A stretch of DNA of 64,000 nt from Leucothrix mucor DSM 2157 (GTDB lineage Bacteria > Pseudomonadota > Gammaproteobacteria > Thiotrichales > Thiotrichaceae). Below the pieces are notes generated by a model that was not told where the DNA came from, searched no databases, and saw only the letters and a list, made by a program, of their open reading frames with translations. Each line of letters begins with the position of its first letter. Position 1 is the stretch's first letter. The translations under genes were made by a program, and so were the position numbers. Positions 1-64,000 of this stretch are shown here, piece after piece. The stretch is from NCBI RefSeq assembly GCF_000419525.1, contig NZ_ATTE01000001.1, positions 2,154,655-2,218,654 of the forward strand, given 5' to 3'.

Positions 1-1199
1 TGCATACGATTTTGATCAGGATGCGTGGCTATCGGGTTGTGGTTATAAATCATCATGGCCTTAATTGGCGGAGCCAGCGCGTCATCTAAAAGCGCTTTGC
101 TGATATCCACGATATTCAGGACACGCGTATTGGCTGGTGCTAAATCGGGACGAGATAGCCGATCGCCGGTTTTGGGAAATGCCAGTCCAGGCTTGGCCAT
201 TACGCCAGTGCCCACTTTGCCTAAGTTACCCGTGAGCGCCTGCAAGGCCATCGCCGCCCGCAAGGCAGAACCACCACAGCGACCGCGCTCAATGCCATTG
301 CCTAATGAAACCGATACGCGCTTTGAGCTGCTGTACAAATCAGCGAGCACATCAAATAGCTCCAAACTCAAGCCACAGATTTGCTCTACATCCTGCCGTG
401 AATATTGCCGTGCTTGCTCAAGGTATGGCTCACTGCCCTGCACCCATTCAGCCATAAACGCCTGATCTAACGAACCACGGCGCTCCAATTCTGCAGCCAG
501 CGCCATGGCTAACACCACATCAGTGCCCGGTTTGATTTGCAGATAATGATCGGCGCGCTCCGCAATTCGCGTGCGCTTTGGATCAATCACCACCAGCTTG
601 CAGCCGTTTTTCTGCACCTGTGCAGCAATGCGTCCAAAGTGCAGATTAGACACAGTGACGTTATTACCCCAGACAACAATCAGATCAGAATCCAACGCTT
701 GCTCCGGCGGCATCCCCGGCGCACTGCCAAATAAACTAGTGTAAGCCCCACCGCGCACGCCTCCGCATAATGGCCCGCGATCCAGCTGCGTGGCACCCAG
801 CACATTAAAAAAGCGAAGATCTAAAGAGCTACCCGCCAACTCACCATGCGGGCCAGCGTAGTTAAAGCCGAGCACCGACTCCGGCCCATGTTCCGCAATG
901 GCTTTGCTAAACCCCTCATGCACCAAATCAAGCGCCTGCTCCCAGCTAATGCGCTGATACTCGCCACTACCACGCGGCCCAACCCGTTGCAGCGGGTATT
1001 TCAGGCGCTGCTCGCCATGTACAAAGTCAGGATAAAACCGCGCCACCTTGCTGCAAATCGCATTATCGGTATAAGGGTTCGCACGCGAGCCTCGAATCTT
1101 GGTGATTTTATCATCCTGCACCGTCACCGACAGGCTACAGGTATCCGGACAATCCAGCGGACAAACCGCCGGGCGCACTTCACTAGTTACAACACTCAT
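1..1199 (-). CDS. Molybdopterin-dependent oxidoreductase (partial, C-terminus outside window)
   Basis: The gene starts at ATG 1197-1199 with an AGGAAG ribosome site just upstream and runs off the left edge, so about 399 N-terminal codons are visible. Residues 13-49 carry C-x3-C-x3-C-x27-C (C13, C17, C21, C49), the N-terminal [4Fe-4S] site of the formate dehydrogenase/nitrate reductase (MopB) superfamily. Further on are typical molybdopterin-binding stretches (VVWGNNVTVSN; VVIDPKRTRIAERAD). No twin-arginine signal precedes the cluster, so a cytoplasmic enzyme is likely. The substrate cannot be told; it resembles the broad 'molybdopterin oxidoreductase' group that begins CPLDCPDTCSL. It lies 21 nt downstream of the GNAT gene on the same strand and may be co-transcribed with it. 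Confidence 0.9.
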   Translation of the reverse strand, partial: MSVVTSEVRPAVCPLDCPDTCSLSVTVQDDKITKIRGSRANPYTDNAICSKVARFYPDFVHGEQRLKYPLQRVGPRGSGEYQRISWEQALDLVHEGFSKAIAEHGPESVLGFNYAGPHGELAGSSLDLRFFNVLGATQLDRGPLCGGVRGGAYTSLFGSAPGMPPEQALDSDLIVVWGNNVTVSNLHFGRIAAQVQKNGCKLVVIDPKRTRIAERADHYLQIKPGTDVVLAMALAAELERRGSLDQAFMAEWVQGSEPYLEQARQYSRQDVEQICGLSLELFDVLADLYSSSKRVSVSLGNGIERGRCGGSALRAAMALQALTGNLGKVGTGVMAKPGLAFPKTGDRLSRPDLAPANTRVLNIVDISKALLDDALAPPIKAMMIYNHNPIATHPDQNRM

Positions 1200-1220
1200 A
1201 ATTCTTCCTGTAATCTCTGT

Positions 1221-1931
1221 TTAGACCGACCGAAATTCGTTTAGCGACTGGCGCTGCTGGCCGTTTTCATCAAAATTCTCTGACGCTAGCCATTGCTCAA
1301 AACTGCTTCGCAATCGTGGCCATTCACTGTCAATTACCGATAACCACGCTGTATCCCGATTGCGGTTTTTGTAGATCGTTGCCTGCCGGAAAATACCCTC
1401 AAACTGAAAACCTAAGCGCTTAGCCGCATTTTTAGAGGGCTCATTTAAGGCATCGCATTTCCACTCATAGCGACGATAACCCAACTCATCAAACACCCGC
1501 CGCATCATTAAAAACATGGCTTCGGTGGCCAGTGGTGTGCGCTGCATCAGTGGTGAAAAGTGAATATGCCCAACCTCGATCACACCCACCGCTGGCTCAA
1601 TGCGTAGATAGCTGGCCAAGCCAACCGCCAGCCCCATCGACAGATCAATCACCGCATGAAATAAGGGATCAGACTGTTGCGATTGTGGCGTTAGCCAGTT
1701 GTTAAATGCCTCAAAACTATCAAAGGGGCCGTAGGGTAAATACGTCCAATTGGCATGATTTTTATCCTGCACAAACGCCTCATATAACGCCTTGGCATGA
1801 AGCGCAGGTTGCAAAATTTCCAAACGGCAATAACGCCCAGGCATCGGTAACAACGGCGGTGACTGGCATCGCGACCACCCATTGATCGCAACGCCAATCG
1901 GCTGGCCTAACTCGTTTAAACGCTCACTCAT
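1221..1931 (-). CDS. GNAT family N-acetyltransferase (RimJ/RimL-like)
   Basis: This 236-residue protein resembles the Acetyltransf_3 (RimJ/RimL-type) GNAT family, which moves acetyl from acetyl-CoA to an amine or protein N-terminus. Family-like features are the central stretch IEVGHIHFSPLMQRTPLATEA, where the acetyl-CoA pyrophosphate-binding region is expected, and the later RYEWKCDALNEPSKNAAKRL, typical of this group. The N-terminal 40 residues are an extension common in the larger members of the family. It is probably co-transcribed with the molybdopterin enzyme downstream and is divergent from the MocR regulator. The substrate is unknown. Confidence 0.85.
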   Translation of the reverse strand: MSERLNELGQPIGVAINGWSRCQSPPLLPMPGRYCRLEILQPALHAKALYEAFVQDKNHANWTYLPYGPFDSFEAFNNWLTPQSQQSDPLFHAVIDLSMGLAVGLASYLRIEPAVGVIEVGHIHFSPLMQRTPLATEAMFLMMRRVFDELGYRRYEWKCDALNEPSKNAAKRLGFQFEGIFRQATIYKNRNRDTAWLSVIDSEWPRLRSSFEQWLASENFDENGQQRQSLNEFRSV

Positions 1932-2001
1932 AACCCTGACACCTTAAGTTGATAACCGCTGCTGATCACTAAACCGCTCATTGCAATGCATCGCCACTAG
2001 T

Positions 2002-2052
2002 TGGTAGCTGGTAGCTGGTAGCTGGTAGCTGGTAGCTGGTAGCTGGTAGCTG
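2002..2052. repeat. Heptanucleotide tandem repeat (TGGTAGC)x7
   Basis: Seven exact head-to-tail copies of TGGTAGC fill 2002-2050, followed by a partial TG. They lie in the 200-bp gap between the divergent GNAT and MocR genes. Seven is not a multiple of three and the overlapping open frame is low-complexity, so this is not coding. Copy number in such arrays can change by slippage, which would alter promoter spacing here. Confidence 0.95.
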
Positions 2053-2145
2053 AGCCTATCGTTAAGCAATATTTGATTTCTAGTGAGCATACTGGCTAAA
2101 TGGGCCAATAGAGAGATCCATTTTAAAACATAATTGAGGCCCACT

Positions 2146-3657
2146 TTGTCGGATACTGCCTTCCCCTCAGAACTGTTCTTGCCATTCCTCAAAGCCGAAC
2201 AGAATTTGCCGCAATACATGGCCTTATTTCGTGCCTTTCAGCAGGCGATTTTACAGGGCGATTTGATTACCGGCGCCAAGCTTCCCGCTAGTCGCCCGCT
2301 TGCGATTGCGCTGAATATCTCCCGCAATACCGTTAAAACCGCCTATGAAATGCTGCAAGCTGAAGGCTATATTGAAACTCGCCATGGCGCGGGCAGCTAT
2401 GTGGCGCAGCATTTATCACATCAAAACTCACCGCAAAAGCGCAAACAGTCCTCAGTCAACAAAGCTATCCACGCACCAGTACTGTCCGATCTGGCAAAAC
2501 GGCTGCAAGCGTTAAAGTCCTCACAAACACCTTCCCACGGCAACCTTTTCTCGCTGGCATTACCCTGCCTCAATAGCTTCCCCTGGCAACAATGGCAACG
2601 CCATGTAAACAGCGCCGGTCGTAAAATGCGTCATGCCAGCGGCGACTCAGGAATCGGCAATGCCATGCTACGCGCACAAGTCGCGGACTATCTGCAAGTC
2701 TCGCGCGGGGTAAAGTGCGATGCGGCCCAAGTGATGATCTGCTCCGGCTCACAACAGGCGCTGTATCTGGCGCTGCAAGTATTGGTCAATCCCAATGAGC
2801 CCGTGATGGTGGAAAGCCCCGGCTATCGCGGCATTGATGGCGCGCTGCAGTCGGTGGGGGCGCGTAAAATTACCGTACCCGCCGACCAAGAAGGCTTTTG
2901 TTTGGAACAAGGCTTAGCTCAAGCCAAACAGGCGCGGGTTGCCCTACTCACACCCTCGCGCAATTATCCGATGGGTTACACGCTGAGCTTAGAGCGCCGC
3001 CTACAACTCATCCAATGGGCGAGCGCGGCAAGCGATACAAACCGCTGGATTATCGAAGATGATTACGACAGCGAGTTTCGTTTCGATGGTCCGCCGCTCA
3101 CCTCATTACACGGCCTTGGCGGCGAGCAGCAAGTGATTTACATCGGCACTTTCAGCCGCATTTTGCACCCGTCCATTCGCTTAGGTTATATGGTGATGCC
3201 CACTGCGCTAGTCAAGCCATTCACGCTGGCTAAGCAATATATCGACGGTGGATTATCCCAGCTGCCGCAGCTGGCCTTGGGCGAATTTATGGCCTCCGGT
3301 GAGTTCTCCAGCCATGTACGGCGAATGCGTAAACTGTATCAGCAGCGTCGGGATTGCTTAAGTGAATTGATGGAACAAGCCTTTGGCACACGCTTAAAAC
3401 GAGTCAATAGCGATGGCGGAATGCATTCGGTGTTTTTACTGCCAGAAGGCTATTCCGATACCGACATTTGCCAACAAGCAGCCGCGCACGGCTTGGCCAT
3501 TAAGCCGCTATCGGGATTTTATAGTGACGTTGATCAGCCGGTGACGCAAGGTTTAGTGATTGGCTTTGCGGGGTTTACGGCAGAGGAAATGGCGCGTGGT
3601 GTTGAGGTTTTAAAAGCAATCATCCTGAATCAAGCCCCATCGCAGCAACAGACCTAG
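2146..3657 (+). CDS. MocR/PdxR-type transcriptional regulator (GntR HTH + aminotransferase fold), PLP lysine replaced
   Basis: About 503 residues with two parts. An N-terminal GntR-type winged helix (roughly residues 20-85) includes KLPASRPLAIALNISRNTVK. The C-terminal half is a fold-type I aminotransferase domain, as in PdxR and GabR, which sense PLP or amino compounds. The motif that normally carries the Schiff-base lysine (GTFSK) reads GTFSRILHP here, with CGC at 3157-3159 coding Arg, so covalent PLP binding is doubtful. TTG 2146 is preferred as start because GAGG lies 6 nt upstream; TTG 2134 is the alternative and no ATG fits. The next gene on the strand is an EamA exporter, a plausible target. 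Confidence 0.88.
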   Translation: MSDTAFPSELFLPFLKAEQNLPQYMALFRAFQQAILQGDLITGAKLPASRPLAIALNISRNTVKTAYEMLQAEGYIETRHGAGSYVAQHLSHQNSPQKRKQSSVNKAIHAPVLSDLAKRLQALKSSQTPSHGNLFSLALPCLNSFPWQQWQRHVNSAGRKMRHASGDSGIGNAMLRAQVADYLQVSRGVKCDAAQVMICSGSQQALYLALQVLVNPNEPVMVESPGYRGIDGALQSVGARKITVPADQEGFCLEQGLAQAKQARVALLTPSRNYPMGYTLSLERRLQLIQWASAASDTNRWIIEDDYDSEFRFDGPPLTSLHGLGGEQQVIYIGTFSRILHPSIRLGYMVMPTALVKPFTLAKQYIDGGLSQLPQLALGEFMASGEFSSHVRRMRKLYQQRRDCLSELMEQAFGTRLKRVNSDGGMHSVFLLPEGYSDTDICQQAAAHGLAIKPLSGFYSDVDQPVTQGLVIGFAGFTAEEMARGVEVLKAIILNQAPSQQQT

Positions 3658-3746
3658 CCATATCCGGAACCACAACACAGAAACGAATGGTGTATTGCTA
3701 GAAAGCCCGTTAGATTGCACCCACTAACCACTAAAGGCACACCGCC

Positions 3747-4670
3747 ATGACCCCACAAGCGCCCAATATTGATTTGAAATCAGGCTTATTACTACTCGTG
3801 CTGGCATCGGTATGGGGCGGCTTCTTCTTCTTTGCAGAAATTGCACTCAGAGAAATCGGCCCATTTACCATTGTGCTTTATCGGGTGTTTCTAGCCGCAC
3901 TCGCCCTATTTTTGGTGGTTCGCTGGAAAGGCATTGAGATTCCGCGCTCAATCAAAGTCTGGCTTTGCTATCTCGTCATGGGCGCACTCAATAATGCCAT
4001 CCCCTTTTCACTCATATTTTGGGGTCAGGTCACGATTGATAGCGGGCTTGCCTCCATCCTAAATGGCACCACCGCCGTCTTTGGTGCGGTAGTAGCCGGT
4101 CTACTACTCGTCGATGAACGCCTGACGGCACGAAAAATCATTGGCGCACTATTCGGGCTTTTTGGTGTCGCGGTCATTATGGGGTTTGATGCCTTAACCA
4201 ACTTTGATCTGCGCAATCTCGCCCAGCTCGCCATCTTAGGTGCAGCCTTGTCCTACTCCTTTGCGGGAGTCTGGGGCAAACGTTTCCTTGGAGGCTATCC
4301 TCCGCTAATGAATGCCTTTGGCATGTTAGTCGGCTCCACTCTGCTGATGATTCCAGTGGCTACGCTGACAGAGGGCTCACCAACGCTGACATTATCAGTG
4401 GAAGTCTGGGCTTCAATTTCGGCCTTGGCTTTCCTGTCGACCGCATTCGCTTACCTACTCTACTTTAAAATTCTTGCGCAGGTAGGTTCTGCTAACCTAA
4501 TGCTGGTGACACTACTAGTCCCACCAATGGCCATCGGCTTGAGTGTTACGTTTTTGAATGAACACATAGGCACAGCAGCTTGGATAGGATTTGCCTTTAT
4601 TGCGTTTGGCCTTGCGATTACGGATGGGAGATTACTGGGCAAGTTGAAAGGCAAGATAACGTATGGCTAA
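3747..4670 (+). CDS. DMT superfamily transporter (EamA family)
   Basis: A 307-residue, very hydrophobic protein with about ten predicted membrane helices arranged as two EamA repeats. The first half opens with LLLVLASVWGGFFFFAEIAL, typical of RhaT/EamA exporters; the second repeat starts near residue 150. These proteins export metabolites such as amino acids or sugars; the substrate cannot be inferred. AAAGG lies 9 nt before the ATG. It follows the MocR gene by 89 nt on the same strand, an arrangement often seen when a MocR protein controls an exporter gene. Confidence 0.88.
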   Translation: MTPQAPNIDLKSGLLLLVLASVWGGFFFFAEIALREIGPFTIVLYRVFLAALALFLVVRWKGIEIPRSIKVWLCYLVMGALNNAIPFSLIFWGQVTIDSGLASILNGTTAVFGAVVAGLLLVDERLTARKIIGALFGLFGVAVIMGFDALTNFDLRNLAQLAILGAALSYSFAGVWGKRFLGGYPPLMNAFGMLVGSTLLMIPVATLTEGSPTLTLSVEVWASISALAFLSTAFAYLLYFKILAQVGSANLMLVTLLVPPMAIGLSVTFLNEHIGTAAWIGFAFIAFGLAITDGRLLGKLKGKITYG

Positions 4671-4778
4671 CTTGATATATATAAACCCGTGATTGAAACA
4701 AAGCTGTAACACACCGAACGAGTAGCGGGTGTACTATTCGGGGTTGCCCTCAAACAAAGCAACGATGGATTATATGAT

Positions 4779-6938
4779 ATGAGTGAACCGATTAAGGTAA
4801 AAAAGAGACTTGAGGACCTAACATCAGAGTTTCTAATGCCTCGGGAGCTAAGCTGGCTTTCCTTTAACGCGCGCGTACTGCAAGAAGCCGAAGACCCTTC
4901 AGTACCGGTAATCCAGCGCCTGCGGTATCTGGGTATATTCTCCAACAACCTTGATGAATTTTTTAGAGTACGTGTGGCGGAAGTCCGTCGCCTTATCTCC
5001 CTGTCAAAATCCACCAATCGGGATCGGTATAAATCTCTGTTGGAAGATATCCAGCACGAGGTAGCAGCCCTACAGCTCAAGTTTGAGGAGACTTATTCTC
5101 ACGTATTAAAAGAGCTCTTCCGTCGGCATATCTACCTCATTAACGAGATGCAGCTATCGGATAATCAGGCGCAGTTTGTACGCGACTACTTTCGGCGGAC
5201 GGTGTTGCCCGAGTTGGAGCCTATCCTACTGACAGAGAACCGTGATCTAGCCAGCCTTACTGATGAGTTGATCTATTTGGCAGTTGATATTCGTTCGGGC
5301 AATGATCGCCACTATGCCTTGGTTGAAGTCCCTACTGACCGTCTTGAGCGGTTTGTGCAAATCCCCAATCGAGAGAAAGGCGGCAGCAAAGTCTTCATCG
5401 TATTAGAGAATATTATTCGCTTCTGTATGCCTGAAGTGTTCCGTGGAGTGATTCCAATCGATGAGACCCACACCTATACCATCAAGTTCTCTCGCGATGC
5501 CGAGTTGGAAATTGATACAGGACTGGGTGAAAGTTTTCTGGAGAAAATGGCAACCAGCTTAAAAGCACGGCGTACCGCTGAGGCCGTTCGCTTTGTTTAC
5601 GACAGCGAAATGCCGGATCATTTACTGGAGCTGCTTAAGAAACGATTCAAGCTAGGTCGCTATGATAGTTTGATTGCCGGTGGGCGATATCACAACTCCA
5701 AGGATTTGATTAGCTTCCCGAATCTCGGTCCCAAATACCTGGAGTTCAAGCCGCTGCCACCGTTGAAGGTAAACGCTTTGGAGACGCGCAAGGGCAGCAT
5801 TTTCTCTGCCATTCGCCAGAAGGATGTACTGCTCTACTATCCCTATCACTCCTTTGATGTCATTACCGACCTCCTTAAAACAGCTGCGTTGGACCCCAAA
5901 GTCACCAGTATAAAAATTTGCCTGTATCGTGCCGCTAAGAACTCACGGGTCTGCGACGCTCTGGGCAATGCAGTACAAAATGGTAAGCGAGTGCTGGCCG
6001 TGGTTGAGCTACAGGCACGTTTCGATGAGGAGGCTAATATTAACTGGGCTAAACGGCTCACCGATGCCGGCGTCGAAGTGATGTTTGGGGTGCCGGGCCT
6101 CAAAGTCCATAGCAAGCTGTTGCTGATCGAGCGCATGGAGAGCAGCCAACTCCGTTACTACAGTCATATTGGTACAGGGAATTTTAATGAAAAAACCGCT
6201 CGCCTCTATACGGACTTTTCATTGCTCACCTACCACCAGGAAATGGGCGAGGATTTAGCCAATGTCTTTGATTTCTTGCGGTTCAATTATAAGCGTCCAA
6301 AATACAAACATTTACTGGTATCGCCACACACCAGCAGACCGGGCATCACTGACCTGATCGAGCAAGAGACCAAGAATGCCCGAGCCGGTTATCACGCAGC
6401 CATCACGCTCAAATGCAATAGTCTTGTGGATTACGACATTAATATGCGACTGTACGAGGCAAGTAAGGCTGGGGTAAAGATCAAGCTGATTGTACGTGGG
6501 ATGATCTCACTGAAACCCGGCTTGCCGGACGTTTCCGAGAATATTGAAGCGATCAGTGTGGTCGATCGTTTTCTTGAGCACCCCAGAGTGTACGTATTTC
6601 ACAACCGTGGTGAGCCGGTTTATCTCATTGGGTCAGCAGACTTAATGACGCGAAACTTAGATCATCGGGTAGAGGCGTTGTGCCCTATTCTGGATCGCGA
6701 TCATCAGCGGACACTTCAGGATATATTGGACTTACAGTGGAATGACAACACAAAGGCCCGAGCGCTGGATGCCGAGCAATCGAATGCCTTCGTGCCTGCC
6801 CGTGGCCGCTCGCACATTCGCTCTCAGGAAGCGATTCACAAGTATTTGGATTCGGGCGTGCTACCCCGTATGCCGCGATCAGAAATGAGCCGGCCACCGA
6901 CGCGCAAACGTTCGAAAAAAACGAATCATCCATCATGA
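4779..6938 (+). CDS. ppk1: Polyphosphate kinase 1
   Basis: At 719 residues this matches Ppk1, which reversibly makes polyphosphate from ATP at the inner face of the membrane. The N-terminal domain has the hallmark ELSWLSFNARVLQEA and the stretch NNLDEFFRVRV. The catalytic core has VHSKL (H444) and YSHIGTGNFNEKTARLYTD (H463). The 19-residue gap between these two histidines equals that of E. coli His435 and His454, the pair needed for autophosphorylation. The last 40 residues are basic and low-complexity. No ppx exopolyphosphatase gene is adjacent. Confidence 0.97.
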   Translation: MSEPIKVKKRLEDLTSEFLMPRELSWLSFNARVLQEAEDPSVPVIQRLRYLGIFSNNLDEFFRVRVAEVRRLISLSKSTNRDRYKSLLEDIQHEVAALQLKFEETYSHVLKELFRRHIYLINEMQLSDNQAQFVRDYFRRTVLPELEPILLTENRDLASLTDELIYLAVDIRSGNDRHYALVEVPTDRLERFVQIPNREKGGSKVFIVLENIIRFCMPEVFRGVIPIDETHTYTIKFSRDAELEIDTGLGESFLEKMATSLKARRTAEAVRFVYDSEMPDHLLELLKKRFKLGRYDSLIAGGRYHNSKDLISFPNLGPKYLEFKPLPPLKVNALETRKGSIFSAIRQKDVLLYYPYHSFDVITDLLKTAALDPKVTSIKICLYRAAKNSRVCDALGNAVQNGKRVLAVVELQARFDEEANINWAKRLTDAGVEVMFGVPGLKVHSKLLLIERMESSQLRYYSHIGTGNFNEKTARLYTDFSLLTYHQEMGEDLANVFDFLRFNYKRPKYKHLLVSPHTSRPGITDLIEQETKNARAGYHAAITLKCNSLVDYDINMRLYEASKAGVKIKLIVRGMISLKPGLPDVSENIEAISVVDRFLEHPRVYVFHNRGEPVYLIGSADLMTRNLDHRVEALCPILDRDHQRTLQDILDLQWNDNTKARALDAEQSNAFVPARGRSHIRSQEAIHKYLDSGVLPRMPRSEMSRPPTRKRSKKTNHPS

Positions 6939-7020
6939 TTTTACGAATAATCACGCCAGCGGTTTTCCGGTAGAATTAGAGCTATTTTTTCATTAATAAT
7001 TGATAGTGGAGCTAATAACA

Positions 7021-7776
7021 ATGGAATACCTTTTAACCCTCGCCGCGGACCCCGTTGTCTGGCTTGCACTGGGCACACTGATCGTCATGGAGGTGGTATT
7101 AGGCATCGACAATCTGATCTTCATTGCCATACTCACCAACAAACTGCCCGAAGAAAAACGCGAGTTTGCCCGTCGCTTGGGTATCGGTGGCGCACTGATA
7201 TTACGACTCGCCCTACTCGGCACCATCGCCTGGATCGTCAAGCTGACTGCACCGGTTTTTTCAGTCTTCGATCACGGCTTCTCGTGGCGTGACCTGATTC
7301 TGATCGTGGGTGGATTATTTCTGGTTTGGAAAGCGACCAAAGAAATTCACCACCATGTCGACCCAGACCCCGAGGAAGATGTCTTCGGTAGCAACACCAA
7401 AGCGGCCACCGTTACGATCGGCTCGATTATCGTGCAAATCCTGCTGCTGGACTTAGTATTCTCGGTGGATAGCATCCTAACGGCGGTGGGGATGACGGAG
7501 CATTTGCCGATTATGGTGATCGCGGTGATTGTCGCGGTATTAGTGATGCTGCTGGCGGCGACGCCACTGTCGAACTTCGTCAATGACAACCCGACCGTGG
7601 TTATTCTGGCGCTCGGCTTCCTCTTGATGATCGGGATGATTCTGATTGCGGAAGGCTTTGGCGCACACATTCCAAAAGGCTATGTGTATACCGCCATGGC
7701 ATTCTCCGCGCTAATCGAAGGCTTGAATATGATGGCCCGTCGCAAGCGTCAGAAACTGGCAAAACAAGCAAAATAA
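7021..7776 (+). CDS. TerC family integral membrane protein
   Basis: A 251-residue membrane protein with about seven predicted helices. Signature stretches of the TerC family are [20 protein letters not shown] and [16 protein letters not shown]; the two Asp-containing motifs are typical and are thought to handle metal ions. Relatives affect Mn homeostasis or tellurite resistance. A TTG at 7000 would lengthen it by seven codons, but ATG 7021 has GGAG 9 nt upstream and begins the conserved region, so it is preferred. A terminator-like hairpin follows the stop. Confidence 0.9.
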
Positions 7777-7783
7777 GCTCAAC

Positions 7784-7811
7784 AGGCCGCACTCGTTTGG
7801 GTGTGGCCTTT
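7784..7811. terminator. Intrinsic terminator-like hairpin between terC-like and dedA-like genes
   Basis: GGCCGCAC (7785-7792) pairs with GTGTGGCC (7801-7808) with one G-U pair, around an 8-nt loop, followed by TTT on the plus strand. It sits between two convergent genes and can serve the TerC gene. Confidence 0.65.
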
Positions 7812-7818
7812 CCCCGCT

Positions 7819-8433
7819 TCACCTCACTTCCATCTCATCTGCCTCAAATCGACGCCAAGCCAGTATCAGCTTTGCTGCAAAACCCAGTGTTAGTAGCAAA
7901 GCTGCACCGGTCACCATAAAGCTAATCGCTAAGGTCGAGATTTGAGGCAAATTACCCGCAAAGGTATAGCCCAGCATCACGTAAGTCGTGGTCCAAATCA
8001 TCGAGCCAACCAGCGCCATTGCGGTGAAGTGCACTCGTTTCATCCGCTTGATGCCACAGAAATAGGCAATGTACGGGCCAATGGAGCTTAGCACCGTGCG
8101 GCTTAATAAAATCGCCAGCAAACCATTCTTTTCATAGAACGTTTCACTGCGCTGAACCAATGGCCCTATCCGCCTTGAAGCCCGAAAACGCGCCAGCCAT
8201 TGTGGTTTGGCCAAACGACCGAGCGTGTAGGCGCATTGGTCACCCACCACATAAGCCGCGAGGGTTGCCAGCAACACCTCTGACAGCGCAAAATCGCCGG
8301 TCGCGGCCAAGCCACCGGAGGTCAGCGCGATCACCGATGCTGGCAGCGGAATGCCCATCGCCGCGATAAATACGATGCCTGTGACAATGTATAAGCCATA
8401 GTCGGGAACCAATGCCAACAGGTAATCAGTCAT
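7819..8433 (-). CDS. DedA family membrane protein
   Basis: 204 residues with four to five predicted helices and typical DedA/SNARE-associated sequence: FIAAMGIPLPASVIALTSGG near the N-terminus, then YVVGDQCAYTLGR and the later basic stretch FRASRRIGPLVQRSETFYEKNG leading to LSRTVLSSIGPYIAYFCGI. DedA proteins sit in the inner membrane and are implicated in lipid-carrier transport and membrane homeostasis. The gene overlaps the stop of the upstream 117-residue gene by 8 nt, implying translational coupling. Confidence 0.88.
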   Translation of the reverse strand: MTDYLLALVPDYGLYIVTGIVFIAAMGIPLPASVIALTSGGLAATGDFALSEVLLATLAAYVVGDQCAYTLGRLAKPQWLARFRASRRIGPLVQRSETFYEKNGLLAILLSRTVLSSIGPYIAYFCGIKRMKRVHFTAMALVGSMIWTTTYVMLGYTFAGNLPQISTLAISFMVTGAALLLTLGFAAKLILAWRRFEADEMEVR

Positions 8434-8779
8434 CGGGATTCTCCCGATAGGCTTTTTGAGCAGCGCGAACTTTTACCGTCAACTCCTCCAGCGTAATGCC
8501 CAAGGAATCAGCCAAGCGATCCAACCGCCGAGGGGATTTTTTGCCTTCCTCTATGCCTAATAACTCCATCACCAGCGGACGCGGTAATTCATAGGACAAA
8601 GCCATGTAGCGCGGCGTCATCCACGCCTGCAGCTCGACGTTCTTATGTCGCGGATCGTTAAAATAGATGGCATCGGCGAGGAAGGAAACGGAGACCCAGA
8701 CCAGCGCCGTCGCTGACAGCAACAAACCGGCAATCGTCCAGCGTTGGGCTTTTAGGAAACGGTGGAGTTTAGGATTCAC
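8426..8779 (-). CDS. Hypothetical single-pass membrane protein upstream of dedA-like gene
   Basis: 117 residues, not recognised. One hydrophobic helix near residues 14-37 follows a basic N-terminus, so the protein is probably anchored in the inner membrane. The remaining part looks soluble and contains an LDRLADSLGITLEELTVKVRAA stretch that could form a small helical bundle. It overlaps the DedA start by 8 nt, so the two are probably co-translated and may work together. No function can be proposed. Confidence 0.7.
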   Translation of the reverse strand: MNPKLHRFLKAQRWTIAGLLLSATALVWVSVSFLADAIYFNDPRHKNVELQAWMTPRYMALSYELPRPLVMELLGIEEGKKSPRRLDRLADSLGITLEELTVKVRAAQKAYRENPDD

Positions 8780-9218
8780 GGTGTCGCTCGGGTTGGGATT
8801 TTGTTGTGGTGATGGCTTGTCTGGTGGTTGTCATGGTGCGAGTCCTTGGTATCTAAATGGCATCGTTGTGAATAAGCCATGGTTAAAATACCTTAAAAGG
8901 TTTGAAACTGGCAAACGGCTGGAGGTGTTGGTTGGTGGTTTTTACGAAGGTTTACAATTGAGCTCCGGACTAAGCAAGTCTGGATTAATTAGTTAAACTA
9001 GTAGATGTGTCATCAGCCTTAAAGTGCTTTGAATTTCAAGCTATAAGTATGTAGGCCGAATCTCAATGCTGTAGCCGCTATAACTTTTCATTTTTTAACT
9101 GTAATATCTGTTCAAATGAACAGCCTGTGTATATTTTGTATACAGAACCTATTTAGGTTAATCAACATGCTCTTCCGGATAGAATATTTTTAGCTTCAAA
9201 TAAGACAAGGAATTTAAG
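8780..9218. other. 439-bp intergenic region between DedA operon and KilA-N gene
   Basis: No convincing gene is seen. The left part is G/T-rich on the plus strand; from about 8960 it turns AT-rich, matching the following island genes. It holds a LexA-type palindrome at 9108-9123 and a further GTATA-N5-TATAC repeat at 9129-9143. The base change marks a likely left boundary of an acquired segment. Confidence 0.5.
9108..9123. promoter_or_regulatory. LexA-type (SOS) box upstream of KilA-N gene
   Basis: CTGTTCAAATGAACAG is a perfect palindrome (7-bp arms, 2-bp centre) and fits the gammaproteobacterial LexA consensus CTGT-N8-ACAG exactly. It ends 95 nt before the KilA-N start codon. LexA control of phage-derived genes is well known; control here is inferred from the motif only. 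Confidence 0.6.
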
Positions 9219-9965
9219 ATGGATCAGATGGCTCTAATACCGAGAGTAGAAGAGGGAGAAATTATTCCTCAACGTGTCGGTGATGGATATATCAGTGCGA
9301 CGGCCCTTTGCCAGTCTGTCGGCAAACAGTTTTCAGACTATCGTAGCTTAAAAAGCGCTCAGGCTTTTCTCGCAGAATTAACAGCTCAAACTGGGCTGTC
9401 AGAACAACAGCTGATTCATGTTATTCGTGGCGGGAATGCTAAGCTTCAAGGCACATGGGTACATCCATTCTTAGCGATCAACCTTGGTCAGTGGTTGTCG
9501 TCGAAGTTTGCTGTAAAAGTATCTCAATGGGTTATAGAATGGCAGCAAGGTGGAGCTAAAGCGGTAATGCCTGTGCATATTGATCGCTATATGCAGAACA
9601 GGAGCAAGGTTCCATACACACATTTTTCTATGCTAAATGAGCTCACATTAAATCTTATTGCTCCAATGGAGCAAGCAGGGTACACCTTACCCCAAGAGAT
9701 GGTTCCCGATATCTCAGAAGGCCGAATGTTTTGTAAGTGGCTTCGCGATAATAAGAGTATTGAGCCAAATACGTTTCCTACATATCAACATTCATACCCC
9801 GATGGCCGAGTCGTCTCAGCAAAACTATACCCAATAGAGCTATTTGAAGACTTTAGACGCCACTTCAACGAAACATGGCTTCCTAAGCAAGCTCCGAAGT
9901 ATTTCGGTCAACGAGACAAAACAGCTTTACAGTTTGTTGAAACTTTGCTTTTACCCTCAGCATAA
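9219..9965 (+). CDS. KilA-N domain-containing protein
   Basis: 248 residues. The N-terminal part (about 15-115) is a KilA-N domain, a DNA-binding module found mainly in phages and large DNA viruses: RVGDGYISATALCQSVGKQF, then TWVHPFLAINLGQWLSSKFA and VSQWVIEW. The C-terminal half, with conserved-looking aromatic residues, is not recognised. AAGGA lies 7 nt before the ATG. An SOS-type palindrome is upstream and an AT-rich orphan gene is 187 nt downstream, so this looks like part of a mobile or prophage-derived island. The domain suggests regulation or DNA binding; the precise role is unknown. Confidence 0.85.
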   Translation: MDQMALIPRVEEGEIIPQRVGDGYISATALCQSVGKQFSDYRSLKSAQAFLAELTAQTGLSEQQLIHVIRGGNAKLQGTWVHPFLAINLGQWLSSKFAVKVSQWVIEWQQGGAKAVMPVHIDRYMQNRSKVPYTHFSMLNELTLNLIAPMEQAGYTLPQEMVPDISEGRMFCKWLRDNKSIEPNTFPTYQHSYPDGRVVSAKLYPIELFEDFRRHFNETWLPKQAPKYFGQRDKTALQFVETLLLPSA

Positions 9966-10152
9966 ATCTAACAAATAGCTGCGCCGACAGGTACATCATG
10001 ATCAGAAAATCTATATAAAGGAATAGCGAAATCTATCCAAATAGAGAAAACTTATACCAAAAATGCTCTGCACTCCCAGTTTTAAGTCATGGTATAACGG
10101 TTTAGGTCTGGTGCTCCCCCCTAATAAAATTAATCTAAATCTGAGCTTCAAG

Positions 10153-11187
10153 ATGAAAAAAATACTTATAGATATAGAATTATCAGTTCGATATTCTGGC
10201 TGCTATACTTTTGATAAACCCATGATAAATAAATTTTGGGCTTCTTATTTAGTTTACTATGAGACTATGGTACTTCTCATGGCTAAGAGTAACACTCTTC
10301 CAGAAAGTCTAATTACGATAGAAGAGTACCCGATAGTTGAAATTGTAGCTCATAGCGTTACGGATCTCCCCGTAGATGATCCATTAGAAATTAAATTATG
10401 TTCAATATCCTACTGCATTGAAAATGAAATAATTTACTGCGCACAAGAATTTGATAGTATAAATGAAAGAAAAACACTCATAAATGAAACAGGAAGGCAC
10501 ATACCAGAGAGCATAAGTTTTCTCAAAAAATCCTTCCTAACTCTTGATACGATACAGTTTATTTTATTTAATCAAACCCCTGTAGAGGGAAAGCTTTCGG
10601 AGTCTCTAGTTAAGGCAATTACTGATTATAAAAAATCAGACCACATTTCAACATTGAGAGAAGGTATTGAGAAAATAATTGAAGAAAACAAAGGGAACTA
10701 TTATTTAACAGAAGATATAAAAAGAAATATTCAATCCAAATTGGTTGAAAATCAAACCAAGATACTTGATATGTTAGACTTCGATAAGATAACTACTTTT
10801 GATTTGAAGTCTCTAGTATCTGATGGTGCTTCCATAGTCGCAGGACTGCTAACACCTTTTCTTCCGCTAAGTACAATACAAGAAATATACACTCAATTTA
10901 AAAACAAAAAAACAATCTCAAACAACTCTGATATTTTATTTACACTATCTGTAATGTACATCCAGAAAGCTATAGCACAGAACAGCAGTTATGAGGCTAA
11001 AAGCCAATGTGGCATATGTAAATTAACTTCTGTAGAAATTGACAATATTAACGATAATGATGTTGATGATTTCACTTTTAAGTCAATGGAGCAAATATGC
11101 TTCAAGCATCTTGAGTCTTACTTAGAGTTAAGAAAATTTCATGGACTAATGGGAAAACCATTATTAAGACGCTTGATAGAATCGTAA
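10153..11187 (+). CDS. AT-rich orphan protein with a possible CxxC/CxxH zinc site
   Basis: About 344 residues from ATG 10153 (an upstream in-frame ATG at 10063 would add 30 unlike residues). Not recognised. Base composition is clearly more AT-rich than neighbouring chromosomal genes, a sign of transfer. The middle is helical and charged (about 170-235). A hydrophobic stretch follows (VSDGASIVAGLLTPFLPLS), then C-x2-C (QCGICK) and, about 30 residues on, C-x2-H (QICFKHLE), which could bind zinc. It sits between the KilA-N gene and the IS66 element. It could be an island effector or defence protein, but nothing in the sequence proves this. Confidence 0.65.
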   Translation: MKKILIDIELSVRYSGCYTFDKPMINKFWASYLVYYETMVLLMAKSNTLPESLITIEEYPIVEIVAHSVTDLPVDDPLEIKLCSISYCIENEIIYCAQEFDSINERKTLINETGRHIPESISFLKKSFLTLDTIQFILFNQTPVEGKLSESLVKAITDYKKSDHISTLREGIEKIIEENKGNYYLTEDIKRNIQSKLVENQTKILDMLDFDKITTFDLKSLVSDGASIVAGLLTPFLPLSTIQEIYTQFKNKKTISNNSDILFTLSVMYIQKAIAQNSSYEAKSQCGICKLTSVEIDNINDNDVDDFTFKSMEQICFKHLESYLELRKFHGLMGKPLLRRLIES

Positions 11188-11380
11188 TAAAAAGTTATGG
11201 GCAGATACCACATACAGAGTATCAAAAGATGAAAGGTAAAGCTTAGCTCATCACTCCCTCAGCTTTGTTGAGCGATAATAATTTTTGCAAAGAAAAGATC
11301 AGGCTCAATTTTTCACGCCTGATATCATGTAATAAAGATGGGAATCAGCATGTAAAAAAATACCTGCCGCCTCACCAGGC

Positions 11381-11396
11381 GTAACCCTTCACGGGG
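11381..11396 (+). repeat. Left terminal inverted repeat of IS66-family element
   Basis: GTAACCCTTCACGGGG, exactly complementary to 12901-12916. It lies 34 nt before the transposase start. Confidence 0.9.
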
Positions 11397-11430
11397 TTGC
11401 ATTTAGGCCACAATTCGTTATGATTAAACA

Positions 11431-12897
11431 ATGAACAAACTAACTGAGGCGCTTTTCAATCACCAACTGCCCGCGGATCTGGCGGCGTCGCAGCGTCTCA
11501 ATCGTCAGTTATTGGATTTAGTGACCCAACTGGAACAGCGTGTCGCTGAGCTGGAAGACATCGCAGGCAGCGGGAGTTCTTCCAGAAACTCCTCCAGACC
11601 ACCGTCCCAGGATTCACCGGAACAACGGGCTAAGCGCGAGAAGAAGCCTAAGAGTCCTCGCAAGCAAGGAGCCCAGCCGGGTCATCAGGGTCATCAACGC
11701 GTTCGGGTAGAGCTGTCTGCGACGGATGAGCAAGTTCATTACTACCCAGGCACTCAATGCACCTGTGGTGCGGTGTGTGATGTCGCTCAGGAGCCTTATC
11801 AGCGACATCAGGTCTTTGACCTGCCTGAGGTTCGCAGTCAAGTCACTGAACATTGTCTTTATGAGGCAATCTGTCCGGGTTGCCGCAAGCGTCAGGTGGC
11901 TCGCTTGCCAGACACGGTTCCCTGTGGGCAAATGGGGCCGGGACTGGTCAGCTGGATTACGCTGATGAATGGCGCTTATGCCTTATCGGTGTCAAACATT
12001 CAACGCTTACTGAAAGATCACTGGCAACTCGCCTTCAGTACCGGTGCCGTGAGCCAGGCCACCCGCTCGGTCACGGGATGGTTGCTGCCGCTGTATCAGC
12101 AAGTGGGTCAGGCGGTACGGAATTTACCCGTTGCTCATGCGGATGAAACCAGTCATTACCGCAATAATGAGCAGCGTTGGCTTTGGGTGCTGTGTTCCTC
12201 GCAAGTCGTCTACTTTCTAACGCATCATTCTCGGGGTAAAGGTGCCGCGAAGGGTTTACTGGATAATTTTGAGGGTATACTGGTCACTGACCAACATGGC
12301 GGCTACAACGATTATCCGGTCGAAAAGCGCCAGCTTTGCTGGGCGCATATTATCCGTAAGTTTCGGAAAATATCAGAACGTGTGGGACGGGCCGGGGTGC
12401 TGGGGAAACAACTCTGGCGATTATCCCGCTTGATTGTACACTGTCGTAATCGTTGGCGATCGGGCGGCTATTCTGATGCTGGCTACCACACACGAATGCG
12501 ACGATTCAAACAGGCGATCCATACGCTACTGTGCCTGGGGTGTGAGACCGCGCCCGCTGACCCGTTAAAAAAAGCCAGCAAAACAGCCAATCAGTGCAAA
12601 CGACTGCTGGCGGATGAATCGATGCTCTGGACGTTTTTGCAGGATCGCGCGATTCCCATGACCAACAATGAAGCAGAACGTGCGATACGTCCTTATGTGA
12701 TCTGGCGTAAAACCAGTTTCTTCAGTCAGTCTGCCAGAGGAGATCAGTTCCGTCCGGTGATTCTGACTCTGACTGAAACCTGTAAGCGGTTGGGCTTAGG
12801 CGTTTATGGACTATTGAGAAAAGTCTGTGAACAAGGCCTGTGTGGTGAGGCTATTACCGTACGGCTACCCTTAGGTCAGCACGCTATATCAGCGTAA
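11431..12897 (+). CDS. IS66-family transposase
   Basis: 488 residues, full length. The N-terminal region has a coiled-coil (LEQRVAELED) followed by a basic, Ser/Pro-rich linker, then a zinc-finger-like part with CTCGAVC and CPGCRKRQ, as in IS66 TnpC. The DDE catalytic triad fits D238 (HADETSHYR), D287 (LVTDQHGGYND) and the glutamate in MTNNEAERAIRP (E414 or E416). No frameshift or stop interrupts it, so the element could still be active. The reading frame ends 3 nt before the right inverted repeat. Confidence 0.95.
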   Translation: MNKLTEALFNHQLPADLAASQRLNRQLLDLVTQLEQRVAELEDIAGSGSSSRNSSRPPSQDSPEQRAKREKKPKSPRKQGAQPGHQGHQRVRVELSATDEQVHYYPGTQCTCGAVCDVAQEPYQRHQVFDLPEVRSQVTEHCLYEAICPGCRKRQVARLPDTVPCGQMGPGLVSWITLMNGAYALSVSNIQRLLKDHWQLAFSTGAVSQATRSVTGWLLPLYQQVGQAVRNLPVAHADETSHYRNNEQRWLWVLCSSQVVYFLTHHSRGKGAAKGLLDNFEGILVTDQHGGYNDYPVEKRQLCWAHIIRKFRKISERVGRAGVLGKQLWRLSRLIVHCRNRWRSGGYSDAGYHTRMRRFKQAIHTLLCLGCETAPADPLKKASKTANQCKRLLADESMLWTFLQDRAIPMTNNEAERAIRPYVIWRKTSFFSQSARGDQFRPVILTLTETCKRLGLGVYGLLRKVCEQGLCGEAITVRLPLGQHAISA

Positions 12898-12900
12898 GCC

Positions 12901-12916
12901 CCCCGTGAAGGGTTAC
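12901..12916 (-). repeat. Right terminal inverted repeat of IS66-family element
   Basis: CCCCGTGAAGGGTTAC, starting 3 nt after the transposase stop codon and perfectly matching the left end. The open frame of the truncated downstream gene begins at the next base. Confidence 0.9.
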
Positions 12917-13535
12917 CACTGCCCTAGCCCTCTCAACCATGCCATCCGTTAAACAATTAACGCTATTAGGCAGAAGGCCCGCCGAAAACATCGTTGGCGA
13001 CTCTGTTTCCCAGCATGAAATCGACATCTTTTCACCACAATCCTACGAGCCTTTTTTAGCCGATCACGACACCGCAATTTGCACGCTGGGTGTCGGTCAA
13101 CCTTCAAAGATGAGTAAGGAAGAGTTCGTTAAAATCGATAAAGATGCGGTGTTAGACTTTGCCACTGCCTGCAAACAAGCAGGTGTTAAGCATTTCTCAT
13201 TGTTGAGTTCTGTGGGCGTCAGTTCAACGTCTTCTTCGTTCTTTTTGCGTACGAAAGGCGAGCTTGAAGATGGCTTAGAAGCACTTGGCTTTGAGCGCTT
13301 GAGCCTGTTTCACCCCTCGATGATTATGACGCCCACCAACCGCTATGGTTTATCGCAGGGTATTACGCTTGCCGTAATGCCATGGCTTGATCATATATTG
13401 ATTGGCCCACTGAAAAAATTCAGGAGTATCTCCTCCGAAAAGTTGGGGAAGTCTATCGCCATGAACCTGCTTGAAAATAGCCACTCCACTGGCACCGAAT
13501 CGCTGCAGTGGGGTGATTTTATAAGGCTATGTTGA
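12917..13535 (+). pseudogene. NAD(P)-binding Rossmann-fold protein, 5' end removed at the IS66 boundary
   Basis: The frame is open from the IS right end through ATG 12939 to the stop at 13533-13535. It encodes the body of an atypical short-chain dehydrogenase (NAD(P)H-binding, HTATIP2-like): QLTLLGRRP (second strand), then AICTLGVG and AGVKHFSLLSSVGVS. The first strand with the GATGxxG dinucleotide motif, which should stand about 20 residues before QLTLLGRR, is absent, and I found no such segment left of the IS. The gene is therefore truncated and probably non-functional, although ATG 12939 could still start a 198-residue product. Confidence 0.75.
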
Positions 13536-14099
13536 TTACGTTATCAGAAACTCATAAATATCATCCACCCGCAACTCTATTCCAACAGAGCGAAGTGTAA
13601 TAACATCACCACCGGAGAAATACTCAGTACTCCAATCGTTATCACGCCGGTGTAACTCTATTGACGGTGAATCCTGCGAGCATAGAAGATACTCCTGCAA
13701 GCTTGAGATTTGCTGATACGCGTGGAGTTTTTCAGTACGGTCTGTGCGCGCCGTGCTGGTAGAAAGTACTTCAATGATCAGACAAGGTGACCGATTGTAA
13801 TACTGGTCATTCTCTTCCTCACAGCTCACCTGAATATCGGGGTAGTAAAAATAGCGCTCGTCTTGCGTACTGATTCCAACCTTCATATCCGATTGAAAAA
13901 CTTCGCACGGGCTACCTTCAAGGTGATTAAAGAGTCGATTGAACAGTTTACCGCATAGGCGATTGTGGTTTCTGCTAGCGCCTGCCATTGCATAAACTTT
14001 GCCATTGACGTATTCGTAACGGATGCCATCGGATCGGTCATTTTCACCCAACAGGTACTCTGAAGGTGCGATGTAATCAGACTGTGTTGCTATACCCAC
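13536..14099 (-). CDS. Uma2 family protein (DUF820 / PD-(D/E)XK nuclease-like)
   Basis: 187 residues matching the Uma2 family, common in cyanobacteria and other environmental bacteria. It has RYEYVNGKVYAMAGAS near the N-terminus and then the nuclease-like core YYPDIQVSCEEE plus CLIIEVLSTSTARTDRTEKL, giving the D...E-x-V pattern of the restriction-endonuclease fold. The biological role of Uma2 proteins is unknown. It is convergent with and immediately adjacent to the truncated gene left of it: the two stop codons abut. Confidence 0.85.
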   Translation of the reverse strand: MGIATQSDYIAPSEYLLGENDRSDGIRYEYVNGKVYAMAGASRNHNRLCGKLFNRLFNHLEGSPCEVFQSDMKVGISTQDERYFYYPDIQVSCEEENDQYYNRSPCLIIEVLSTSTARTDRTEKLHAYQQISSLQEYLLCSQDSPSIELHRRDNDWSTEYFSGGDVITLRSVGIELRVDDIYEFLIT

Positions 14100-14190
14100 A
14101 AAGTAACTCCTGATAAAAATTTAGCGACTTAACTTACTGCTTTTAATAGCCATATTAGCACAGCAAAACCTAGCATAGTCATCACGTATT

Positions 14191-14227
14191 TTTACAAATG
14201 CCCGCAAAGTGATACTATAGTGACACT
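14191..14227 (+). promoter_or_regulatory. Promoter and overlapping operator of the toxin-antitoxin operon
   Basis: TTTACA (14191-14196), 16 nt, then TACTAT (14213-14218) fits a sigma-70 promoter. The -10 lies inside an imperfect 20-bp palindrome AGTGATACTATAGTGACACT (14208-14227, 16 of 20 symmetric), as expected for autoregulation by a Phd/YefM antitoxin. The antitoxin start is 23 nt further on. Confidence 0.55.
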
Positions 14228-14250
14228 CTAATCAACTCAAGACAGATCTC

Positions 14251-14508
14251 ATGCGCACAGAACTGGTAACCACTCTCAAGCGGCAAGCCACCAAACTACT
14301 CGCCGAGCTACGCGAGTCCAAAGAGCCAATTCTAATTACAGAACACGGCCAACCATCCGCCTATCTACTGGATGTTAGCGACTACGAATACATGGTGCAG
14401 CGCATGGAAATTCTGGAAGGGATTGCCAGAGGCGAGCAGGACATTCGCGAAAACCGCACGATGACAAATGCTGACGCTAAAAAGAAGCTGTCTAAATGGC
14501 TGAAATAA
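14251..14508 (+). CDS. Phd/YefM-family antitoxin
   Basis: 85 residues. The N-terminal part has the Phd/YefM dimerisation and DNA-binding fold: KRQATKLLAELRESKEPILI, then TEHGQPSAYLLDVSDYEYM. The C-terminal third is charged and is expected to wrap the toxin. The toxin gene starts 13 nt before this gene's stop codon, the usual overlapping type II arrangement. Expression is probably autoregulated through the palindrome at 14208-14227. Confidence 0.9.
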   Translation: MRTELVTTLKRQATKLLAELRESKEPILITEHGQPSAYLLDVSDYEYMVQRMEILEGIARGEQDIRENRTMTNADAKKKLSKWLK

Positions 14509-14816
14509 TCTGGACTGAGGAAGCACTAACGACCTTGGAGAGTATCGCAGACTACATTGCTGTGAGTTCTGAAACGGCCGCATCCAAACTGGTCAAAAAC
14601 ATCTTTGAAAAAACAGATCGTCTCGAACGCTTTCCTGAATCTGGTCGTGTTGTCGAAGAAGTCCGCGAAATGGGTTACCGTGAAGTGATCGTGAATCCAT
14701 GTCGTATAATTTATAAGCTGGAAAGTGACACGGTGTATATCCTGCATGTGATCAGGCAAGAGCGCGATTTAAGGCGCTTTGTGATTAATGAAACGGCAGC
14801 TGACTATCGAGCGTAA
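14496..14816 (+). CDS. RelE/ParE-family toxin
   Basis: 106 residues. Typical of the plasmid-stabilisation RelE/ParE superfamily: IIWTEEALTTLESIADYIAV at the N-terminus, then RLERFPESGRVVEEVREMGYREVIVNPCRIIYKLE and a final strand YILHVIRQERDL with the conserved basic residues. ParE members poison gyrase and RelE members cleave mRNA on the ribosome; the sequence does not settle which applies. A stem-loop terminator follows the stop. Confidence 0.9.
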   Translation: MAEIIWTEEALTTLESIADYIAVSSETAASKLVKNIFEKTDRLERFPESGRVVEEVREMGYREVIVNPCRIIYKLESDTVYILHVIRQERDLRRFVINETAADYRA

Positions 14817-14819
14817 AAA

Positions 14820-14850
14820 GCCTGCAAGCCAAATCCACTTGCAGGCCTTT
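14820..14850. terminator. Bidirectional terminator after the toxin gene
   Basis: GCCTGCAAG (14820-14828) and CTTGCAGGC (14838-14846) form a perfect 9-bp stem with a 9-nt loop, flanked by AAAAA on the left and CTTT on the right. It lies between convergent genes (toxin and DUF1566 protein) and can act both ways. Confidence 0.8.
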
Positions 14851-14854
14851 ACCA

Positions 14855-15391
14855 TTACTGACTAACGACTACCGTTGCAGCGTCTTTCACCAATAACGTC
14901 GCCAACTGAAAGTCTTTTTTACCTCCAGTGCTGGTTCCATACTGAATATTCCCAATCCAAATACTATCTGCAACCGCTAGCGTCAATGAGCGGCGAGCAG
15001 GCGTCGATGACCAAATACTCAAAGCCTCTCGGCCAATCGGGAAGATCGTCATATTCATACTAGGCGAGGCACAAGCATGTTCCATAATGCTTTGGAGTTC
15101 CTTGATATTCGGCACACGCCAGTCGCCAGTTGCAAGCTCCATGGCCGACTTCCAGTGCACCGCCGTGACCGTACCGTCGCATTGGCTGGTCTCACTGTTC
15201 CAGCTTTGACCTTGTGCGCAGCGCTGCCAGATCAGGCCGGTTTGGGTATCAGTAACTTCATCATCATTCACTTGAAAGCGGCTATCGGGCGTGGTCGGTG
15301 TGAGGTTTTCATCACAGACTTGCGCCGCATTGGCCGCACCTGCAAGCAACAAAGCTAGTAGCGCAACGCGGGATTGTTTGATCAGTTTCAT
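14855..15391 (-). CDS. Secreted DUF1566 domain protein (short form)
   Basis: 178 residues. A signal peptide ends near AGAANA|AQV (residues 1-22). The rest is a DUF1566 (Lcl C-terminal) domain: VTDTQTGLIWQRC, then HWKSAMELATGDWRVPNIKELQSIMEHACASPSMN and SIWSSTPA, the family's standard landmarks. Such domains are found in secreted or surface proteins; function is not established. It lies 12 nt downstream of a second DUF1566 gene on the same strand, so the two form an operon of related secreted proteins. Confidence 0.85.
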   Translation of the reverse strand: MKLIKQSRVALLALLLAGAANAAQVCDENLTPTTPDSRFQVNDDEVTDTQTGLIWQRCAQGQSWNSETSQCDGTVTAVHWKSAMELATGDWRVPNIKELQSIMEHACASPSMNMTIFPIGREALSIWSSTPARRSLTLAVADSIWIGNIQYGTSTGGKKDFQLATLLVKDAATVVVSQ

Positions 15392-15403
15392 AAGATTCTC
15401 CTG

Positions 15404-17107
15404 TTACTCTGCGACTGGTGCATTGCTAACCAAACGCGCTGCCGTATTGCGGTTTTTCGGGTGCGTCAGCATGTGTCCATCGTAAAAGGCGAAAGCCTTC
15501 TGTAGGGATGGATAAGCAACGTTGGTGCTAGACGTGTGGTATGTCGCATAGGCGGTATTTGGAAAATAAGCCGTGTCGATGGTTGGCGCACGCCCGTCGT
15601 AGTTCGCAATGGATTGCAGCTCTGGCAGGCTCGGTAAACGCCATGTGGTGATGCCGCACAGTGCTTCAGTATTTACGCGTTGCGCAAAGGCTTCAGTATT
15701 ACACCAAGTCTCCGGCAGCCACGACTGATAGCCATGACAACTGATTAAGCTGGCATGTTGCCGCGTTCCGGCATCCCCGCCATTGGTGCTTGTATTGCTG
15801 TCATACCATGTGTATTGATCATCCGCGCCATGCAGTCCAGCCGCACGAATTCCCTCGGAAAGCCCGACTTTGCTTTCCCAGATCAGTCCGGTGACATTAT
15901 CTTTGACGCAAGACCACGTAGTCGCTTCTGCCGCTAATGGCTGGCCATCAGCATCGAGCTTGGTAAAGCTAAATCCGGCATGGCCATCGCTATCATCCGC
16001 ATGGGTAACATCACGGCCGTTTGTGGCATCTTGCTTAGGTGGAATCGGGTCGCCTTCGGCATCAACGCCTGAGCACGTGGTGAGGTCGGCATTATCATGC
16101 CCAACCACCGGAAAGTCTGCGCAAGTCACTGCACCCGTGTCATTCAGCTGCCCAAGTTGTACTGTCTGGCCCGGCTCTTCGACGGTGATTAACACTTTGG
16201 CGCTATCGGTTTTGCCGTAGATGTTTTCGACCACATACCAAAATTCATCCTGCCCCGTAAAATCGGCCGGTGGCGTGTACACAGCCTTATTACCGTCGAT
16301 GCTAATCGTGCCCCATTTCACCGAGCTTTCATTGACTGATTTAATGAATTTTCCAGTACCAAAGTCATTGGATAGCACATCAATGCTGATCTGAGTATTT
16401 TTTAAAATACGGCTGTTGTCTTCTCTGGCCGTCGTCCAATCCTGAGCGGCAGACTCGCCCAGCGCGATGGTGACTTTAGCGGAATTTGTGCGTCCCCAAG
16501 CATCGGTCATGACATACCAGAAACTATCCGTCTCCGGCCAGACCGCAGGCAAGCCGAGCTTGCGATAGCTCAGCGTTTTATTATCAGGGTTAATAAAGAC
16601 CTTACCGCCGTTACTGCTCCACTCATTCACGCTGGTCAGCGTCAAGCCCATCCCCGTATCATTCTCCAGTACCGGAATGGTGATGAGGTTTTGGTCGGTG
16701 GTGGTCGCTAGGTCGGCCGCTGCGCCGGGCCATGCTTCGGGTTTCTCACCCACGGGAGGCTCAGGGTCAGTCACATAGATCGCGACTTTAGCGGCGTTCT
16801 TTCTGCCTTCATTATCGGTGAAGTTATACCAGAAATAATCCACCCCTTTGAAGCCTGCCGCAGGCTGGTAGATAACAGACAGCTTGTCTTCACTGATTGA
16901 AGCGCTGCCGCCTTCGACGGTCGTGGTATTGACGGTGGTTAGCGCCAGCTCCGTGCCAATGTCATTATCTAGCACGGAAATGGTGGTGGATTGATCGGGC
17001 GTGGTGCTTACATAATCCGGCGTTGCGGTGGGCCAAGGGCTGGCCTGAGCCACACCGCCGAGTAAGCTAAGAATGGCGAGTGCTAAAACGTGCTTTTGTA
17101 GCCTCAT
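15404..17107 (-). CDS. Secreted protein with three Ig-like repeats and C-terminal DUF1566 domain
   Basis: About 567 residues from ATG 17107, chosen because it starts a clear signal peptide (MRLQKHVLALAILSLLGGVAQA) and has AAAGG 9 nt upstream; a 14-codon upstream extension is unlikely. After the signal come three tandem repeats of about 95 residues, each with an 'I.VLDNDIG...LT.VN' opening and a 'D.FWY...D..GR..SAKV' ending, as in cadherin-like/tandem-95 domains. The C-terminal DUF1566 domain carries DNVTGLIWESK and TWRLPSLPELQSIANYDGR. It is probably exported and may be involved in adhesion or carbohydrate contact, which is inference. Confidence 0.85.
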   Translation of the reverse strand: MRLQKHVLALAILSLLGGVAQASPWPTATPDYVSTTPDQSTTISVLDNDIGTELALTTVNTTTVEGGSASISEDKLSVIYQPAAGFKGVDYFWYNFTDNEGRKNAAKVAIYVTDPEPPVGEKPEAWPGAAADLATTTDQNLITIPVLENDTGMGLTLTSVNEWSSNGGKVFINPDNKTLSYRKLGLPAVWPETDSFWYVMTDAWGRTNSAKVTIALGESAAQDWTTAREDNSRILKNTQISIDVLSNDFGTGKFIKSVNESSVKWGTISIDGNKAVYTPPADFTGQDEFWYVVENIYGKTDSAKVLITVEEPGQTVQLGQLNDTGAVTCADFPVVGHDNADLTTCSGVDAEGDPIPPKQDATNGRDVTHADDSDGHAGFSFTKLDADGQPLAAEATTWSCVKDNVTGLIWESKVGLSEGIRAAGLHGADDQYTWYDSNTSTNGGDAGTRQHASLISCHGYQSWLPETWCNTEAFAQRVNTEALCGITTWRLPSLPELQSIANYDGRAPTIDTAYFPNTAYATYHTSSTNVAYPSLQKAFAFYDGHMLTHPKNRNTAARLVSNAPVAE

Positions 17108-17292
17108 GGGAGTGCCTTTATCAGTTAGTCGGGGTATTAAAAACCACAATAACCAGCGGCACTAAAGCAAGATATAACAGGCCCATTAAAGGCATAATGA
17201 GCCAGACCATCGGTAGTACATTTTATGGCGAACACGCTCATGCAAATGGTATGCGCAATCGCCAGTCAGTCACCTAAAAGCCATCAACGCGA

Positions 17293-19428
17293 CTAGACGC
17301 TTTTCGGCTCAACCGCCAGAAAGCCTGTCCAGCGATACGCTTGGTTATTAAACTCAACCGTCGTTTCACTTTGTTCAGTCGCATCAGGTCTATTATTAAC
17401 CATGACAGTCAGCGCAATGCCATCACCCAAAATCTCAATCACCGAAGCATTGTCATCAAAGCCAATCACATTCACAGACTGAATTTTACCGCTGGCATCG
17501 ATACTGATTTCTTTAGACTCGTTAAAGAAGCCGTGGGTTTCTACCACATTGGCAAACAAGCTATTGCTAGCCTCTCGGCGCAGTACAAAGCCTGGCTCAC
17601 TGCGCAGGTTAAATGACGGATCATTGGCCCCTGTGCGTGTGAAAATCAGCGTGTCGTCGGAGGATGAAGCGCTTAACCAGGTGTAGAAACTCTGGCCTTG
17701 TAACCAGCTCACTTTATTGGTGTCTTGCCCTGCACCCTCGGCCACATTCCACAGATGCTGATAACCAAAATCTTCACCCAATGCATTCATGGATGCGTGC
17801 TGCTGCGAGTCAACGTTGGTATCAATAATCTGACCTTGGTATTGCAGCGCGTAGTCATATTGGTGCGTTGCTTCACTGCTAAGACGGAATAAATCCACTA
17901 ATAGCGGCTGTGCCAACTGCTCATGTTCGATCAATATTAAAGTGCGCTGCTGATCAACGCCTGGGTAGAAGTCATGGGCAAAGGCGCTCATCGCCTGCGT
18001 GTTGCCAGTGCCGATAAAGAAATGCGGAACCGCGTGCTTGCTATCCCCGATGTCACAATCTGAATTGTTCTGGCTGCTGCCATCCACCGCTACCACATTG
18101 TGCGCGATGGTTTGACGTGCGTAAGAGGCATTTTCCGCAAGATAGCGGCCACCAAACTTCGGCTCAACATTGATCCAACGACCATAGCCATATTCACGTA
18201 ACACTTCTTGATTATTGTTGAAGTACGTCAGCCCCAGCGTATCGAAATGGCCATGTCCCATGCCGTGTTGACCATATGCCATAACCAGCTGGCTAATGTC
18301 GCCCTCAGCATTTTGCATACGGATAAAACCTTGCGCGCCTTTGTCGCCATTCGGGCCTTCGTTTAGCTCAACGCTAGGCAAGCATGGCAGCTCAACCGAG
18401 TCTTGCGCTTCATAAGCTTGAGACAGCGCCACACCGCAACCACTTACCCACACTTGGTTTTGGATTTTCGCGATGCCGTAGAGGTTTTTATCTTCGGGGT
18501 AATGCTTAGCATACAAACTCACGGCAATTACCACACCCTCGTCGGTAATATCCATGCTTTGTGAGGAGTCGTTCAAGGCTGGGAACACGCCATTAGGGTA
18601 AGCCGTTGAGAGCAATGCCTGAATGGTTTTGCGAATGACTTGATCTTTAAAGTTAAAGATATCGATTTCAGGGCGCAGTCGCTGGGTGATCTCTGCCAAC
18701 ACGCATAAAGGACGGATCGCATAACGGTGGTAATACGGCCCTTCGATGTAATAGCCAGACGGCGCAAATAAGTTACTGATCTGCGCAAGGAAGCCACCAG
18801 TGACATCATCCCCCGCTAAGCCATGCAGCGCTTGATCGATATATTTTTCCTGACCGCAAGCAACACCCATTGCCGCAACGCCCGCCACAGCCCACACGCC
18901 ATGGTTATGAATCGTGTCGTATTTGTCGCTGTATTTTACGGTCGCGACTTCCAGCATCGGCTCAAACAAGCGCTCGATAATGTGCTGGCGTTGCGCTTCT
19001 GATAGGTGACTACTGATACAGCTGTAACCCAAGCCCACATACATCATCCAAACATGCTCATTCAGCATTTGGTGAAATAAACGGCCCGGAGGGTTGGTAT
19101 TTTTCTGCTCGTGAAAGCCCATCTCTAAATACTTATCGGCGTATTCCGTTAGCAAGTCGGCGGCAAACTGCGCGTACTTGTCATCGCCAGTAATTAGAAA
19201 TAAACGCCCTGCCTGATCAATGTATTTACCATTTTGAACGTGTTTATTATGCGCGTAGCCACCGGCTGGACTTTGGCCGGGTACGTCGATGCCAAGCGCC
19301 AAATAGTTGTCTGTATCGAGAATGAGTGCGTCGAGGCTTTGGCCCATCAGGCTCGGTTTGCCAAGCTCTTGTTGGATGGCAGCGATTTCTTCTGGGTTCA
19401 GTAACACAGGCTTTGTATTGGAAGGCAT
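17293..19428 (-). CDS. PL17-like (oligo)alginate lyase, heparinase II/III fold, no signal peptide
   Basis: About 711 residues. ATG 19428 is preferred over GTG 19440 because GAG stands about 8 nt before it. The N-terminal two thirds form an alpha/alpha toroid with PL17-like landmarks NPPGRLFHQMLNEHVWMMYV, IHNHGVWAVAGVAAMGVA (near residue 175; His/Asn expected in the active site) and LFAPSGYYIEGPYYHRYAI. The C-terminal third is the heparinase II/III beta-sandwich (GHGHFDTLGLTYF; YARQTIAHNVVAVDG). PL17 enzymes are usually exolytic oligoalginate lyases giving unsaturated monouronates. No signal peptide is seen, so a cytoplasmic location is likely. The same region holds an importer and a second lyase. 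Related polyuronates remain possible substrates. Confidence 0.85.
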   Translation of the reverse strand: MPSNTKPVLLNPEEIAAIQQELGKPSLMGQSLDALILDTDNYLALGIDVPGQSPAGGYAHNKHVQNGKYIDQAGRLFLITGDDKYAQFAADLLTEYADKYLEMGFHEQKNTNPPGRLFHQMLNEHVWMMYVGLGYSCISSHLSEAQRQHIIERLFEPMLEVATVKYSDKYDTIHNHGVWAVAGVAAMGVACGQEKYIDQALHGLAGDDVTGGFLAQISNLFAPSGYYIEGPYYHRYAIRPLCVLAEITQRLRPEIDIFNFKDQVIRKTIQALLSTAYPNGVFPALNDSSQSMDITDEGVVIAVSLYAKHYPEDKNLYGIAKIQNQVWVSGCGVALSQAYEAQDSVELPCLPSVELNEGPNGDKGAQGFIRMQNAEGDISQLVMAYGQHGMGHGHFDTLGLTYFNNNQEVLREYGYGRWINVEPKFGGRYLAENASYARQTIAHNVVAVDGSSQNNSDCDIGDSKHAVPHFFIGTGNTQAMSAFAHDFYPGVDQQRTLILIEHEQLAQPLLVDLFRLSSEATHQYDYALQYQGQIIDTNVDSQQHASMNALGEDFGYQHLWNVAEGAGQDTNKVSWLQGQSFYTWLSASSSDDTLIFTRTGANDPSFNLRSEPGFVLRREASNSLFANVVETHGFFNESKEISIDASGKIQSVNVIGFDDNASVIEILGDGIALTVMVNNRPDATEQSETTVEFNNQAYRWTGFLAVEPKSV

Positions 19429-19725
19429 TGATTTTCTCACTCACTAAAAATGGTAGTCATAAAAAAGGGGCAGCACCCTTTTGCGCATTATTCGCTTGAG
19501 TTGTCGACTCTTTCGATAAGCATAGCACAACTAATATCTTAGTTTAACTATCTAATATATTTCAAGGCGTTTTTAGAAGAAATCTGCTGCGGGGCTAGCT
19601 ACTGCGTTGTTTACGATTACAAAAAATACTCAAAACTATTATTAATGATAATTTCCTGAACTAATAAAACAGATGTACATTGCTCCTCATCGACAATCCT
19701 GTCCTCTTTTTTAAAGGTAGACCGT

Positions 19726-20820
19726 ATGACTGCTTCACTTTTTGAGCCGATTAAATTGGGCAATTTAACACTTAAGAATCGTATCGTGATGCCACCGATG
19801 ACGCGCTCACGAGCCACACAGCCAGGTAATAGCGCCAATGAGTTAATGGCAGAGTATTACGCGCAACGCGCCACTGCTGGGTTAATCGTGAGTGAAGGCA
19901 CGCAAATCTCAGCACTGGGCCAAGGCTATGCCTGGACGCCGGGTATCTACTCGCCTGAGCAGATTGCAGGCTGGAAAAAAGTCACCACTGCAGTACATGA
20001 GAAAGGCGGCGTGATGTTTGCGCAGCTATGGCATGTTGGCCGTGTGTCGCACCCTGATAATACGGGCGGCGTGCAGCCTATTTCATCCTCTGCCCTGAAA
20101 GCGGAAAACGTGAAAGTGTTTGTTGATAATGGCAAACAAGAGCCGGGCTTTGTGGATGTGGTAATGCCACGCGAAATGACTAAAGCGGATATCAAGGCCG
20201 TGGTCGAAGAGTATCGCCAAGCAGTACTTAACGCGATGGAAGCCGGCTTTGATGGGATCGAGTTGCATGCGGCGAATGGCTATTTGATAAATCAATTTAT
20301 CGACTCTGAAGCAAATAACCGTACCGATGAATACGGCGGCTCGACGGAAAACCGTTTACGCTTCTTGGGTGAAGTGGTTGCGGCATTGGTTGAGGCGATT
20401 GGCGCGGATCGTGTTGGGGTGCGGTTGGCTCCGCTGACTTCATTAAATGGCACAGTGGATGCGACACCAGTTGAAACTTATACCGCCGCCGCGGCATTGT
20501 TAAATACGTATAAGGTTGCCTATTTGCATATCGCCGAAGTGGATTGGGATGATGCACCGGATACACCGGTTTCATTCAAGCAGGGCCTGCGTAAGGCTTT
20601 CCAAGGCGTGCTGATATTTGCAGGTCGTTATAATGCAGAGAAAGCTGAGCAAGCATTGGCTGATGGCTTGGCGGATATGATTGGCTTTGGGCGGCCTTTT
20701 GTAGCGAATCCTGATCTGCCGAATCGGATGAAGCATGGCTATCCGCTGGCAGAGCATGTGCCTGAAACGCTGTTTGGTGGCGCAGAAAAGGGGCTGACTG
20801 ATTATCCGGTTTATGGATAG
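19726..20820 (+). CDS. Old yellow enzyme family alkene reductase (NemA-like)
   Basis: 364 residues, the usual length. FMN-binding TIM barrel with LFEPIKLGNLTLKNRIVMPPMTRSRA at the N-terminus, the substrate triad in HAANGYLINQF (His, Asn, Tyr as in OYE) and the family stretch DEYGGSTENRLRF. It reduces activated C=C bonds or nitro compounds with NAD(P)H. AAAGG lies 8 nt upstream of the ATG. It is divergent from the PL17 gene; a link to uronate metabolism is possible but not shown, since OYEs also occur alone as electrophile-detoxifying enzymes. Confidence 0.93.
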   Translation: MTASLFEPIKLGNLTLKNRIVMPPMTRSRATQPGNSANELMAEYYAQRATAGLIVSEGTQISALGQGYAWTPGIYSPEQIAGWKKVTTAVHEKGGVMFAQLWHVGRVSHPDNTGGVQPISSSALKAENVKVFVDNGKQEPGFVDVVMPREMTKADIKAVVEEYRQAVLNAMEAGFDGIELHAANGYLINQFIDSEANNRTDEYGGSTENRLRFLGEVVAALVEAIGADRVGVRLAPLTSLNGTVDATPVETYTAAAALLNTYKVAYLHIAEVDWDDAPDTPVSFKQGLRKAFQGVLIFAGRYNAEKAEQALADGLADMIGFGRPFVANPDLPNRMKHGYPLAEHVPETLFGGAEKGLTDYPVYG

Positions 20821-20869
20821 TTAGTGGCGAGCCTCTTCCACCTCATCGTAACTAAAATTAGAGCCTGCC

Positions 20870-20998
20870 TTAGTGGTGTTCAATCTCATCGAGCACCACT
20901 AAAGCACTCAAGCAAGTACGAGTTGCTATGAGTGCCAGAGGAATTTTCGCACAACATTGAATGTCATCACGTATCACAGGGCCCTTTCTGGTGCACCA
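20870..20998. promoter_or_regulatory. Candidate enhancer (activator) sites upstream of the sigma-54 promoter
   Basis: TTAGTGGTG (20870-20878) and CACCACTAA (20894-20902) form a 9-bp inverted repeat; TGGTGCACCA (20989-20998) is a perfect palindrome. Both share TGGTG/CACCA half sites that resemble NtrC sites (TGCACCA...TGGTGCA). They lie about 60-190 bp upstream of the promoter, a normal enhancer distance. The first repeat could instead be a terminator of the upstream gene. Confidence 0.35.
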
Positions 20999-21057
20999 CC
21001 GCAACCTCCTAAACAAAACAAACTTCTAACAAACTGTATTATAAACACTTAATTTTT

Positions 21058-21073
21058 TGGCACGCAGATTGCT
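21058..21073 (+). promoter_or_regulatory. Sigma-54 (RpoN) promoter of the aspartase-fusion gene
   Basis: TGGCACG-CAGA-TTGCT matches the -24/-12 consensus TGGCACG-N4-TTGCW at every position, with the required 10 bp between GG (21059-21060) and GC (21071-21072). The start codon is 44 nt downstream of the -12 element, leaving a short leader. Sigma-54 promoters need an AAA+ activator, often NtrC or a dicarboxylate sensor. Confidence 0.8.
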
Positions 21074-21116
21074 CTGATAGGGAAATACACTCCAAAACCT
21101 CCCTATCGAAAGGATA

Positions 21117-22979
21117 ATGCACCAAATGAATACGAAATCCGTCACTGAGCTGTTAAGTGAAGTTGAGCTGTTTCAAGGTATCGACGCCCCAGACCTCGCA
21201 CTCTTTGCAGAACATGCTCAATGCCAGACGCTGTTGGCCGGAGATATTCTGTTTCGTACTAATGACTTGACCGATGCGCTGTACGTCATTGCCTCGGGCA
21301 GTATTCAGCTGTTCGATGACCAAGGAGCACGGGAGCGAAGCCTCACGGTATTTTCACAATACGAATTCATTGGTGAAACCATGCTGATCGCGCCGGCGCA
21401 CCGCCAAGGCGTGTGTGCACGGTTGTTATCCGATGGTGTTTTATATCGCTTTGAGCGGGATGCATTGCATGAATTACTCAGTCAGCGCGGCGATCTGGCC
21501 TTAAAAATCTCTGCGACGATTTCGCAAATTATTATTCGCCGCATGGAGCACGCCAACAGCCGTTATAAAAACATCTCCGCGCTGTATCGAGCCAGAGGCA
21601 AGCGTATCGAACATGACTTACTGGGCGATAAAGAAGTGCCAGCAACTGCCTATTACGGTATCCAAACGCTGCGAGCTTTGGAGAATTTTAATATCAGCGG
21701 CATTAGCCTCAACTTCTACCCCGACTTTATTAAGGGGCTAGCCAAGGTCAAAAAAGCGGCGGCGATTGCCAATCATGAATTGGGGCATATTCCGGATGAG
21801 CTGATCGGAGCCATTTGCCAAGCTTGCGATGAGATCGGATTGGGCATGCTGCATAACCATTTTATCGTCGACATGCTGCAAGGCGGTGCGGGTACTTCCA
21901 CTAATATGAATGCCAATGAAGTAATTGCCAACCGGACCTTAGAAATCCTCGGGCATCGCCGTGGTGAATATCAGTATTGTCATCCTAACAATCACATCAA
22001 CCGCTCCCAATCCACCAATGACGCTTACCCGACTGCAATCAAAGTTGCGCTCATGGATGCCAATGACAAGCTACTGGCGGAAGTTCACAAGCTGATTGAC
22101 GTGATCGATGATAAGACTTTTGAGTTTGCAGATATTCTAAAAATGGGCCGCACTCAGTTGCAAGATGCCGTGCCAATGACCCTAGGCCAAAGCTTTAACG
22201 CCTACGCCACCAGTTTGCGCAATGAGGTCAAACGCCTGAAAACCTGTAGTCAATCGTTTCTAACCGTGAATATGGGTGGGACGGCAATTGGTACCGGCCT
22301 GAACGCCGACCCGCGCTACCGTGAGCGCGTGGTACAGCATCTAAGCAAAGTCACCGGTCGGGATATTGTGCTGGCCGATGATTTGATTGAAGCCACCCAC
22401 GATACCGGCTCGCTGGTGATGTATTCATCCGCACTAAAACAGCTGGCGGTAAAGCTCTCCAAAATCTGTAATGACCTGCGCCTGATGTCATCCGGCCCAC
22501 GTGCCGGACTCAATGAAATCAACCTGCCACCGATGCAGCCAGGTTCCTCCATTATGCCGGGCAAAGTGAATCCGGTGATTCCTGAAGTGGTTAACCAAAT
22601 CGCCTTTAAAGTGATTGGAAATGACCTGACCACCACACTTGGTGCCGAGGCCGGACAACTGGAACTCAATGTGATGGAACCCGTCATGGTCGAGAGTTTA
22701 TTTGAGTCAATCGAGATTCTAAAGCGCGGCATGGATACCTTGGGTAGTCGCTGTATTGCGGGTATCACCGCTAATAAAACGGTGTGCGCCGACAATGTTA
22801 AAAACTCTATTGGCTTAGTGACTGCGCTCAATCCGCACTTAGGTTATGAGGTCTGCACCGCGCTGGCAAAAGAAGCGCTAGAGCATAATCGCAGCGTGTA
22901 TGATTTGGTGCTTGAGCAGGAGTTACTCTCGAAAGAACAGCTTGATGAGGTACTCGCGCCGGAAAACATGGTGCGCTAA
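21117..22979 (+). CDS. aspA: Cyclic-nucleotide-binding domain fused to aspartate ammonia-lyase
   Basis: 620 residues. Residues about 10-145 form a CRP-like cNMP-binding domain (ILFRTNDLTDALYVIASGSI; then GETMLIAPAHRQGVCARL, retaining the Glu and Arg expected to contact cAMP but with Gln where CRP has Ser). From about 155 to the end it is a complete aspartase: YYGIQTLRALENF, GGAGTSTNMNANEVIANR, SQSTNDAYPTA and the fumarase/aspartase signature GSSIMPGKVNP at 476-486. Aspartase releases ammonia and fumarate from aspartate. An ordinary aspartase is about 470 residues, so the first 150 are an added sensor domain. ATG 21126 is an alternative start. A sigma-54 promoter precedes it and an acidic amino-acid symporter gene follows. 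Confidence 0.9.
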   Translation: MHQMNTKSVTELLSEVELFQGIDAPDLALFAEHAQCQTLLAGDILFRTNDLTDALYVIASGSIQLFDDQGARERSLTVFSQYEFIGETMLIAPAHRQGVCARLLSDGVLYRFERDALHELLSQRGDLALKISATISQIIIRRMEHANSRYKNISALYRARGKRIEHDLLGDKEVPATAYYGIQTLRALENFNISGISLNFYPDFIKGLAKVKKAAAIANHELGHIPDELIGAICQACDEIGLGMLHNHFIVDMLQGGAGTSTNMNANEVIANRTLEILGHRRGEYQYCHPNNHINRSQSTNDAYPTAIKVALMDANDKLLAEVHKLIDVIDDKTFEFADILKMGRTQLQDAVPMTLGQSFNAYATSLRNEVKRLKTCSQSFLTVNMGGTAIGTGLNADPRYRERVVQHLSKVTGRDIVLADDLIEATHDTGSLVMYSSALKQLAVKLSKICNDLRLMSSGPRAGLNEINLPPMQPGSSIMPGKVNPVIPEVVNQIAFKVIGNDLTTTLGAEAGQLELNVMEPVMVESLFESIEILKRGMDTLGSRCIAGITANKTVCADNVKNSIGLVTALNPHLGYEVCTALAKEALEHNRSVYDLVLEQELLSKEQLDEVLAPENMVR

Positions 22980-23135
22980 TACTCAACGGCAAAGCCCATG
23001 CAGCATTAGAATAAACCATGAATTCTGGCTTGAAATCAGTACTAATTTTGAAAGCGGTCAGAGAAATATGAATGTACACTGAGGCTGCACCACGCTGGAC
23101 TTTTAGTTCAGTATCGTTTCTAGTAAGGCATGCAG

Positions 23136-23154
23136 GCCCCACGGCAGGGGCTTT
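23136..23154 (+). terminator. Weak terminator-like hairpin after the aspartase gene
   Basis: GCCCC (23136-23140), 6-nt loop, GGGGC (23147-23151), then TTT. The stem is short, so read-through into the symporter gene is likely. Confidence 0.35.
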
Positions 23155-23232
23155 CTGTCTATTGTTAAGTAGTATCAAAAACCATCCGAAGTAACATGAA
23201 TGTCATGGATTTCCAAATAAAGGGAGCAGTGT

Positions 23233-24588
23233 ATGAGTGAAGCGAAGAAAATGAGTTTAACGATCAAAGTGCTATTAGGCATGGGTCTTGGAATTCTCGT
23301 GGGGTTGTTTCTTAACCTCACGGGTTTAGTTGCCAACCCATTTGTTGATGGCTATATCGTTAACGGGCTGTTCCACATTGTTGGAAAAATGTTTGTTAAC
23401 GCCCTGAAAATGCTAGTCGTACCCTTAGTCTTCTTCTCGTTGATTTGTGGTGTGTGCGGCATCGGCGATATCAGAATGCTGGGTCGAGTTGGCGGCAAAT
23501 CGTTTGCCCTCTACATGATGACCACAGCCATCGCGATTGCGACAGCGATCATCATCGCCGTGACTTTCGGTATCGGTAAGGGCATGAATGTTGATTCTGC
23601 TGCGAATTTCACGGGTAAAGAGTCACCACCACTGAGCGAAGTACTGATCAGCATTATCCCGACCAATCCGGTTAATGCCATGGCTCAGGGCGATATGCTG
23701 CCGCTGATTTTCTTCTCTATTCTGTTGGGTATCAGCATGCTGCTGGTCGGTAGAAAAGCGAAGGGATTTGTTGCGGGCGCAGAAGTGGCCAATGAAATCA
23801 TGATGAAGATGGTGACCATTGTGATGGCCGTTGCGCCGTATGCTGTGTTTGCCCTGATTGCAAAATCAATTGCGACCTTAGGTTTGGATTTACTCTACTC
23901 CTTAGCAGGCTACGTGCTGGTACTGGTCGGTGCATTGATGTTCCATTTGTTCTTCACCTTAATGGTTGTGCTCAAAGTATTCTCCGGTTTGAGCCCTTCA
24001 ATCTTCCTGAAGAAAATCCGCAATGTGCAGGTGTTTGCCTTTAGTACCGCCAGCTCCAATGCAACGATCCCCGTGACCATGCGGACCGTGACTGAGCGCT
24101 TTGGTGTGAACAACTCTGTTGCGTCATTTACCGTTCCGTTTGGTGCCACCATCAATATGGATGGTACGGCGATCATGCAAGGTGTCGCGACGGTATTTAT
24201 TGCCAACGTGTATGGCGTTGAGCTAGGTATCGCAGGCTATCTAACCGTCATCCTGATGTCAGTACTGGCTTCTATTGGAACCGCCGGTGTACCAGGTGTT
24301 GGTTTGATCATGCTGTCGATGGTATTCGCACAGGTTGGTTTGCCGATCGAAGGTATTGGTTTGATCTTGGGTGTTGATCGCCTGATGGATATGATCAGAA
24401 CTGCCGTAAACGTATCAGGTGATGCGACGGTATCGACGATTGTTGCTAAGAGTGAAGGTAAGCTGGATCTTGCAGTGTATAACGACCCGGATGCAGGCAC
24501 TTACGACAACGATGAGATCGGCGAGTTTGATGCTGAAGTGGAAGCTGAAATGGCTCAGGCTATCCAAGAGTCCAGAGAGAAAAAATAA
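23233..24588 (+). CDS. Dicarboxylate/amino acid:cation symporter (DAACS family)
   Basis: 451 residues with about eight helices and the two re-entrant loops of the GltP/DctA fold. The first loop has FSTASSNATIPVT and the transport core has PFGATINMDGTAIMQG, with the NMDGT motif at 308-312 that holds the cation and substrate; later VPGVGLIMLSMVF and GVDRLMDMIRTAVNVSGD are typical. The acidic C-terminal tail of about 40 residues (EAEMAQAIQESREKK at the end) is a normal variable region. It follows the aspartase-fusion gene, so uptake of aspartate or another acidic substrate feeding the lyase is likely. A strong terminator closes the pair. Confidence 0.92.
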   Translation: MSEAKKMSLTIKVLLGMGLGILVGLFLNLTGLVANPFVDGYIVNGLFHIVGKMFVNALKMLVVPLVFFSLICGVCGIGDIRMLGRVGGKSFALYMMTTAIAIATAIIIAVTFGIGKGMNVDSAANFTGKESPPLSEVLISIIPTNPVNAMAQGDMLPLIFFSILLGISMLLVGRKAKGFVAGAEVANEIMMKMVTIVMAVAPYAVFALIAKSIATLGLDLLYSLAGYVLVLVGALMFHLFFTLMVVLKVFSGLSPSIFLKKIRNVQVFAFSTASSNATIPVTMRTVTERFGVNNSVASFTVPFGATINMDGTAIMQGVATVFIANVYGVELGIAGYLTVILMSVLASIGTAGVPGVGLIMLSMVFAQVGLPIEGIGLILGVDRLMDMIRTAVNVSGDATVSTIVAKSEGKLDLAVYNDPDAGTYDNDEIGEFDAEVEAEMAQAIQESREKK

Positions 24589-24616
24589 GCGTTAAGCGCT
24601 TGAAGTAGAAAGAAAA

Positions 24617-24642
24617 GGCAGAGTTCATACTCTGCCTTTTTT
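24617..24642 (+). terminator. Intrinsic terminator after the symporter gene
   Basis: GGCAGAGT-TCAT-ACTCTGCC forms a perfect 8-bp stem and 4-nt loop, preceded by AAAA and followed by TTTTTT. Confidence 0.95.
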
Positions 24643-24731
24643 GTGCCCATTCATAATCCCTATCAACCCGTCATCAAACTCTTTTTTCATCCAAGCCACT
24701 ACACATTCTGCGCGCGGTCTCTAACATTTTG

Positions 24732-24760
24732 TTGACAGTTCTTTGAGAATGGGACATATT
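24732..24760 (+). promoter_or_regulatory. Candidate sigma-70 promoter of the ABC importer operon
   Basis: TTGACA (24732-24737, perfect -35), 17-nt spacer, CATATT (24755-24760, four of six -10 positions). It would give a leader of nearly 200 nt before the GTG start at 24960. The remainder of the 370-nt gap before that gene holds the upstream terminator and an AGGAGG ribosome site at 24950-24955. Confidence 0.45.
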
Positions 24761-24959
24761 AAAAAGCAGAAGATATACCGGTATACCTAACATAAAGTTC
24801 AAGGTTAACCTATCAACTAAAGCAATGCCTGAGCCGCTAACAACGGAACATGTTTTACAAGGAGGAAAGAGAATGCAACGACCCGGTTTGGCATGAATAG
24901 TCATCGCTAAATGGTACCAATATTAACTGCAGTTCTTTAAAAATCATCCAGGAGGTTTT

Positions 24960-25949
24960 GTGCTTTCCTACATCTTACGACGCTTTTTAATAGCGATACC
25001 CACCCTGATCATAATATCGATTATATCCTTCGTTATTATTCAGCTCCCGCCGGGTGATTTTGTCGATGCCTATATCTCTGAGCGATTAATGATCGACGGT
25101 TCGATCAATGATGTTGATGCGCTGAGAGCCAGTATTCAGGCTGAACTCAATATCAGTGACAGCATGACCGTCAATTACTTCAAATGGATTAGTGGCTTCC
25201 CGCAGGGTGATTTTGGCTACTCATTCCAACACCAAAAGCCAGTTCATGAATTAATCTGGAGCAAATTAGGGCTAACCTTTTTAATTACCTTCATTACTCT
25301 GATCTTCACGCTGGTCACCGCTTTTTTCACCGGTATTCTTTCTGCACTAAAGCCGTATACCCTATTTGATTATGTCGTTAGCTTCTTAGGATTTTTAGGC
25401 TTAGCCGTTCCGAATTTCTTGTTAGCGCTACTGCTGATGTACCTATCACTAAATTGGTTTGGTACCCCTTTCTCAGGTCTGTTTTCACCCGAATATATCA
25501 ACGCGCCATGGAGCGTGGATAAAGTGCTCGATGCACTCAAGCACATGTGGATTCCGGTTATCGTCGTCGGCACCGCAGGAACGGCAAGCCAGATCAGAAT
25601 TATGCGTGCCACCATGATGGATGAGCTGCACAAGCCGTATGTTGATACGGCGCTATCCAAGGGCTTACCAATGCACAGAGTAATACTCAAATACCCTGTC
25701 CGACACGCTGTTACCCCGCTCGCTTCCACAATCGGCTGGATGCTACCGGAGCTAGTATCCGGCAGTGCGATTGTTGCCATCGTGCTGAGCTTACCAACCA
25801 CCGGCCCTTATTTATTAGAAGCACTCAGGGGGCAGGATATGTATTTGGCGGGCACCTTCCTGATGATGCTGGCAGTCCTTACCATTATCGGTACCTTGCT
25901 TTCCGACATTATTCTCGCCTTGCTTGATCCACGCATTCGTCTTTCTTAG
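24960..25949 (+). CDS. ABC transporter permease, OppB/DppB type
   Basis: 329 residues starting at GTG with AGGAGG 4 nt upstream. MLSYILRRFLIAIPTLIIIS is the standard N-terminal helix of OppB/DppB permeases; the coupling-loop region (RIMRATMMDELHKPYVDTALSKGLP) contacts the ATPases. About six helices. First gene of a five-gene importer operon (permease, permease, ATPase, ATPase, binding protein). Opp-type systems carry peptides or, in a well-known branch, oligosaccharides; the neighbouring PL15 and PL17-like lyases favour uronate oligosaccharides here. Confidence 0.92.
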   Translation: MLSYILRRFLIAIPTLIIISIISFVIIQLPPGDFVDAYISERLMIDGSINDVDALRASIQAELNISDSMTVNYFKWISGFPQGDFGYSFQHQKPVHELIWSKLGLTFLITFITLIFTLVTAFFTGILSALKPYTLFDYVVSFLGFLGLAVPNFLLALLLMYLSLNWFGTPFSGLFSPEYINAPWSVDKVLDALKHMWIPVIVVGTAGTASQIRIMRATMMDELHKPYVDTALSKGLPMHRVILKYPVRHAVTPLASTIGWMLPELVSGSAIVAIVLSLPTTGPYLLEALRGQDMYLAGTFLMMLAVLTIIGTLLSDIILALLDPRIRLS

Positions 25950-25957
25950 GAGTTACT

Positions 25958-27115
25958 ATGACCTCGGCATCTAATCTCGGGCAAAGTAGCTCGGATATAG
26001 CAAATAGCTTTGATGATGAAGATCAAGGCAATGACATCTTTTACGCGTCGAAATCCCGCTTAATGTGGCTTCGGTTCAAGCAGCATAAAGTCGCCCTGTT
26101 TAGTGGCATCATGATTATTCTGTTTTATCTGGTCGCTATTTTCGCCAATTTTATCAGCGTTCAAGACATCAATACCTATAGTGCCAAATTTACCTATGTG
26201 GCACCGACTGAGATTCACTTTACGGATAAAGACGGGAATTTTACCCGACCCTTTATTTACAACCTAACCCGTAAGATGAATATGGAAACGCTGGAGTATG
26301 AATATACTCAGGGTGATGAGGCGTATCCAATTAAGTTCTTTCATCGTGGCTACCGTTATAAATTCCTAGGCTTAATTGAAACCGATCTGCACCTCATGGG
26401 CGTTGATGATGGAGCTGCTTTATTCCTGATGGGCTCCGACAAACTGGGGCGTGATATCTTCAGTAAGGTCGTTCATGGTGCCAGAATCTCGCTCTCCATC
26501 GGCTTAATTGGTGTGTTCCTAAGCTTGATATTTGGGGTCATTCTGGGCGGTATTTCAGGCTTTTATGGTGGCAAGGTCGATACAGTTATCCAACGTGTGA
26601 TTGAAGTACTGATGTCATTCCCTTCGATTCCATTGTGGATGGCACTAGCGGCATCCTTACCGCCAAGTTGGTCGCCAATTTTTGTCTATTTCATGATTAC
26701 CTTGCTGCTATCCATTATCGGCTGGACAGGTATCGCTCGTGTAGTTCGAGGCATCGTGATGCGCCTAAAAGAAGAGAAGTACACCGAAGCGGCCCTCCTC
26801 TCCGGAGCCAGTAATGCCTATATCATTCGAAAGCATTTGCTACCCGGTGCCACCAGCTTCGTGATCGCCCATGCCACGCTCAGTATCCCGGCAATGATTA
26901 TTGCTGAGACATCGTTAAGCTTTTTGGGTATCGGGCTGCGGCCACCAGTTGTTAGTTGGGGTGTATTGCTTCAGGAAGCGCAAAGCGTTGAGGTGATTGC
27001 TAATTATCCTTGGATTCTGTATCCCGCCATCTTTGTCATCGTGACCGTGTTGTTTTTTAACTTCTTAGGTGATGGCCTGCGTGACGCGGCTGACCCATAT
27101 ATGAACAGGGCTTAA
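25958..27115 (+). CDS. ABC transporter permease, OppC/DppC type
   Basis: 385 residues. It has an N-terminal cytoplasmic tail of about 35 residues, one helix (KVALFSGIMIILFYLVAIFANF), a long periplasmic segment to about residue 155, then the five-helix OppC core with SKVVHGARISLSIGLIGVFLSL and the coupling motif LKEEKYTEAALLSGASNAYIIRKHLLPG. The large periplasmic insert is longer than in peptide OppC and is common in the oligosaccharide branch of the family. The next gene starts immediately after its stop codon. Confidence 0.92.
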   Translation: MTSASNLGQSSSDIANSFDDEDQGNDIFYASKSRLMWLRFKQHKVALFSGIMIILFYLVAIFANFISVQDINTYSAKFTYVAPTEIHFTDKDGNFTRPFIYNLTRKMNMETLEYEYTQGDEAYPIKFFHRGYRYKFLGLIETDLHLMGVDDGAALFLMGSDKLGRDIFSKVVHGARISLSIGLIGVFLSLIFGVILGGISGFYGGKVDTVIQRVIEVLMSFPSIPLWMALAASLPPSWSPIFVYFMITLLLSIIGWTGIARVVRGIVMRLKEEKYTEAALLSGASNAYIIRKHLLPGATSFVIAHATLSIPAMIIAETSLSFLGIGLRPPVVSWGVLLQEAQSVEVIANYPWILYPAIFVIVTVLFFNFLGDGLRDAADPYMNRA

Positions 27116-28099
27116 ATGATGCGAAATAAACTACTTGAATATAAAAACGTCGCGGCTCAATTTCATACGATTGAAGGCGTAACCAATACCATTAACGACA
27201 TTGATCTCACCATTTACGAAGGCATGAGCCTTGGGATTGTTGGCGAGTCAGGCTGCGGTAAAAGTGTGACGGCCCGTTTGCCGATCCGCCTGCTGCCGGA
27301 GCCATCGTTCAGAATTACCCATGGTGACGTGATTTATCACCGCAATGGTGAGCCGTTTGAAGTACTGAAAACTAAGCGCAACGGCAAAGAGATTAACAAG
27401 ATTCGTGGTAAAGAAATCTCGATGATTTTTCAGGAGCCGATGAGTAGCTTAAGCCCTATTCATACCGTCGGTAGCCAGATGATTGAGCTCATCATGCAGC
27501 ATACCGATATGGATAAAAAGCAGGCTAAGGAGCATGCCATTCATATGCTGGATCGTGCCAGAGTGCCCCGCGCCAGAGAGGTTTACGATGACTACACTTT
27601 CCAGCTATCAGGTGGTATGCGCCAACGGGTAATGATTGCCATGGCAGTGAGCTGTAGCCCTCGCCTACTATTCGCCGATGAGCCAACCACTGCATTGGAT
27701 GTAACCGTTCAGGCACAGATTCTGAGTTTGATCAAAGACATCCAGCGTGAACAGAATATGGCGCTGGTATTGATCACTCACGATCTGGCCGTCGTGGCCA
27801 ATATGGTAGATGAAATCGCTGTATTTTATCTGGGCTATATCGTCGAGCATGGCACCACCGATCAGATATTGAAGAATCCCAAGCATCCGTATACCAAGGC
27901 GCTTATCGAGTCCATCCCGACCTTGCACACCAATGAACCGCTTAAACCAATTAAGGGCAGCATTCCTGATCCTTATAGCAAAATTACCGGCTGCCCGTTC
28001 TGGAAGCGCTGCAATCAGGTGACTGATAGATGTCGCCAGGAAGTGCCCCCGTTTGTTACCCAAGAAGATGACCACAAGGTCAGATGTTTCGAGGCATAA
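27116..28099 (+). CDS. ABC transporter ATP-binding protein, OppD type
   Basis: 327 residues. Walker A GESGCGKS begins at residue 43, the signature LSGGMRQRV follows near residue 164, and Walker [14 protein letters not shown] comes next. The C-terminal OppD/F domain has the Cys pattern [15 protein letters not shown], which in relatives holds an iron-sulfur cluster. Pairs with the OppF-type ATPase encoded next to drive the importer. Confidence 0.94.
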
Positions 28100-28102
28100 G
28101 AC

Positions 28103-29125
28103 ATGAGTACTACACCATTAGTTGAAGTCGACGGCCTGAAGATGTATTTCAGTATGAAAGGCGGCTCATTCAGTCGACGTAAAGGCGTAATCAAAGCCGT
28201 TGATGACCTGAGTTTCAAGATATATCCCAATGAAACCTTTGGCTTAGTTGGCGAGTCAGGCTGTGGCAAAACCACCGTTGGCCGAGCCATTTTAAAAGCC
28301 GTTCAACCCACCGGCGGTAAAGTGATTTATCACAGCAAAAACGGTGAAAAAATTGACCTTGTACCCATGTCGAACAAGGAGCTTCGCCCTTACCGCCAAG
28401 AAGTACAAATGATATTCCAGGACCCTTATTCATCACTGTCTCCACGTATGACGATTCAGGAGATCTTGGAAGAACCGATGCGGCTCGCAGGCATTACCGA
28501 TAAGGAATACCTGTACGAGCAAGCCGCAGAGATGATCGAACAAGTGGGCTTAAGAAGCTCTCACTTGATGCGCTACCCGCATGCTTTCTCTGGTGGCCAA
28601 CGCCAGCGAATTGGTATTGCACGTGCCTTAATTACGCGCCCACGCTTTATCGTGGCAGATGAAGCGGTCAGCGCACTGGATGTGTCTGTTCAGGCCCAGA
28701 TTCTGGAGATACTGGCAAACCTCAAGGATAAATTTGAGCTGTCATACCTGTTTATTTCGCACGACTTGAGCGTAGTGAAATACCTCTGTGACCGGGTTGG
28801 CGTTATGTACCTTGGACGCATCGTAGAGGTAGCCCCCACCGAGGCCTTGTATGCACGGCCTTTACACCCTTATACCGAAGCTTTATTACACGCAATTCCC
28901 GATATAAACGAACGGCAAATCCGCAGCGATATTCTGGCAGGAGAAATTCCTGACGCAGCCAATCCTCCCTCTGGCTGTGCCTTCCATAACCGCTGCAAAT
29001 ATGCCAAAGACCGTTGTAAACGCGAAGTCCCTGAATTAAAGGAACTGACCGATACGATCAATGGCAAAGCTATCTTACGACAGAGTGCCTGCCACTTTGT
29101 TGAAGAGATCTACGACAAGCACTGA
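28103..29125 (+). CDS. ABC transporter ATP-binding protein, OppF type
   Basis: 340 residues. Walker A GESGCGKTT from residue 50, Q-loop MIFQDPYSSLSPRMT, signature FSGGQRQRIGIARAL and Walker B FIVADEAVSALDV are all intact. The C-terminal domain has GCAFHNRCKYAKDRC. It starts 3 nt after the OppD-type gene and completes the ATPase heterodimer. Confidence 0.94.
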   Translation: MSTTPLVEVDGLKMYFSMKGGSFSRRKGVIKAVDDLSFKIYPNETFGLVGESGCGKTTVGRAILKAVQPTGGKVIYHSKNGEKIDLVPMSNKELRPYRQEVQMIFQDPYSSLSPRMTIQEILEEPMRLAGITDKEYLYEQAAEMIEQVGLRSSHLMRYPHAFSGGQRQRIGIARALITRPRFIVADEAVSALDVSVQAQILEILANLKDKFELSYLFISHDLSVVKYLCDRVGVMYLGRIVEVAPTEALYARPLHPYTEALLHAIPDINERQIRSDILAGEIPDAANPPSGCAFHNRCKYAKDRCKREVPELKELTDTINGKAILRQSACHFVEEIYDKH

Positions 29126-29136
29126 GAGGAAATCAT

Positions 29137-31002
29137 ATGAAACGTAAACTGATGGCATTAACCCTATTGCTGGGTTCATTTAATGTCTGGGCAGCCAATC
29201 AAGAAGCACCAATGCTGACTGAAATGGTCGAAAAAGGCTCGCTTCCTGCCTTGGAAAAACGCCTTCCTGAAAATCCGATGGTCATCACCCCAATTGATAA
29301 AGTGGGGAAATACGGTGGTACCTGGCGTCGTGTCGAACCTAACTATCACTTTCATGAGTGGAGTAATGAGCCTCTTGTCATGCTGGATAGCAAACAGGAT
29401 TATGTCCCTAATCTGGCAGAGTCTTTTGAGCTATCAGATGACAAGCGCACTTATAAATTTACCCTGCGCAAAGGTATGAAATGGTCCGACGGTGCGCCAT
29501 TCACCACGGAAGATGTAGACTTTTGGTATAACAGTCTGGAACTGAATTCAGACCTGGAGCCCAGTGTTAAGTCGCTATTTTTATCCGGTGGCGAGCCTGC
29601 CAAGTTGAACATCATTGATGCCCAAACTTTTGAGTTGCAGTACAAAGAGCCCAACCCGAACTTTATCGAGATGCACCTGCGCTCAACCATGGAATTCCGA
29701 CTGCCACAAAGCCCCAAGCACTATCTTAAGGATTACCTGCAAGGCATGGCTGACCAAACTGAACTGGATAAGAAAGTGGCGGATGCAGGTATGACCGATT
29801 GGCGCCAGCTGTTCCACAACCGCTGGAATACCCGCTCTAACACCAACCCTGATCTGCCAGTACTTTATACTTGGGTCTACAACACTGATCCTCAACAACT
29901 TCAGCAGCAAGCCGTGCGTAACCCTTACTACTGGAAAGTTGACACTGAAGGTAACCAACTGCCTTACATTGATGCGATGAATTGGCCACAAACCGCTGAG
30001 CCACAGGTCATTATCCTGAAAGCACTGGCGGGTGAGGTCGACATGGACCGCATATCCAAGCTGACCAGTGATTTCACCGCGTTGAAGAAAGGTGAGAAGA
30101 AAGGTAACTACAAAACCCGCATGATGGAGCTAGATGATCACGCCAATATGCTGGTGCTATTTCCAAATCTGGATTATGACGGTGAGGAAAAAGAAGTTCA
30201 GCGCCTGATGCGCTCGAAATCCTTCAGACAAGCTATTTCATTAGGAATTGATCGTGAAACGCATAACGATATTCTGGGTATCGGCCTTTCTACACCGGCC
30301 CAATCGGTCATTTTGCCAAGCTCTCCGGGTGGTAGTGAAGAAACTTCCAGCGCTTACACCAAGCTGGAACTGGACAAAGCAAACAAGATACTCGATGACC
30401 TTGGTCTGAATAAGCGTGACTCTGATAACTACCGGCTGGGTAAAGATGGCAAAGAGCTGAGCTTTTTAGTGCACTTTCAGGCAGGTCGTAAGATCAGTGA
30501 AGAAGGCGCGATTTTGCTGAAAGCAGACATGGACAAGCTAGGCCTGCGCTTTACCATGCGCTCGGATGAAAAAAGTTACTTCGAGCAAGTTCGACGTGGT
30601 GGTGATTATCAGATGGTATTACACAACAATACTTCCGGTTTGAATCCATTGTTTGGGGCTAACAACTACTTCCCTGTTATGTCGGAGAATAACTTTGCAC
30701 CTAAGCAGTCTGCTTACTTCTTATCGAAAGGTAAAAGCGGGGTAGAGCTCACACCAGAAATGAAAGAGCTGGCTGATATCTACGAGCAGCTACTTCAGGA
30801 AGCGGATAAAGCGACCTTCGCCAGTAAAGTTGATCAGGTGATGAAACTGCATGCTGAGAACCTGTGGGCGATCGGTATTTTACGCTATACCGCCTCTCCT
30901 GCCGTGGTTCATAACCGGATGAAAAACGTACCGGCAAAGCTTTACTCGGTCTATAAGAGCCCGTTCTACCACTACAAAGAACAGTACTACATCGAAGAGT
31001 AA
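29137..31002 (+). CDS. ABC transporter substrate-binding protein, family 5 (oligosaccharide-type)
   Basis: 621 residues with a signal peptide ending near residue 19 (LLGSFNVWA|ANQE). Family 5 landmarks: PNLAESFELSDDKRTYKFTLRKGMKWSDGAPFTTEDVDFWY. It is larger than a peptide-binding OppA/DppA (about 520-540) and resembles the group tied to sugar-acid and oligosaccharide uptake. It would capture substrate in the periplasm for the permeases. A terminator-like hairpin follows, probably dampening expression of the downstream acetyltransferase and lyase genes. Confidence 0.92.
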   Translation: MKRKLMALTLLLGSFNVWAANQEAPMLTEMVEKGSLPALEKRLPENPMVITPIDKVGKYGGTWRRVEPNYHFHEWSNEPLVMLDSKQDYVPNLAESFELSDDKRTYKFTLRKGMKWSDGAPFTTEDVDFWYNSLELNSDLEPSVKSLFLSGGEPAKLNIIDAQTFELQYKEPNPNFIEMHLRSTMEFRLPQSPKHYLKDYLQGMADQTELDKKVADAGMTDWRQLFHNRWNTRSNTNPDLPVLYTWVYNTDPQQLQQQAVRNPYYWKVDTEGNQLPYIDAMNWPQTAEPQVIILKALAGEVDMDRISKLTSDFTALKKGEKKGNYKTRMMELDDHANMLVLFPNLDYDGEEKEVQRLMRSKSFRQAISLGIDRETHNDILGIGLSTPAQSVILPSSPGGSEETSSAYTKLELDKANKILDDLGLNKRDSDNYRLGKDGKELSFLVHFQAGRKISEEGAILLKADMDKLGLRFTMRSDEKSYFEQVRRGGDYQMVLHNNTSGLNPLFGANNYFPVMSENNFAPKQSAYFLSKGKSGVELTPEMKELADIYEQLLQEADKATFASKVDQVMKLHAENLWAIGILRYTASPAVVHNRMKNVPAKLYSVYKSPFYHYKEQYYIEE

Positions 31003-31008
31003 TACCTT

Positions 31009-31040
31009 AGGGGCCTATCTTTCTTGGTAAGCCCCTTTTT
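31009..31040 (+). terminator. Terminator-like hairpin after the binding-protein gene
   Basis: AGGGGC (31009-31014) and GCCCCT (31031-31036) pair across a 16-nt loop and are followed by TTTT. The stem is modest, so it may only partly stop transcription into the next two genes. Confidence 0.6.
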
Positions 31041-31070
31041 CATCTACCAGCTTAGTAATGGAGCCAACTT

Positions 31071-31631
31071 ATGTCAGTACAGCAGCAACATGGTGGTGAG
31101 TTAAGTGATGAGGAGTTCCGGAAATTCACACTCTATTGCAACCAAAGCAACAATTACCATGATGACACCAAGCGCGCTGAGATTCTCGGCCAGCCGAATG
31201 AAGATGTCCGAATAGCACCCGGCGCTATCGTTCGGGTTAAAGAAAACCACATCGGGAAAAAGTCCTACGTTGGTTTATACAGTTATGTGAATGGTGATGT
31301 TGAGATTGGCGAGAATGTGTTAATCGGCCCTCATGTCAGCATTGTTGCCTCTAATCACCGCTACAACCCTGCAGAAGATAAATTTAGCGGCAGAAGCGAT
31401 GAAGTGGCTGGCAAGGTCGTGATTGAAGACGGCGTTTGGCTCACCTCGGGAGTCGTCATTACACCCGGTTGCCACATCGGCAAATGTGCATTGATCTGCG
31501 CCAATTCGGTGGTCACCACCGATATTCCGGCTTACGGAATTGCCGCCGGAAGTCCTGCCAAAGTCATCGGCAACATCGACCCGAAAACGGGAGACTACCA
31601 TTGGTTCCACAAGGAACAGAACAATGCTTAA
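31071..31631 (+). CDS. Hexapeptide-repeat (left-handed beta-helix) acetyltransferase
   Basis: 186 residues. The repeat region from about residue 50 (IVRVKENHIGKKSYVGLYSY; VEIGENVLIGPHVSIV) and the final turns GVWLTSGVVITPGCHIGKCAL and YGIAAGSPAKVIG are typical of sugar O-acetyltransferases such as MaaA/NodL. The conserved histidine is probably in SNHRYNP. Its stop overlaps the PL15-like lyase start by 8 nt, so the two are translationally coupled. An acetyltransferase inside a uronate breakdown operon is unexpected; it may acetylate an oligosaccharide or a side product. Confidence 0.88.
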   Translation: MSVQQQHGGELSDEEFRKFTLYCNQSNNYHDDTKRAEILGQPNEDVRIAPGAIVRVKENHIGKKSYVGLYSYVNGDVEIGENVLIGPHVSIVASNHRYNPAEDKFSGRSDEVAGKVVIEDGVWLTSGVVITPGCHIGKCALICANSVVTTDIPAYGIAAGSPAKVIGNIDPKTGDYHWFHKEQNNA

Positions 31632-33870
31632 TTTAGCCAGAACCCACGATTTTCAAGTCCAGCTCTCACCTAGTAAGGCCTACCCTGCAGCGGTAAACCC
31701 ACCGAGTTTTAATTGGCCAGAGGCTACCGCCCACGAGCACTACACACTGGAGCTAAAGCACCCTTCAAGCGATCAGCTGTGGCGTTGGGAGCAAGTCAAT
31801 TCACCCATGCAGTTATCCCATGAGTTGCCGATAGGGCAGTACCAATGGCGCTTAATGACTAGCTCGGCCCAGCAGCCAGAACAGGTTTCAGACTGGATCG
31901 ATTTTCAAATCACAGAAGCACAGCCCAACTACCTGGCGCCCACCGCAAACGAGCTGTTTGAACAGTGTGATGGCCATGAACAATGGCTGATGTACTTTGA
32001 CGAAGATATCCAATCGGTCAAAGCGCATTCTAGCGAGCTATACCCCAAGCTTAAGCACACTGCCTCGCTCTCCGTCCCTCTTTCAGAGATTCGCTACCCC
32101 AGTCACTATCAACGTGGTCAGGAAGAAGGTAAGCGAGAAGCAATCGCGAATGCCCGAGAGTGGATAGACCGTGACTTAATGGTGCATGCCCTGCTCTATC
32201 GGGTTTGGGGTGAAGAGGCTCATGGCCAAGAGGCTATGAGCCGGCTACTACAACTCGCCGAGTGGAGCACCGAAGGTCCGGCCTCGCTATTGCAACCCTG
32301 CACTTGGGGTGATGAAGTTGGATGCTCGCTGGCACGTAATCTATTTATCGCCTATCACTGGCTAAGTCCGTTGCTCAACGACAATGAAAAAGGCCTGTTT
32401 ATCAGGCCGATGCTAGTGCGCATTGCAAGGCAAATTATGGAGCGCCTTGCTCAGGATAACTTTAAACAGTACCCCGGACACTCACACACCTCACGACTCC
32501 CAGCTTATCTTGGCCTCGCAGGACTTGCGCTATACCGCGAACACGACCGCGCAGAATGCGAGCAATGGCTAACCGAAGCACTGACGATTTACCGTGGCAT
32601 TTTACCGTTTTATGGTGGCATTGATGGCAGTTGGGTCGAAGGCCCATTCTACGCATCCACCTATAGCAAATGGTTTCATCCGTTCTTTTTAAGCGTTGAG
32701 CGCCTATCAGGCTTCTCATTTTATCAGCATCCGTTTTATCAGAACTTTCTGAGCTTTGCTCAGGATTTTATTGCCCCGGAGCAATCCATCCACCCCTTTA
32801 GTGACGGCTTTTGGTGCCGAAGGGAAGGCAAAGAATGGCCGGGCTTTTTTGCCCAAAACCCCTTGCGAATTTACGCCGCACGTTTTGGGGATGCGCTGGA
32901 TTATCAGCAGTCACTAGCGCTGGAACGTGCAATTACTGATTATCGGTTGCACCTGTTAGATCTGGTGCCTACGGTTAAACAAATTGCCTTTAACGCAGCC
33001 GCTGAGCACAAACAACCCAGTGATGAAAAACTGGCAGAGCAACAGGCTCTCAGTCATTACTATACGCATGCGGGCTTGGGTAAATTAACACAACAGGGTT
33101 TGTCGCTTTACTATCGTGCCAGTGCATTTGGCAATAGCTCTCACCGCCATGGTGATCAAGGTAATGTCAGTTTTTTTGATAATAATATTGGCGTACTGGT
33201 TCCCACCGGCAGCTATGGCTATCGCTTTGGCAGCAAACACCACAGCCAATGGACGCGACAGACAATCGCTCACAACTTGCCATTAGTGAGTGAACAAGGC
33301 CAAAAGCTTGATGATCAAAGCGCGGTAGGCCTCGTAGTAAACAGTCTCACCGAGTCGAACTGTCACATCGTCACCTTAGATTTAAGCGAGTCTTACGCAG
33401 AGCCACTTGAACGCTTTTACCGGACGCTGGTATTGGTGGAGGCTTATGGCCTGATTATTGTGGATTCTATCGAGCTGAGTGATGAACACACTTTACATTG
33501 GCGTTTACATAGCCCGCTCAGCGCTAGCGTGAGTGATGACCAAAGTACTGTGTTGTTATCTGACCCAGCCACCAACATCAGCCAATATAAATGCCACATT
33601 TTGAGTCATTTAGATGTGCAGCTAACCTTAGCGCATGGTTATGAGGGAGAATTAACTATTCCGGAGCGAGCCATTGAATCAGATGCCAGCAAAGAGATTG
33701 TGCATTTGGACTGGCAATTACCGCTTAGTCGTACTCATTCTGTAGTCGCTTGCTGTATTAAGGAAGGCGCAGAGCTGCCGAAAATACGGTATTCAACCGA
33801 TAATTCAGGTGGTAGTAGAACAGTGAGTGAGTTACTGATTGGAGAGCAAGTAATACCGATAGCTAGCTGA
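31624..33870 (+). CDS. PL15-like exo-oligoalginate lyase (DUF4962 + heparinase II/III), cytoplasmic
   Basis: 748 residues from ATG 31624, the start overlapping the previous stop; longer upstream frames are antisense-like extensions. It resembles PL15 enzymes such as Agrobacterium Atu3025: an N-terminal beta domain (about 1-110; AAVNPPSFNWPEA), an alpha/alpha barrel with KQYPGHSHTSRLPAYLGLAG and IDGSWVEGPFYASTYSKW, and a C-terminal heparinase II/III beta domain (SSHRHGDQGNVSFF; TIAHNLPLV). A His and Tyr in the two barrel motifs are 55 residues apart, close to the 54 between His311 and Tyr365 of Atu3025. No signal peptide is present. Heparin-type substrates cannot be excluded. Confidence 0.82.
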   Translation: MLNLARTHDFQVQLSPSKAYPAAVNPPSFNWPEATAHEHYTLELKHPSSDQLWRWEQVNSPMQLSHELPIGQYQWRLMTSSAQQPEQVSDWIDFQITEAQPNYLAPTANELFEQCDGHEQWLMYFDEDIQSVKAHSSELYPKLKHTASLSVPLSEIRYPSHYQRGQEEGKREAIANAREWIDRDLMVHALLYRVWGEEAHGQEAMSRLLQLAEWSTEGPASLLQPCTWGDEVGCSLARNLFIAYHWLSPLLNDNEKGLFIRPMLVRIARQIMERLAQDNFKQYPGHSHTSRLPAYLGLAGLALYREHDRAECEQWLTEALTIYRGILPFYGGIDGSWVEGPFYASTYSKWFHPFFLSVERLSGFSFYQHPFYQNFLSFAQDFIAPEQSIHPFSDGFWCRREGKEWPGFFAQNPLRIYAARFGDALDYQQSLALERAITDYRLHLLDLVPTVKQIAFNAAAEHKQPSDEKLAEQQALSHYYTHAGLGKLTQQGLSLYYRASAFGNSSHRHGDQGNVSFFDNNIGVLVPTGSYGYRFGSKHHSQWTRQTIAHNLPLVSEQGQKLDDQSAVGLVVNSLTESNCHIVTLDLSESYAEPLERFYRTLVLVEAYGLIIVDSIELSDEHTLHWRLHSPLSASVSDDQSTVLLSDPATNISQYKCHILSHLDVQLTLAHGYEGELTIPERAIESDASKEIVHLDWQLPLSRTHSVVACCIKEGAELPKIRYSTDNSGGSRTVSELLIGEQVIPIAS

Positions 33871-33871
33871 T

Positions 33872-34056
33872 GAAGTAAGCGGTGAAGAATATGGGAATTC
33901 GTGAGTAAGGAGAGTAACTCACGAATTCCCTATTTCTTGCGATGTGACCAACGAATTTCTTTTTATTGTTTTGATTTTTATTATTATTTTTGTTTCGTTG
34001 TAGCCCCTTGAAGCTGATGCCCATTATGCTGGTTCTGGATGAACGGTCTATTAATT
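33872..34056 (+). repeat. 185-bp direct repeat, copy 1
   Basis: Gapless match to 34893-35077 with about 11 mismatches (roughly 94%). It begins with the hairpin GGGAATTCGTGAGT / ACTCACGAATTCCC (33893-33906 and 33917-33930; 10-nt loop), which could end transcription of the PL15-like gene 23 nt upstream, and then carries an AT-rich tract bounded by AACGAA and TTCGTT. The rest of the 33871-34203 gap shows no gene. Confidence 0.92.
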
Positions 34057-34203
34057 AAACAAACTAAATGACCTAATAGTTGACCCCTCCCACCAAGAAA
34101 ATACGCAATACAATATAAGAGTGATCCAAAAAAGCTCCTGTCACCGCTGGGTACACCGGGCATTTAGCGGGACATTTCTTATTAGCTTGGAGGGATACTG
34201 ATC

Positions 34204-34815
34204 ATGCTTAAGCAAACTACACTCATTCTCACCACGGTAGCGGTATTATTAGCCGTATCGCAGGTAGTGGTTTCATCTCCCAACCTCAGCGATGTCAGCA
34301 TACAAAACATAGGCTATGCCGGTAACGGCTGCCCTGCTGACTCTGCAGCCATCGTTTTTGCAGAAGACAGGAAGAGCGTGTCGGTACGGTTTGATGAATA
34401 CATCGTTGAAGCAGGCGACTCTGGCCAGCGGACTTTTGCCCGTAAAAAATGCGATATCGCTTTTGGTTTGAAAATTCCAGAAGGGATTAGTGTCATGCTA
34501 GTCGATGCAGACTACCGTGGCTTCCTTAATCTGCCTGCGGGTGCTAAAGCGACTTTTACCCGTGATTATTTCTTCGCTGGCAGCAAAGGGGAAACACAGA
34601 CTTCTAGCTGGGATGGCAGCCTTAGCCAAGACTTTCAGATTAAGGACAGTTTGGATATTTGGTCACCCTGCGGAGCTGATGTGATTCTGCGCTCCAAAAA
34701 TGCGAGCACCGTTCGCACTAAGACTGGAAAGCCAGCTTCGTTAAGCGTCAACACCAGCATCAAGCTACAGGAAGAGCCGGTTGTACGTTACAACCTTGCT
34801 TATCGCAGCTGTTAA
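34204..34815 (+). CDS. Secreted DUF4360 domain protein
   Basis: 203 residues. The signal peptide covers about residues 1-24 (TLILTTVAVLLAVSQVVVSS). The rest matches DUF4360: IQNIGYAGNGCPADSAAIVF, then FDEYIVEAG and RKKCDIAFGLKIPEGISVML; several cysteines probably form disulfides outside the cell. Function of this family is unknown; members occur in bacteria and fungi as secreted proteins. The gene lies exactly between two copies of a 185-bp direct repeat, suggesting it moved or duplicated with them. Confidence 0.85.
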   Translation: MLKQTTLILTTVAVLLAVSQVVVSSPNLSDVSIQNIGYAGNGCPADSAAIVFAEDRKSVSVRFDEYIVEAGDSGQRTFARKKCDIAFGLKIPEGISVMLVDADYRGFLNLPAGAKATFTRDYFFAGSKGETQTSSWDGSLSQDFQIKDSLDIWSPCGADVILRSKNASTVRTKTGKPASLSVNTSIKLQEEPVVRYNLAYRSC

Positions 34816-34892
34816 AAAGCAAAGCCCTTTGCTAGCAAAAGTGGTCTTAAGTTTTGTGATTTGAAGCGTGCCGGAAACGGCGAAGATATAGC

Positions 34893-35077
34893 GAAGTATG
34901 CGATGAAGAATATGGGAATTCGTGAGAGAGGAGAGTAACTCACGAATTCCCTATTTCTTACGATGTAACCAACGAATTTCTTTTTATTGTTTTGATTTTT
35001 ATTATTATTTTTGTTTCGTTGTAGCCCCTTGAAGCTGATGCCCATTATGCCGATGCTAGATGAATGGTCTATTAATT
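34893..35077 (+). repeat. 185-bp direct repeat, copy 2
   Basis: Offset by 1021 bp from copy 1 with no indels. It keeps the hairpin (34914-34951; stem shortened by one pair) and a central stretch of about 80 identical bases. It sits 77 nt after the DUF4360 stop codon. Confidence 0.92.
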
Positions 35078-35146
35078 GACCAAAATAAATTACTTTTTGT
35101 TTAGATTTCTCAGTAACAACTCACCTGTCGTGGTCGACAATGGAAG

Positions 35147-35728
35147 TCAGATCAGGGAGGCAAAGGCCTCATCAGTCAATGCTTTAATATCTGCTTCACT
35201 GCTTTCACTCGCTCGCGCATAAGCCCGCAAGCCCATTACCTGCATCTGCAGCAAGCTAGCCAAGCGCTTAGGGTCCTTACTGCTGGCAAGCTCGCCCTTG
35301 GCTTGAGCTTGCGCAAATAGTTTCGCAAAGGCCACTTCTACTGTGCCCAGCAGCTGCTGCGCTTCGGCCAGTAGTTCAGCATTGTCATCGGTTAACTCTG
35401 AGATGGTTTTCACCAACATGCACATATTGCTAGGCGCTTGGGCATGGCTAATCACCACGCTGCTTAAGAACTGCCGCAGTGCTTCAAGTGGCGACTCATT
35501 GGCGTCTGCAAAGGACTGGAGCAACTCCAAACTGGCGCTGGCGTAGTACTGTAAGGTTTCCTTAAACAAGCCCTCTTTGCTGCCAAAGCTGGCGTAAATG
35601 CTGCCGGGGCGCATATCGATCGCCTCTTGCAGATTGCGCATTGAGGTTGCGTGAAAACCCTTTTCCCAAAATAAATCAGTCGCTTTTTGTATCACGTCCT
35701 GACGGTCGTACTTAGCAGTGTTGGCCAT
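35147..35728 (-). CDS. TetR/AcrR family transcriptional regulator
   Basis: 193 residues. The N-terminal HTH is typical: DRQDVIQKATDLFWEKGFHATSMRNLQEAIDMRPGSIYASFGSKEGLF (residues about 6-55). The C-terminal ligand domain is of the TetR_C type seen in regulators of electrophile or antibiotic stress. It is divergent from a five-gene operon; two TGAACA-N2-YGTTCA palindromes in the shared intergenic region are the probable operators. The ligand is unknown. Confidence 0.92.
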   Translation of the reverse strand: MANTAKYDRQDVIQKATDLFWEKGFHATSMRNLQEAIDMRPGSIYASFGSKEGLFKETLQYYASASLELLQSFADANESPLEALRQFLSSVVISHAQAPSNMCMLVKTISELTDDNAELLAEAQQLLGTVEVAFAKLFAQAQAKGELASSKDPKRLASLLQMQVMGLRAYARASESSEADIKALTDEAFASLI

Positions 35729-35751
35729 AATAAGCCCTCAAAATATCACTC

Positions 35752-35802
35752 TGAACATGCGTTCAATGATAGTTTGAACAGGTGTTCAAGTCCAGTTATA
35801 AT
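35752..35802 (+). promoter_or_regulatory. TetR operators and operon promoter
   Basis: Two inverted repeats of the same form, TGAACATGCGTTCA (35752-35765) and TTGAACAGGTGTTCAA (35774-35789), are centred 23 bp apart. The second overlaps the -35 element TTGAAC (35774-35779) of a promoter whose -10 is a perfect TATAAT (35797-35802) with a 17-nt spacer. Binding of the divergent TetR protein would block this promoter. Confidence 0.75.
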
Positions 35803-35842
35803 CAAGTCCATTACAACTTATGAACCCACATAGGCCATAGAA

Positions 35843-36532
35843 ATGAACAAGACTAGTCAACCTGAAGTACTGCTGTTCGATGTCAACGAAACGCTACTCG
35901 ATATCACGATTCTAGAACCTTTCTTTGAGCGCGTTTTTCACAATCCATTGATGATGCGAAACTGGTTTGCCGAGCTGATTTTGTACTCACAAGCCATGAC
36001 CGTTTCTGGCCTCTATGAGCCGTTTGGCAGCCTAGCCGTCGGCACGCTGAAAATGGTGGGAGCCAACCACCAGATTTCAATCAGCGATGACGATATTGCC
36101 GAGTTTAAATCGCTAATGGGAAGCCTGCCGCCGCATCCCGATGTTAAGCCTGCTCTGGAGCGCTTTCAGGCAGCGGGCTATCGCCTAGCAACACTCACCA
36201 ATTCAGCCCCGACACAATCGCCGACCTTATTAGAAAAGGCAGGTATTAATGACTTTTTTGAAGGCCAGTACAGCGTCGAAACAGTCCAAGCCTTCAAGCC
36301 GCACCCAGCGACTTACCAACATGCCGCTAAAGCATTAGGCGTTGAAATGGATAAAATCTGTCTGGTTGCGTGTCATTTGTGGGATACGCTTGGCGCACAA
36401 GCGGCCGGTAGTTCTGGGGCATTTATCACTCGCCCGAATAACAATCGGCTAATCACCGATAAGGTTCCACAACCCGATTTTGTAGCGCGAGACCTGATGG
36501 ATCTGGCAGATCAGCTTGATGCCAAAAGCTAA
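35843..36532 (+). CDS. Haloacid dehalogenase type II family hydrolase
   Basis: 229 residues. HAD-fold enzyme with nucleophile D13 in LLFDVNETLLD, the TLTNSAPTQS motif II, the conserved lysine in AFKPHPATYQHA and the ACHLWDTLGAQAAG motif that in haloacid dehalogenases carries the final acidic residue. Type II enzymes hydrolyse L-2-haloacids; many relatives act on other small substrates. First gene of a TetR-controlled operon whose other products suggest detoxification of an organic acid or electrophile. The next start codon lies inside its last codons. Confidence 0.85.
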   Translation: MNKTSQPEVLLFDVNETLLDITILEPFFERVFHNPLMMRNWFAELILYSQAMTVSGLYEPFGSLAVGTLKMVGANHQISISDDDIAEFKSLMGSLPPHPDVKPALERFQAAGYRLATLTNSAPTQSPTLLEKAGINDFFEGQYSVETVQAFKPHPATYQHAAKALGVEMDKICLVACHLWDTLGAQAAGSSGAFITRPNNNRLITDKVPQPDFVARDLMDLADQLDAKS

Positions 36533-37736
36533 GCTGCACTATGCGTGGATTATGGCTGCGGTGGGTGCCTTGGCCATATTCTGCGGGCTGGGCCTAGCGC
36601 GCTTTGCATTTGGCATGTTACTGCCATCCATGTCCGCGTCGCTGGGGCTGGATCACGCTCAGGGCGGCCTGCTGGGCTTTGCCAATATGGCCGGATACTT
36701 AATTGCGGTATTACTAGTTCCTTTTGTATTGCCCCGACTTGGCACACGTGCCAGCGCCACCGCCAACCTCCTCCTGATCGCCGCCTCAATGATCGGCATG
36801 ACGCTAACCACCAGCTTCCCCCTACTCTGCGCGCTCTACTTACTCACAGGGATTGGCAGTGGCGGCGTGGTATTACCCATTATGAGCGTGATGTCGCAAT
36901 GGTTTCATCCCTCACATCGCGGTCTGGCATTAGGCATCGCTATGTCCGGGCCGGGCTTTGGCATTATTCTTTCAGGATTCGTCGTGCCAAAACTGGCTCC
37001 CGTTTTCAGCTTATTGTCTTGGCAAACCGGTTGGTTAATCTTTGCCGTCATTAATATCGCCGTTGCCGCTGTGACGGTTGCCTTAATCCGCAATAAGCCA
37101 AGCGATATCGGCCTCGCTCCCTTCGGGCGCGCACCAGCCTCATCGCTAAAAAGCACCGAAGTCCCGAAAGAAGATAAATTTAAACTGCTAGCGCACTTAG
37201 GACTGATTTTTGTCGCCTATGGTGCCACCTATATGGTCTATGTTACTTTCGTGGTGACCAGTATGGTCGAGTCCTATCACTTGAGCGAAGCCGCCGCCGG
37301 CGAACTGTGGGCGTGGTTTGGCTTCCTCAGTATTTTTTCAGGCATCGTGTTTGGATGGGTGTCAGATCGGGTCGGTCGGCGTATCGGCTTGGCCTTAGCT
37401 TTTACGGCGTTATCCATCGCCTACTTTCTAGTCGGCTTAAGCGACTCGGAGTCTGGACTAACGTTCTCGATCATTCTGTTTGGTCTCGCGGCGTGGAGCG
37501 TTCCCGTGATTATGGGCGCATCGGCGGGAGACTACTTCGGTCCTGCAGCGGCGGCCAATGCCCTTGCTGCACTTACTCTGGCCTTTTCTGGCGGACAAGC
37601 CATCGGGCCCGTGGTAGCGGGCCTGGCAGCAGAAGCGACCGGAGATTTCAGCTCAAGTTATACTGGTTCCGGAGTAGCCGCTATGGTGGCTATTGGACTG
37701 GCTTTACTGCTTCGTACTCACAAAATTAATCGCTAA
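36519..37736 (+). CDS. MFS transporter (YbfB/YjiJ-like)
   Basis: About 405 residues from ATG 36519, overlapping the previous gene by 14 nt. Twelve predicted helices; loop 2-3 has an MFS-like positive motif, and the second half has GWVSDRVGRRIGLALAF, a clear repeat of that motif. The N-terminal GLGLARFAFGMLLPSM is characteristic of the YbfB/YjiJ group. The substrate is unknown; the operon suggests an organic acid or aromatic compound. Confidence 0.88.
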   Translation: MPKAKLHYAWIMAAVGALAIFCGLGLARFAFGMLLPSMSASLGLDHAQGGLLGFANMAGYLIAVLLVPFVLPRLGTRASATANLLLIAASMIGMTLTTSFPLLCALYLLTGIGSGGVVLPIMSVMSQWFHPSHRGLALGIAMSGPGFGIILSGFVVPKLAPVFSLLSWQTGWLIFAVINIAVAAVTVALIRNKPSDIGLAPFGRAPASSLKSTEVPKEDKFKLLAHLGLIFVAYGATYMVYVTFVVTSMVESYHLSEAAAGELWAWFGFLSIFSGIVFGWVSDRVGRRIGLALAFTALSIAYFLVGLSDSESGLTFSIILFGLAAWSVPVIMGASAGDYFGPAAAANALAALTLAFSGGQAIGPVVAGLAAEATGDFSSSYTGSGVAAMVAIGLALLLRTHKINR

Positions 37737-37753
37737 TCGAAACGGAGAGACTC

Positions 37754-38488
37754 ATGTCAAATACTGAAACGAAACCCGATTACCAAGGCCTCAGCGCTGT
37801 CTTTATTAACACCACATTGACCCCATCCCCCAAGGACAGCCACACCGATATGCTCATGGACGTGGTTCGCGACATCATGCACGGTGCAGGGGTTTCTGTA
37901 AGCTCCTATCGCAGCGTGGATCACGATATTGCGCCCGGCGTTTATCCCGATATGACCGAGCATGGCTTTAAGAGCGATGCATGGCCCGCGATTGGCAAGG
38001 CGGTCAAAGACGCTGATATTCTAGTGCTAGGCACACCGATCTGGCTGGGCGAAGTGTCATCGGAATGCCGCAAAGTCATCGAGCGCCTTTATGCACACAG
38101 CGGCGAGATGAATGAGAAAGGTCAGTACGTGTTTTATGGAAAGACGGCTGGCGCGATCATCACCGGTAATGAGGATGGCGTGAAGCATTGCGCGATGGGT
38201 ATGCTCTATTCATTGGCGCATATCGGGTATATGATTCCGCCTCAGCCTGACGCAGGTTGGATTGGCGAGATTGGCCCCGGCCCATCGTATGGCGATGAAA
38301 AAGAAGATGGCTCACGCGTCGGCTTCGATAGCGAATTCACCGCACGCAACGCCACTTTCTTAGCATGGAACCTGATGCACACGGCCAATATGCTTAAACA
38401 GGCAGGCGGCTTGCCAGCGTATGGCAATAGTCGCCGCGCATGGGATGACGGTGAGCGGTTTGACCACCCTAACCCCGAATATCGCTAG
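37754..38488 (+). CDS. Flavodoxin-fold NAD(P)H-dependent oxidoreductase
   Basis: 244 residues. FMN-reductase fold: VFINTTLTPSPKDSHTD at the phosphate-binding turn, LVLGTPIWLGEVSSECRKVIERLY as the conserved FMN-loop and AGAIITGNEDGVKH later. Such enzymes reduce quinones or FMN. Third gene of the TetR-controlled operon, 17 nt after the transporter. Together with the peroxiredoxin-like protein it points to redox or quinone stress. Confidence 0.85.
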   Translation: MSNTETKPDYQGLSAVFINTTLTPSPKDSHTDMLMDVVRDIMHGAGVSVSSYRSVDHDIAPGVYPDMTEHGFKSDAWPAIGKAVKDADILVLGTPIWLGEVSSECRKVIERLYAHSGEMNEKGQYVFYGKTAGAIITGNEDGVKHCAMGMLYSLAHIGYMIPPQPDAGWIGEIGPGPSYGDEKEDGSRVGFDSEFTARNATFLAWNLMHTANMLKQAGGLPAYGNSRRAWDDGERFDHPNPEYR

Positions 38489-38546
38489 CAACACATTTTA
38501 AGGGCCTCAATAACAAAGCCCACCAAACTCATAAGAGGAGAGAATC

Positions 38547-40142
38547 ATGTCGACACCATTGGACCACAGCCGTCACGCAACATCGATTGGACAGTTTTTA
38601 GAAGAAGCCGCACAGCGTTATTCCAACCTCAATGCCTTTTCCTGTGGCCCGATGAAGCTGGGCTATTCTGAGCTTGCCCAACATGGAAAAGCTTTTGCCG
38701 CCTACTTACAAAGCGTTGGTGTAGCGAAAGGTGATCGCGTGGCGATAATGACGCCTAACCTGCCCGCATTCCCGATTGCGACTTTAGGTATTCTCAAGTC
38801 CGGCGCGGCTCAAGTTAATATCAATCCGCAATATACCGCTTCCGAATTAGAGCATCAGCTAAATGATTCCGGCGCAGAAACGCTAGTCGTGTTTAGTGGC
38901 AGCACGGCTTCTTATGCTGCGATTAAAGATAACTGCCCCGTTAAGCGCGTGATCGTTGTTAATATGAGCGATGGCACCAGCAGCGATTTGCCTTCACCGG
39001 AGCTAGACCCTGCGATTACCGACTTTGTACGCTTCTCCGATGCCTTGGCTACTGGTGCTGAGCTTGAGTTTCAACCTGTGGAAATAGCGCGTGAAGATCT
39101 GGCCTTTTTACAATACACCGGCGGTACAACAGGCCCATCCAAGGGGGCAATGCTTAGCCACCATAATATCCTCTCGAATATCGCCCAAAGCTACGAGCGG
39201 ATTGCAGATGTCACTTGTGAAACCGAAGAAGTGGTTGTCACGGCGATTCCGATGTATCACATCTTTGCGCTGAGTGTGAACTTCCTGACTTTTGCTGGCT
39301 GTGGCTCACACAATATATTGATTACCAATCCACGCGATATGGCTGGCTTTATGGCCGATATCAAAGACAGTGGCTTTACCGTTATCACTGGTGTGAACAC
39401 CTTATATGCGGGTATGACTTCGCATCCTGACTTTGTAAATGTGGATTTCTCAAAGCTTAAAGCCAGCATTAATGGCGGCACGGCAGCACTGGAAGCGACC
39501 TCAGATAAATGGCAAAGCATCACCGGACGCCCGCTAATTCAGGGTTATGGCTTGTCAGAAACCTCGCCAATTTTAACTTGGACCTTAGCCAGCGTGCGCA
39601 CCTTTACCGGCAAGATCGGGCAGGCATATCCAGATACCGACATCAAACTGCTGGATGATGCTAATAACGAAGTCGCAGTTGGTGAACGTGGTGAGCTAGT
39701 GGCCAAAGGCCCACAAGTCACCAGTGGCTACTACAAGCAGCCTGAAGCGACTGCCGAAGCATTTACAGCCGATGGTTACTTCCGCACCGGCGATATTGCC
39801 ATTGCTGATGAGACTGGCACTTTTAAAATCGTCGATCGCAAAAAAGACATGGTGATTGTCTCCGGCTTTAATGTGTACCCCAATGAAGTGGAGCAAGCAG
39901 CCGCTAAATGCGAGGGTGTTCGAGAATGCGCTTGTTTGGGTGTGCCCGATGAAAAAACCGGTGAAGCAGTGAAGCTGTTTGTGGTTAGAGAGGCAGGCAG
40001 CAAGGTGACTCAAGAGGATATTATTGCGCATTGTCGCGATCATCTGACCTCATACAAAGTCCCTAAAATCGTGACTTTCATTGACGAAGTGCCTAAATCA
40101 GCGGTTGGTAAAATGCTCAGACGTGTCCTGCGCGACGCGTAA
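38547..40142 (+). CDS. AMP-binding acyl-CoA ligase (long-chain fatty-acid/aromatic CoA ligase type)
   Basis: 531 residues with all ANL-family motifs: the P-loop LQYTGGTTGPSKGAML, the adenylate site GYGLSETSP, the YFRTGDIA hinge region and the catalytic lysine near the C-terminus in PKSAVGKMLRR. It activates a carboxylic acid to its CoA thioester via an acyl-AMP. FadD-like by overall sequence; the exact acid is not predictable. AGGAG stands upstream of the ATG in the operon, 58 nt after the flavodoxin gene. A 9-bp-stem hairpin follows the stop. Confidence 0.9.
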   Translation: MSTPLDHSRHATSIGQFLEEAAQRYSNLNAFSCGPMKLGYSELAQHGKAFAAYLQSVGVAKGDRVAIMTPNLPAFPIATLGILKSGAAQVNINPQYTASELEHQLNDSGAETLVVFSGSTASYAAIKDNCPVKRVIVVNMSDGTSSDLPSPELDPAITDFVRFSDALATGAELEFQPVEIAREDLAFLQYTGGTTGPSKGAMLSHHNILSNIAQSYERIADVTCETEEVVVTAIPMYHIFALSVNFLTFAGCGSHNILITNPRDMAGFMADIKDSGFTVITGVNTLYAGMTSHPDFVNVDFSKLKASINGGTAALEATSDKWQSITGRPLIQGYGLSETSPILTWTLASVRTFTGKIGQAYPDTDIKLLDDANNEVAVGERGELVAKGPQVTSGYYKQPEATAEAFTADGYFRTGDIAIADETGTFKIVDRKKDMVIVSGFNVYPNEVEQAAAKCEGVRECACLGVPDEKTGEAVKLFVVREAGSKVTQEDIIAHCRDHLTSYKVPKIVTFIDEVPKSAVGKMLRRVLRDA

Positions 40143-40147
40143 ATTTC

Positions 40148-40178
40148 GAGGCTCATGGTTAAATTAGTCATGAGCCTC
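40148..40178 (+). terminator. Intercistronic hairpin between CoA ligase and peroxiredoxin-like genes
   Basis: GAGGCTCAT (40148-40156) and ATGAGCCTC (40170-40178) form a perfect 9-bp stem around a 13-nt loop, with no U-tract. It may protect or partly terminate the upstream message rather than stop transcription fully. Confidence 0.55.
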
Positions 40179-40202
40179 TCCATTGATCAATTAGAGAGAA
40201 CC

Positions 40203-40856
40203 ATGACAAGTTTAAAACAACAAACTGAAGCAAAAGTTGCCGCTGGCCGACAGGCTAATCCTGACTTTATGAAAGGCATTGATGAAGTAATTGCAGAGGC
40301 CAAAGCCTTTCAGCAAGGTGGCGATGCATTGGCGGTGGGCCAGCGAGTGCCTGCGTTTGAACTGCCTGATGCAGAAGGTAACTTAGTCTCTTCTGCGGAT
40401 TTATTGGCGAAAGGCCCGTTGGTGGTGACTTTTTATCGCGGCAGTTGGTGCCCGTATTGCAACCTGCAGCTGCGAGCCTTACAAGCGCGCTTGGCGGATA
40501 TTAATGCGCTGGGTGCGCAGTTGGTTGCGATCAGCCCGCAAGTCCCTGATGGCTCACTCTCCAAGAATGAAATTAGCGAAATGGATTTCATTGTACTGTC
40601 TGATCAAAATGCAAAGGTTGCTGCAGAGTATGGCGTGGCATGGGAAGTGCCTGAGTTTATGTTGAATCACATGAAAGTGGATCGCCAGCTTGATCTTGAA
40701 TCCATTAATAACGGCAATGGCAGTGTGTTACCGATTCCGGCGACCTTTGTGATTGGGACTGATGGGGTTATTACTTGGCGCTATGTTGATGTGGATTATC
40801 GAACCCGCTCAGAGCCTGACGATATTATCGAGGCATTGAAAAAGCTGTCAGCTTAA
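40203..40856 (+). CDS. Peroxiredoxin-like (AhpC/TSA) protein
   Basis: About 217 residues from ATG 40203; an ATG at 40155 would sit inside the hairpin and is less likely. Thioredoxin-like fold with VVTFYRGSWCPYCNLQLRALQ (CPYC site), followed by VAISPQVPDGSLSKN and the closing AEYGVAWEVPEFM. Such proteins reduce peroxides or act as thiol oxidoreductases. Last gene of the operon; it fits the redox theme of the flavodoxin-like reductase. Confidence 0.88.
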   Translation: MTSLKQQTEAKVAAGRQANPDFMKGIDEVIAEAKAFQQGGDALAVGQRVPAFELPDAEGNLVSSADLLAKGPLVVTFYRGSWCPYCNLQLRALQARLADINALGAQLVAISPQVPDGSLSKNEISEMDFIVLSDQNAKVAAEYGVAWEVPEFMLNHMKVDRQLDLESINNGNGSVLPIPATFVIGTDGVITWRYVDVDYRTRSEPDDIIEALKKLSA

Positions 40857-41009
40857 GCCTTCGGTAAGCAACTAGGCTAAAGTTTAACGGCATTCTCCCG
40901 CGCAAGAAGCAACTAGATAACAACTGCCGCTCGAAATAACTTTTTAGTTAGATACTTAAACAGTAAAAAGCGAGTATTTACACCCGACTATCGTTCTCCT
41001 AAATAAACA

Positions 41010-41033
41010 GAATCCCTCGCTTAGGAGGGATTC
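41010..41033. terminator. Bidirectional terminator between convergent operons
   Basis: GAATCCCTC (41010-41018) and GAGGGATTC (41025-41033) form a perfect 9-bp stem with a 6-nt loop. TTG-ATTG follows on the plus strand and TGTTTATTT on the minus strand, so it can serve both the peroxiredoxin operon and the arsenic operon. Confidence 0.8.
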
Positions 41034-41084
41034 TTGATTGTGCTATTTGGATATGCGCTTTTCCATAATTGGAGGCTAGACCAC

Positions 41085-42323
41085 TTAGGAGACCGTTCCA
41101 ACCGAAGCCACTGGCTGATGCTTCGGCAAGCCAATCGAAATCAGCGCCGTTAGCACAATAAAACCGGTAGACACCCACAAGCACATCGCCAGTCCATAGC
41201 TTTGATACAGCCAACCAGACAACACCGTACCTAACAGCCGCCCCATGGCATTGGCCATATAATAAAAGCCGACATCCAGCGACACACCCTCTTCTCCGGC
41301 ATAGCTCACAATCAGATAACTGTGCAGCGAGGAGTTCACCGCAAACACCGCGCCAAATACCAACAAGCCCAGTAATAAAACCGCTTCAGCTTGCCAATCC
41401 AGCGTCAGTGAGAGTGCAATGATTGCGGGGATGATCGCCAAGCCCGTTGCCCATTTCAGCGCAGCGCTGCCATCCGGTACTTTACCCGAACGCTTGCCGG
41501 TAAAGTGCGGTGCAAAGGCCTGCACAATGCCATAGCCAATCACCCATAGCGCCAGAAAGCCACCGACCGACCAATGATCCCAGCCGAAGGTTGAGGCCAA
41601 ATACACGGGCAGCGCCACCACAAACCACACATCGCGCGAGCCAAATAAAAACATGCGCGCCGCAGAGAGGTAGTTAATGGCTTTGCTTTTGGAGAATATT
41701 TCAGTGAATTTTGGTTTGTTTTTAGCCTTGCCTAAATCCTCTCGCAAATTAAGCAAGCTAAACACCCAGACGACCGCTAATGCCACTGCCATCGCCAACA
41801 CTGCGCCCTGAAAACCAAGCACACTCAGCAATACGCCACCGAGAAAAAAGCCCGCACCTTTCAAGGCATTTTTAGAGCCAGTTAAAATCGCCACCCATTT
41901 GTACAACTGCTCGTCCGCACCCGCCGGTACCAAGAGCTTAATCGAGCTTTTGGCACTCATCTTATTCAGATCTTTAGCAATGCCCGACATTGCCTGTGCT
42001 GCCATCACCCAAGGAATGCTTAGCAAACTGGCGGGTACCAGCAGCATAGCCAGTGCCACAATCTGCAAAAACAAACCGATATTCATGGTTTTGTTTAAAC
42101 CCAGACGTGCGCCCAGCCAACCACCAATCAGGTTAGTGATAACCCCAAAGATTTCATAAAACAGGAATAGCATGGCAATTTGCAGCGGCGCATAACCCAA
42201 GCCATGAAAGTACAACACCACCAACATTCGCAGTGCGCCATCGGTGAGAGTGAAGGCCCAATAATTGCCGGTCACCACCAGATACTGTTTGATCTGAGGT
42301 GACAAATCCGCGAGCTTAATCAT
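41085..42323 (-). CDS. arsJ: Organoarsenical efflux MFS transporter ArsJ
   Basis: 412 residues with twelve predicted helices. It matches ArsJ: QYLVVTGNYWAFTLTDGALRMLVVLYFH at the N-terminus, AMSGIAKDLNKMSAKSSIK and GWLYQSYGLAMCLWVS near the end. ArsJ exports 1-arseno-3-phosphoglycerate, which then breaks down to arsenate outside. The partner GAPDH gene is directly upstream with a 6-nt gap, the known pairing. No arsR, arsC or arsB gene is nearby. Confidence 0.93.
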   Translation of the reverse strand: MIKLADLSPQIKQYLVVTGNYWAFTLTDGALRMLVVLYFHGLGYAPLQIAMLFLFYEIFGVITNLIGGWLGARLGLNKTMNIGLFLQIVALAMLLVPASLLSIPWVMAAQAMSGIAKDLNKMSAKSSIKLLVPAGADEQLYKWVAILTGSKNALKGAGFFLGGVLLSVLGFQGAVLAMAVALAVVWVFSLLNLREDLGKAKNKPKFTEIFSKSKAINYLSAARMFLFGSRDVWFVVALPVYLASTFGWDHWSVGGFLALWVIGYGIVQAFAPHFTGKRSGKVPDGSAALKWATGLAIIPAIIALSLTLDWQAEAVLLLGLLVFGAVFAVNSSLHSYLIVSYAGEEGVSLDVGFYYMANAMGRLLGTVLSGWLYQSYGLAMCLWVSTGFIVLTALISIGLPKHQPVASVGTVS

Positions 42324-42329
42324 CAGTGA

Positions 42330-43340
42330 TTAGACCTTATCTTGTTGCCCAACCAAACGCATGAGCTCTGCTGTGCGATTGGCATAGCCCCACTCATTGT
42401 CGTACCAGACATAGAGCTTGAGCTGCGTGCCATTAATCACCATGGTTGATAGCGCATCGATAATGCCGGAGCGTGGGTCAGTCTTGTAATCGATGGATAC
42501 CAAAGGCCGTTCTTCATAGCCGAGAATGCCTTGAAGGTCGGTATCGGCGGCTTGCTTAAGGAGCGCATTCACTTCCTCAACAGTCGTCTCGCGGCTTAGC
42601 TCAAATACGCAATCGGTAATAGAGGCATTAGCCAACGGCACGCGAATAGCATGACCATTAAGCCGCCCTTTTAGCTCGGGGAAAATATGGGTAATCGCCG
42701 TCGCCGAGCCGGTGGTGGTCGGGATTAAACTCATGCCACAGGCGCGCGCACGGCGTAGATCTTTATGCGGCGCATCGAGAATGGTTTGGGTATTGGTGAT
42801 GTCATGAATGGTCGTCATTGAGCCGTGCACAATGCCGAGCTGCTCGTGAATCACTTTGACCACGGGCGCTAAACAGTTGGTGGTACAAGAAGCCGCCGTC
42901 ACAATCGGGTGGCTGGCTTTATCGTATAGCTGATGATTGACGCCCATCACCACATTCAGTACGCCTTCTTCTTTAACCGGAGCGGTAACCACGACGCGCT
43001 TTACGCCCTGATCTAAATAAGCCTGCAATAGCGCTTTGGTTTTCATTTTGCCAGAAGCTTCGATCACCACATCGCAACCGGACCAATCGGTCTCGCCGAT
43101 CTCACGGTTTTGGCTGCAAGCGATTCGCTGGTCATTCACCAGCAGTGTTTCGCCCTCGTGCGTGGCTTCGTGATGCCAGCGCCCGTGTACCGAATCAAAG
43201 GTCAGTAAATGCGCCAAGGTGGCCGCATTGCCTGCCGGATCATTAATCTGGATAAACTCCACATCATCCCAATCAAATGCGGCTCGTAAAGACAAGCGCC
43301 CCATACGACCGAAGCCGTTGATACCTACTTTAATTGTCAT
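42330..43340 (-). CDS. ArsJ-associated glyceraldehyde-3-phosphate dehydrogenase
   Basis: 336 residues, full length. NAD site [15 protein letters not shown] at residue 7, catalytic C152 in SCTTNC (151-156) and the later [16 protein letters not shown]. In arsenate resistance this type of GAPDH uses arsenate in place of phosphate to make 1-arseno-3-phosphoglycerate, the ArsJ substrate. The start codon overlaps the stop of the small membrane protein gene (ATGA, 43337-43340), implying coupled translation. Confidence 0.93.
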
Positions 43341-43846
43341 TCGTCTTCCTTATAAATCGCTGATGTAATGGCTTTGGTCAGCCAGGCTTTATCGTTTCGG
43401 GAGAACCACTTTCCAATTTTCACGAGCAAAATGCCGAACAGCAGCATCGCCAAACTAACGACCACCGACAGCCAATCGCTGCCGTCGGCCATACTAAAGT
43501 GCATTAATGACTGGATTGTGAAAAGAGCCACAAAAAGAAACCAAAAGGTCATGAAAATTTGCACAATTCGGTGAAAACGCAACACGCCATTGAGTGAGGT
43601 TTGGTTTTCTTCAGACTCAAAAGCACCAATAAATACGGGTTTAAACGAGTTCTGCACCATCGGAATCACGCGTTGAATCGCAACGTCATCCTCAGAGACA
43701 CGACCCACCATGCGTTGTGATTTGAAATTTGAAAAATACGTTCTGTTCACTTTTGAACTCAGGCGTGCAACAGCCATGTCCACGGGAACATCGAAGACAA
43801 TTTCCAGTGGCTCGGAAGCGTATAGAAATTGGGCAATCTTATTCAT
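43337..43846 (-). CDS. Unknown two-helix membrane protein leading the arsenate operon
   Basis: 169 residues, not recognised. The N-terminal 90 residues are soluble and beta-rich in appearance ([20 protein letters not shown], then [18 protein letters not shown]). Two hydrophobic helices follow at about 95-115 and 122-145, then a basic tail. It overlaps the GAPDH gene by 4 nt and is the first gene of the operon, so it may be a partner in arsenate handling. Homology to a named family was not seen. A palindrome lies 64 nt upstream of its start. Confidence 0.75.
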
Positions 43847-43909
43847 TAAACGTGCTCCTGCTAATGACGGTTAGGTCATAAATTCGTGGACTTGGTTGCC
43901 TGAACTCAA

Positions 43910-43931
43910 CATATACGTTTTACCATATATG
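43910..43931 (-). promoter_or_regulatory. Candidate operator upstream of the arsenate operon
   Basis: CATATACG-N6-CATATATG: two 8-bp arms with one mismatch, in the gap between the arsenate operon and the divergent alpha/beta hydrolase gene. AT-rich ATATA-type inverted repeats are typical of ArsR/SmtB regulators. No arsR gene is in the window, so the regulator would act from elsewhere. Confidence 0.45.
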
Positions 43932-43988
43932 CAAACCACAACCAAGCAATAAATAGCACCTGTCAGTATGCAGGACTAGTACTGTATT

Positions 43989-44891
43989 ATGATGGGGATT
44001 ACGCGAAGGGGTTCGGTTAAAAATGACTTTATGACTGAAAGCAGCACGCAGCACTTTATTCAAAACCAGTCCGGCACACAGCTTGGCCTAACGCACTTCC
44101 CTGCCAAACACCCAAGCCAAGGGCCTGTCATACTTGCCCACGGTGCGTTTTCAAATAACCGGTCTCTACGTGGCCTTGCGCAACACCTCAGTGAGAACGG
44201 CTTCGATAGCTGGGTATTAGACTTCCAGGGCCACGGCCATAGCGCACAACCAGAAAAGCCGCCCAGCTTTGAGTCGATGTGCTTAGAAGACTGCGAAGCG
44301 GTTTTATCTTTTTTGAGCCAACGATGCCCGACTGAAAAAATCAGCTGGGTCGGCCACAGCGGTGGCGGCTTGGCCATCCTAATGTATCTAGCGCGTAACC
44401 CAGAGCTAATCGACCAGTTCAACACCATCGTCACTCTAGCCAGCCAATCAACCCACGCCGCAACCACACCCTTGAAAAGAAGCAGCATACGCTTGTGCCA
44501 ACTTACAACGGCCCTACTCGGATTTGCGCCGGGCAAGCGCCTCAAACTTGGCCCTGAGAACGAGTTCGGCCCCGTGATGATGCAATGGTATCAATGGAGT
44601 TTGAGTGGAGAATGGCGTGGAGCAGACGGGTTTAGTTATACTGACGCATTAGCCAATATCCAGCTGCCCTGCTTAATGTTTTCCGGAAACGGAGATCGAT
44701 TGATTGCGCCACAAGCAGGCTGTCGTCAACTATTTGATAAGCTCGGCAGCACAAATAAGCAGTTTATTGAATGTGGCATTGAGTCCGGCTTTATTGAAAA
44801 CTATAACCATGCCCGCATCATCAGCTCGCGTAATGCATCAGAAGATGTTTGGCCAAAAATTTCAGCATGGCTAAACACCTATAAAAATTAA
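43989..44891 (+). CDS. Alpha/beta hydrolase
   Basis: 300 residues from ATG 43989; ATG 44031 (MTESSTQHF) is an equally good start, and neither has a clear ribosome site. The oxyanion strand reads VILAHGAFSNNRS, the nucleophile elbow is SWVGHSGGGLAILMYLAR, and the late ENYNHARI carries the probable catalytic histidine. The substrate is unknown. It is divergent from the arsenate operon and upstream of the MscS-type channel. Confidence 0.85.
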   Translation: MMGITRRGSVKNDFMTESSTQHFIQNQSGTQLGLTHFPAKHPSQGPVILAHGAFSNNRSLRGLAQHLSENGFDSWVLDFQGHGHSAQPEKPPSFESMCLEDCEAVLSFLSQRCPTEKISWVGHSGGGLAILMYLARNPELIDQFNTIVTLASQSTHAATTPLKRSSIRLCQLTTALLGFAPGKRLKLGPENEFGPVMMQWYQWSLSGEWRGADGFSYTDALANIQLPCLMFSGNGDRLIAPQAGCRQLFDKLGSTNKQFIECGIESGFIENYNHARIISSRNASEDVWPKISAWLNTYKN

Positions 44892-44987
44892 ATACGCTCA
44901 CTCACAACTTTGCCAGCTTTGAAATAGAACGCGCATAAAACATTTTTTAGAATCGTTTCCAAACGGTTGACGTATACTACTAAGCCT

Positions 44988-47303
44988 ATGCTCAGATCAC
45001 ACATTATTAGTCTTCAGCTCATTTTTCTGTTGAGTTTTCTCCTGCTAACGACGGGACTGCACGCGGCTGAAAACGGCTCCGTTCCGGTATTGGACTGGAA
45101 TGAATACTCACGCCAGCTTGATCAGGCAGATGAGTTACTGAGCAAAAATCTGGACGACCAAAAAGTTCTCAGCAAGCTTACAAGCGATGCTCAGCCCATT
45201 ATAAAATACGCCGATGCGTGCATTCAGGAGCAGGAAGCCAAGCTCGCCAAAGTCGTCGAGTCGATTAAAAGCTTGGGGGTTGCCAGCTCCTTTGATGAGT
45301 TGGATGCTCCCCGCAAAAAGCTTGAAGCCGATCAAGCTGATATCGAAAAAACACTAGCCCAATGCCGACTCCTAAAGCTCAAAGCCAGTGACTTGCAGGA
45401 ACGCGCCTATAAAGCCGGACAAACGCTACTGCAACAACACCTATTCGCTCAGGGTTCATCCGGCTTTGACTTCATCTCTGAAATTATCAACAAGCCAGAG
45501 AGCCTGATTGAGGAAAGTGTCCAGATCGGCGTGAGCCTCTCCACACTTCCGATAAACCTGAGGAATACGTATCAGGCATTGGCATACGGCCTACTCGGCA
45601 TGTTCATTGGTTTGTTCTGGAGCATTCACAAACGGCGGCAATCCGAATCCGGTAAACAAGAACCAGAACTCCTCAAGACCAGCCCCGCGCTAGCAACGGT
45701 CTGGAATAGCACCATTCGGGTGGCTCCCTTCCTGTTCTTCTTCGGCGCGACCCGTTTATATTTCATATTCTCGCCACCTGAGCTGCCGATCATCACCGAG
45801 GTATCCGGCATCTTGCTGGTATTTACCATCAGCTATGCCATTTTTCGGGCCATGATACGCCCAAAAACGCGGCTAAATGGGTTTAATCCGCTATTACCCG
45901 GCACCAGTAAAAAACTGTTTTTCTGGGGGAAATTACTTCTCTTAACCTTCCTGCTGGCCTTGCTGCTCAAAGCCATCCGCTTTCAGGATATTAGCCATGG
46001 TCATCTAAGCGGCCTGCTGATTATCTTGCTAAAAACCCTCGCCAGTTTTGCCATGATGCGAGTGCTATGGCTACTGCGCAAACACCTTAATGTGGTTCGT
46101 GACTGGTATCTTCATCTGGCCGGCATCACCATTTTACTAGTCTCCGTTATCGCGCTCTGGCTGGGCTATAACAACTTTGCCGCCCTACTGTTTCAGGGCG
46201 TTTTCGGCACGATTTTCATTCTGCTGATTGGTTGGTTATTGATGCGTATCCCTGTCGAGCTGTTTGATAGCCTCGATGATGCCAGCGGGTCATGGCAGCA
46301 AAAGCTACGCTATAGAATGGGGCTGGTTGAAGGCCAGATTGTGCCAGGTTTAATCTGGCTGCGACTGGCGCATTTGCTGGTTGTTGGCAGCGTGATTGTG
46401 ATTAGCCTGCTCAGCTTGTGGGGGATGTCTGAGCAAAGCATCAGCTTAATGTTATCCGGCATTATGGATGGCTATGAGATCGGTGGATTTACGCTGGAGC
46501 CCATACGGATTCTTAGTGGCTTATTAATACTCCCCGCCGTCATGCTGCTAACCCAGTTTGTAAAACGCAGCTTATCCACCAGCTGGCTAAAACGCACTAA
46601 CCTTAGCCGTGGCGCTAGAGATGCAACGGTAACCATTACCGGCTACACCGGCGTTGCGCTGGCAATCCTGATCGGGCTTTCGGTGGCGGGGATTAATCTG
46701 GGTAGCCTGGCCATTATCGCCGGAGCCTTATCGCTGGGTATTGGTTTCGGTTTACAGAATATCGTTAATAACTTTATCTCCGGCCTAATCCTGCTGTTTG
46801 AGCGCCCGATTCGTCGCGGTGACTGGATTAAAGTGGGTGTGTCGGAGGGTTATGTCAAAGACATCAGCATCCGCTCGACCGTGATTCAGACCTTCGACCG
46901 TGCCGATATTATTGTGCCGAACTCGGAGCTGATCTCGACCCAAGTAACCAATATGATGCTCCACAACCAGTTCGGACGCATCATTGTTCCACTGCGTATC
47001 GCCTATGGCACCGATACCGAACAGGTAATGAAAATCCTCATTGGCGTGGCAGAGAACCACCCGCTTGTGCTGCTTGATAATGAGGATATGCCTATTCAGG
47101 CCTTATTCCGTAGCTTTGGTGATAGCGCGATGAACTTTGAATTACGCTGCCATATTCGTGATGTGGAGCTGATTATCGTCACCACCAGTGAGATTAATCT
47201 GGCTATTGATAAAGCGTTTCGAAAGGCCGGTATTAAAATACCACCGCCACAGCAAATTATTCGAATGGCACGTAATGATTATCAGGATGTAGAAGAGCCT
47301 TAA
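44988..47303 (+). CDS. Large mechanosensitive channel, MscS/MscK type
   Basis: About 771 residues from ATG 44988 (TTG 44967 is unlikely because the signal peptide begins at the ATG and ends near TTGLHA|AEN). The N-terminal 170 residues form a periplasmic coiled-coil region, followed by about eleven helices and the MscS core: LGIGFGLQNIVNNFISGLILLFERPIRRGDWIKV and IIVPNSELISTQVTNMML. It opens under osmotic downshift to release solutes. The stop overlaps that of the convergent hsdR gene by 3 nt. No Shine-Dalgarno is obvious. Confidence 0.93.
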   Translation: MLRSHIISLQLIFLLSFLLLTTGLHAAENGSVPVLDWNEYSRQLDQADELLSKNLDDQKVLSKLTSDAQPIIKYADACIQEQEAKLAKVVESIKSLGVASSFDELDAPRKKLEADQADIEKTLAQCRLLKLKASDLQERAYKAGQTLLQQHLFAQGSSGFDFISEIINKPESLIEESVQIGVSLSTLPINLRNTYQALAYGLLGMFIGLFWSIHKRRQSESGKQEPELLKTSPALATVWNSTIRVAPFLFFFGATRLYFIFSPPELPIITEVSGILLVFTISYAIFRAMIRPKTRLNGFNPLLPGTSKKLFFWGKLLLLTFLLALLLKAIRFQDISHGHLSGLLIILLKTLASFAMMRVLWLLRKHLNVVRDWYLHLAGITILLVSVIALWLGYNNFAALLFQGVFGTIFILLIGWLLMRIPVELFDSLDDASGSWQQKLRYRMGLVEGQIVPGLIWLRLAHLLVVGSVIVISLLSLWGMSEQSISLMLSGIMDGYEIGGFTLEPIRILSGLLILPAVMLLTQFVKRSLSTSWLKRTNLSRGARDATVTITGYTGVALAILIGLSVAGINLGSLAIIAGALSLGIGFGLQNIVNNFISGLILLFERPIRRGDWIKVGVSEGYVKDISIRSTVIQTFDRADIIVPNSELISTQVTNMMLHNQFGRIIVPLRIAYGTDTEQVMKILIGVAENHPLVLLDNEDMPIQALFRSFGDSAMNFELRCHIRDVELIIVTTSEINLAIDKAFRKAGIKIPPPQQIIRMARNDYQDVEEP

Positions 47304-50300
47304 GCGACTGCCGCGACTAAGGCATTGCTATTTACTTGATCAATCAAGCGAATGACCTTGCCTACTTCCTGATCATCAAACACACCAAACAAGCCCTGAT
47401 CATGAATATTCGTAAACGGCGGCTCGAACAACATCTTTCGGTCAATCGTTCCGTTTTTGGTGAGATGAGTAATAATCGTGTTAATGAATGTCATCTGGTC
47501 AGCCCGCAGTGTTCCGGCCTGAATAAACTCAGCAAATGCCCCCTGAGCTGCCGCCACATCAAGCCCCACAATGCTACGGATAAACTCGCCCAGTGGCTTA
47601 TCGCCATAGTGCTGAAGATAGTCCTCCTTAGTGCCCACAGTCACGCCATCAAATAAAATAGTCTCCAGCGACTGAATATCCAACTCCGTAATCGGCTTAT
47701 TAAATTTCAGCTTCTGTATCACCAAATGATCATTATGGTTTCGCACATAGGAAGCTACACGATCCTGATAGCTCTGCAAGCGGCCATAAGCCGGCATTAG
47801 ATCATGCTCCTTCACTGCAGAATGATCCAAGGTATCCTCAAACTCAGTCCGCACATTAGCCTGCTTTTCTTTATCCAAATACTTCATCAGGTCACGCAAG
47901 GCAATGCGCACCTCATCCAAGCGATTTACATTCACAGCCTGCCAAAATATCTCAGTCTGAAGCGACTTAAGTAGTGGAACCTGCCGACCAACCTCATCAA
48001 TATTTTGCTTCTTCAGCAACGCCCCAGCGATGGAATTAATCTTAGAAACGTAGCGCTCAGTGCTATGCGCGCCACTGAGTAACGCCAGCTGATAATTCAA
48101 AATCAATACATCAAAACGGCGTGCCAGCTCATCATCTTCAGCCGCAGGCATTACAAGGCCCGATAATGAGCTATTGATCTCAGCCATATCGGTTTTCGAT
48201 AGATTCTGCCAACGCGCTGCCTCGCTAAACTCGACAACCATCCTCAATTTGGCCTTTATCACAAAACGCGACCGATCCATCGCCGCTACAGCCCGCTGCA
48301 ACTCACTCAGATACGTCTCACCCAAAGCCCGCAGCTCATCATTACTATCCGCCTTTTCACGAATCAATAAGCCCAGCTCCAGCTTCGCCTCAAAAATTTT
48401 CTGCGTCAGGCTCTTCACCAGCTTGCCTTCAATACCTTCTGGATTAACATCAAAAAACTCAAAATTCTGGCAATAATCGAAAATCAAAAAGTGCTCTTTA
48501 TCCTCACCCGGCCCAAATAAATCAGGGCATAAACGCGTACCACGCCCAATCATCTGCCAGAACTTCGTCGAGGACTTCACCTGCTTAAAGAACACCAGAT
48601 TCACTACCCGAGGCGCATCCACACCGGTATCCATCATATCGACCGACACCGCAATCTGTGGGTCATTATCCGCATACTTATCTGTGAATATCTCTAACAG
48701 GTTTTGCGCCTTAGACTCATAATTATCAATCACCCGCAAGAAATGACCCGAGTTAGAATGCTCATGAAAATTGAGATTAAAGCGTTCTTCAATAAACAAA
48801 GCATGTTCATGATTCTTAGCGAAGATAATCGTTTTACCCAGCCGGTCGCCACCCTGAACTTTAATGCCATTATCCATCAGGTAAGCCAACACCTGATCAA
48901 CCGTATCCGTGTTAAACAGCCACTTATTTAGCGCGGCACTACCAATTTCATCCGGCGCTTCGCCAGCAGTAGGGTCACCAAATTTCTCTTCGTATTGCTT
49001 CTTCTCTTCTTTTGACAGCTGATTGTATTTAATCCCCTCACGCACAAACTTCAGTGGCACAGAGATCGCTTTTGGCGGCACCAAATGCTTCTCGCGCACC
49101 GCACTATCCAGCTCATAAGCAAAGGTCGGGTTATCATCCTGAATACCAAACAAGCCATAGGTATTGTGGTCAACCTCAGTCTTAGGCGTGGCGGTCAGCC
49201 CCACCACCATGGCATCGAAATAGTCAAAAATAGCGCGATACTTTTGATAAACCGAGCGATGCGCCTCATCCACAATAATCAGATCAAAATTACCCACGCC
49301 ATAAAACCGCTGCCCACTCTCATCCAAGCGATCAATCCGGTTCATAATCGTGGGATAAGTTGAGAACACCAGACGCGTGCCTTCCGTCTCCTTATCTTTG
49401 GTCAAATCAATCGCCGTAAGGTTTGGCAGGGTTTCATTAAACGACTTTTTAGCCTGCGCCACCAAAGCATTGCGATCTGCCAAAAACAGTACTCGCTTCA
49501 CCCAGTTGCACTTACTAAACATATCGACAATTGCCGCCGCCGTTCGCGTTTTACCGCTACCCGTGGCCATCACTAATAAGCTGCGGCGAGCACGCCCACG
49601 TAGCTCGCCATTGGCACTCATCGCCACACTATTTTCCGCAACGCGGGTAACCGCCTCCAACTGATAAGGACGCCCTTTTCCCGCAATCTCCGGATTCACC
49701 GTAAACTCACGCGGGTCGGTACGAGTGCGGCGGCGATCAATCAGTAGTTGCAACTCATCCTTGCTATAAAAACCCTGCACCTCCCGCTCAGCATAAAACT
49801 GGTCATCCCACAGAAAGGTCTCAAAGCCATTACTGTAAAAAATCACCGGACGTTGGCCATGCATCGCCTCCAAACAATCGGCGTAAAGCTCCGCCTGGTG
49901 CTTACCTTTACGCGCATCCGACAAACTCTTTTTAGCCTCGATCACCGCCAGCGGCAAGGCATCATCACCCCATAGCACATAATCGACAGAACCAGCACCA
50001 CTGGGATTGGTACTAGCAGGCATACCACGCACTTTGTACTCCAGCTCATAGCCTTCACGCAGATTATCCCAGCCACTTTCCTGCAAATTCACATCAATAT
50101 AACGGCGACGCGTGTCTGCTTCCGACTCCTCCAGCGGCACCGCTGTTTTAATATCAACCGACTGCTCACGCTGCAACCTCAAGGCTGCCATCTCTAGCTT
50201 TGATTGCTCCAGCTCAGCCTTAAGCTGCTTATTTACTTTGGCGTGCTCCGCTAGCTGTTCTTCAGCCTTGCGCATCTCGCGATTTTTATAATCAAGATTA

Positions 50301-50776
50301 TCCTGAAGCTTCTTAACGCGCTTCGCATCATCCTTACTACTTAGCTGCTTAGTCACCGGTCGCGGAATCAGCGCCTCATCAAACACCTGCGACTTAGGCT
50401 CTTGCTTGCCGTAATAAATCGCCAAATGGCGCAGAAACCGGAATAAATACTTAAGCGAAGCCAGTCCATTACTTTCACTGACCTTCTTGCCATGAGCCGC
50501 TTGGTTACCGTACTTACGCACCAGATGCAGCTCACTTAGTAACGTCTGATTAAACTGCTCAACAAAGCAATGCTCCAGCATCAGCGAGTTCAAATCGGTT
50601 TGCCAAGGGCGAGTGAGCTTTCGGTCATGTTCGTAGAGCCAGTTAATGGCATTTTCCAAGGTACTGCGGCAAAAAATGGCGGTGGCCGTTGGAGAGTCAA
50701 ATGCAAAGCGCTCGGCCTCCAGCACGTCGTCATAGAGCTGCGGGAAGTCTGCTTTGATGAATGTGAAATTGCTCAT
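47300..50776 (-). CDS. hsdR: Type I restriction enzyme subunit R
   Basis: 1158 residues of the EcoEI-type R subunit. An N-terminal DUF4145-like helical domain (about 1-150) is followed by a coiled-coil (150-210), a nuclease region with YVLWGDDALPLAVIEAKKS (acidic residue plus E-x-K) and helicase motifs: Walker A MATGSGKTRTAAAI, then LIIVDEAHRSVYQKYR (DEAH box), VVGLTATPKTE and QMIGRGTRLCPDLF (motif VI). It translocates DNA and cuts foreign unmethylated DNA. Its gene is separated from hsdS by fic, instead of being adjacent. Confidence 0.95.
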   Translation of the reverse strand: MSNFTFIKADFPQLYDDVLEAERFAFDSPTATAIFCRSTLENAINWLYEHDRKLTRPWQTDLNSLMLEHCFVEQFNQTLLSELHLVRKYGNQAAHGKKVSESNGLASLKYLFRFLRHLAIYYGKQEPKSQVFDEALIPRPVTKQLSSKDDAKRVKKLQDNLDYKNREMRKAEEQLAEHAKVNKQLKAELEQSKLEMAALRLQREQSVDIKTAVPLEESEADTRRRYIDVNLQESGWDNLREGYELEYKVRGMPASTNPSGAGSVDYVLWGDDALPLAVIEAKKSLSDARKGKHQAELYADCLEAMHGQRPVIFYSNGFETFLWDDQFYAEREVQGFYSKDELQLLIDRRRTRTDPREFTVNPEIAGKGRPYQLEAVTRVAENSVAMSANGELRGRARRSLLVMATGSGKTRTAAAIVDMFSKCNWVKRVLFLADRNALVAQAKKSFNETLPNLTAIDLTKDKETEGTRLVFSTYPTIMNRIDRLDESGQRFYGVGNFDLIIVDEAHRSVYQKYRAIFDYFDAMVVGLTATPKTEVDHNTYGLFGIQDDNPTFAYELDSAVREKHLVPPKAISVPLKFVREGIKYNQLSKEEKKQYEEKFGDPTAGEAPDEIGSAALNKWLFNTDTVDQVLAYLMDNGIKVQGGDRLGKTIIFAKNHEHALFIEERFNLNFHEHSNSGHFLRVIDNYESKAQNLLEIFTDKYADNDPQIAVSVDMMDTGVDAPRVVNLVFFKQVKSSTKFWQMIGRGTRLCPDLFGPGEDKEHFLIFDYCQNFEFFDVNPEGIEGKLVKSLTQKIFEAKLELGLLIREKADSNDELRALGETYLSELQRAVAAMDRSRFVIKAKLRMVVEFSEAARWQNLSKTDMAEINSSLSGLVMPAAEDDELARRFDVLILNYQLALLSGAHSTERYVSKINSIAGALLKKQNIDEVGRQVPLLKSLQTEIFWQAVNVNRLDEVRIALRDLMKYLDKEKQANVRTEFEDTLDHSAVKEHDLMPAYGRLQSYQDRVASYVRNHNDHLVIQKLKFNKPITELDIQSLETILFDGVTVGTKEDYLQHYGDKPLGEFIRSIVGLDVAAAQGAFAEFIQAGTLRADQMTFINTIITHLTKNGTIDRKMLFEPPFTNIHDQGLFGVFDDQEVGKVIRLIDQVNSNALVAAVA

Positions 50777-50864
50777 TAGGAGGCGTTACCTTTTAGTCTT
50801 TTTCGAAGACTTCACGTTAGTGATGACCGAGTTTTGAACACATATTACAGCTAATGAGGGGGAC

Positions 50865-50933
50865 GGCCAATGGTTCTATAAAAACGCTTCGCCTCCTGCG
50901 TCGGAAGGCGCTTGTTTTATAGAACCATTGGCC
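50865..50933. repeat. 69-bp palindromic element with 19-bp perfect arms
   Basis: GGCCAATGGTTCTATAAAA (50865-50883) and its exact complement (50915-50933) surround a 31-nt centre that itself contains an imperfect GCCTCC...GGAAGGC pairing. It lies in the 435-nt gap between hsdR and fic, where no gene is convincing (a 76-codon frame overlapping it is repeat-derived). It could be a transcription attenuator or a small mobile repeat. Confidence 0.9.
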
Positions 50934-51154
50934 TTTGTGGTGGCGGCGAGTTTGGTTTATCTCTGGAATTTCTATGGTGTAGGTGTCATTTAACTCTGGA
51001 ATTTTATAAGTCTGGTTATGAAACAACTCAGTAAAAACCAAACTCACTATGCTTTTTGGTGATTTCTCTGCTGTCTTATCAGAATTTTTCAGACTTTGGC
51101 GCTACGTTTAACATACCAACAAACGAAAGGAGTGGGTTTTACACAGAGGGATCA

Positions 51155-51179
51155 ATTGTGCACGCAGTGCGTGCACAAT
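51155..51179. repeat. 25-bp palindrome A, downstream of fic
   Basis: ATTGTGCACGCA-G-TGCGTGCACAAT, perfect 12-bp arms. It is related to the palindrome at 52558-52582 and lies 33 nt beyond the fic stop codon, where it could also form a hairpin in the fic message. Confidence 0.9.
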
Positions 51180-51211
51180 GTTTTGATCAGAAAATGCTTC
51201 CGAAAATTTAA

Positions 51212-52357
51212 CTATGAGTTTTCTCTTGAGAATAGCTCAATATACTCACGGAACAGGTATAGGCGATTTCGACGCTGCCCCGTCATTTCTGATAAAACGC
51301 CTTGTTCTACAAGATCCGCAATAAATGCCCCTGCGGTATTTGGTGCGACATCAAGATAACGCCCCACCGTTTTTGCATCAATCACAGGTTTTTTATACAG
51401 ATATCGCATCAACTTTTGTGCATTATCCTGACGGCGCATAGTGAAACGTGGCAAGACCTCTCTCTCTATCCGCTCTTTTAGAATGAGAATATTCTTAAAG
51501 ACTGTGATTGATGATAAAGCCGTTTCCTCCACGCCATGCAAGAAGAACACCAACCACTCATATAAATGGTTTCCCTCTCTTACAGCCATTAAGTGGTCAA
51601 CATAAGCGGTCTTATGTCGCTCAAAGTAATCTGAAAGGTAAAGTGCTGGCTTTGACAGAATCTGCTCAGACGACAAATAGAGTGGGATCATCAAACGACC
51701 CAAACGTCCGTTGCCATCAAGAAAAGGATGTATTGTTTCAAACTGATAGTGAGCAAGAGCTATTTTCACCAACGGTGAAACATAGTAAGTGTCTTCATGA
51801 AGGAATTTCTCCATATCACTCATCAGATCAGGCACGCGATTATGATGAGGAGGGACAAACGCAGCATTTTTAAGACTGACGCCAATCCAGTTTTGACTGG
51901 TCCTAAATTCACCAGGATGCTTTGTCTCACCTCGCACACCTTGTAGCAAAATTGCGTGTGTTTCTTTCAGCAAGCGATTGGATAATGGCAGTGTTGATAG
52001 GCGTTCAACAGCAAAATTCATGGCTTGGATGTAGTTTTGCACTTCATCCCAATCATTGCGCTTTTCAGGTGAAACATCATCGGCATCCTTGAATACATCT
52101 TCAACATTAGTTTGCATACCTTCGATTCGACTTGAGTATGTTGCCTCTTTTGCAACATACATCTGAATAAAAAAGTCGACATTCGGCACTAGTTGCGAGA
52201 AGGCATTCAGCTGTCCGAGTGCGCGATCTGCTTGGCTGATCAACCGTTGTATCTTCGAATCTGAAATCATCCATGCTTGGTTGATCGATGATGGAAGGAA
52301 GCTTTCATATTGATATTGAGCTTCATAAGCTCCCGCTTGATAGTCTGATAAATTCAT
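51212..52357 (-). CDS. fic: Fic family protein (AMPylase-type), inserted in the type I R-M locus
   Basis: 381 residues. The Fic motif HPFLDGNGRLGR spans 210-221 and is fully intact. An upstream S-x3-E-G inhibitory-helix motif (S75 to G80, in YSSRIEGM) marks it as a self-inhibited (class II) Fic. The C-terminal 80 residues form a winged-helix-like region (AKTVGRYLDVAPNTAGAFIADLVEQGVLSEMTG). Fic enzymes add AMP or similar groups to protein Ser/Thr/Tyr. It sits between hsdS and hsdR with its own upstream tandem array and flanking palindromes, suggesting a regulated cassette. Confidence 0.93.
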   Translation of the reverse strand: MNLSDYQAGAYEAQYQYESFLPSSINQAWMISDSKIQRLISQADRALGQLNAFSQLVPNVDFFIQMYVAKEATYSSRIEGMQTNVEDVFKDADDVSPEKRNDWDEVQNYIQAMNFAVERLSTLPLSNRLLKETHAILLQGVRGETKHPGEFRTSQNWIGVSLKNAAFVPPHHNRVPDLMSDMEKFLHEDTYYVSPLVKIALAHYQFETIHPFLDGNGRLGRLMIPLYLSSEQILSKPALYLSDYFERHKTAYVDHLMAVREGNHLYEWLVFFLHGVEETALSSITVFKNILILKERIEREVLPRFTMRRQDNAQKLMRYLYKKPVIDAKTVGRYLDVAPNTAGAFIADLVEQGVLSEMTGQRRNRLYLFREYIELFSRENS

Positions 52358-52361
52358 ATGT

Positions 52362-52556
52362 CAGAAAACACCTAGTTTCTAGAATAAGAAATATCTTAGT
52401 GCAAGTTCTTGCAATAAGAAAAACTTTATTTCAGAAACTACCTACTTTTCTAGAATAAGAAATACCTTAGTGCAAGTTCCTGCATTAAGAAAAACCTTAT
52501 TTCAGAAAATACCTACCTTTCTAGAATAAGAAACACCTTAGTGCAAGTTCCTGCAA
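52362..52556. repeat. 70-bp tandem repeat array (about 2.75 copies) upstream of fic
   Basis: Copies start at 52362, 52432 and 52503 (third copy partial). Each carries TTCTAGAA (8-bp palindrome) and TTAGTGCAAG-TT-CTTGCAATAA or close variants (imperfect inverted repeat). The array ends 5 bp before the fic start codon, so it must contain the promoter and leader of fic. Confidence 0.92.
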
Positions 52557-52557
52557 C

Positions 52558-52582
52558 ATTGCGCAGACAGTGTCTGCACAAT
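52558..52582. repeat. 25-bp palindrome B, upstream of fic
   Basis: ATTGCGCAGACA-G-TGTCTGCACAAT; 11 of 12 arm positions pair. Outer bases ATTG.GCA...TGCACAAT match palindrome A, which is 1403 bp away on the other side of fic. Confidence 0.9.
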
Positions 52583-52611
52583 TCCTTAGCTTTGTTTAAG
52601 TGGTTAGGTGG

Positions 52612-53820
52612 TTAGGTGACGACAGTGCTTTGGGTTAACTCGCCTTTGAAGGCTCGTTGTAGCAGGATATTGAAAAGCGCTTCAGATTTTTCCAAGGCAG
52701 CTTGGGCTTGTTGTTTTTGTTGTTCAATGAGTTGCAAATGTTGACCAAACTGCATCTGTAAGTTGTACGGCGGCAGTGGCACGATAAGTTGTTTTAATTT
52801 CGCTTTTGATATATTCAACATAGAACCACTACTTCCTGTTGCTACCTTCCTCAAGTTTTCTCTGAACCCATCATGACTCAGTAAAGACTTTATATACCAA
52901 TTAGCAGCTTTGGATTGTTTCAAGTCCAAGCGCCAAATTTTATCTGGTAAGAACAAGTTTTCATAATCGGCATCAACAATGCAGGTTGCACCGACAAGCT
53001 CGTGAGTGTTTGCCCGGCTAAATAGCAAGTCGCCCTCTTGCGGATGAATTAAAGCTTTAGGTACTTTAGAACACTCAACAACTTTGTATTGGTTAGAGTT
53101 AAAAAAACCTGATGTTACAGCGCTAATTTTTATAACTGCTTTCTCATCAGGTCGTAATGCCCGCTCATCTCCCCCAACACTTTTACCGCCGAGAATATCA
53201 TCAAGACAATTACTAAAAACGGTTACATCCCACCCCTTCGGATTATTCACAGGATCACCAAACATCTCCAAAAACAGCGACTGACCAAGCGCAGTATAGT
53301 GCCCAATCAGCTGCTGGTCTTTTTGTCTTAACTGATCCGCCGCATCCAAAATGGCGGCAATTTTTTGTTGCTCAGCCAAAGGTGGAAGTGGGATTACTCG
53401 CTTTTCCATTCCTCCCTTTGTTGCATGGATCATTGCAATTCCATTTCCCTCTGATTTTATCTCAGCTGAAATAGAGCCTAGTAAATAGTATAGGTAGTAC
53501 TTATCAATATCTGGTGACGTCAGGATCTTCCAAATGTGATAGTGGTATATGACTTTTGGCCCATCCCATATTTTTGGACCAAACGATGCTGACCATGCAA
53601 AAAGAAGGTCGCCCTTTTCGCAATACTTGTCTGCGGGTAATTCGAGATCGGAATAGTACCAACCTCGATTTGAAAAAAAGTTACCAACACGAAGAACTGG
53701 TACTGGACCAGAGTCTAATAGCTCATTTTTCTTGTAGGCTCTACCGTTGACAAGAGTTGCAACATCACCCAGTGCTACCCACTTCCAGTTTCTCGGCAGC
53801 TTATTCAAACGTTCACTCAC
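52612..53820 (-). CDS. hsdS: Type I restriction enzyme specificity subunit S
   Basis: 402 residues with two target-recognition domains. Each ends in the conserved pattern (VIPLPPLAEQQKIAAILDAADQLRQKDQQL near 145-175 and VPLPPYNLQMQFGQHLQLIEQQKQQAQAALEKSE near the C-terminus), giving the two helical spacers that set the distance between half sites. The start ATG overlaps the hsdM stop (53817-53820). The recognition sequence cannot be predicted by reading. Confidence 0.93.
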   Translation of the reverse strand: MSERLNKLPRNWKWVALGDVATLVNGRAYKKNELLDSGPVPVLRVGNFFSNRGWYYSDLELPADKYCEKGDLLFAWSASFGPKIWDGPKVIYHYHIWKILTSPDIDKYYLYYLLGSISAEIKSEGNGIAMIHATKGGMEKRVIPLPPLAEQQKIAAILDAADQLRQKDQQLIGHYTALGQSLFLEMFGDPVNNPKGWDVTVFSNCLDDILGGKSVGGDERALRPDEKAVIKISAVTSGFFNSNQYKVVECSKVPKALIHPQEGDLLFSRANTHELVGATCIVDADYENLFLPDKIWRLDLKQSKAANWYIKSLLSHDGFRENLRKVATGSSGSMLNISKAKLKQLIVPLPPYNLQMQFGQHLQLIEQQKQQAQAALEKSEALFNILLQRAFKGELTQSTVVT

Positions 53821-55298
53821 GCTAACAACTCCTTCAAAACCCGCAAAGCCTCAGCCCGCTCTTTATCCAATGCTTCTATCTCAGCAATAATTTCCGCTGG
53901 CGGCGCATACTCCACTTCCTCATACACGACTTCTTTATAGCGGTTGATGCTCAAGTCCCAATCGTTTGTTTCTATTTCTTTAAACGGGACTAAAAAGCTG
54001 CGGTCGGTGCGTTCGCGGTCAGTTTCCTGATCACGTTGTTTAAAGCGTTGGATAATATCGGAAATATCGCTGTCTTTTATCTCGGCGCGTTTGTCATCGA
54101 GGCTAAATCCATCGGCTTGCATATCGTAAAACCAGACATTGTCAGTGCCGCCGTTATTGGTCTTGGTAAACACTAAAATCGCGGTGCTAACGCCAGCATA
54201 GGGTTTAAATACCCCGCTGGGCATGGAGATCACAGCATCGAGTTTGTGTCCTGCAACGAGGGTTTTACGCAGTTGTTTGTGCGCACCGGATGAGCCAAAC
54301 AGTACGCCATCGGGAACGATTACCGCGCAGCGGCCACCGATCTTCATCATGCGCAGCATCAGGCCAAGAAACAGCAGTTCGGTCTTTTTGGTTTTGACGG
54401 TTTTAAGTAGTGAATCTTCAACACTATCGTAGTCTAGCGAGCCTTTGAACGGCGGATTGGCAAGAACCAAGCTGTACACATCACGCTGGTCTGCATTGGC
54501 TTCGCTGAGTGCATCGCGGCCCAATAGGTTTGGGTTTTCGATGCCATGCAGCTGCAGGTTCATCGCGCCGATACGCAGCATGGTGCTGTCAAATTCGATA
54601 CCGGTAAACATGTCGCTGTTGTAGTGTGTGCGAAACTCTGGCTCATGAAACACATCAGGCTTGTGTTCATGAAAGTACTCGCTGGCAGCGACTAAGAACC
54701 CGGCTGTACCACAGGAAGGATCGCAAATCGTGTCTTCCTGATTTGGCTCCATCATCTCAACCATCATTTTAATAATGTGGCGAGGTGTTCGGAATTGGCC
54801 ATTGGTGCCCGCACTGGCAATTTTTGACAGCAGGTACTCGTAGAGGTCGCCCTTGGTATCGCGATCGTCCATTTTGATCTTGTCGATCAGCTGCACGACA
54901 AGGTCCAGTAGTCGCGGCGAGGGGATCATAAAAGTTGCGCCCTTCATGTATTTCGCAAAGACACCCGCTTCACTGCCTAACTGTTTCATCAACTCGAAAG
55001 CCGTTAGGTTATCGGCGTCGAGTTGTGGCTGTGTAAACAGTTCAAACAGCTTGTCTGGGTCTTCGTTTTTAAAGCTGTGCCAGCGCAATTTTTTGTAGGC
55101 CGGTGCATAGATGGGGTTTTGCATTTCGATGCCCATCATGTTGGCTTTTTTCTCTTCCAACAGTTGGTTTTCATCCAAACGACGCAGGAATAGCAAGAAT
55201 GTGAACTGCTCAATAACCGTGAGTGGATTGGAGATTCCACCTGTCCAAAACGCTTCCCAAATTTTATTAACTTGGCTTTTTAATTCACCGGTAATCAT
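53817..55298 (-). CDS. hsdM: Type I restriction enzyme methylase subunit M
   Basis: 493 residues. N-terminal HsdM helical domain (about 1-140; NKIWEAFWTGGISNPLTVIEQFTFLLFLRRLDE), SAM-binding motif I DPSCGTAGFLVAA and the N6-adenine catalytic motif NPPF within LANPPFKGSLDYD are intact. It methylates adenine in the host sequence chosen by HsdS. First gene of the minus-strand locus hsdM-hsdS-fic-hsdR. Confidence 0.96.
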   Translation of the reverse strand: MITGELKSQVNKIWEAFWTGGISNPLTVIEQFTFLLFLRRLDENQLLEEKKANMMGIEMQNPIYAPAYKKLRWHSFKNEDPDKLFELFTQPQLDADNLTAFELMKQLGSEAGVFAKYMKGATFMIPSPRLLDLVVQLIDKIKMDDRDTKGDLYEYLLSKIASAGTNGQFRTPRHIIKMMVEMMEPNQEDTICDPSCGTAGFLVAASEYFHEHKPDVFHEPEFRTHYNSDMFTGIEFDSTMLRIGAMNLQLHGIENPNLLGRDALSEANADQRDVYSLVLANPPFKGSLDYDSVEDSLLKTVKTKKTELLFLGLMLRMMKIGGRCAVIVPDGVLFGSSGAHKQLRKTLVAGHKLDAVISMPSGVFKPYAGVSTAILVFTKTNNGGTDNVWFYDMQADGFSLDDKRAEIKDSDISDIIQRFKQRDQETDRERTDRSFLVPFKEIETNDWDLSINRYKEVVYEEVEYAPPAEIIAEIEALDKERAEALRVLKELLA

Positions 55299-55461
55299 AT
55301 TGTATGCTGCTAGCCTTTGTGGGTTGTTGTACGTTGTACACGCTTGAAAGGTGGGTAGTATAACGCTTCTGGCCTATTTTATAGGCAATTGTCGTTGGCG
55401 CTTAAGGATACCTTAGTTGAGAAAAAGAGCGACCAGCCAGCACCGCTTTACGCTCAATCGC

Positions 55462-55911
55462 CTACGCTGATTCTATCCAATTGTGCTGCTCAAGAAACTC
55501 CAGAAATGCTCGGGTACTGATCTTCCTGCAATTATCAGGCAGTACAAAACTGGTTCGCGCAATCTTATGATCTTCAAACAGAAACACGCCGATTTCTGGT
55601 GGCTGTGTTAGCACAAACTGCTGCATCAGTTCCTGAATTGCTAGTTCGCCCAAATTTGACTTACGGGGATTCTGCCCTGCACTCAGGGCAGCAGAGTAGC
55701 GCTGATAAGTCTCTGACTGCTTCACCGGAATAGTATGTTCAGCAATCCAGTCAGAGATCTTTTGGCTAGTCGGCGTATCATTGCGGGTAACCTCATGAAC
55801 GACCATATCCACTAATTGAACAGACCAACCGGGCTTGAACAGCACGTCTAAAGCATCAGCATAGGCCAGAGTAATCAGCGGTCCTGCATCAGCAATTAAA
55901 ATAACATTCAT
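55462..55911 (-). CDS. PIN-domain toxin-like nuclease
   Basis: 149 residues. PIN-like acidic residues are D8 (LIADAGPLI), E40 (MVVHEVTRN), E89 (NLGELAIQEL) and D114 (LFEDHKIAR), fitting the Mg-dependent RNase fold used by VapC-type toxins. The gene starts 10 nt after the ribbon-helix-helix gene on the same strand, as in vapBC-like type II pairs. It lies just upstream of the type I R-M locus on the same strand, extending the defence-type neighbourhood. Confidence 0.82.
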   Translation of the reverse strand: MNVILIADAGPLITLAYADALDVLFKPGWSVQLVDMVVHEVTRNDTPTSQKISDWIAEHTIPVKQSETYQRYSAALSAGQNPRKSNLGELAIQELMQQFVLTQPPEIGVFLFEDHKIARTSFVLPDNCRKISTRAFLEFLEQHNWIESA

Positions 55912-55921
55912 AGTGCAGACC

Positions 55922-56272
55922 TCAGTTTAGTAAATCGTTGAGATCCGCCACCATTTTTGCTGTTCGATCCGGAGATAAACGAGGCATTGGTAAGTGCGCT
56001 TTAGCCATAAGAAGAAATAAGTCCTCCTCGTTATCTAAGCCCAATACCTCCATCGTCGCAATATCCTCCGCTTTACCCAAAGAGAAGTTAACCAAAGCCT
56101 GATAGTTATGAATGCCTGTGCTTTCTGCCGCTTCGAAGGTTTCAACGAGATAGCGCAATTCATTGCTAAACAAAGCATTCACAGAAGTATCGTGCTTTGC
56201 TGCAATAACCTTTGCGCGACGCAGAAGGTCGCGCTCGACTGACGCCGTAAAATTAACAGTGGCTGATTTCAT
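55922..56272 (-). CDS. Ribbon-helix-helix antitoxin-like protein
   Basis: 116 residues. The N-terminal part (KSATVNFTASVERDLLRRAKVIAAKHDTSVNALFSNELRYLVE) has the strand-helix-helix pattern of Arc/MetJ-type DNA-binding proteins; the acidic C-terminus would bind the toxin. Two overlapping-style palindromes directly upstream of its start support autoregulation. Pairs with the PIN protein encoded 10 nt downstream. Confidence 0.8.
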   Translation of the reverse strand: MKSATVNFTASVERDLLRRAKVIAAKHDTSVNALFSNELRYLVETFEAAESTGIHNYQALVNFSLGKAEDIATMEVLGLDNEEDLFLLMAKAHLPMPRLSPDRTAKMVADLNDLLN

Positions 56273-56291
56273 AATGTTACATCCAAATTAA

Positions 56292-56325
56292 ACACATAAT
56301 TAAGTGTAACACATAAATATGTGTT
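56292..56325 (-). promoter_or_regulatory. Operator pair of the PIN toxin-antitoxin operon
   Basis: ACACATAATTAAGTGT (56292-56307; 14 of 16 symmetric) is followed by AACACATA-AA-TATGTGTT (56308-56325; perfect 8-bp arms). Both share ACACATA and end 20-53 nt upstream of the antitoxin start, as expected for ribbon-helix-helix dimers binding side by side. Confidence 0.65.
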
Positions 56326-56340
56326 TAATGAATCTAGACC

Positions 56341-57077
56341 CTACCCTAAATTCCCCAAAAAGAAATCACGAGCCCGCCCATACATCTCCAGCGCCAATGC
56401 CGGATCATAGCGATCGCCCTCATCCCGCATAAACGCGTGCACCGCATTCAACTCTAGCCACTGGTAGTTCAAGCCCGATGTTAAAAAGATACTGTAAAGC
56501 TTCAAGCGCCCTTCAGCTGGCACGTGTGGATCTTGTTTACCAAACACCATAAACACTTCACCTTTAATATCGGACGAGCGGCTTAAGGTATCGTTGCCTT
56601 GCTGGCTCGGTATTGCGCCACTGTGAATATCGGTGGCGTATAAGCAGAAGGCACTTTTTATTGCAGGGTTGATAGCCGCGCGGAACGCCAAATGGCCACC
56701 CAAACATACACCCATCGCACCTATTTTTCCTGTGCAATAGTCTTGCTGCGAACAGAAGTCGATAATGCTTTGTGTGTCGTCATCGTGGGCTTCCAGTGGC
56801 TTTTCAAACTTGTCGTTATTGCCTTTGTCTTTACCGCTGTCGTCGTAACCGAGTACGGTGCCCATCGGGTTAAGTTCGTGAAACACTTCGGGCACAACAA
56901 CCACAAAACCTAATCCCGCCAGTAAGTTAGCGCTTCGTGCAATGGGGGCGGTGATTTGAAAAATTTCGGAATAAAAATAATGGCAGGAAAAGCGCCTTCT
57001 TGTTGCGGACGAAACACCTGAGCTTGCATCGGGCCAGTCGGTGTTTCTAATTGTATGTAATGGTTTTGCGTTTGCAT
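56341..57077 (-). pseudogene. Dienelactone hydrolase family gene with a one-base frameshift
   Basis: Translation from ATG 57077 gives a normal N-terminus (residues about 1-35, ending FPAIIFIP), then runs out of frame to a stop. The other frame resumes at once with EIFQITAPIARSANLLAGLGFVVVVPEVFHEL and continues through the nucleophile motif GAMGVCLGGHLAF and the histidine in LNAVHAFMRDEG to the stop at 56341. The break lies near 56961-56972, where one base is missing in the CCGAAATTTTT context. Total length is 737 nt, one short of 246 codons. A sequencing error is possible. Confidence 0.8.
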
Positions 57078-57264
57078 TGTTTACTCCGGTATTTGTGTCT
57101 TTATTAATTACTGTCGATATTGTCAGGCAATTAAACCATCAGGGCAAAAATTGACTGCAGCACATATAAATTCAGCCCTGCCGTATTATAAGCGGATCAG
57201 TGATTGGCCTACTAATAGCTTCCCAATCACAGCACTGATTCTGTCACCATAAAGATAAAGACTC

Positions 57265-58116
57265 TCAAGCCAATGGCGGCCAAACATCACAACAAGTGGG
57301 CTCTGAGGGCAAATAAACCACCCAAACCGGCTCGCCAACAAAGTGATTGACCACGGTAGAGTCATAGGTGAATTTCATACTGCGCACGGGCTCGCCATTG
57401 GCCTCAAAGCGAAAATACACCCGATACATCGGCGTGGAGCCTTTCTGTTGCTCACCATAACGATGCACCGATTCAATCTTGCCTTCCGTCGGTATGCCGT
57501 CTTTCAGTCCACGGTGGCGCTTGCGAGCTATCCAAAAATTACTGGAGAGCGCCAAGCCAACTAAAAATAAGACTAGCGCAGTCAACGCCGATTCGCTCAT
57601 CACTGCGATTGCAATAGCAGATACCATCATCAACACGCCAACCCAGGCAGAGATAGCGTAGCGTCCATAAAGGCGCATCAGGAATTGACGCGGGAGCGCG
57701 CGTGGCGTTACAGGTGGCGGATCGCCGAGGTCAAGGCTAGGTGGCGGAGGCAGCACTCCGCCGCAGGTGGTGCAGTTAGGATCGGTGGGGCGCTCATCAT
57801 AATGTACCCCGCACCAACCACAAGAAACGTGCCCTTCCATTTGCTCTCGCAACGACTCACCACCACTTTCAAACAATAAGCCCTGAGACTGTATTTGCCG
57901 ATCGGCGGCATCAGCCAACTTTCCCGCCAATGAGAATTTAGGCAGCGCAAGGTTAAGCCGCTGAGCGTCCCCCGGGACTTCCGCCAGCATCAATGAGTGA
58001 CCGCAGTTTTCACAGCTTAATCGTTTGTCAGCAACCTGATAAAGGCTCTCGCAGGAGTTACAAATCACCGCGCCTAGAATATCGGCTTCCGAACTGGATG
58101 TTTGATGGGCGTCCAT
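57265..58116 (-). CDS. Zinc-ribbon membrane protein with DUF3592-like C-terminus
   Basis: 283 residues. Two Cys4 zinc ribbons: C-x2-C-x12-C-x2-C in CNSCESLYQVADKRLSCENC and CGWCGVHYDERPTDPNCTTC, followed by a Pro-rich linker and two membrane helices (about 152-172 and 175-195). The C-terminal soluble part has GKIESVHRYGEQ and VVNHFVGEPVWVVYLPSEP, resembling DUF3592. Function is unknown; the ribbons face the cytoplasm if both helices span the membrane. Confidence 0.78.
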   Translation of the reverse strand: MDAHQTSSSEADILGAVICNSCESLYQVADKRLSCENCGHSLMLAEVPGDAQRLNLALPKFSLAGKLADAADRQIQSQGLLFESGGESLREQMEGHVSCGWCGVHYDERPTDPNCTTCGGVLPPPPSLDLGDPPPVTPRALPRQFLMRLYGRYAISAWVGVLMMVSAIAIAVMSESALTALVLFLVGLALSSNFWIARKRHRGLKDGIPTEGKIESVHRYGEQQKGSTPMYRVYFRFEANGEPVRSMKFTYDSTVVNHFVGEPVWVVYLPSEPTCCDVWPPLA

Positions 58117-58295
58117 CGCGCCTCCTCATAAAAATACATTAGAGTAGTTTCATTATAGTCACAACTTTATCGCCTCTGGGGTCTAAGGTGTTTTTAGCAT
58201 CCGGCGGGTACCTGCCTTTCTTGATTAAGGTCAAGACTCTAATCATGCAAAATCCCTACGCTAAGCGCTCTAGAATCATCTTCTGAGTAGTTATC

Positions 58296-58832
58296 ATGAG
58301 CGTCAACTTAGACAATCCAATCACCGACTTTTCAGGCTGCCACGATGGCATCCTTTTAGAATTCAGCAAACTCAAAGCCCTACCCAAATTACTGGGCCAG
58401 CTGGATACTTTTGAAGAGGCACAAGAAACAGCCGCAGAGTTACGCCAGTTCTTTGAGAAAGTCGTTAAGCCACATCACGACGATGAGGAATATGAGTTAT
58501 TTCAATCGGTGCGTGAGTCGCTAAAAAAGCATCCTGAAAGTGCCATGCTGGCGCGTGGATACATTGCCCGATTGATAGAAGAGCATCGCTATCTGGAGAA
58601 GTGCTGGAAGAATATTGATAAGACGCTGAAGAAAATCACCAAAGGCAAAACCACGGAGCTGGATATCCCCGCACTCACGCAGTTCGCAGAGGATTATCTG
58701 GCGCATGCAGAGTTTGAGGAAGCGTATTTTTTGCCGCTAGCTGAAGATATATTGAGTGATAGCGACAAGGCTAAACTCGGCCTGTCATTGCATATTCGTC
58801 ATCTGGAATATCCAAACCAGACTTATATCTAA
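58296..58832 (+). CDS. Hemerythrin-domain protein
   Basis: 178 residues, mostly helical. Histidine and acidic residues are placed as in hemerythrin-like domains: GCHDGILLEF, VKPHHDDEEYELF, IEEHRYLEKCW and LAHAEFEEAYFLPLAE. Such proteins carry a di-iron site and sense or bind oxygen or nitric oxide. It stands alone, with convergent dioxygenase genes downstream. Confidence 0.87.
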   Translation: MSVNLDNPITDFSGCHDGILLEFSKLKALPKLLGQLDTFEEAQETAAELRQFFEKVVKPHHDDEEYELFQSVRESLKKHPESAMLARGYIARLIEEHRYLEKCWKNIDKTLKKITKGKTTELDIPALTQFAEDYLAHAEFEEAYFLPLAEDILSDSDKAKLGLSLHIRHLEYPNQTYI

Positions 58833-58840
58833 GCCACTAT

Positions 58841-58876
58841 AAAAAACGCCGCAGACTGATTTTGTAGTCTGAGGCG
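58841..58876 (-). terminator. Terminator of the dioxygenase operon (minus strand)
   Basis: Read on the minus strand, CGCC-T-CAGACT, loop, AGTCTG-C-GGCG is followed by TTTTTT (58841-58846). One internal mismatch. It lies about 120 nt beyond the dioxygenase stop codon. Confidence 0.75.
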
Positions 58877-58882
58877 CGATGA

Positions 58883-58964
58883 AACCAGTCTTGTCAGGGT
58901 TTAAAAATCGACTGAGGGAGAGTTTCGATTTTATGGTTTGCTACTCCATGAACCAAGACTGGTT
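58883..58964. repeat. Nested inverted-repeat element between convergent genes
   Basis: Outer arms AACCAGTCTTG (58883-58893) and CAAGACTGGTT (58954-58964) are perfect complements; inner arms AAAATCGA (58904-58911) and TCGATTTT (58925-58932) are also perfect. The two stems are coaxial with a 13-nt loop and could form one long hairpin in either strand's RNA. Confidence 0.85.
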
Positions 58965-58996
58965 AATAACGCTGTTAGGCTAGCCACAGAGCAGCT

Positions 58997-59863
58997 TCAA
59001 GCCTTTACCAAGGTCAGATCAAAGTCCACTTTCAGGTAAGCATCATTCACATTACCTGACAGCTCAAAGCCATTCGGAAAGCTTCCTGCTGACATGATCT
59101 GGTAGCGCATCACTAAATCTTCACGCACGCCAAACACTGTATCCTGATCTAAATAGGGGTCATCTTCCGGAAATACTTCAGTCACCAGATTCCGATAGCC
59201 CTCGGCTTTTACAATAAAATGCAAATGCGAAGGACGCCATGGATGACGACCGCAAGCATTCAAAATATCCCCCACAGGGCCATCGGTTGGCACCGTGTAT
59301 TCCACCGGACGCACCGAGGTAAAGCCATAGCGCCCATCAGCCGCCGTGGTTTGAATACCATGAAACGAATAGGTTTCCTGATCAGGGTCTTGGCTGGAAT
59401 AAAGCCCATTGGGAGCCGTTTGCCAGATATCCAAGGTTGCACCCTCAATCGGTTCGCCATCCACGTTTTTGACCATGCCTTCCACCAATAACACAGGGCC
59501 GGGGAAATCACCTTTCATGTCGCCGCCAATGGCTAATGGAGGCGAGCCAGAGATATGAAATGGCCCTAACACGCTGGATGAAGTGCCCTCAGAACGTGAG
59601 TTAATCATATCCACCAGTGACGACAGCCCCAGCACATCCGACAGCAATACAAACTCATGGCGTTCTTTATTGGAGATCTCGCCCGCGCGTTCAAGAAATG
59701 AGATGCCCTGCTCCCACTCGGTATGGGTCAGGCTCACGTCTTTGGCAAAGTCGTGCAAGTGTGTCACCAAGGAGCTCATCACCTCACGCAGGCGCGGGTT
59801 CACGTCCGGCCCCATATAACTGTTGAATACATCGGTGAGATTGTCTTTGTTTACATCACGCAT
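58997..59863 (-). CDS. Intradiol ring-cleavage dioxygenase (hydroxyquinol/catechol 1,2-dioxygenase type)
   Basis: 288 residues. The non-haem Fe(III) ligands are present: Y155 (NGLYSSQ), Y189 (PVEYTVPTDGP), H213 and H215 (RPSHLHF). Their spacing (34, 24, 2) is nearly that of hydroxyquinol 1,2-dioxygenase, and the N-terminal helical dimerisation domain is complete. It opens the ring of hydroxyquinol or a related catechol, giving maleylacetate from hydroxyquinol. It is the last gene of a minus-strand operon with a GntR regulator and a TRAP transporter. A maleylacetate reductase gene is not visible. Confidence 0.9.
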   Translation of the reverse strand: MRDVNKDNLTDVFNSYMGPDVNPRLREVMSSLVTHLHDFAKDVSLTHTEWEQGISFLERAGEISNKERHEFVLLSDVLGLSSLVDMINSRSEGTSSSVLGPFHISGSPPLAIGGDMKGDFPGPVLLVEGMVKNVDGEPIEGATLDIWQTAPNGLYSSQDPDQETYSFHGIQTTAADGRYGFTSVRPVEYTVPTDGPVGDILNACGRHPWRPSHLHFIVKAEGYRNLVTEVFPEDDPYLDQDTVFGVREDLVMRYQIMSAGSFPNGFELSGNVNDAYLKVDFDLTLVKA

Positions 59864-59929
59864 TTTATTCCTCCACGTTGACGATTGCGCGGGCCTCTAG
59901 CCATGGCAATTTAAATAGTCAGATTGATG

Positions 59930-60601
59930 TTAGTTATGCTTTAAAAAGTCGGATAACAGCTTGCCGGTTTTACGGTAATGGCTGAGCAAATCCGCCACAG
60001 CTTGCTCTTCATTGCCGCTTAAAATGTGGTCGAGTAGCTCCTTGTGCTCATCACCCACCTTGCGCTCGGCTGACACATAAATGCCGGAGACATTGCGATA
60101 GCGAATGTTCTGATCATAAAGTTGATCGCACACTTTCAGCAAAATCGACGAGCCACAGGCCGAGAGCAGGCTCATGTGAAAGGCTTTGTGGCGATCTTCC
60201 CAATCGGCATTTAAGCCGCCTTTTTTTGAGGTGCGAGATTTGCGCCGCAGTCGGTGATGCGCCAGTAGCACACGCTCTTCCCAATCCCGATCTTTAGCTT
60301 GCATGGATTGGCGCAAGGCAATTTCTTCCAGCCAACAGCGGGTTCTGAGTAGCTCATCAAAGGCTTCGGAATTGATGTGCGAAACCCGAAAGCCCCGTTG
60401 ATCAATTCGCTCAATCAGCTGCTCCGAAGTCAGCAGGCTCAAAGCTTCCCGCAAGGGGCTGGCACCCACACCAAGCACCGTACGCAAGCTCTCTATTTTT
60501 AACTTTTCACCGGGCTTAAGATCCCCCTCAATAATCATCGAGTAGATCCTGCGAAAGGTCTGAGTCGTCAGCGATGAAGTACTTGTCTCTACGGCAGTCA
60601 T
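59930..60601 (-). CDS. GntR/FCD (FadR-type) transcriptional regulator
   Basis: 223 residues from ATG 60601, chosen because GAGGGG stands 7 nt upstream; a start 9 codons earlier is possible. N-terminal winged helix TTQTFRRIYSMIIEGDLKPGEKLKIESLRTVLGVGASPLREALSLL and a C-terminal FCD ligand domain (RHKAFHMSLLSACGS, metal-binding His). FCD regulators sense organic acids. The gene lies between the TRAP transporter and dioxygenase genes in an operon, so an aromatic acid or its product is a likely effector. Confidence 0.9.
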   Translation of the reverse strand: MTAVETSTSSLTTQTFRRIYSMIIEGDLKPGEKLKIESLRTVLGVGASPLREALSLLTSEQLIERIDQRGFRVSHINSEAFDELLRTRCWLEEIALRQSMQAKDRDWEERVLLAHHRLRRKSRTSKKGGLNADWEDRHKAFHMSLLSACGSSILLKVCDQLYDQNIRYRNVSGIYVSAERKVGDEHKELLDHILSGNEEQAVADLLSHYRKTGKLLSDFLKHN

Positions 60602-60624
60602 ATCATTCCCCTCGTTAGTTAACG

Positions 60625-61932
60625 TCATCCCAAAATAAACAGGCTAAGCTGCGGGAATGCGATCAATAGCACCAGTACGCAGAGCATCACAAACGCAAAT
60701 GGCAGCGCACCGAGGAACACATCTTTTAGCGCAATGCGGTCATCATTGAGCGAGGCTTTGATTACAAAACAAGATATTCCCAGCGGTGGCGTGAGTAGCC
60801 CGATTTCAGCCCCAACCACCGTCACAATACCGAACCACACCAGCGATAAACCCATGGGCTCAATCAGCGGTAAAAACAGGGGTACGACAATTAGGATGAT
60901 GGATGAGGTATCCAGCAGCGTGCCCAAAAACAGCATCAGCAACACATAAACCACCATAATCATCAGCAGTCCGGCTTGGCTGTTTTCCATAAACTCACCC
61001 AGCTGATTGGGCAGTCCGGCAAGCCCGAGCATGCGGCTATACACCGACGCGGCGGTAATCAGAAACAGGATGGTCGCGGTGATGTGGCCAGTTTCGATCA
61101 GCACTTCCCAGAACTGCTTCCAGCTCATGGTGCGGCGCATGAGCGCGATGACTAGTCCGGTGAGCGAGCCGGCAGCACCGGCTTCAACCGGCGTCATCCA
61201 TCCCGTGTAAATGCCACCGAGTACAATGGTAATTAGCGTGAGTGTTGGCAGGGTTTTGGAGGCGACTTCACGTAGCGGCATGCTCTCGTAATCGGAACTG
61301 GGGCGGCCACCGACAAACTTTGGAAAAAACCGCCCCATAAACCAGATTGCAGCCACATAAGACACGGCCAACATAAGGCCCGGCACCACGCCCGCTAAAA
61401 ACATATCCCCGACCGATTGCTCGGCAACAAAGGAGTAAATAATTAGCATGGCAGACGGCGGAATAATCATCCCCAATACCGAGGAACCCGCGACCACCCC
61501 AACGGCAAAGCGTGGGTTGTAATCGTACTGCATCATCTGCGGCACAGAGACTTTGGCAAACACCGATGCGGATGCGATTGAAGAACCTGTTACGGCGGCA
61601 AAAACTGCATTCGCTCCCACCGTCGCCATGCCGATGCCACCCTTGACGCGTCGGAATCCATTATTCATTACGCCGTAAATATCGGTACCTAAACCCGCCT
61701 TGGAGACCATCAAGCCCATAAAGGTAAATAAGGGAATGGTGGCGAAGGTGTACTCCATTGCGCTGTCGCCAATGGCGATTTTTAGCAGATTGAGGGCCAG
61801 ATCAAAGTTGTCCCGCATCAACCAGATCGATACAAAGGAGACCGAGATCAGCGCAATCGGAATGTACACGCCGATATAGATCAGGAACACGATGGCAGCA
61901 ACCGAGATGGAGCCTATTTCGATGGGTGTCAT
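60625..61932 (-). CDS. TRAP transporter large permease (DctM type)
   Basis: 435 residues with about twelve helices; family landmarks include FATIPLFTFMGLMVSKAGLG, GSSVLGMIIPPSAMLIIYSF and LTPPLGISCFVIKASL near the C-terminus. It forms the sodium-driven channel of a tripartite periplasmic transporter for organic acids. It starts 12 nt after the small permease gene. Confidence 0.94.
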   Translation of the reverse strand: MTPIEIGSISVAAIVFLIYIGVYIPIALISVSFVSIWLMRDNFDLALNLLKIAIGDSAMEYTFATIPLFTFMGLMVSKAGLGTDIYGVMNNGFRRVKGGIGMATVGANAVFAAVTGSSIASASVFAKVSVPQMMQYDYNPRFAVGVVAGSSVLGMIIPPSAMLIIYSFVAEQSVGDMFLAGVVPGLMLAVSYVAAIWFMGRFFPKFVGGRPSSDYESMPLREVASKTLPTLTLITIVLGGIYTGWMTPVEAGAAGSLTGLVIALMRRTMSWKQFWEVLIETGHITATILFLITAASVYSRMLGLAGLPNQLGEFMENSQAGLLMIMVVYVLLMLFLGTLLDTSSIILIVVPLFLPLIEPMGLSLVWFGIVTVVGAEIGLLTPPLGISCFVIKASLNDDRIALKDVFLGALPFAFVMLCVLVLLIAFPQLSLFILG

Positions 61933-61944
61933 GTCAAAGGTACC

Positions 61945-62454
61945 TTATGGTTTCTTGGTGGGGAGAATCTTGAGTAAAAAGATGACGGTACATAGGCCGG
62001 CACTGCATAAAATGGTGAGCTTGATGGGCCACCACGGCGCAGTGAAAATACCGGGAATACCAAAGAAGTCCTTGCTTTCCCACATCTCGATAAACTCGGG
62101 AAAGATGGCGATGGTGATCAATGCCATCACGCTGGCAGAGATGGTATGGATAACAAAATTCATCACAAAGGCGACGCGCGGAAAGTGATCTTTCATCATC
62201 AACAGCAAGCCATCTGAGCGGGTTAAGCGCCCTACTTTAATCACGTCGGGCAGTTGCAAAAACACGATCAGCACCATCGCAAACTGGACGACTTCAACCG
62301 CGCCGCGAAAAGGCATATTAAACAGTCCGCGGGCAAAAATATCGTAGTTAACAATCACAACCAAGCCCAATACCATCAGGGTTCCAACGACATTGGCCAG
62401 GGTTGCTATATTGTTCGTGATCTTTGACAGACCCGAAAAAGCATTCGTCAGCAT
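61945..62454 (-). CDS. TRAP transporter small permease (DctQ type)
   Basis: 169 residues with four predicted helices: an N-terminal pair (LANVVGTLMVLGLVVIVNYDIFARGLF, where the Asn/Asp-Arg pattern is typical of DctQ) and a C-terminal pair. It assembles with the large permease; fusion forms are common but here the genes are separate. Confidence 0.9.
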   Translation of the reverse strand: MLTNAFSGLSKITNNIATLANVVGTLMVLGLVVIVNYDIFARGLFNMPFRGAVEVVQFAMVLIVFLQLPDVIKVGRLTRSDGLLLMMKDHFPRVAFVMNFVIHTISASVMALITIAIFPEFIEMWESKDFFGIPGIFTAPWWPIKLTILCSAGLCTVIFLLKILPTKKP

Positions 62455-62516
62455 TCGATTATTTTCCTCTTTTTCAGGTGTGTGAAGTGGTTCACGAAAT
62501 GAGTTATTGATGGGCC

Positions 62517-63596
62517 TTACTTAACCGTCCAATCGCGCACGCCAACAAATCCGGCATCTTTTAGCTTGCCGATATAGGCGTTGAGCATTTCAGTGCCGGC
62601 TTCGCCGCGCTTATCAAGATTGGCAGCCCACTCCGCCGCAAGGTTCGGCATGGCGTTCGCCCAAGCCGCACGCTCTTCGGCGCTGACTTCGATGATTTTT
62701 CCGCCGGCAGCGACATAGGCTTGAAGGCTTTCTGCGGCGCGGTCCATGGCAATATTGGCGATGTGGTCACGGTAATCGACAGCCACTGCCTGCAAGACTG
62801 TTTTGACTTCATCCGGCAGTTTTTTCCAGTAGGATTCGTTTACTGTTACGGTCTTGGTATTGACCGCGCCCAAGTTAGCGTTGAGCATAAAAGGGGCCAC
62901 TTCGGCGATTTTGAAAGTCTTCGCCGCTTCCGGCCAAAGCATGGCGTAATCCACCAGACCCGTTTGCAACATATTGTAGAAGTCGGTCAGACCACCACGC
63001 ACTCCGGCGGCATCTTTGATCCCTTCGATATACCGCAAGTTAGTCCCCGCACCCGCGACTTTGCTGCCCTCCAAACTTTTGATCGAGGTGACATCTTCCT
63101 TGCCAAACATTTGATAAGTATCGAGTACTACGCCGGTGGCTAAGTACACTTGACCTTGCTTTTTGAACTCGTTTTGCATCGCTGGGTATTCTTTAGCAAT
63201 CTCATCAATGGCTTTAGCCACCACGCGAGCATCCGCCGCTACAAATGGCGTCACTGCCGATAAACTTTGGCTCGGTAGTTTGGAGGAATGGAAAATAGTG
63301 GTCACGATACCGATGTCGCCCAAGCCCAGCTTGATGCCTTCCAGTACGCCTTTTGGCTTAACGATGGAGCCGCCGTAATTCTCCCGCCACTCCATTTTAT
63401 AATTGCCGGTCACAGCCAGGCGCTTATCCACTTCCGGAATGAAAAAATCCGTAAATTCCTTAACCCACAACGCACGATCAGGATAGCCATCAATCACCGA
63501 TACTTTAATGGTCTCCGTTGCAAATGCCGGACTGATAGACAAGCAGGCAGTTACCACGCCCAGGCTCAGCATGGTCTTTTTAATCCATTGATTCAT
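62517..63596 (-). CDS. TRAP transporter substrate-binding protein (DctP type)
   Basis: 359 residues with a signal peptide ending near residue 26 (SISPAFA|TETI). The DctP fold is supported by LGDIGIVTTIFHSSKLPSQSL and the conserved Arg in GAGTNLRYIEGIKDAAGV that usually binds the substrate carboxylate. It captures an organic acid for the DctQM permeases. The neighbouring dioxygenase suggests an aromatic acid. Confidence 0.93.
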   Translation of the reverse strand: MNQWIKKTMLSLGVVTACLSISPAFATETIKVSVIDGYPDRALWVKEFTDFFIPEVDKRLAVTGNYKMEWRENYGGSIVKPKGVLEGIKLGLGDIGIVTTIFHSSKLPSQSLSAVTPFVAADARVVAKAIDEIAKEYPAMQNEFKKQGQVYLATGVVLDTYQMFGKEDVTSIKSLEGSKVAGAGTNLRYIEGIKDAAGVRGGLTDFYNMLQTGLVDYAMLWPEAAKTFKIAEVAPFMLNANLGAVNTKTVTVNESYWKKLPDEVKTVLQAVAVDYRDHIANIAMDRAAESLQAYVAAGGKIIEVSAEERAAWANAMPNLAAEWAANLDKRGEAGTEMLNAYIGKLKDAGFVGVRDWTVK

Positions 63597-63682
63597 TGTA
63601 TTTCCTCCAATGGGACGCAGGTCCCGTTTACATCAGGCGCCATTCAGGAGAAACCCGACAGCGAACTCTAGCCCTCATTGCC

Positions 63683-64000
63683 TCATAGAAAACTGCACAC
63701 TTTTTCAAACGGGAAACGCGGTAATTTCTGGAATAATGCGGTCTCATCGGCATAGCCGAGGTTGCAAAGAAAGTTTGATTTCCAACCATTCTCAGCGAAA
63801 AATTCTTGATCGACGATGGCATTGGAAAAGCCAGACATGGCTCCGACATCAAGCCCCATAGCGCGGGCGGCAATCATAAAATACGCGCCCTGCAAGGTTG
63901 AGTTGCGATACGCCGTGTCATGGCAATATTCTGGCTTGCCATCAAATAGTGGTGTGCGATCTTCATGCGGGAATAGGAAGCTTAATTCTCTCCAAAACTC
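63683..64000 (-). CDS. RutE-like nitroreductase family protein (partial, N-terminus outside window)
   Basis: About 105 C-terminal residues are visible and the frame is open to the right edge. Similar to RutE (malonic semialdehyde reductase) and relatives: LSFLFPHEDRT, TAYRNSTLQGAYFMIAARAMGLDVGAMSGF and KSNFLCNLGYAD, then LPRFPFEKVC at the end. FMN-dependent NAD(P)H reductase. It is the most upstream visible gene of the aromatic catabolism operon, so it may act on a nitro- or semialdehyde intermediate. Confidence 0.88.
   Translation of the reverse strand, partial: EFWRELSFLFPHEDRTPLFDGKPEYCHDTAYRNSTLQGAYFMIAARAMGLDVGAMSGFSNAIVDQEFFAENGWKSNFLCNLGYADETALFQKLPRFPFEKVCSFL

Follow-up and report, generated by a model that had tools for sequence, protein, structure and literature searches.

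The fusion gene described here lies in a 64,000-nucleotide stretch of the genome of the marine bacterium Leucothrix mucor DSM 2157 (contig NZ_ATTE01000001.1), referred to below as the window. The genome is 5.19 Mb in two contigs and contains two other hits, 40% and 25% identical. Aspartase, a textbook deaminating enzyme, yields fumarate and ammonia. The features of the locus, all on the forward strand, are as follows.

20983..20994, + strand: candidate upstream activator (enhancer) element CCTTTCTGGTGC, 75 nt upstream of the TGG of the -24 box
21058..21073, + strand: sigma-54 -24/-12 promoter-like site TGGCACGCAGATTGCT, an exact match, ending 43 nt before the ATG at 21117
21117..22979, + strand: cNMP-domain/aspartase fusion gene, 620 aa, from the open reading frame and domain searches; Met4 (21126) is an alternative start
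21117..21587, + strand: N-terminal cNMP-fold domain with C-helix, residues 1-157, from PF00027 and PDB sequence matches
21357..21422, + strand: phosphate-binding-cassette segment, residues 81-102; Glu87 is kept and the Arg column holds Gln97 (codon 21405-21407)
21603..22976, + strand: aspartase domain, residues 163-620, from the TIGR00839 match and the GSSIMPGKVNP loop
23233..24588, + strand: SDF-family (GltP-like) symporter, PF00375 at 405.7 bits, after a 253-nt gap

Domain searches of the product placed a cyclic-nucleotide-binding domain at the N-terminus and an aspartase at the C-terminus. The cNMP_binding family PF00027 matched residues 38-123 with 47.9 bits (gathering cutoff 27.5), and CRP-, PKA- and PKG-type PDB entries were matched to the N-domain by sequence. 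Lyase_1 was found at residues 171-501 and FumaraseC_C at residues 567-619, and the TIGR00839 aspA equivalog model matched residues 163-619 with 713.1 bits, above its cutoff of 681.2. The translation contains GSSIMPGKVNP, corresponding to the signature loop GSSxMPxKxN. In 48 fused rows, G476, S477, I479-K483 and N485 of this loop are invariant, and S478 is neither an invariant nor a 90% column; Ser477 we take to be the catalytic serine. As judged from these matches, open reading frame 21117-22979 is a genuine fusion of a cNMP-binding domain to a predicted aspartase, as the initial annotation had proposed, and its further claim that the aspartase is complete is likewise borne out.

Relatives of the fusion were collected by a scan of species genomes, from which the best 80 of 575 were kept, a set that is hence biased to fusions. 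All 80 of these loci match over both parts, with the match starting at residue 12 or earlier in each and reaching residue 617 or beyond in 79; the remaining locus, L029, is cut by a contig end. Fusion holders among the best 80 of 575 are Cocleimonas, Reinekea, two Vibrio species, a Hahella draft genome, many Bacteroidota and Ignavibacteriota, Zixibacteria and a few others. Aspartases were also surveyed for N-terminal cNMP domains in even draws of genomes by phylum, with a match threshold of E up to 1e-130, as the initial annotation had suggested. Among 199 Pseudomonadota genomes, 39 had an aspartase match and one of the 39, that of L. mucor, was fused; among 198 genomes of Bacteroidota, the phylum of Perlabentimonas, the corresponding numbers were 30 and 11. 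Within the family of L. mucor, this fusion (type 1) was found in five of 63 genomes and a second fusion type in four of 63. Contig positions of the fusion in the same-family genomes G001 and G012 equal those of the Cocleimonas loci L023 and L022, and from these coordinates we infer that L. mucor is a relative of Cocleimonas. By these matches the cNMP-aspartase fusion is a cross-phylum family and not a one-off. The nearest unfused aspartases were also inspected for a decayed fusion at their 5' side; no remnant of an N-domain was present in about 900 nt of upstream DNA for L158 or in about 180-250 nt for L140, L141, L155 and L156.

The type-2 cNMP-aspartases (L010, L011, L012 and L013, from the same family as L. 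mucor) have a lyase that is 47-49% identical. The two that were scanned gave aspA equivalog scores of 548 and 556 bits, below the cutoff, and weaker cNMP matches of 34.3 and 28.7 bits; His occupies the cassette Arg position, as placed by eye in the type-1 register. In a tree of 120 aspartase domains, built with every second locus of L030-L100, the 58 type-1 rows form one side of a branch with an SH-aLRT value of 91 (below the mark of 95), and the four type-2 rows stand beside unfused gammaproteobacterial enzymes, at a junction that the program flagged for long branches. The 26 type-1 N-domains form a clade of their own (100/99). A profile of the type-1 N-domain scored seven held-out type-1 rows at 190-231 bits and type-2 domains at 56-58 bits, the latter mid-range among ordinary cNMP domains (18-86 bits). 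Type 2 is apparently a second lineage, separate from type 1. In an 82-row tree, thinned further and with 8 named long or odd rows omitted, joining both types cost 26.9 log-likelihood units (AU p = 0.059); two separate acquisitions of the cNMP domain are the better reading, and a single origin is not formally rejected at this value.

The cyclic-nucleotide pocket was analysed in an alignment of 82 rows, comprising the L. mucor fusion, L005 and L021-L100. It excludes L001, L004, L006 and L007 (the same places as L. mucor, L021, L022 and L023), L010, and loci with a match starting after residue 12; the 48-row alignment A1 and the 26-row alignment A2 are subsets. Glu87, at the position of the cassette Glu that contacts the ribose 2'-OH in cAMP and cGMP receptors, is present in 82/82 rows and Gly86 in 80/82. 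Arg141 and Arg142 are each present in 82/82 rows and Asn147 in 76/82. At column 97, five residues before the Ala-Arg anchor and the position of the Arg that grips the cyclic phosphate in canonical receptors, there is His in 71 rows, Gln in 10 (L. mucor among them), Tyr in 1 and Arg in none of the 82. The Ser following the column-97 His is kept in 71/82 rows; CRP has Arg-Ser at the cassette positions where most fusion relatives show His-Ser. Where Plasmodium-type PKG and a Toxoplasma cNMP protein have their cassette Arg, a profile of 26 N-domains placed this His, and in the printed alignments the cassette was free of gaps.

The loop is one residue longer in the gammaproteobacterial rows, which brings Arg96 of L. 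mucor beside the cassette position, and a phmmer alignment of the L. mucor protein alone pairs Arg96 with the cassette Arg. The alignment of the whole family and the constant distance to the Ala-Arg anchor speak against this pairing and put the cassette-Arg column at residue 97; the Arg96 column is variable (Pro 59, Lys 7, Thr 5, Arg 2 and others in 82 rows). The initial annotation had read the cassette as keeping both Glu and Arg, with Gln at the CRP Ser position. The Glu stands, but the Arg is lost and the Gln occupies the Arg position rather than that of Ser, the earlier register being one residue off. As a control, 30 of 71 cNMP matches from six fused genomes were fetched, of which 3 were the fusion itself; among the other 27 domains the Glu was present in 12, and the Arg in 11 of those 12. 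Within this control set, loss of the Arg with retention of the Glu appears largely confined to the fusion. On its predicted pocket residues the N-domain is not a classical cAMP/cGMP receptor: it retains the ribose-contacting Glu, but Gln in L. mucor and His in most relatives take the place of the phosphate-neutralizing Arg.

Variability along the protein was compared by column entropy. Within the N-domain the cassette (1.25 bits) and the C-helix (1.24 bits) vary less than the rest (1.91 and 2.24 bits); the aspartase domain stands at 0.76 bits. dN/dS for the N-domain was 0.03-0.12 against four relatives, the four of seven pairs that were computable, with dS at 1.8-4.5, near saturation. In seven pairs, the dN of the N-domain exceeded that of the aspartase domain by a factor of 1.8-3.3. 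The N-domain is, by these measures, maintained, with the putative pocket among its best-kept parts; this conservation could instead reflect folding or dimerization. Tyr157 and Arg163 are both present in 82/82 rows, and since they are only six residues apart the C-helix probably continues into the N-terminus of the lyase with almost no linker.

A sigma-54 promoter ahead of the gene was a further claim of the initial annotation. TGGCACGCAGATTGCT is the sole match with fewer than two mismatches in the window; sites with up to two mismatches numbered 14, against 13.7 expected by chance. The sigma-54 reading carries weight because the site is conserved across the clade, not from the match in a single window. 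Of the 11 sequences in the gammaproteobacterial clade, 7 carry a strong -24/-12 site, with the GG/GC spacing conserved and the distance to the ATG varying; L006 and L007, both among these seven, are near-identical. Shuffling gave p values from <0.001 to 0.008, and at most 1.5% of 4000 random 400-nt windows were as good, some of which contain these very sites. L025-L028, of the same clade, had no sigma-54 site. Seven loci outside the clade scored low, L070 alone showing a weak site, and a simpler sigma-54 scan picked up none of L030-L100.

Six of the seven promoters (L. mucor, L004, L005, L006, L007 and L029, but not L024) share an element resembling CCTTTTTGGTGC, which precedes the -24 box by 73-76 nt; in these six the -24 box itself is 59 to 159 nt from the ATG. 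Leave-one-out tests of the element gave p ≤ 0.0028 for each of five sequences, with a spacing window taken from the same data. CCTTTCTGGTGC is the sole exact match to itself in the window. When whole genomes were scanned for the exact element/promoter pair, it occurred once per genome, at the fusion gene, in four of the five genomes, and a reversed control gave no hits; the L. mucor genome has no exact pair, its element differing by one base. An NtrC-type dyad, searched with one spacing in 11 upstream regions, matched with one or two mismatches in L024, L026 and L029 only. rpoN was present in all ten genomes checked, that of L. mucor included. The layout is, as read from the DNA, that of a sigma-54 promoter with a dedicated activator site, and the earlier promoter assignment holds up on the exact site, its conservation in the clade, the shared upstream element and the presence of rpoN.

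Potential sources of cyclic nucleotide were sought in the fused genomes. The L. mucor genome, 100% complete by estimate, has no match to class III (PF00211), class I (PF01295) or CYTH (PF01928) cyclase families; judged by these three families the host gives no sign of making cAMP, a statement that applies to L. mucor alone. A class III cyclase is present in 23/32 fused genomes. The nine that lack one, several of which are drafts, comprise two Vibrio genomes with a class I cyclase and seven with neither class, and each of four relatives of the L. mucor genome has one CYTH protein. None of the 8 other cNMP domains of the L. mucor genome has the Glu and Arg pair as aligned. The absence of this pair, the absence of cyclase matches in L. 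mucor and the missing cassette Arg count against the carbon control through a CRP-like cyclic-nucleotide response that the initial annotation had suggested; its remark that the ligand of the cNMP domain is open stands. Two long open frames elsewhere in the L. mucor genome, of 568 aa (L167, G000:C1:2648200-2650200) and 651 aa (L168, G000:C1:4631700-4634000), also carry an N-terminal cNMP domain without the Glu and Arg pair.

The reading we favour, and consider somewhat better than an even bet, is that the product is an aspartase bearing at its N-terminus a CRP/PKA-type sensor for a ligand other than cAMP, and that a sigma-54 promoter, served by an upstream activator site of its own, drives its expression. 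The N-domain varies least in its pocket and C-helix and for that reason is probably a real ligand domain, allosteric or coupled to oligomerization, and since the fusion occurs in several phyla without the part that grips cAMP, the enzyme is probably controlled by some other small molecule. A non-cAMP ligand would bind the N-domain, and binding would be transmitted along the C-helix into the N-terminus of the aspartase; sigma-54 control would give induction under nitrogen or dicarboxylate signals. A broader proposal, which we put forward only tentatively, is that several phyla have placed aspartase under direct metabolite control through a repurposed cyclic-nucleotide fold that reads another ligand, for example an uncharged purine nucleoside, and that this arose at least twice – type 1 across phyla and type 2 in the family of L. 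mucor – each time with His or Gln in place of the Arg.

It is also conceivable that the N-domain still binds cAMP, cGMP or c-di-GMP through a non-canonical pocket, which would put the aspartase under carbon or second-messenger control. The invariance of Glu87 is in keeping with this, and His and Ser at the positions of the Arg-Ser of CRP might still hold a phosphate; because of the 23 class III genomes and the CYTH proteins in four relatives, other members of the fusion family may bind a cyclic nucleotide in an unusual way. In L. mucor, on the other hand, cAMP is an unlikely ligand given its predicted pocket and gene content, without a match to the three cyclase families or another cNMP domain with the aligned Glu and Arg. 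Across the family, the canonical Arg is absent from every row and seven of the nine fused genomes without a class III cyclase also lack class I, and we regard cyclic-nucleotide binding as distinctly unlikely overall. The N-domain might alternatively bind no ligand and serve as a dimerization or scaffolding module, either stabilizing the tetramer of the aspartase or docking the enzyme to a partner. cNMP folds without a ligand are known, and both the loss of the cassette Arg and the higher dN of the N-domain would fit such a role; the least variable N-domain stretches, however, include the cassette with its invariant Glu, which a scaffold does not obviously need, and this explanation seems to us rather unlikely.

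That the sigma-54 match arose by chance, with the fusion gene transcribed from another promoter, we consider very unlikely. The chance-level number of looser matches in the window and the four clade sequences without a site are what it would predict, but it does not account for a site in seven of 11 sequences at differing distances from the ATG, for a second element at a near-constant spacing in six of these seven, or for an exact pair that marks the fusion gene, once per genome, in four of five genomes. On the favoured reading of a non-cAMP sensor, a cross-phylum family with a conserved but altered sensor implies a regulatory input not found in the open-access papers searched, and the fusion lends itself to a tractable enzyme assay of what is sensed by a cAMP-type fold that has lost its phosphate-binding Arg.

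The fusion is a variant of a known theme, that of an enzyme carrying a CRP/PKA-type regulatory domain. It shares with AspA of the E. coli type (TIGR00839) the same complete lyase domain, the L. mucor protein scoring above the equivalog cutoff, and differs in its N-domain, aspartase being unfused in 38 of the 39 aspartase-bearing genomes of the Pseudomonadota draw. To our knowledge E. coli AspA has no such cNMP domain; E. coli aspartase reportedly interacts with the PII protein GlnB. The mycobacterial protein acetyltransferase Pat (type III cAMP-GNAT) has an N-terminal CRP/PKA-type domain, and cAMP relieves its autoinhibition (PMC8556138). Pat likewise has such a domain at the N-terminus of an enzyme, but its catalytic domain is unrelated and its regulatory domain binds cAMP, unlike the fusion family, which lacks the cassette Arg. 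In the trypanosomatid PKA regulatory subunit, the cassette Arg is replaced by a polar residue, the first Glu is kept and the pocket is switched to purine nucleosides (PMC10959531). The fusion shows the same exchange of Arg for a polar residue, with Gln or His at position 97. It lacks the second ribose-binding Glu of that subunit, two residues after the first; column 89 is most often S (38 of 82 rows), A (17), I (11) or T (8), and Met in L. mucor. Family 2B encapsulins also attach a cNMP domain to a protein other than a transcription factor, but this protein is a shell component and not an enzyme; the family 2B model matched fusion residues 6-138 weakly, with 29.8 bits against a cutoff of 400. 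No paper joining aspartase with a cyclic-nucleotide domain was found in the open-access literature searched, most subscription journals being outside this scope.

The gene downstream of the fusion (23233-24588) encodes a symporter of the SDF family, in agreement with the initial annotation; its best NCBIfam match is GltP, at 263.4 bits below the cutoff of 638. No SDF symporter homologue was found in the available flanks of the other fusion loci, many of which are short. The symporter is a sensible partner for an aspartase, but within these flanks it stands beside the fusion only in L. mucor and is not a conserved neighbour of it. A conserved operon partner was sought by clustering neighbours over 82 loci, and no cluster spanned clades: the largest besides the fusion itself covered 19/82 and 15/82 loci, neither with a window gene among those shown, and the Pfam names of 19 chosen neighbours revealed no common function.

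Several other observations were made on neighbouring genes. Homologues of the SDF symporter occur at three unfused aspartase loci from three other genomes (L108, L114 and L129), so aspartase and symporter are also paired where the cNMP domain is missing. Immediately ahead of the fusion, window positions 19726-20820 encode an old-yellow-enzyme-type flavin oxidoreductase that clusters with L022:1031-2128, about 2.9 kb upstream of the fusion in a Cocleimonas genome. At 15404-19440 a heparinase/alginate-lyase-like protein adjoins one that combines bacterial Ig repeats with a C-terminal Lcl domain. In L056, from a draft genome labelled Syntrophomonadaceae, the fusion lies next to a heliorhodopsin (L056:6969-8222) whose N-terminus carries MORN repeats.
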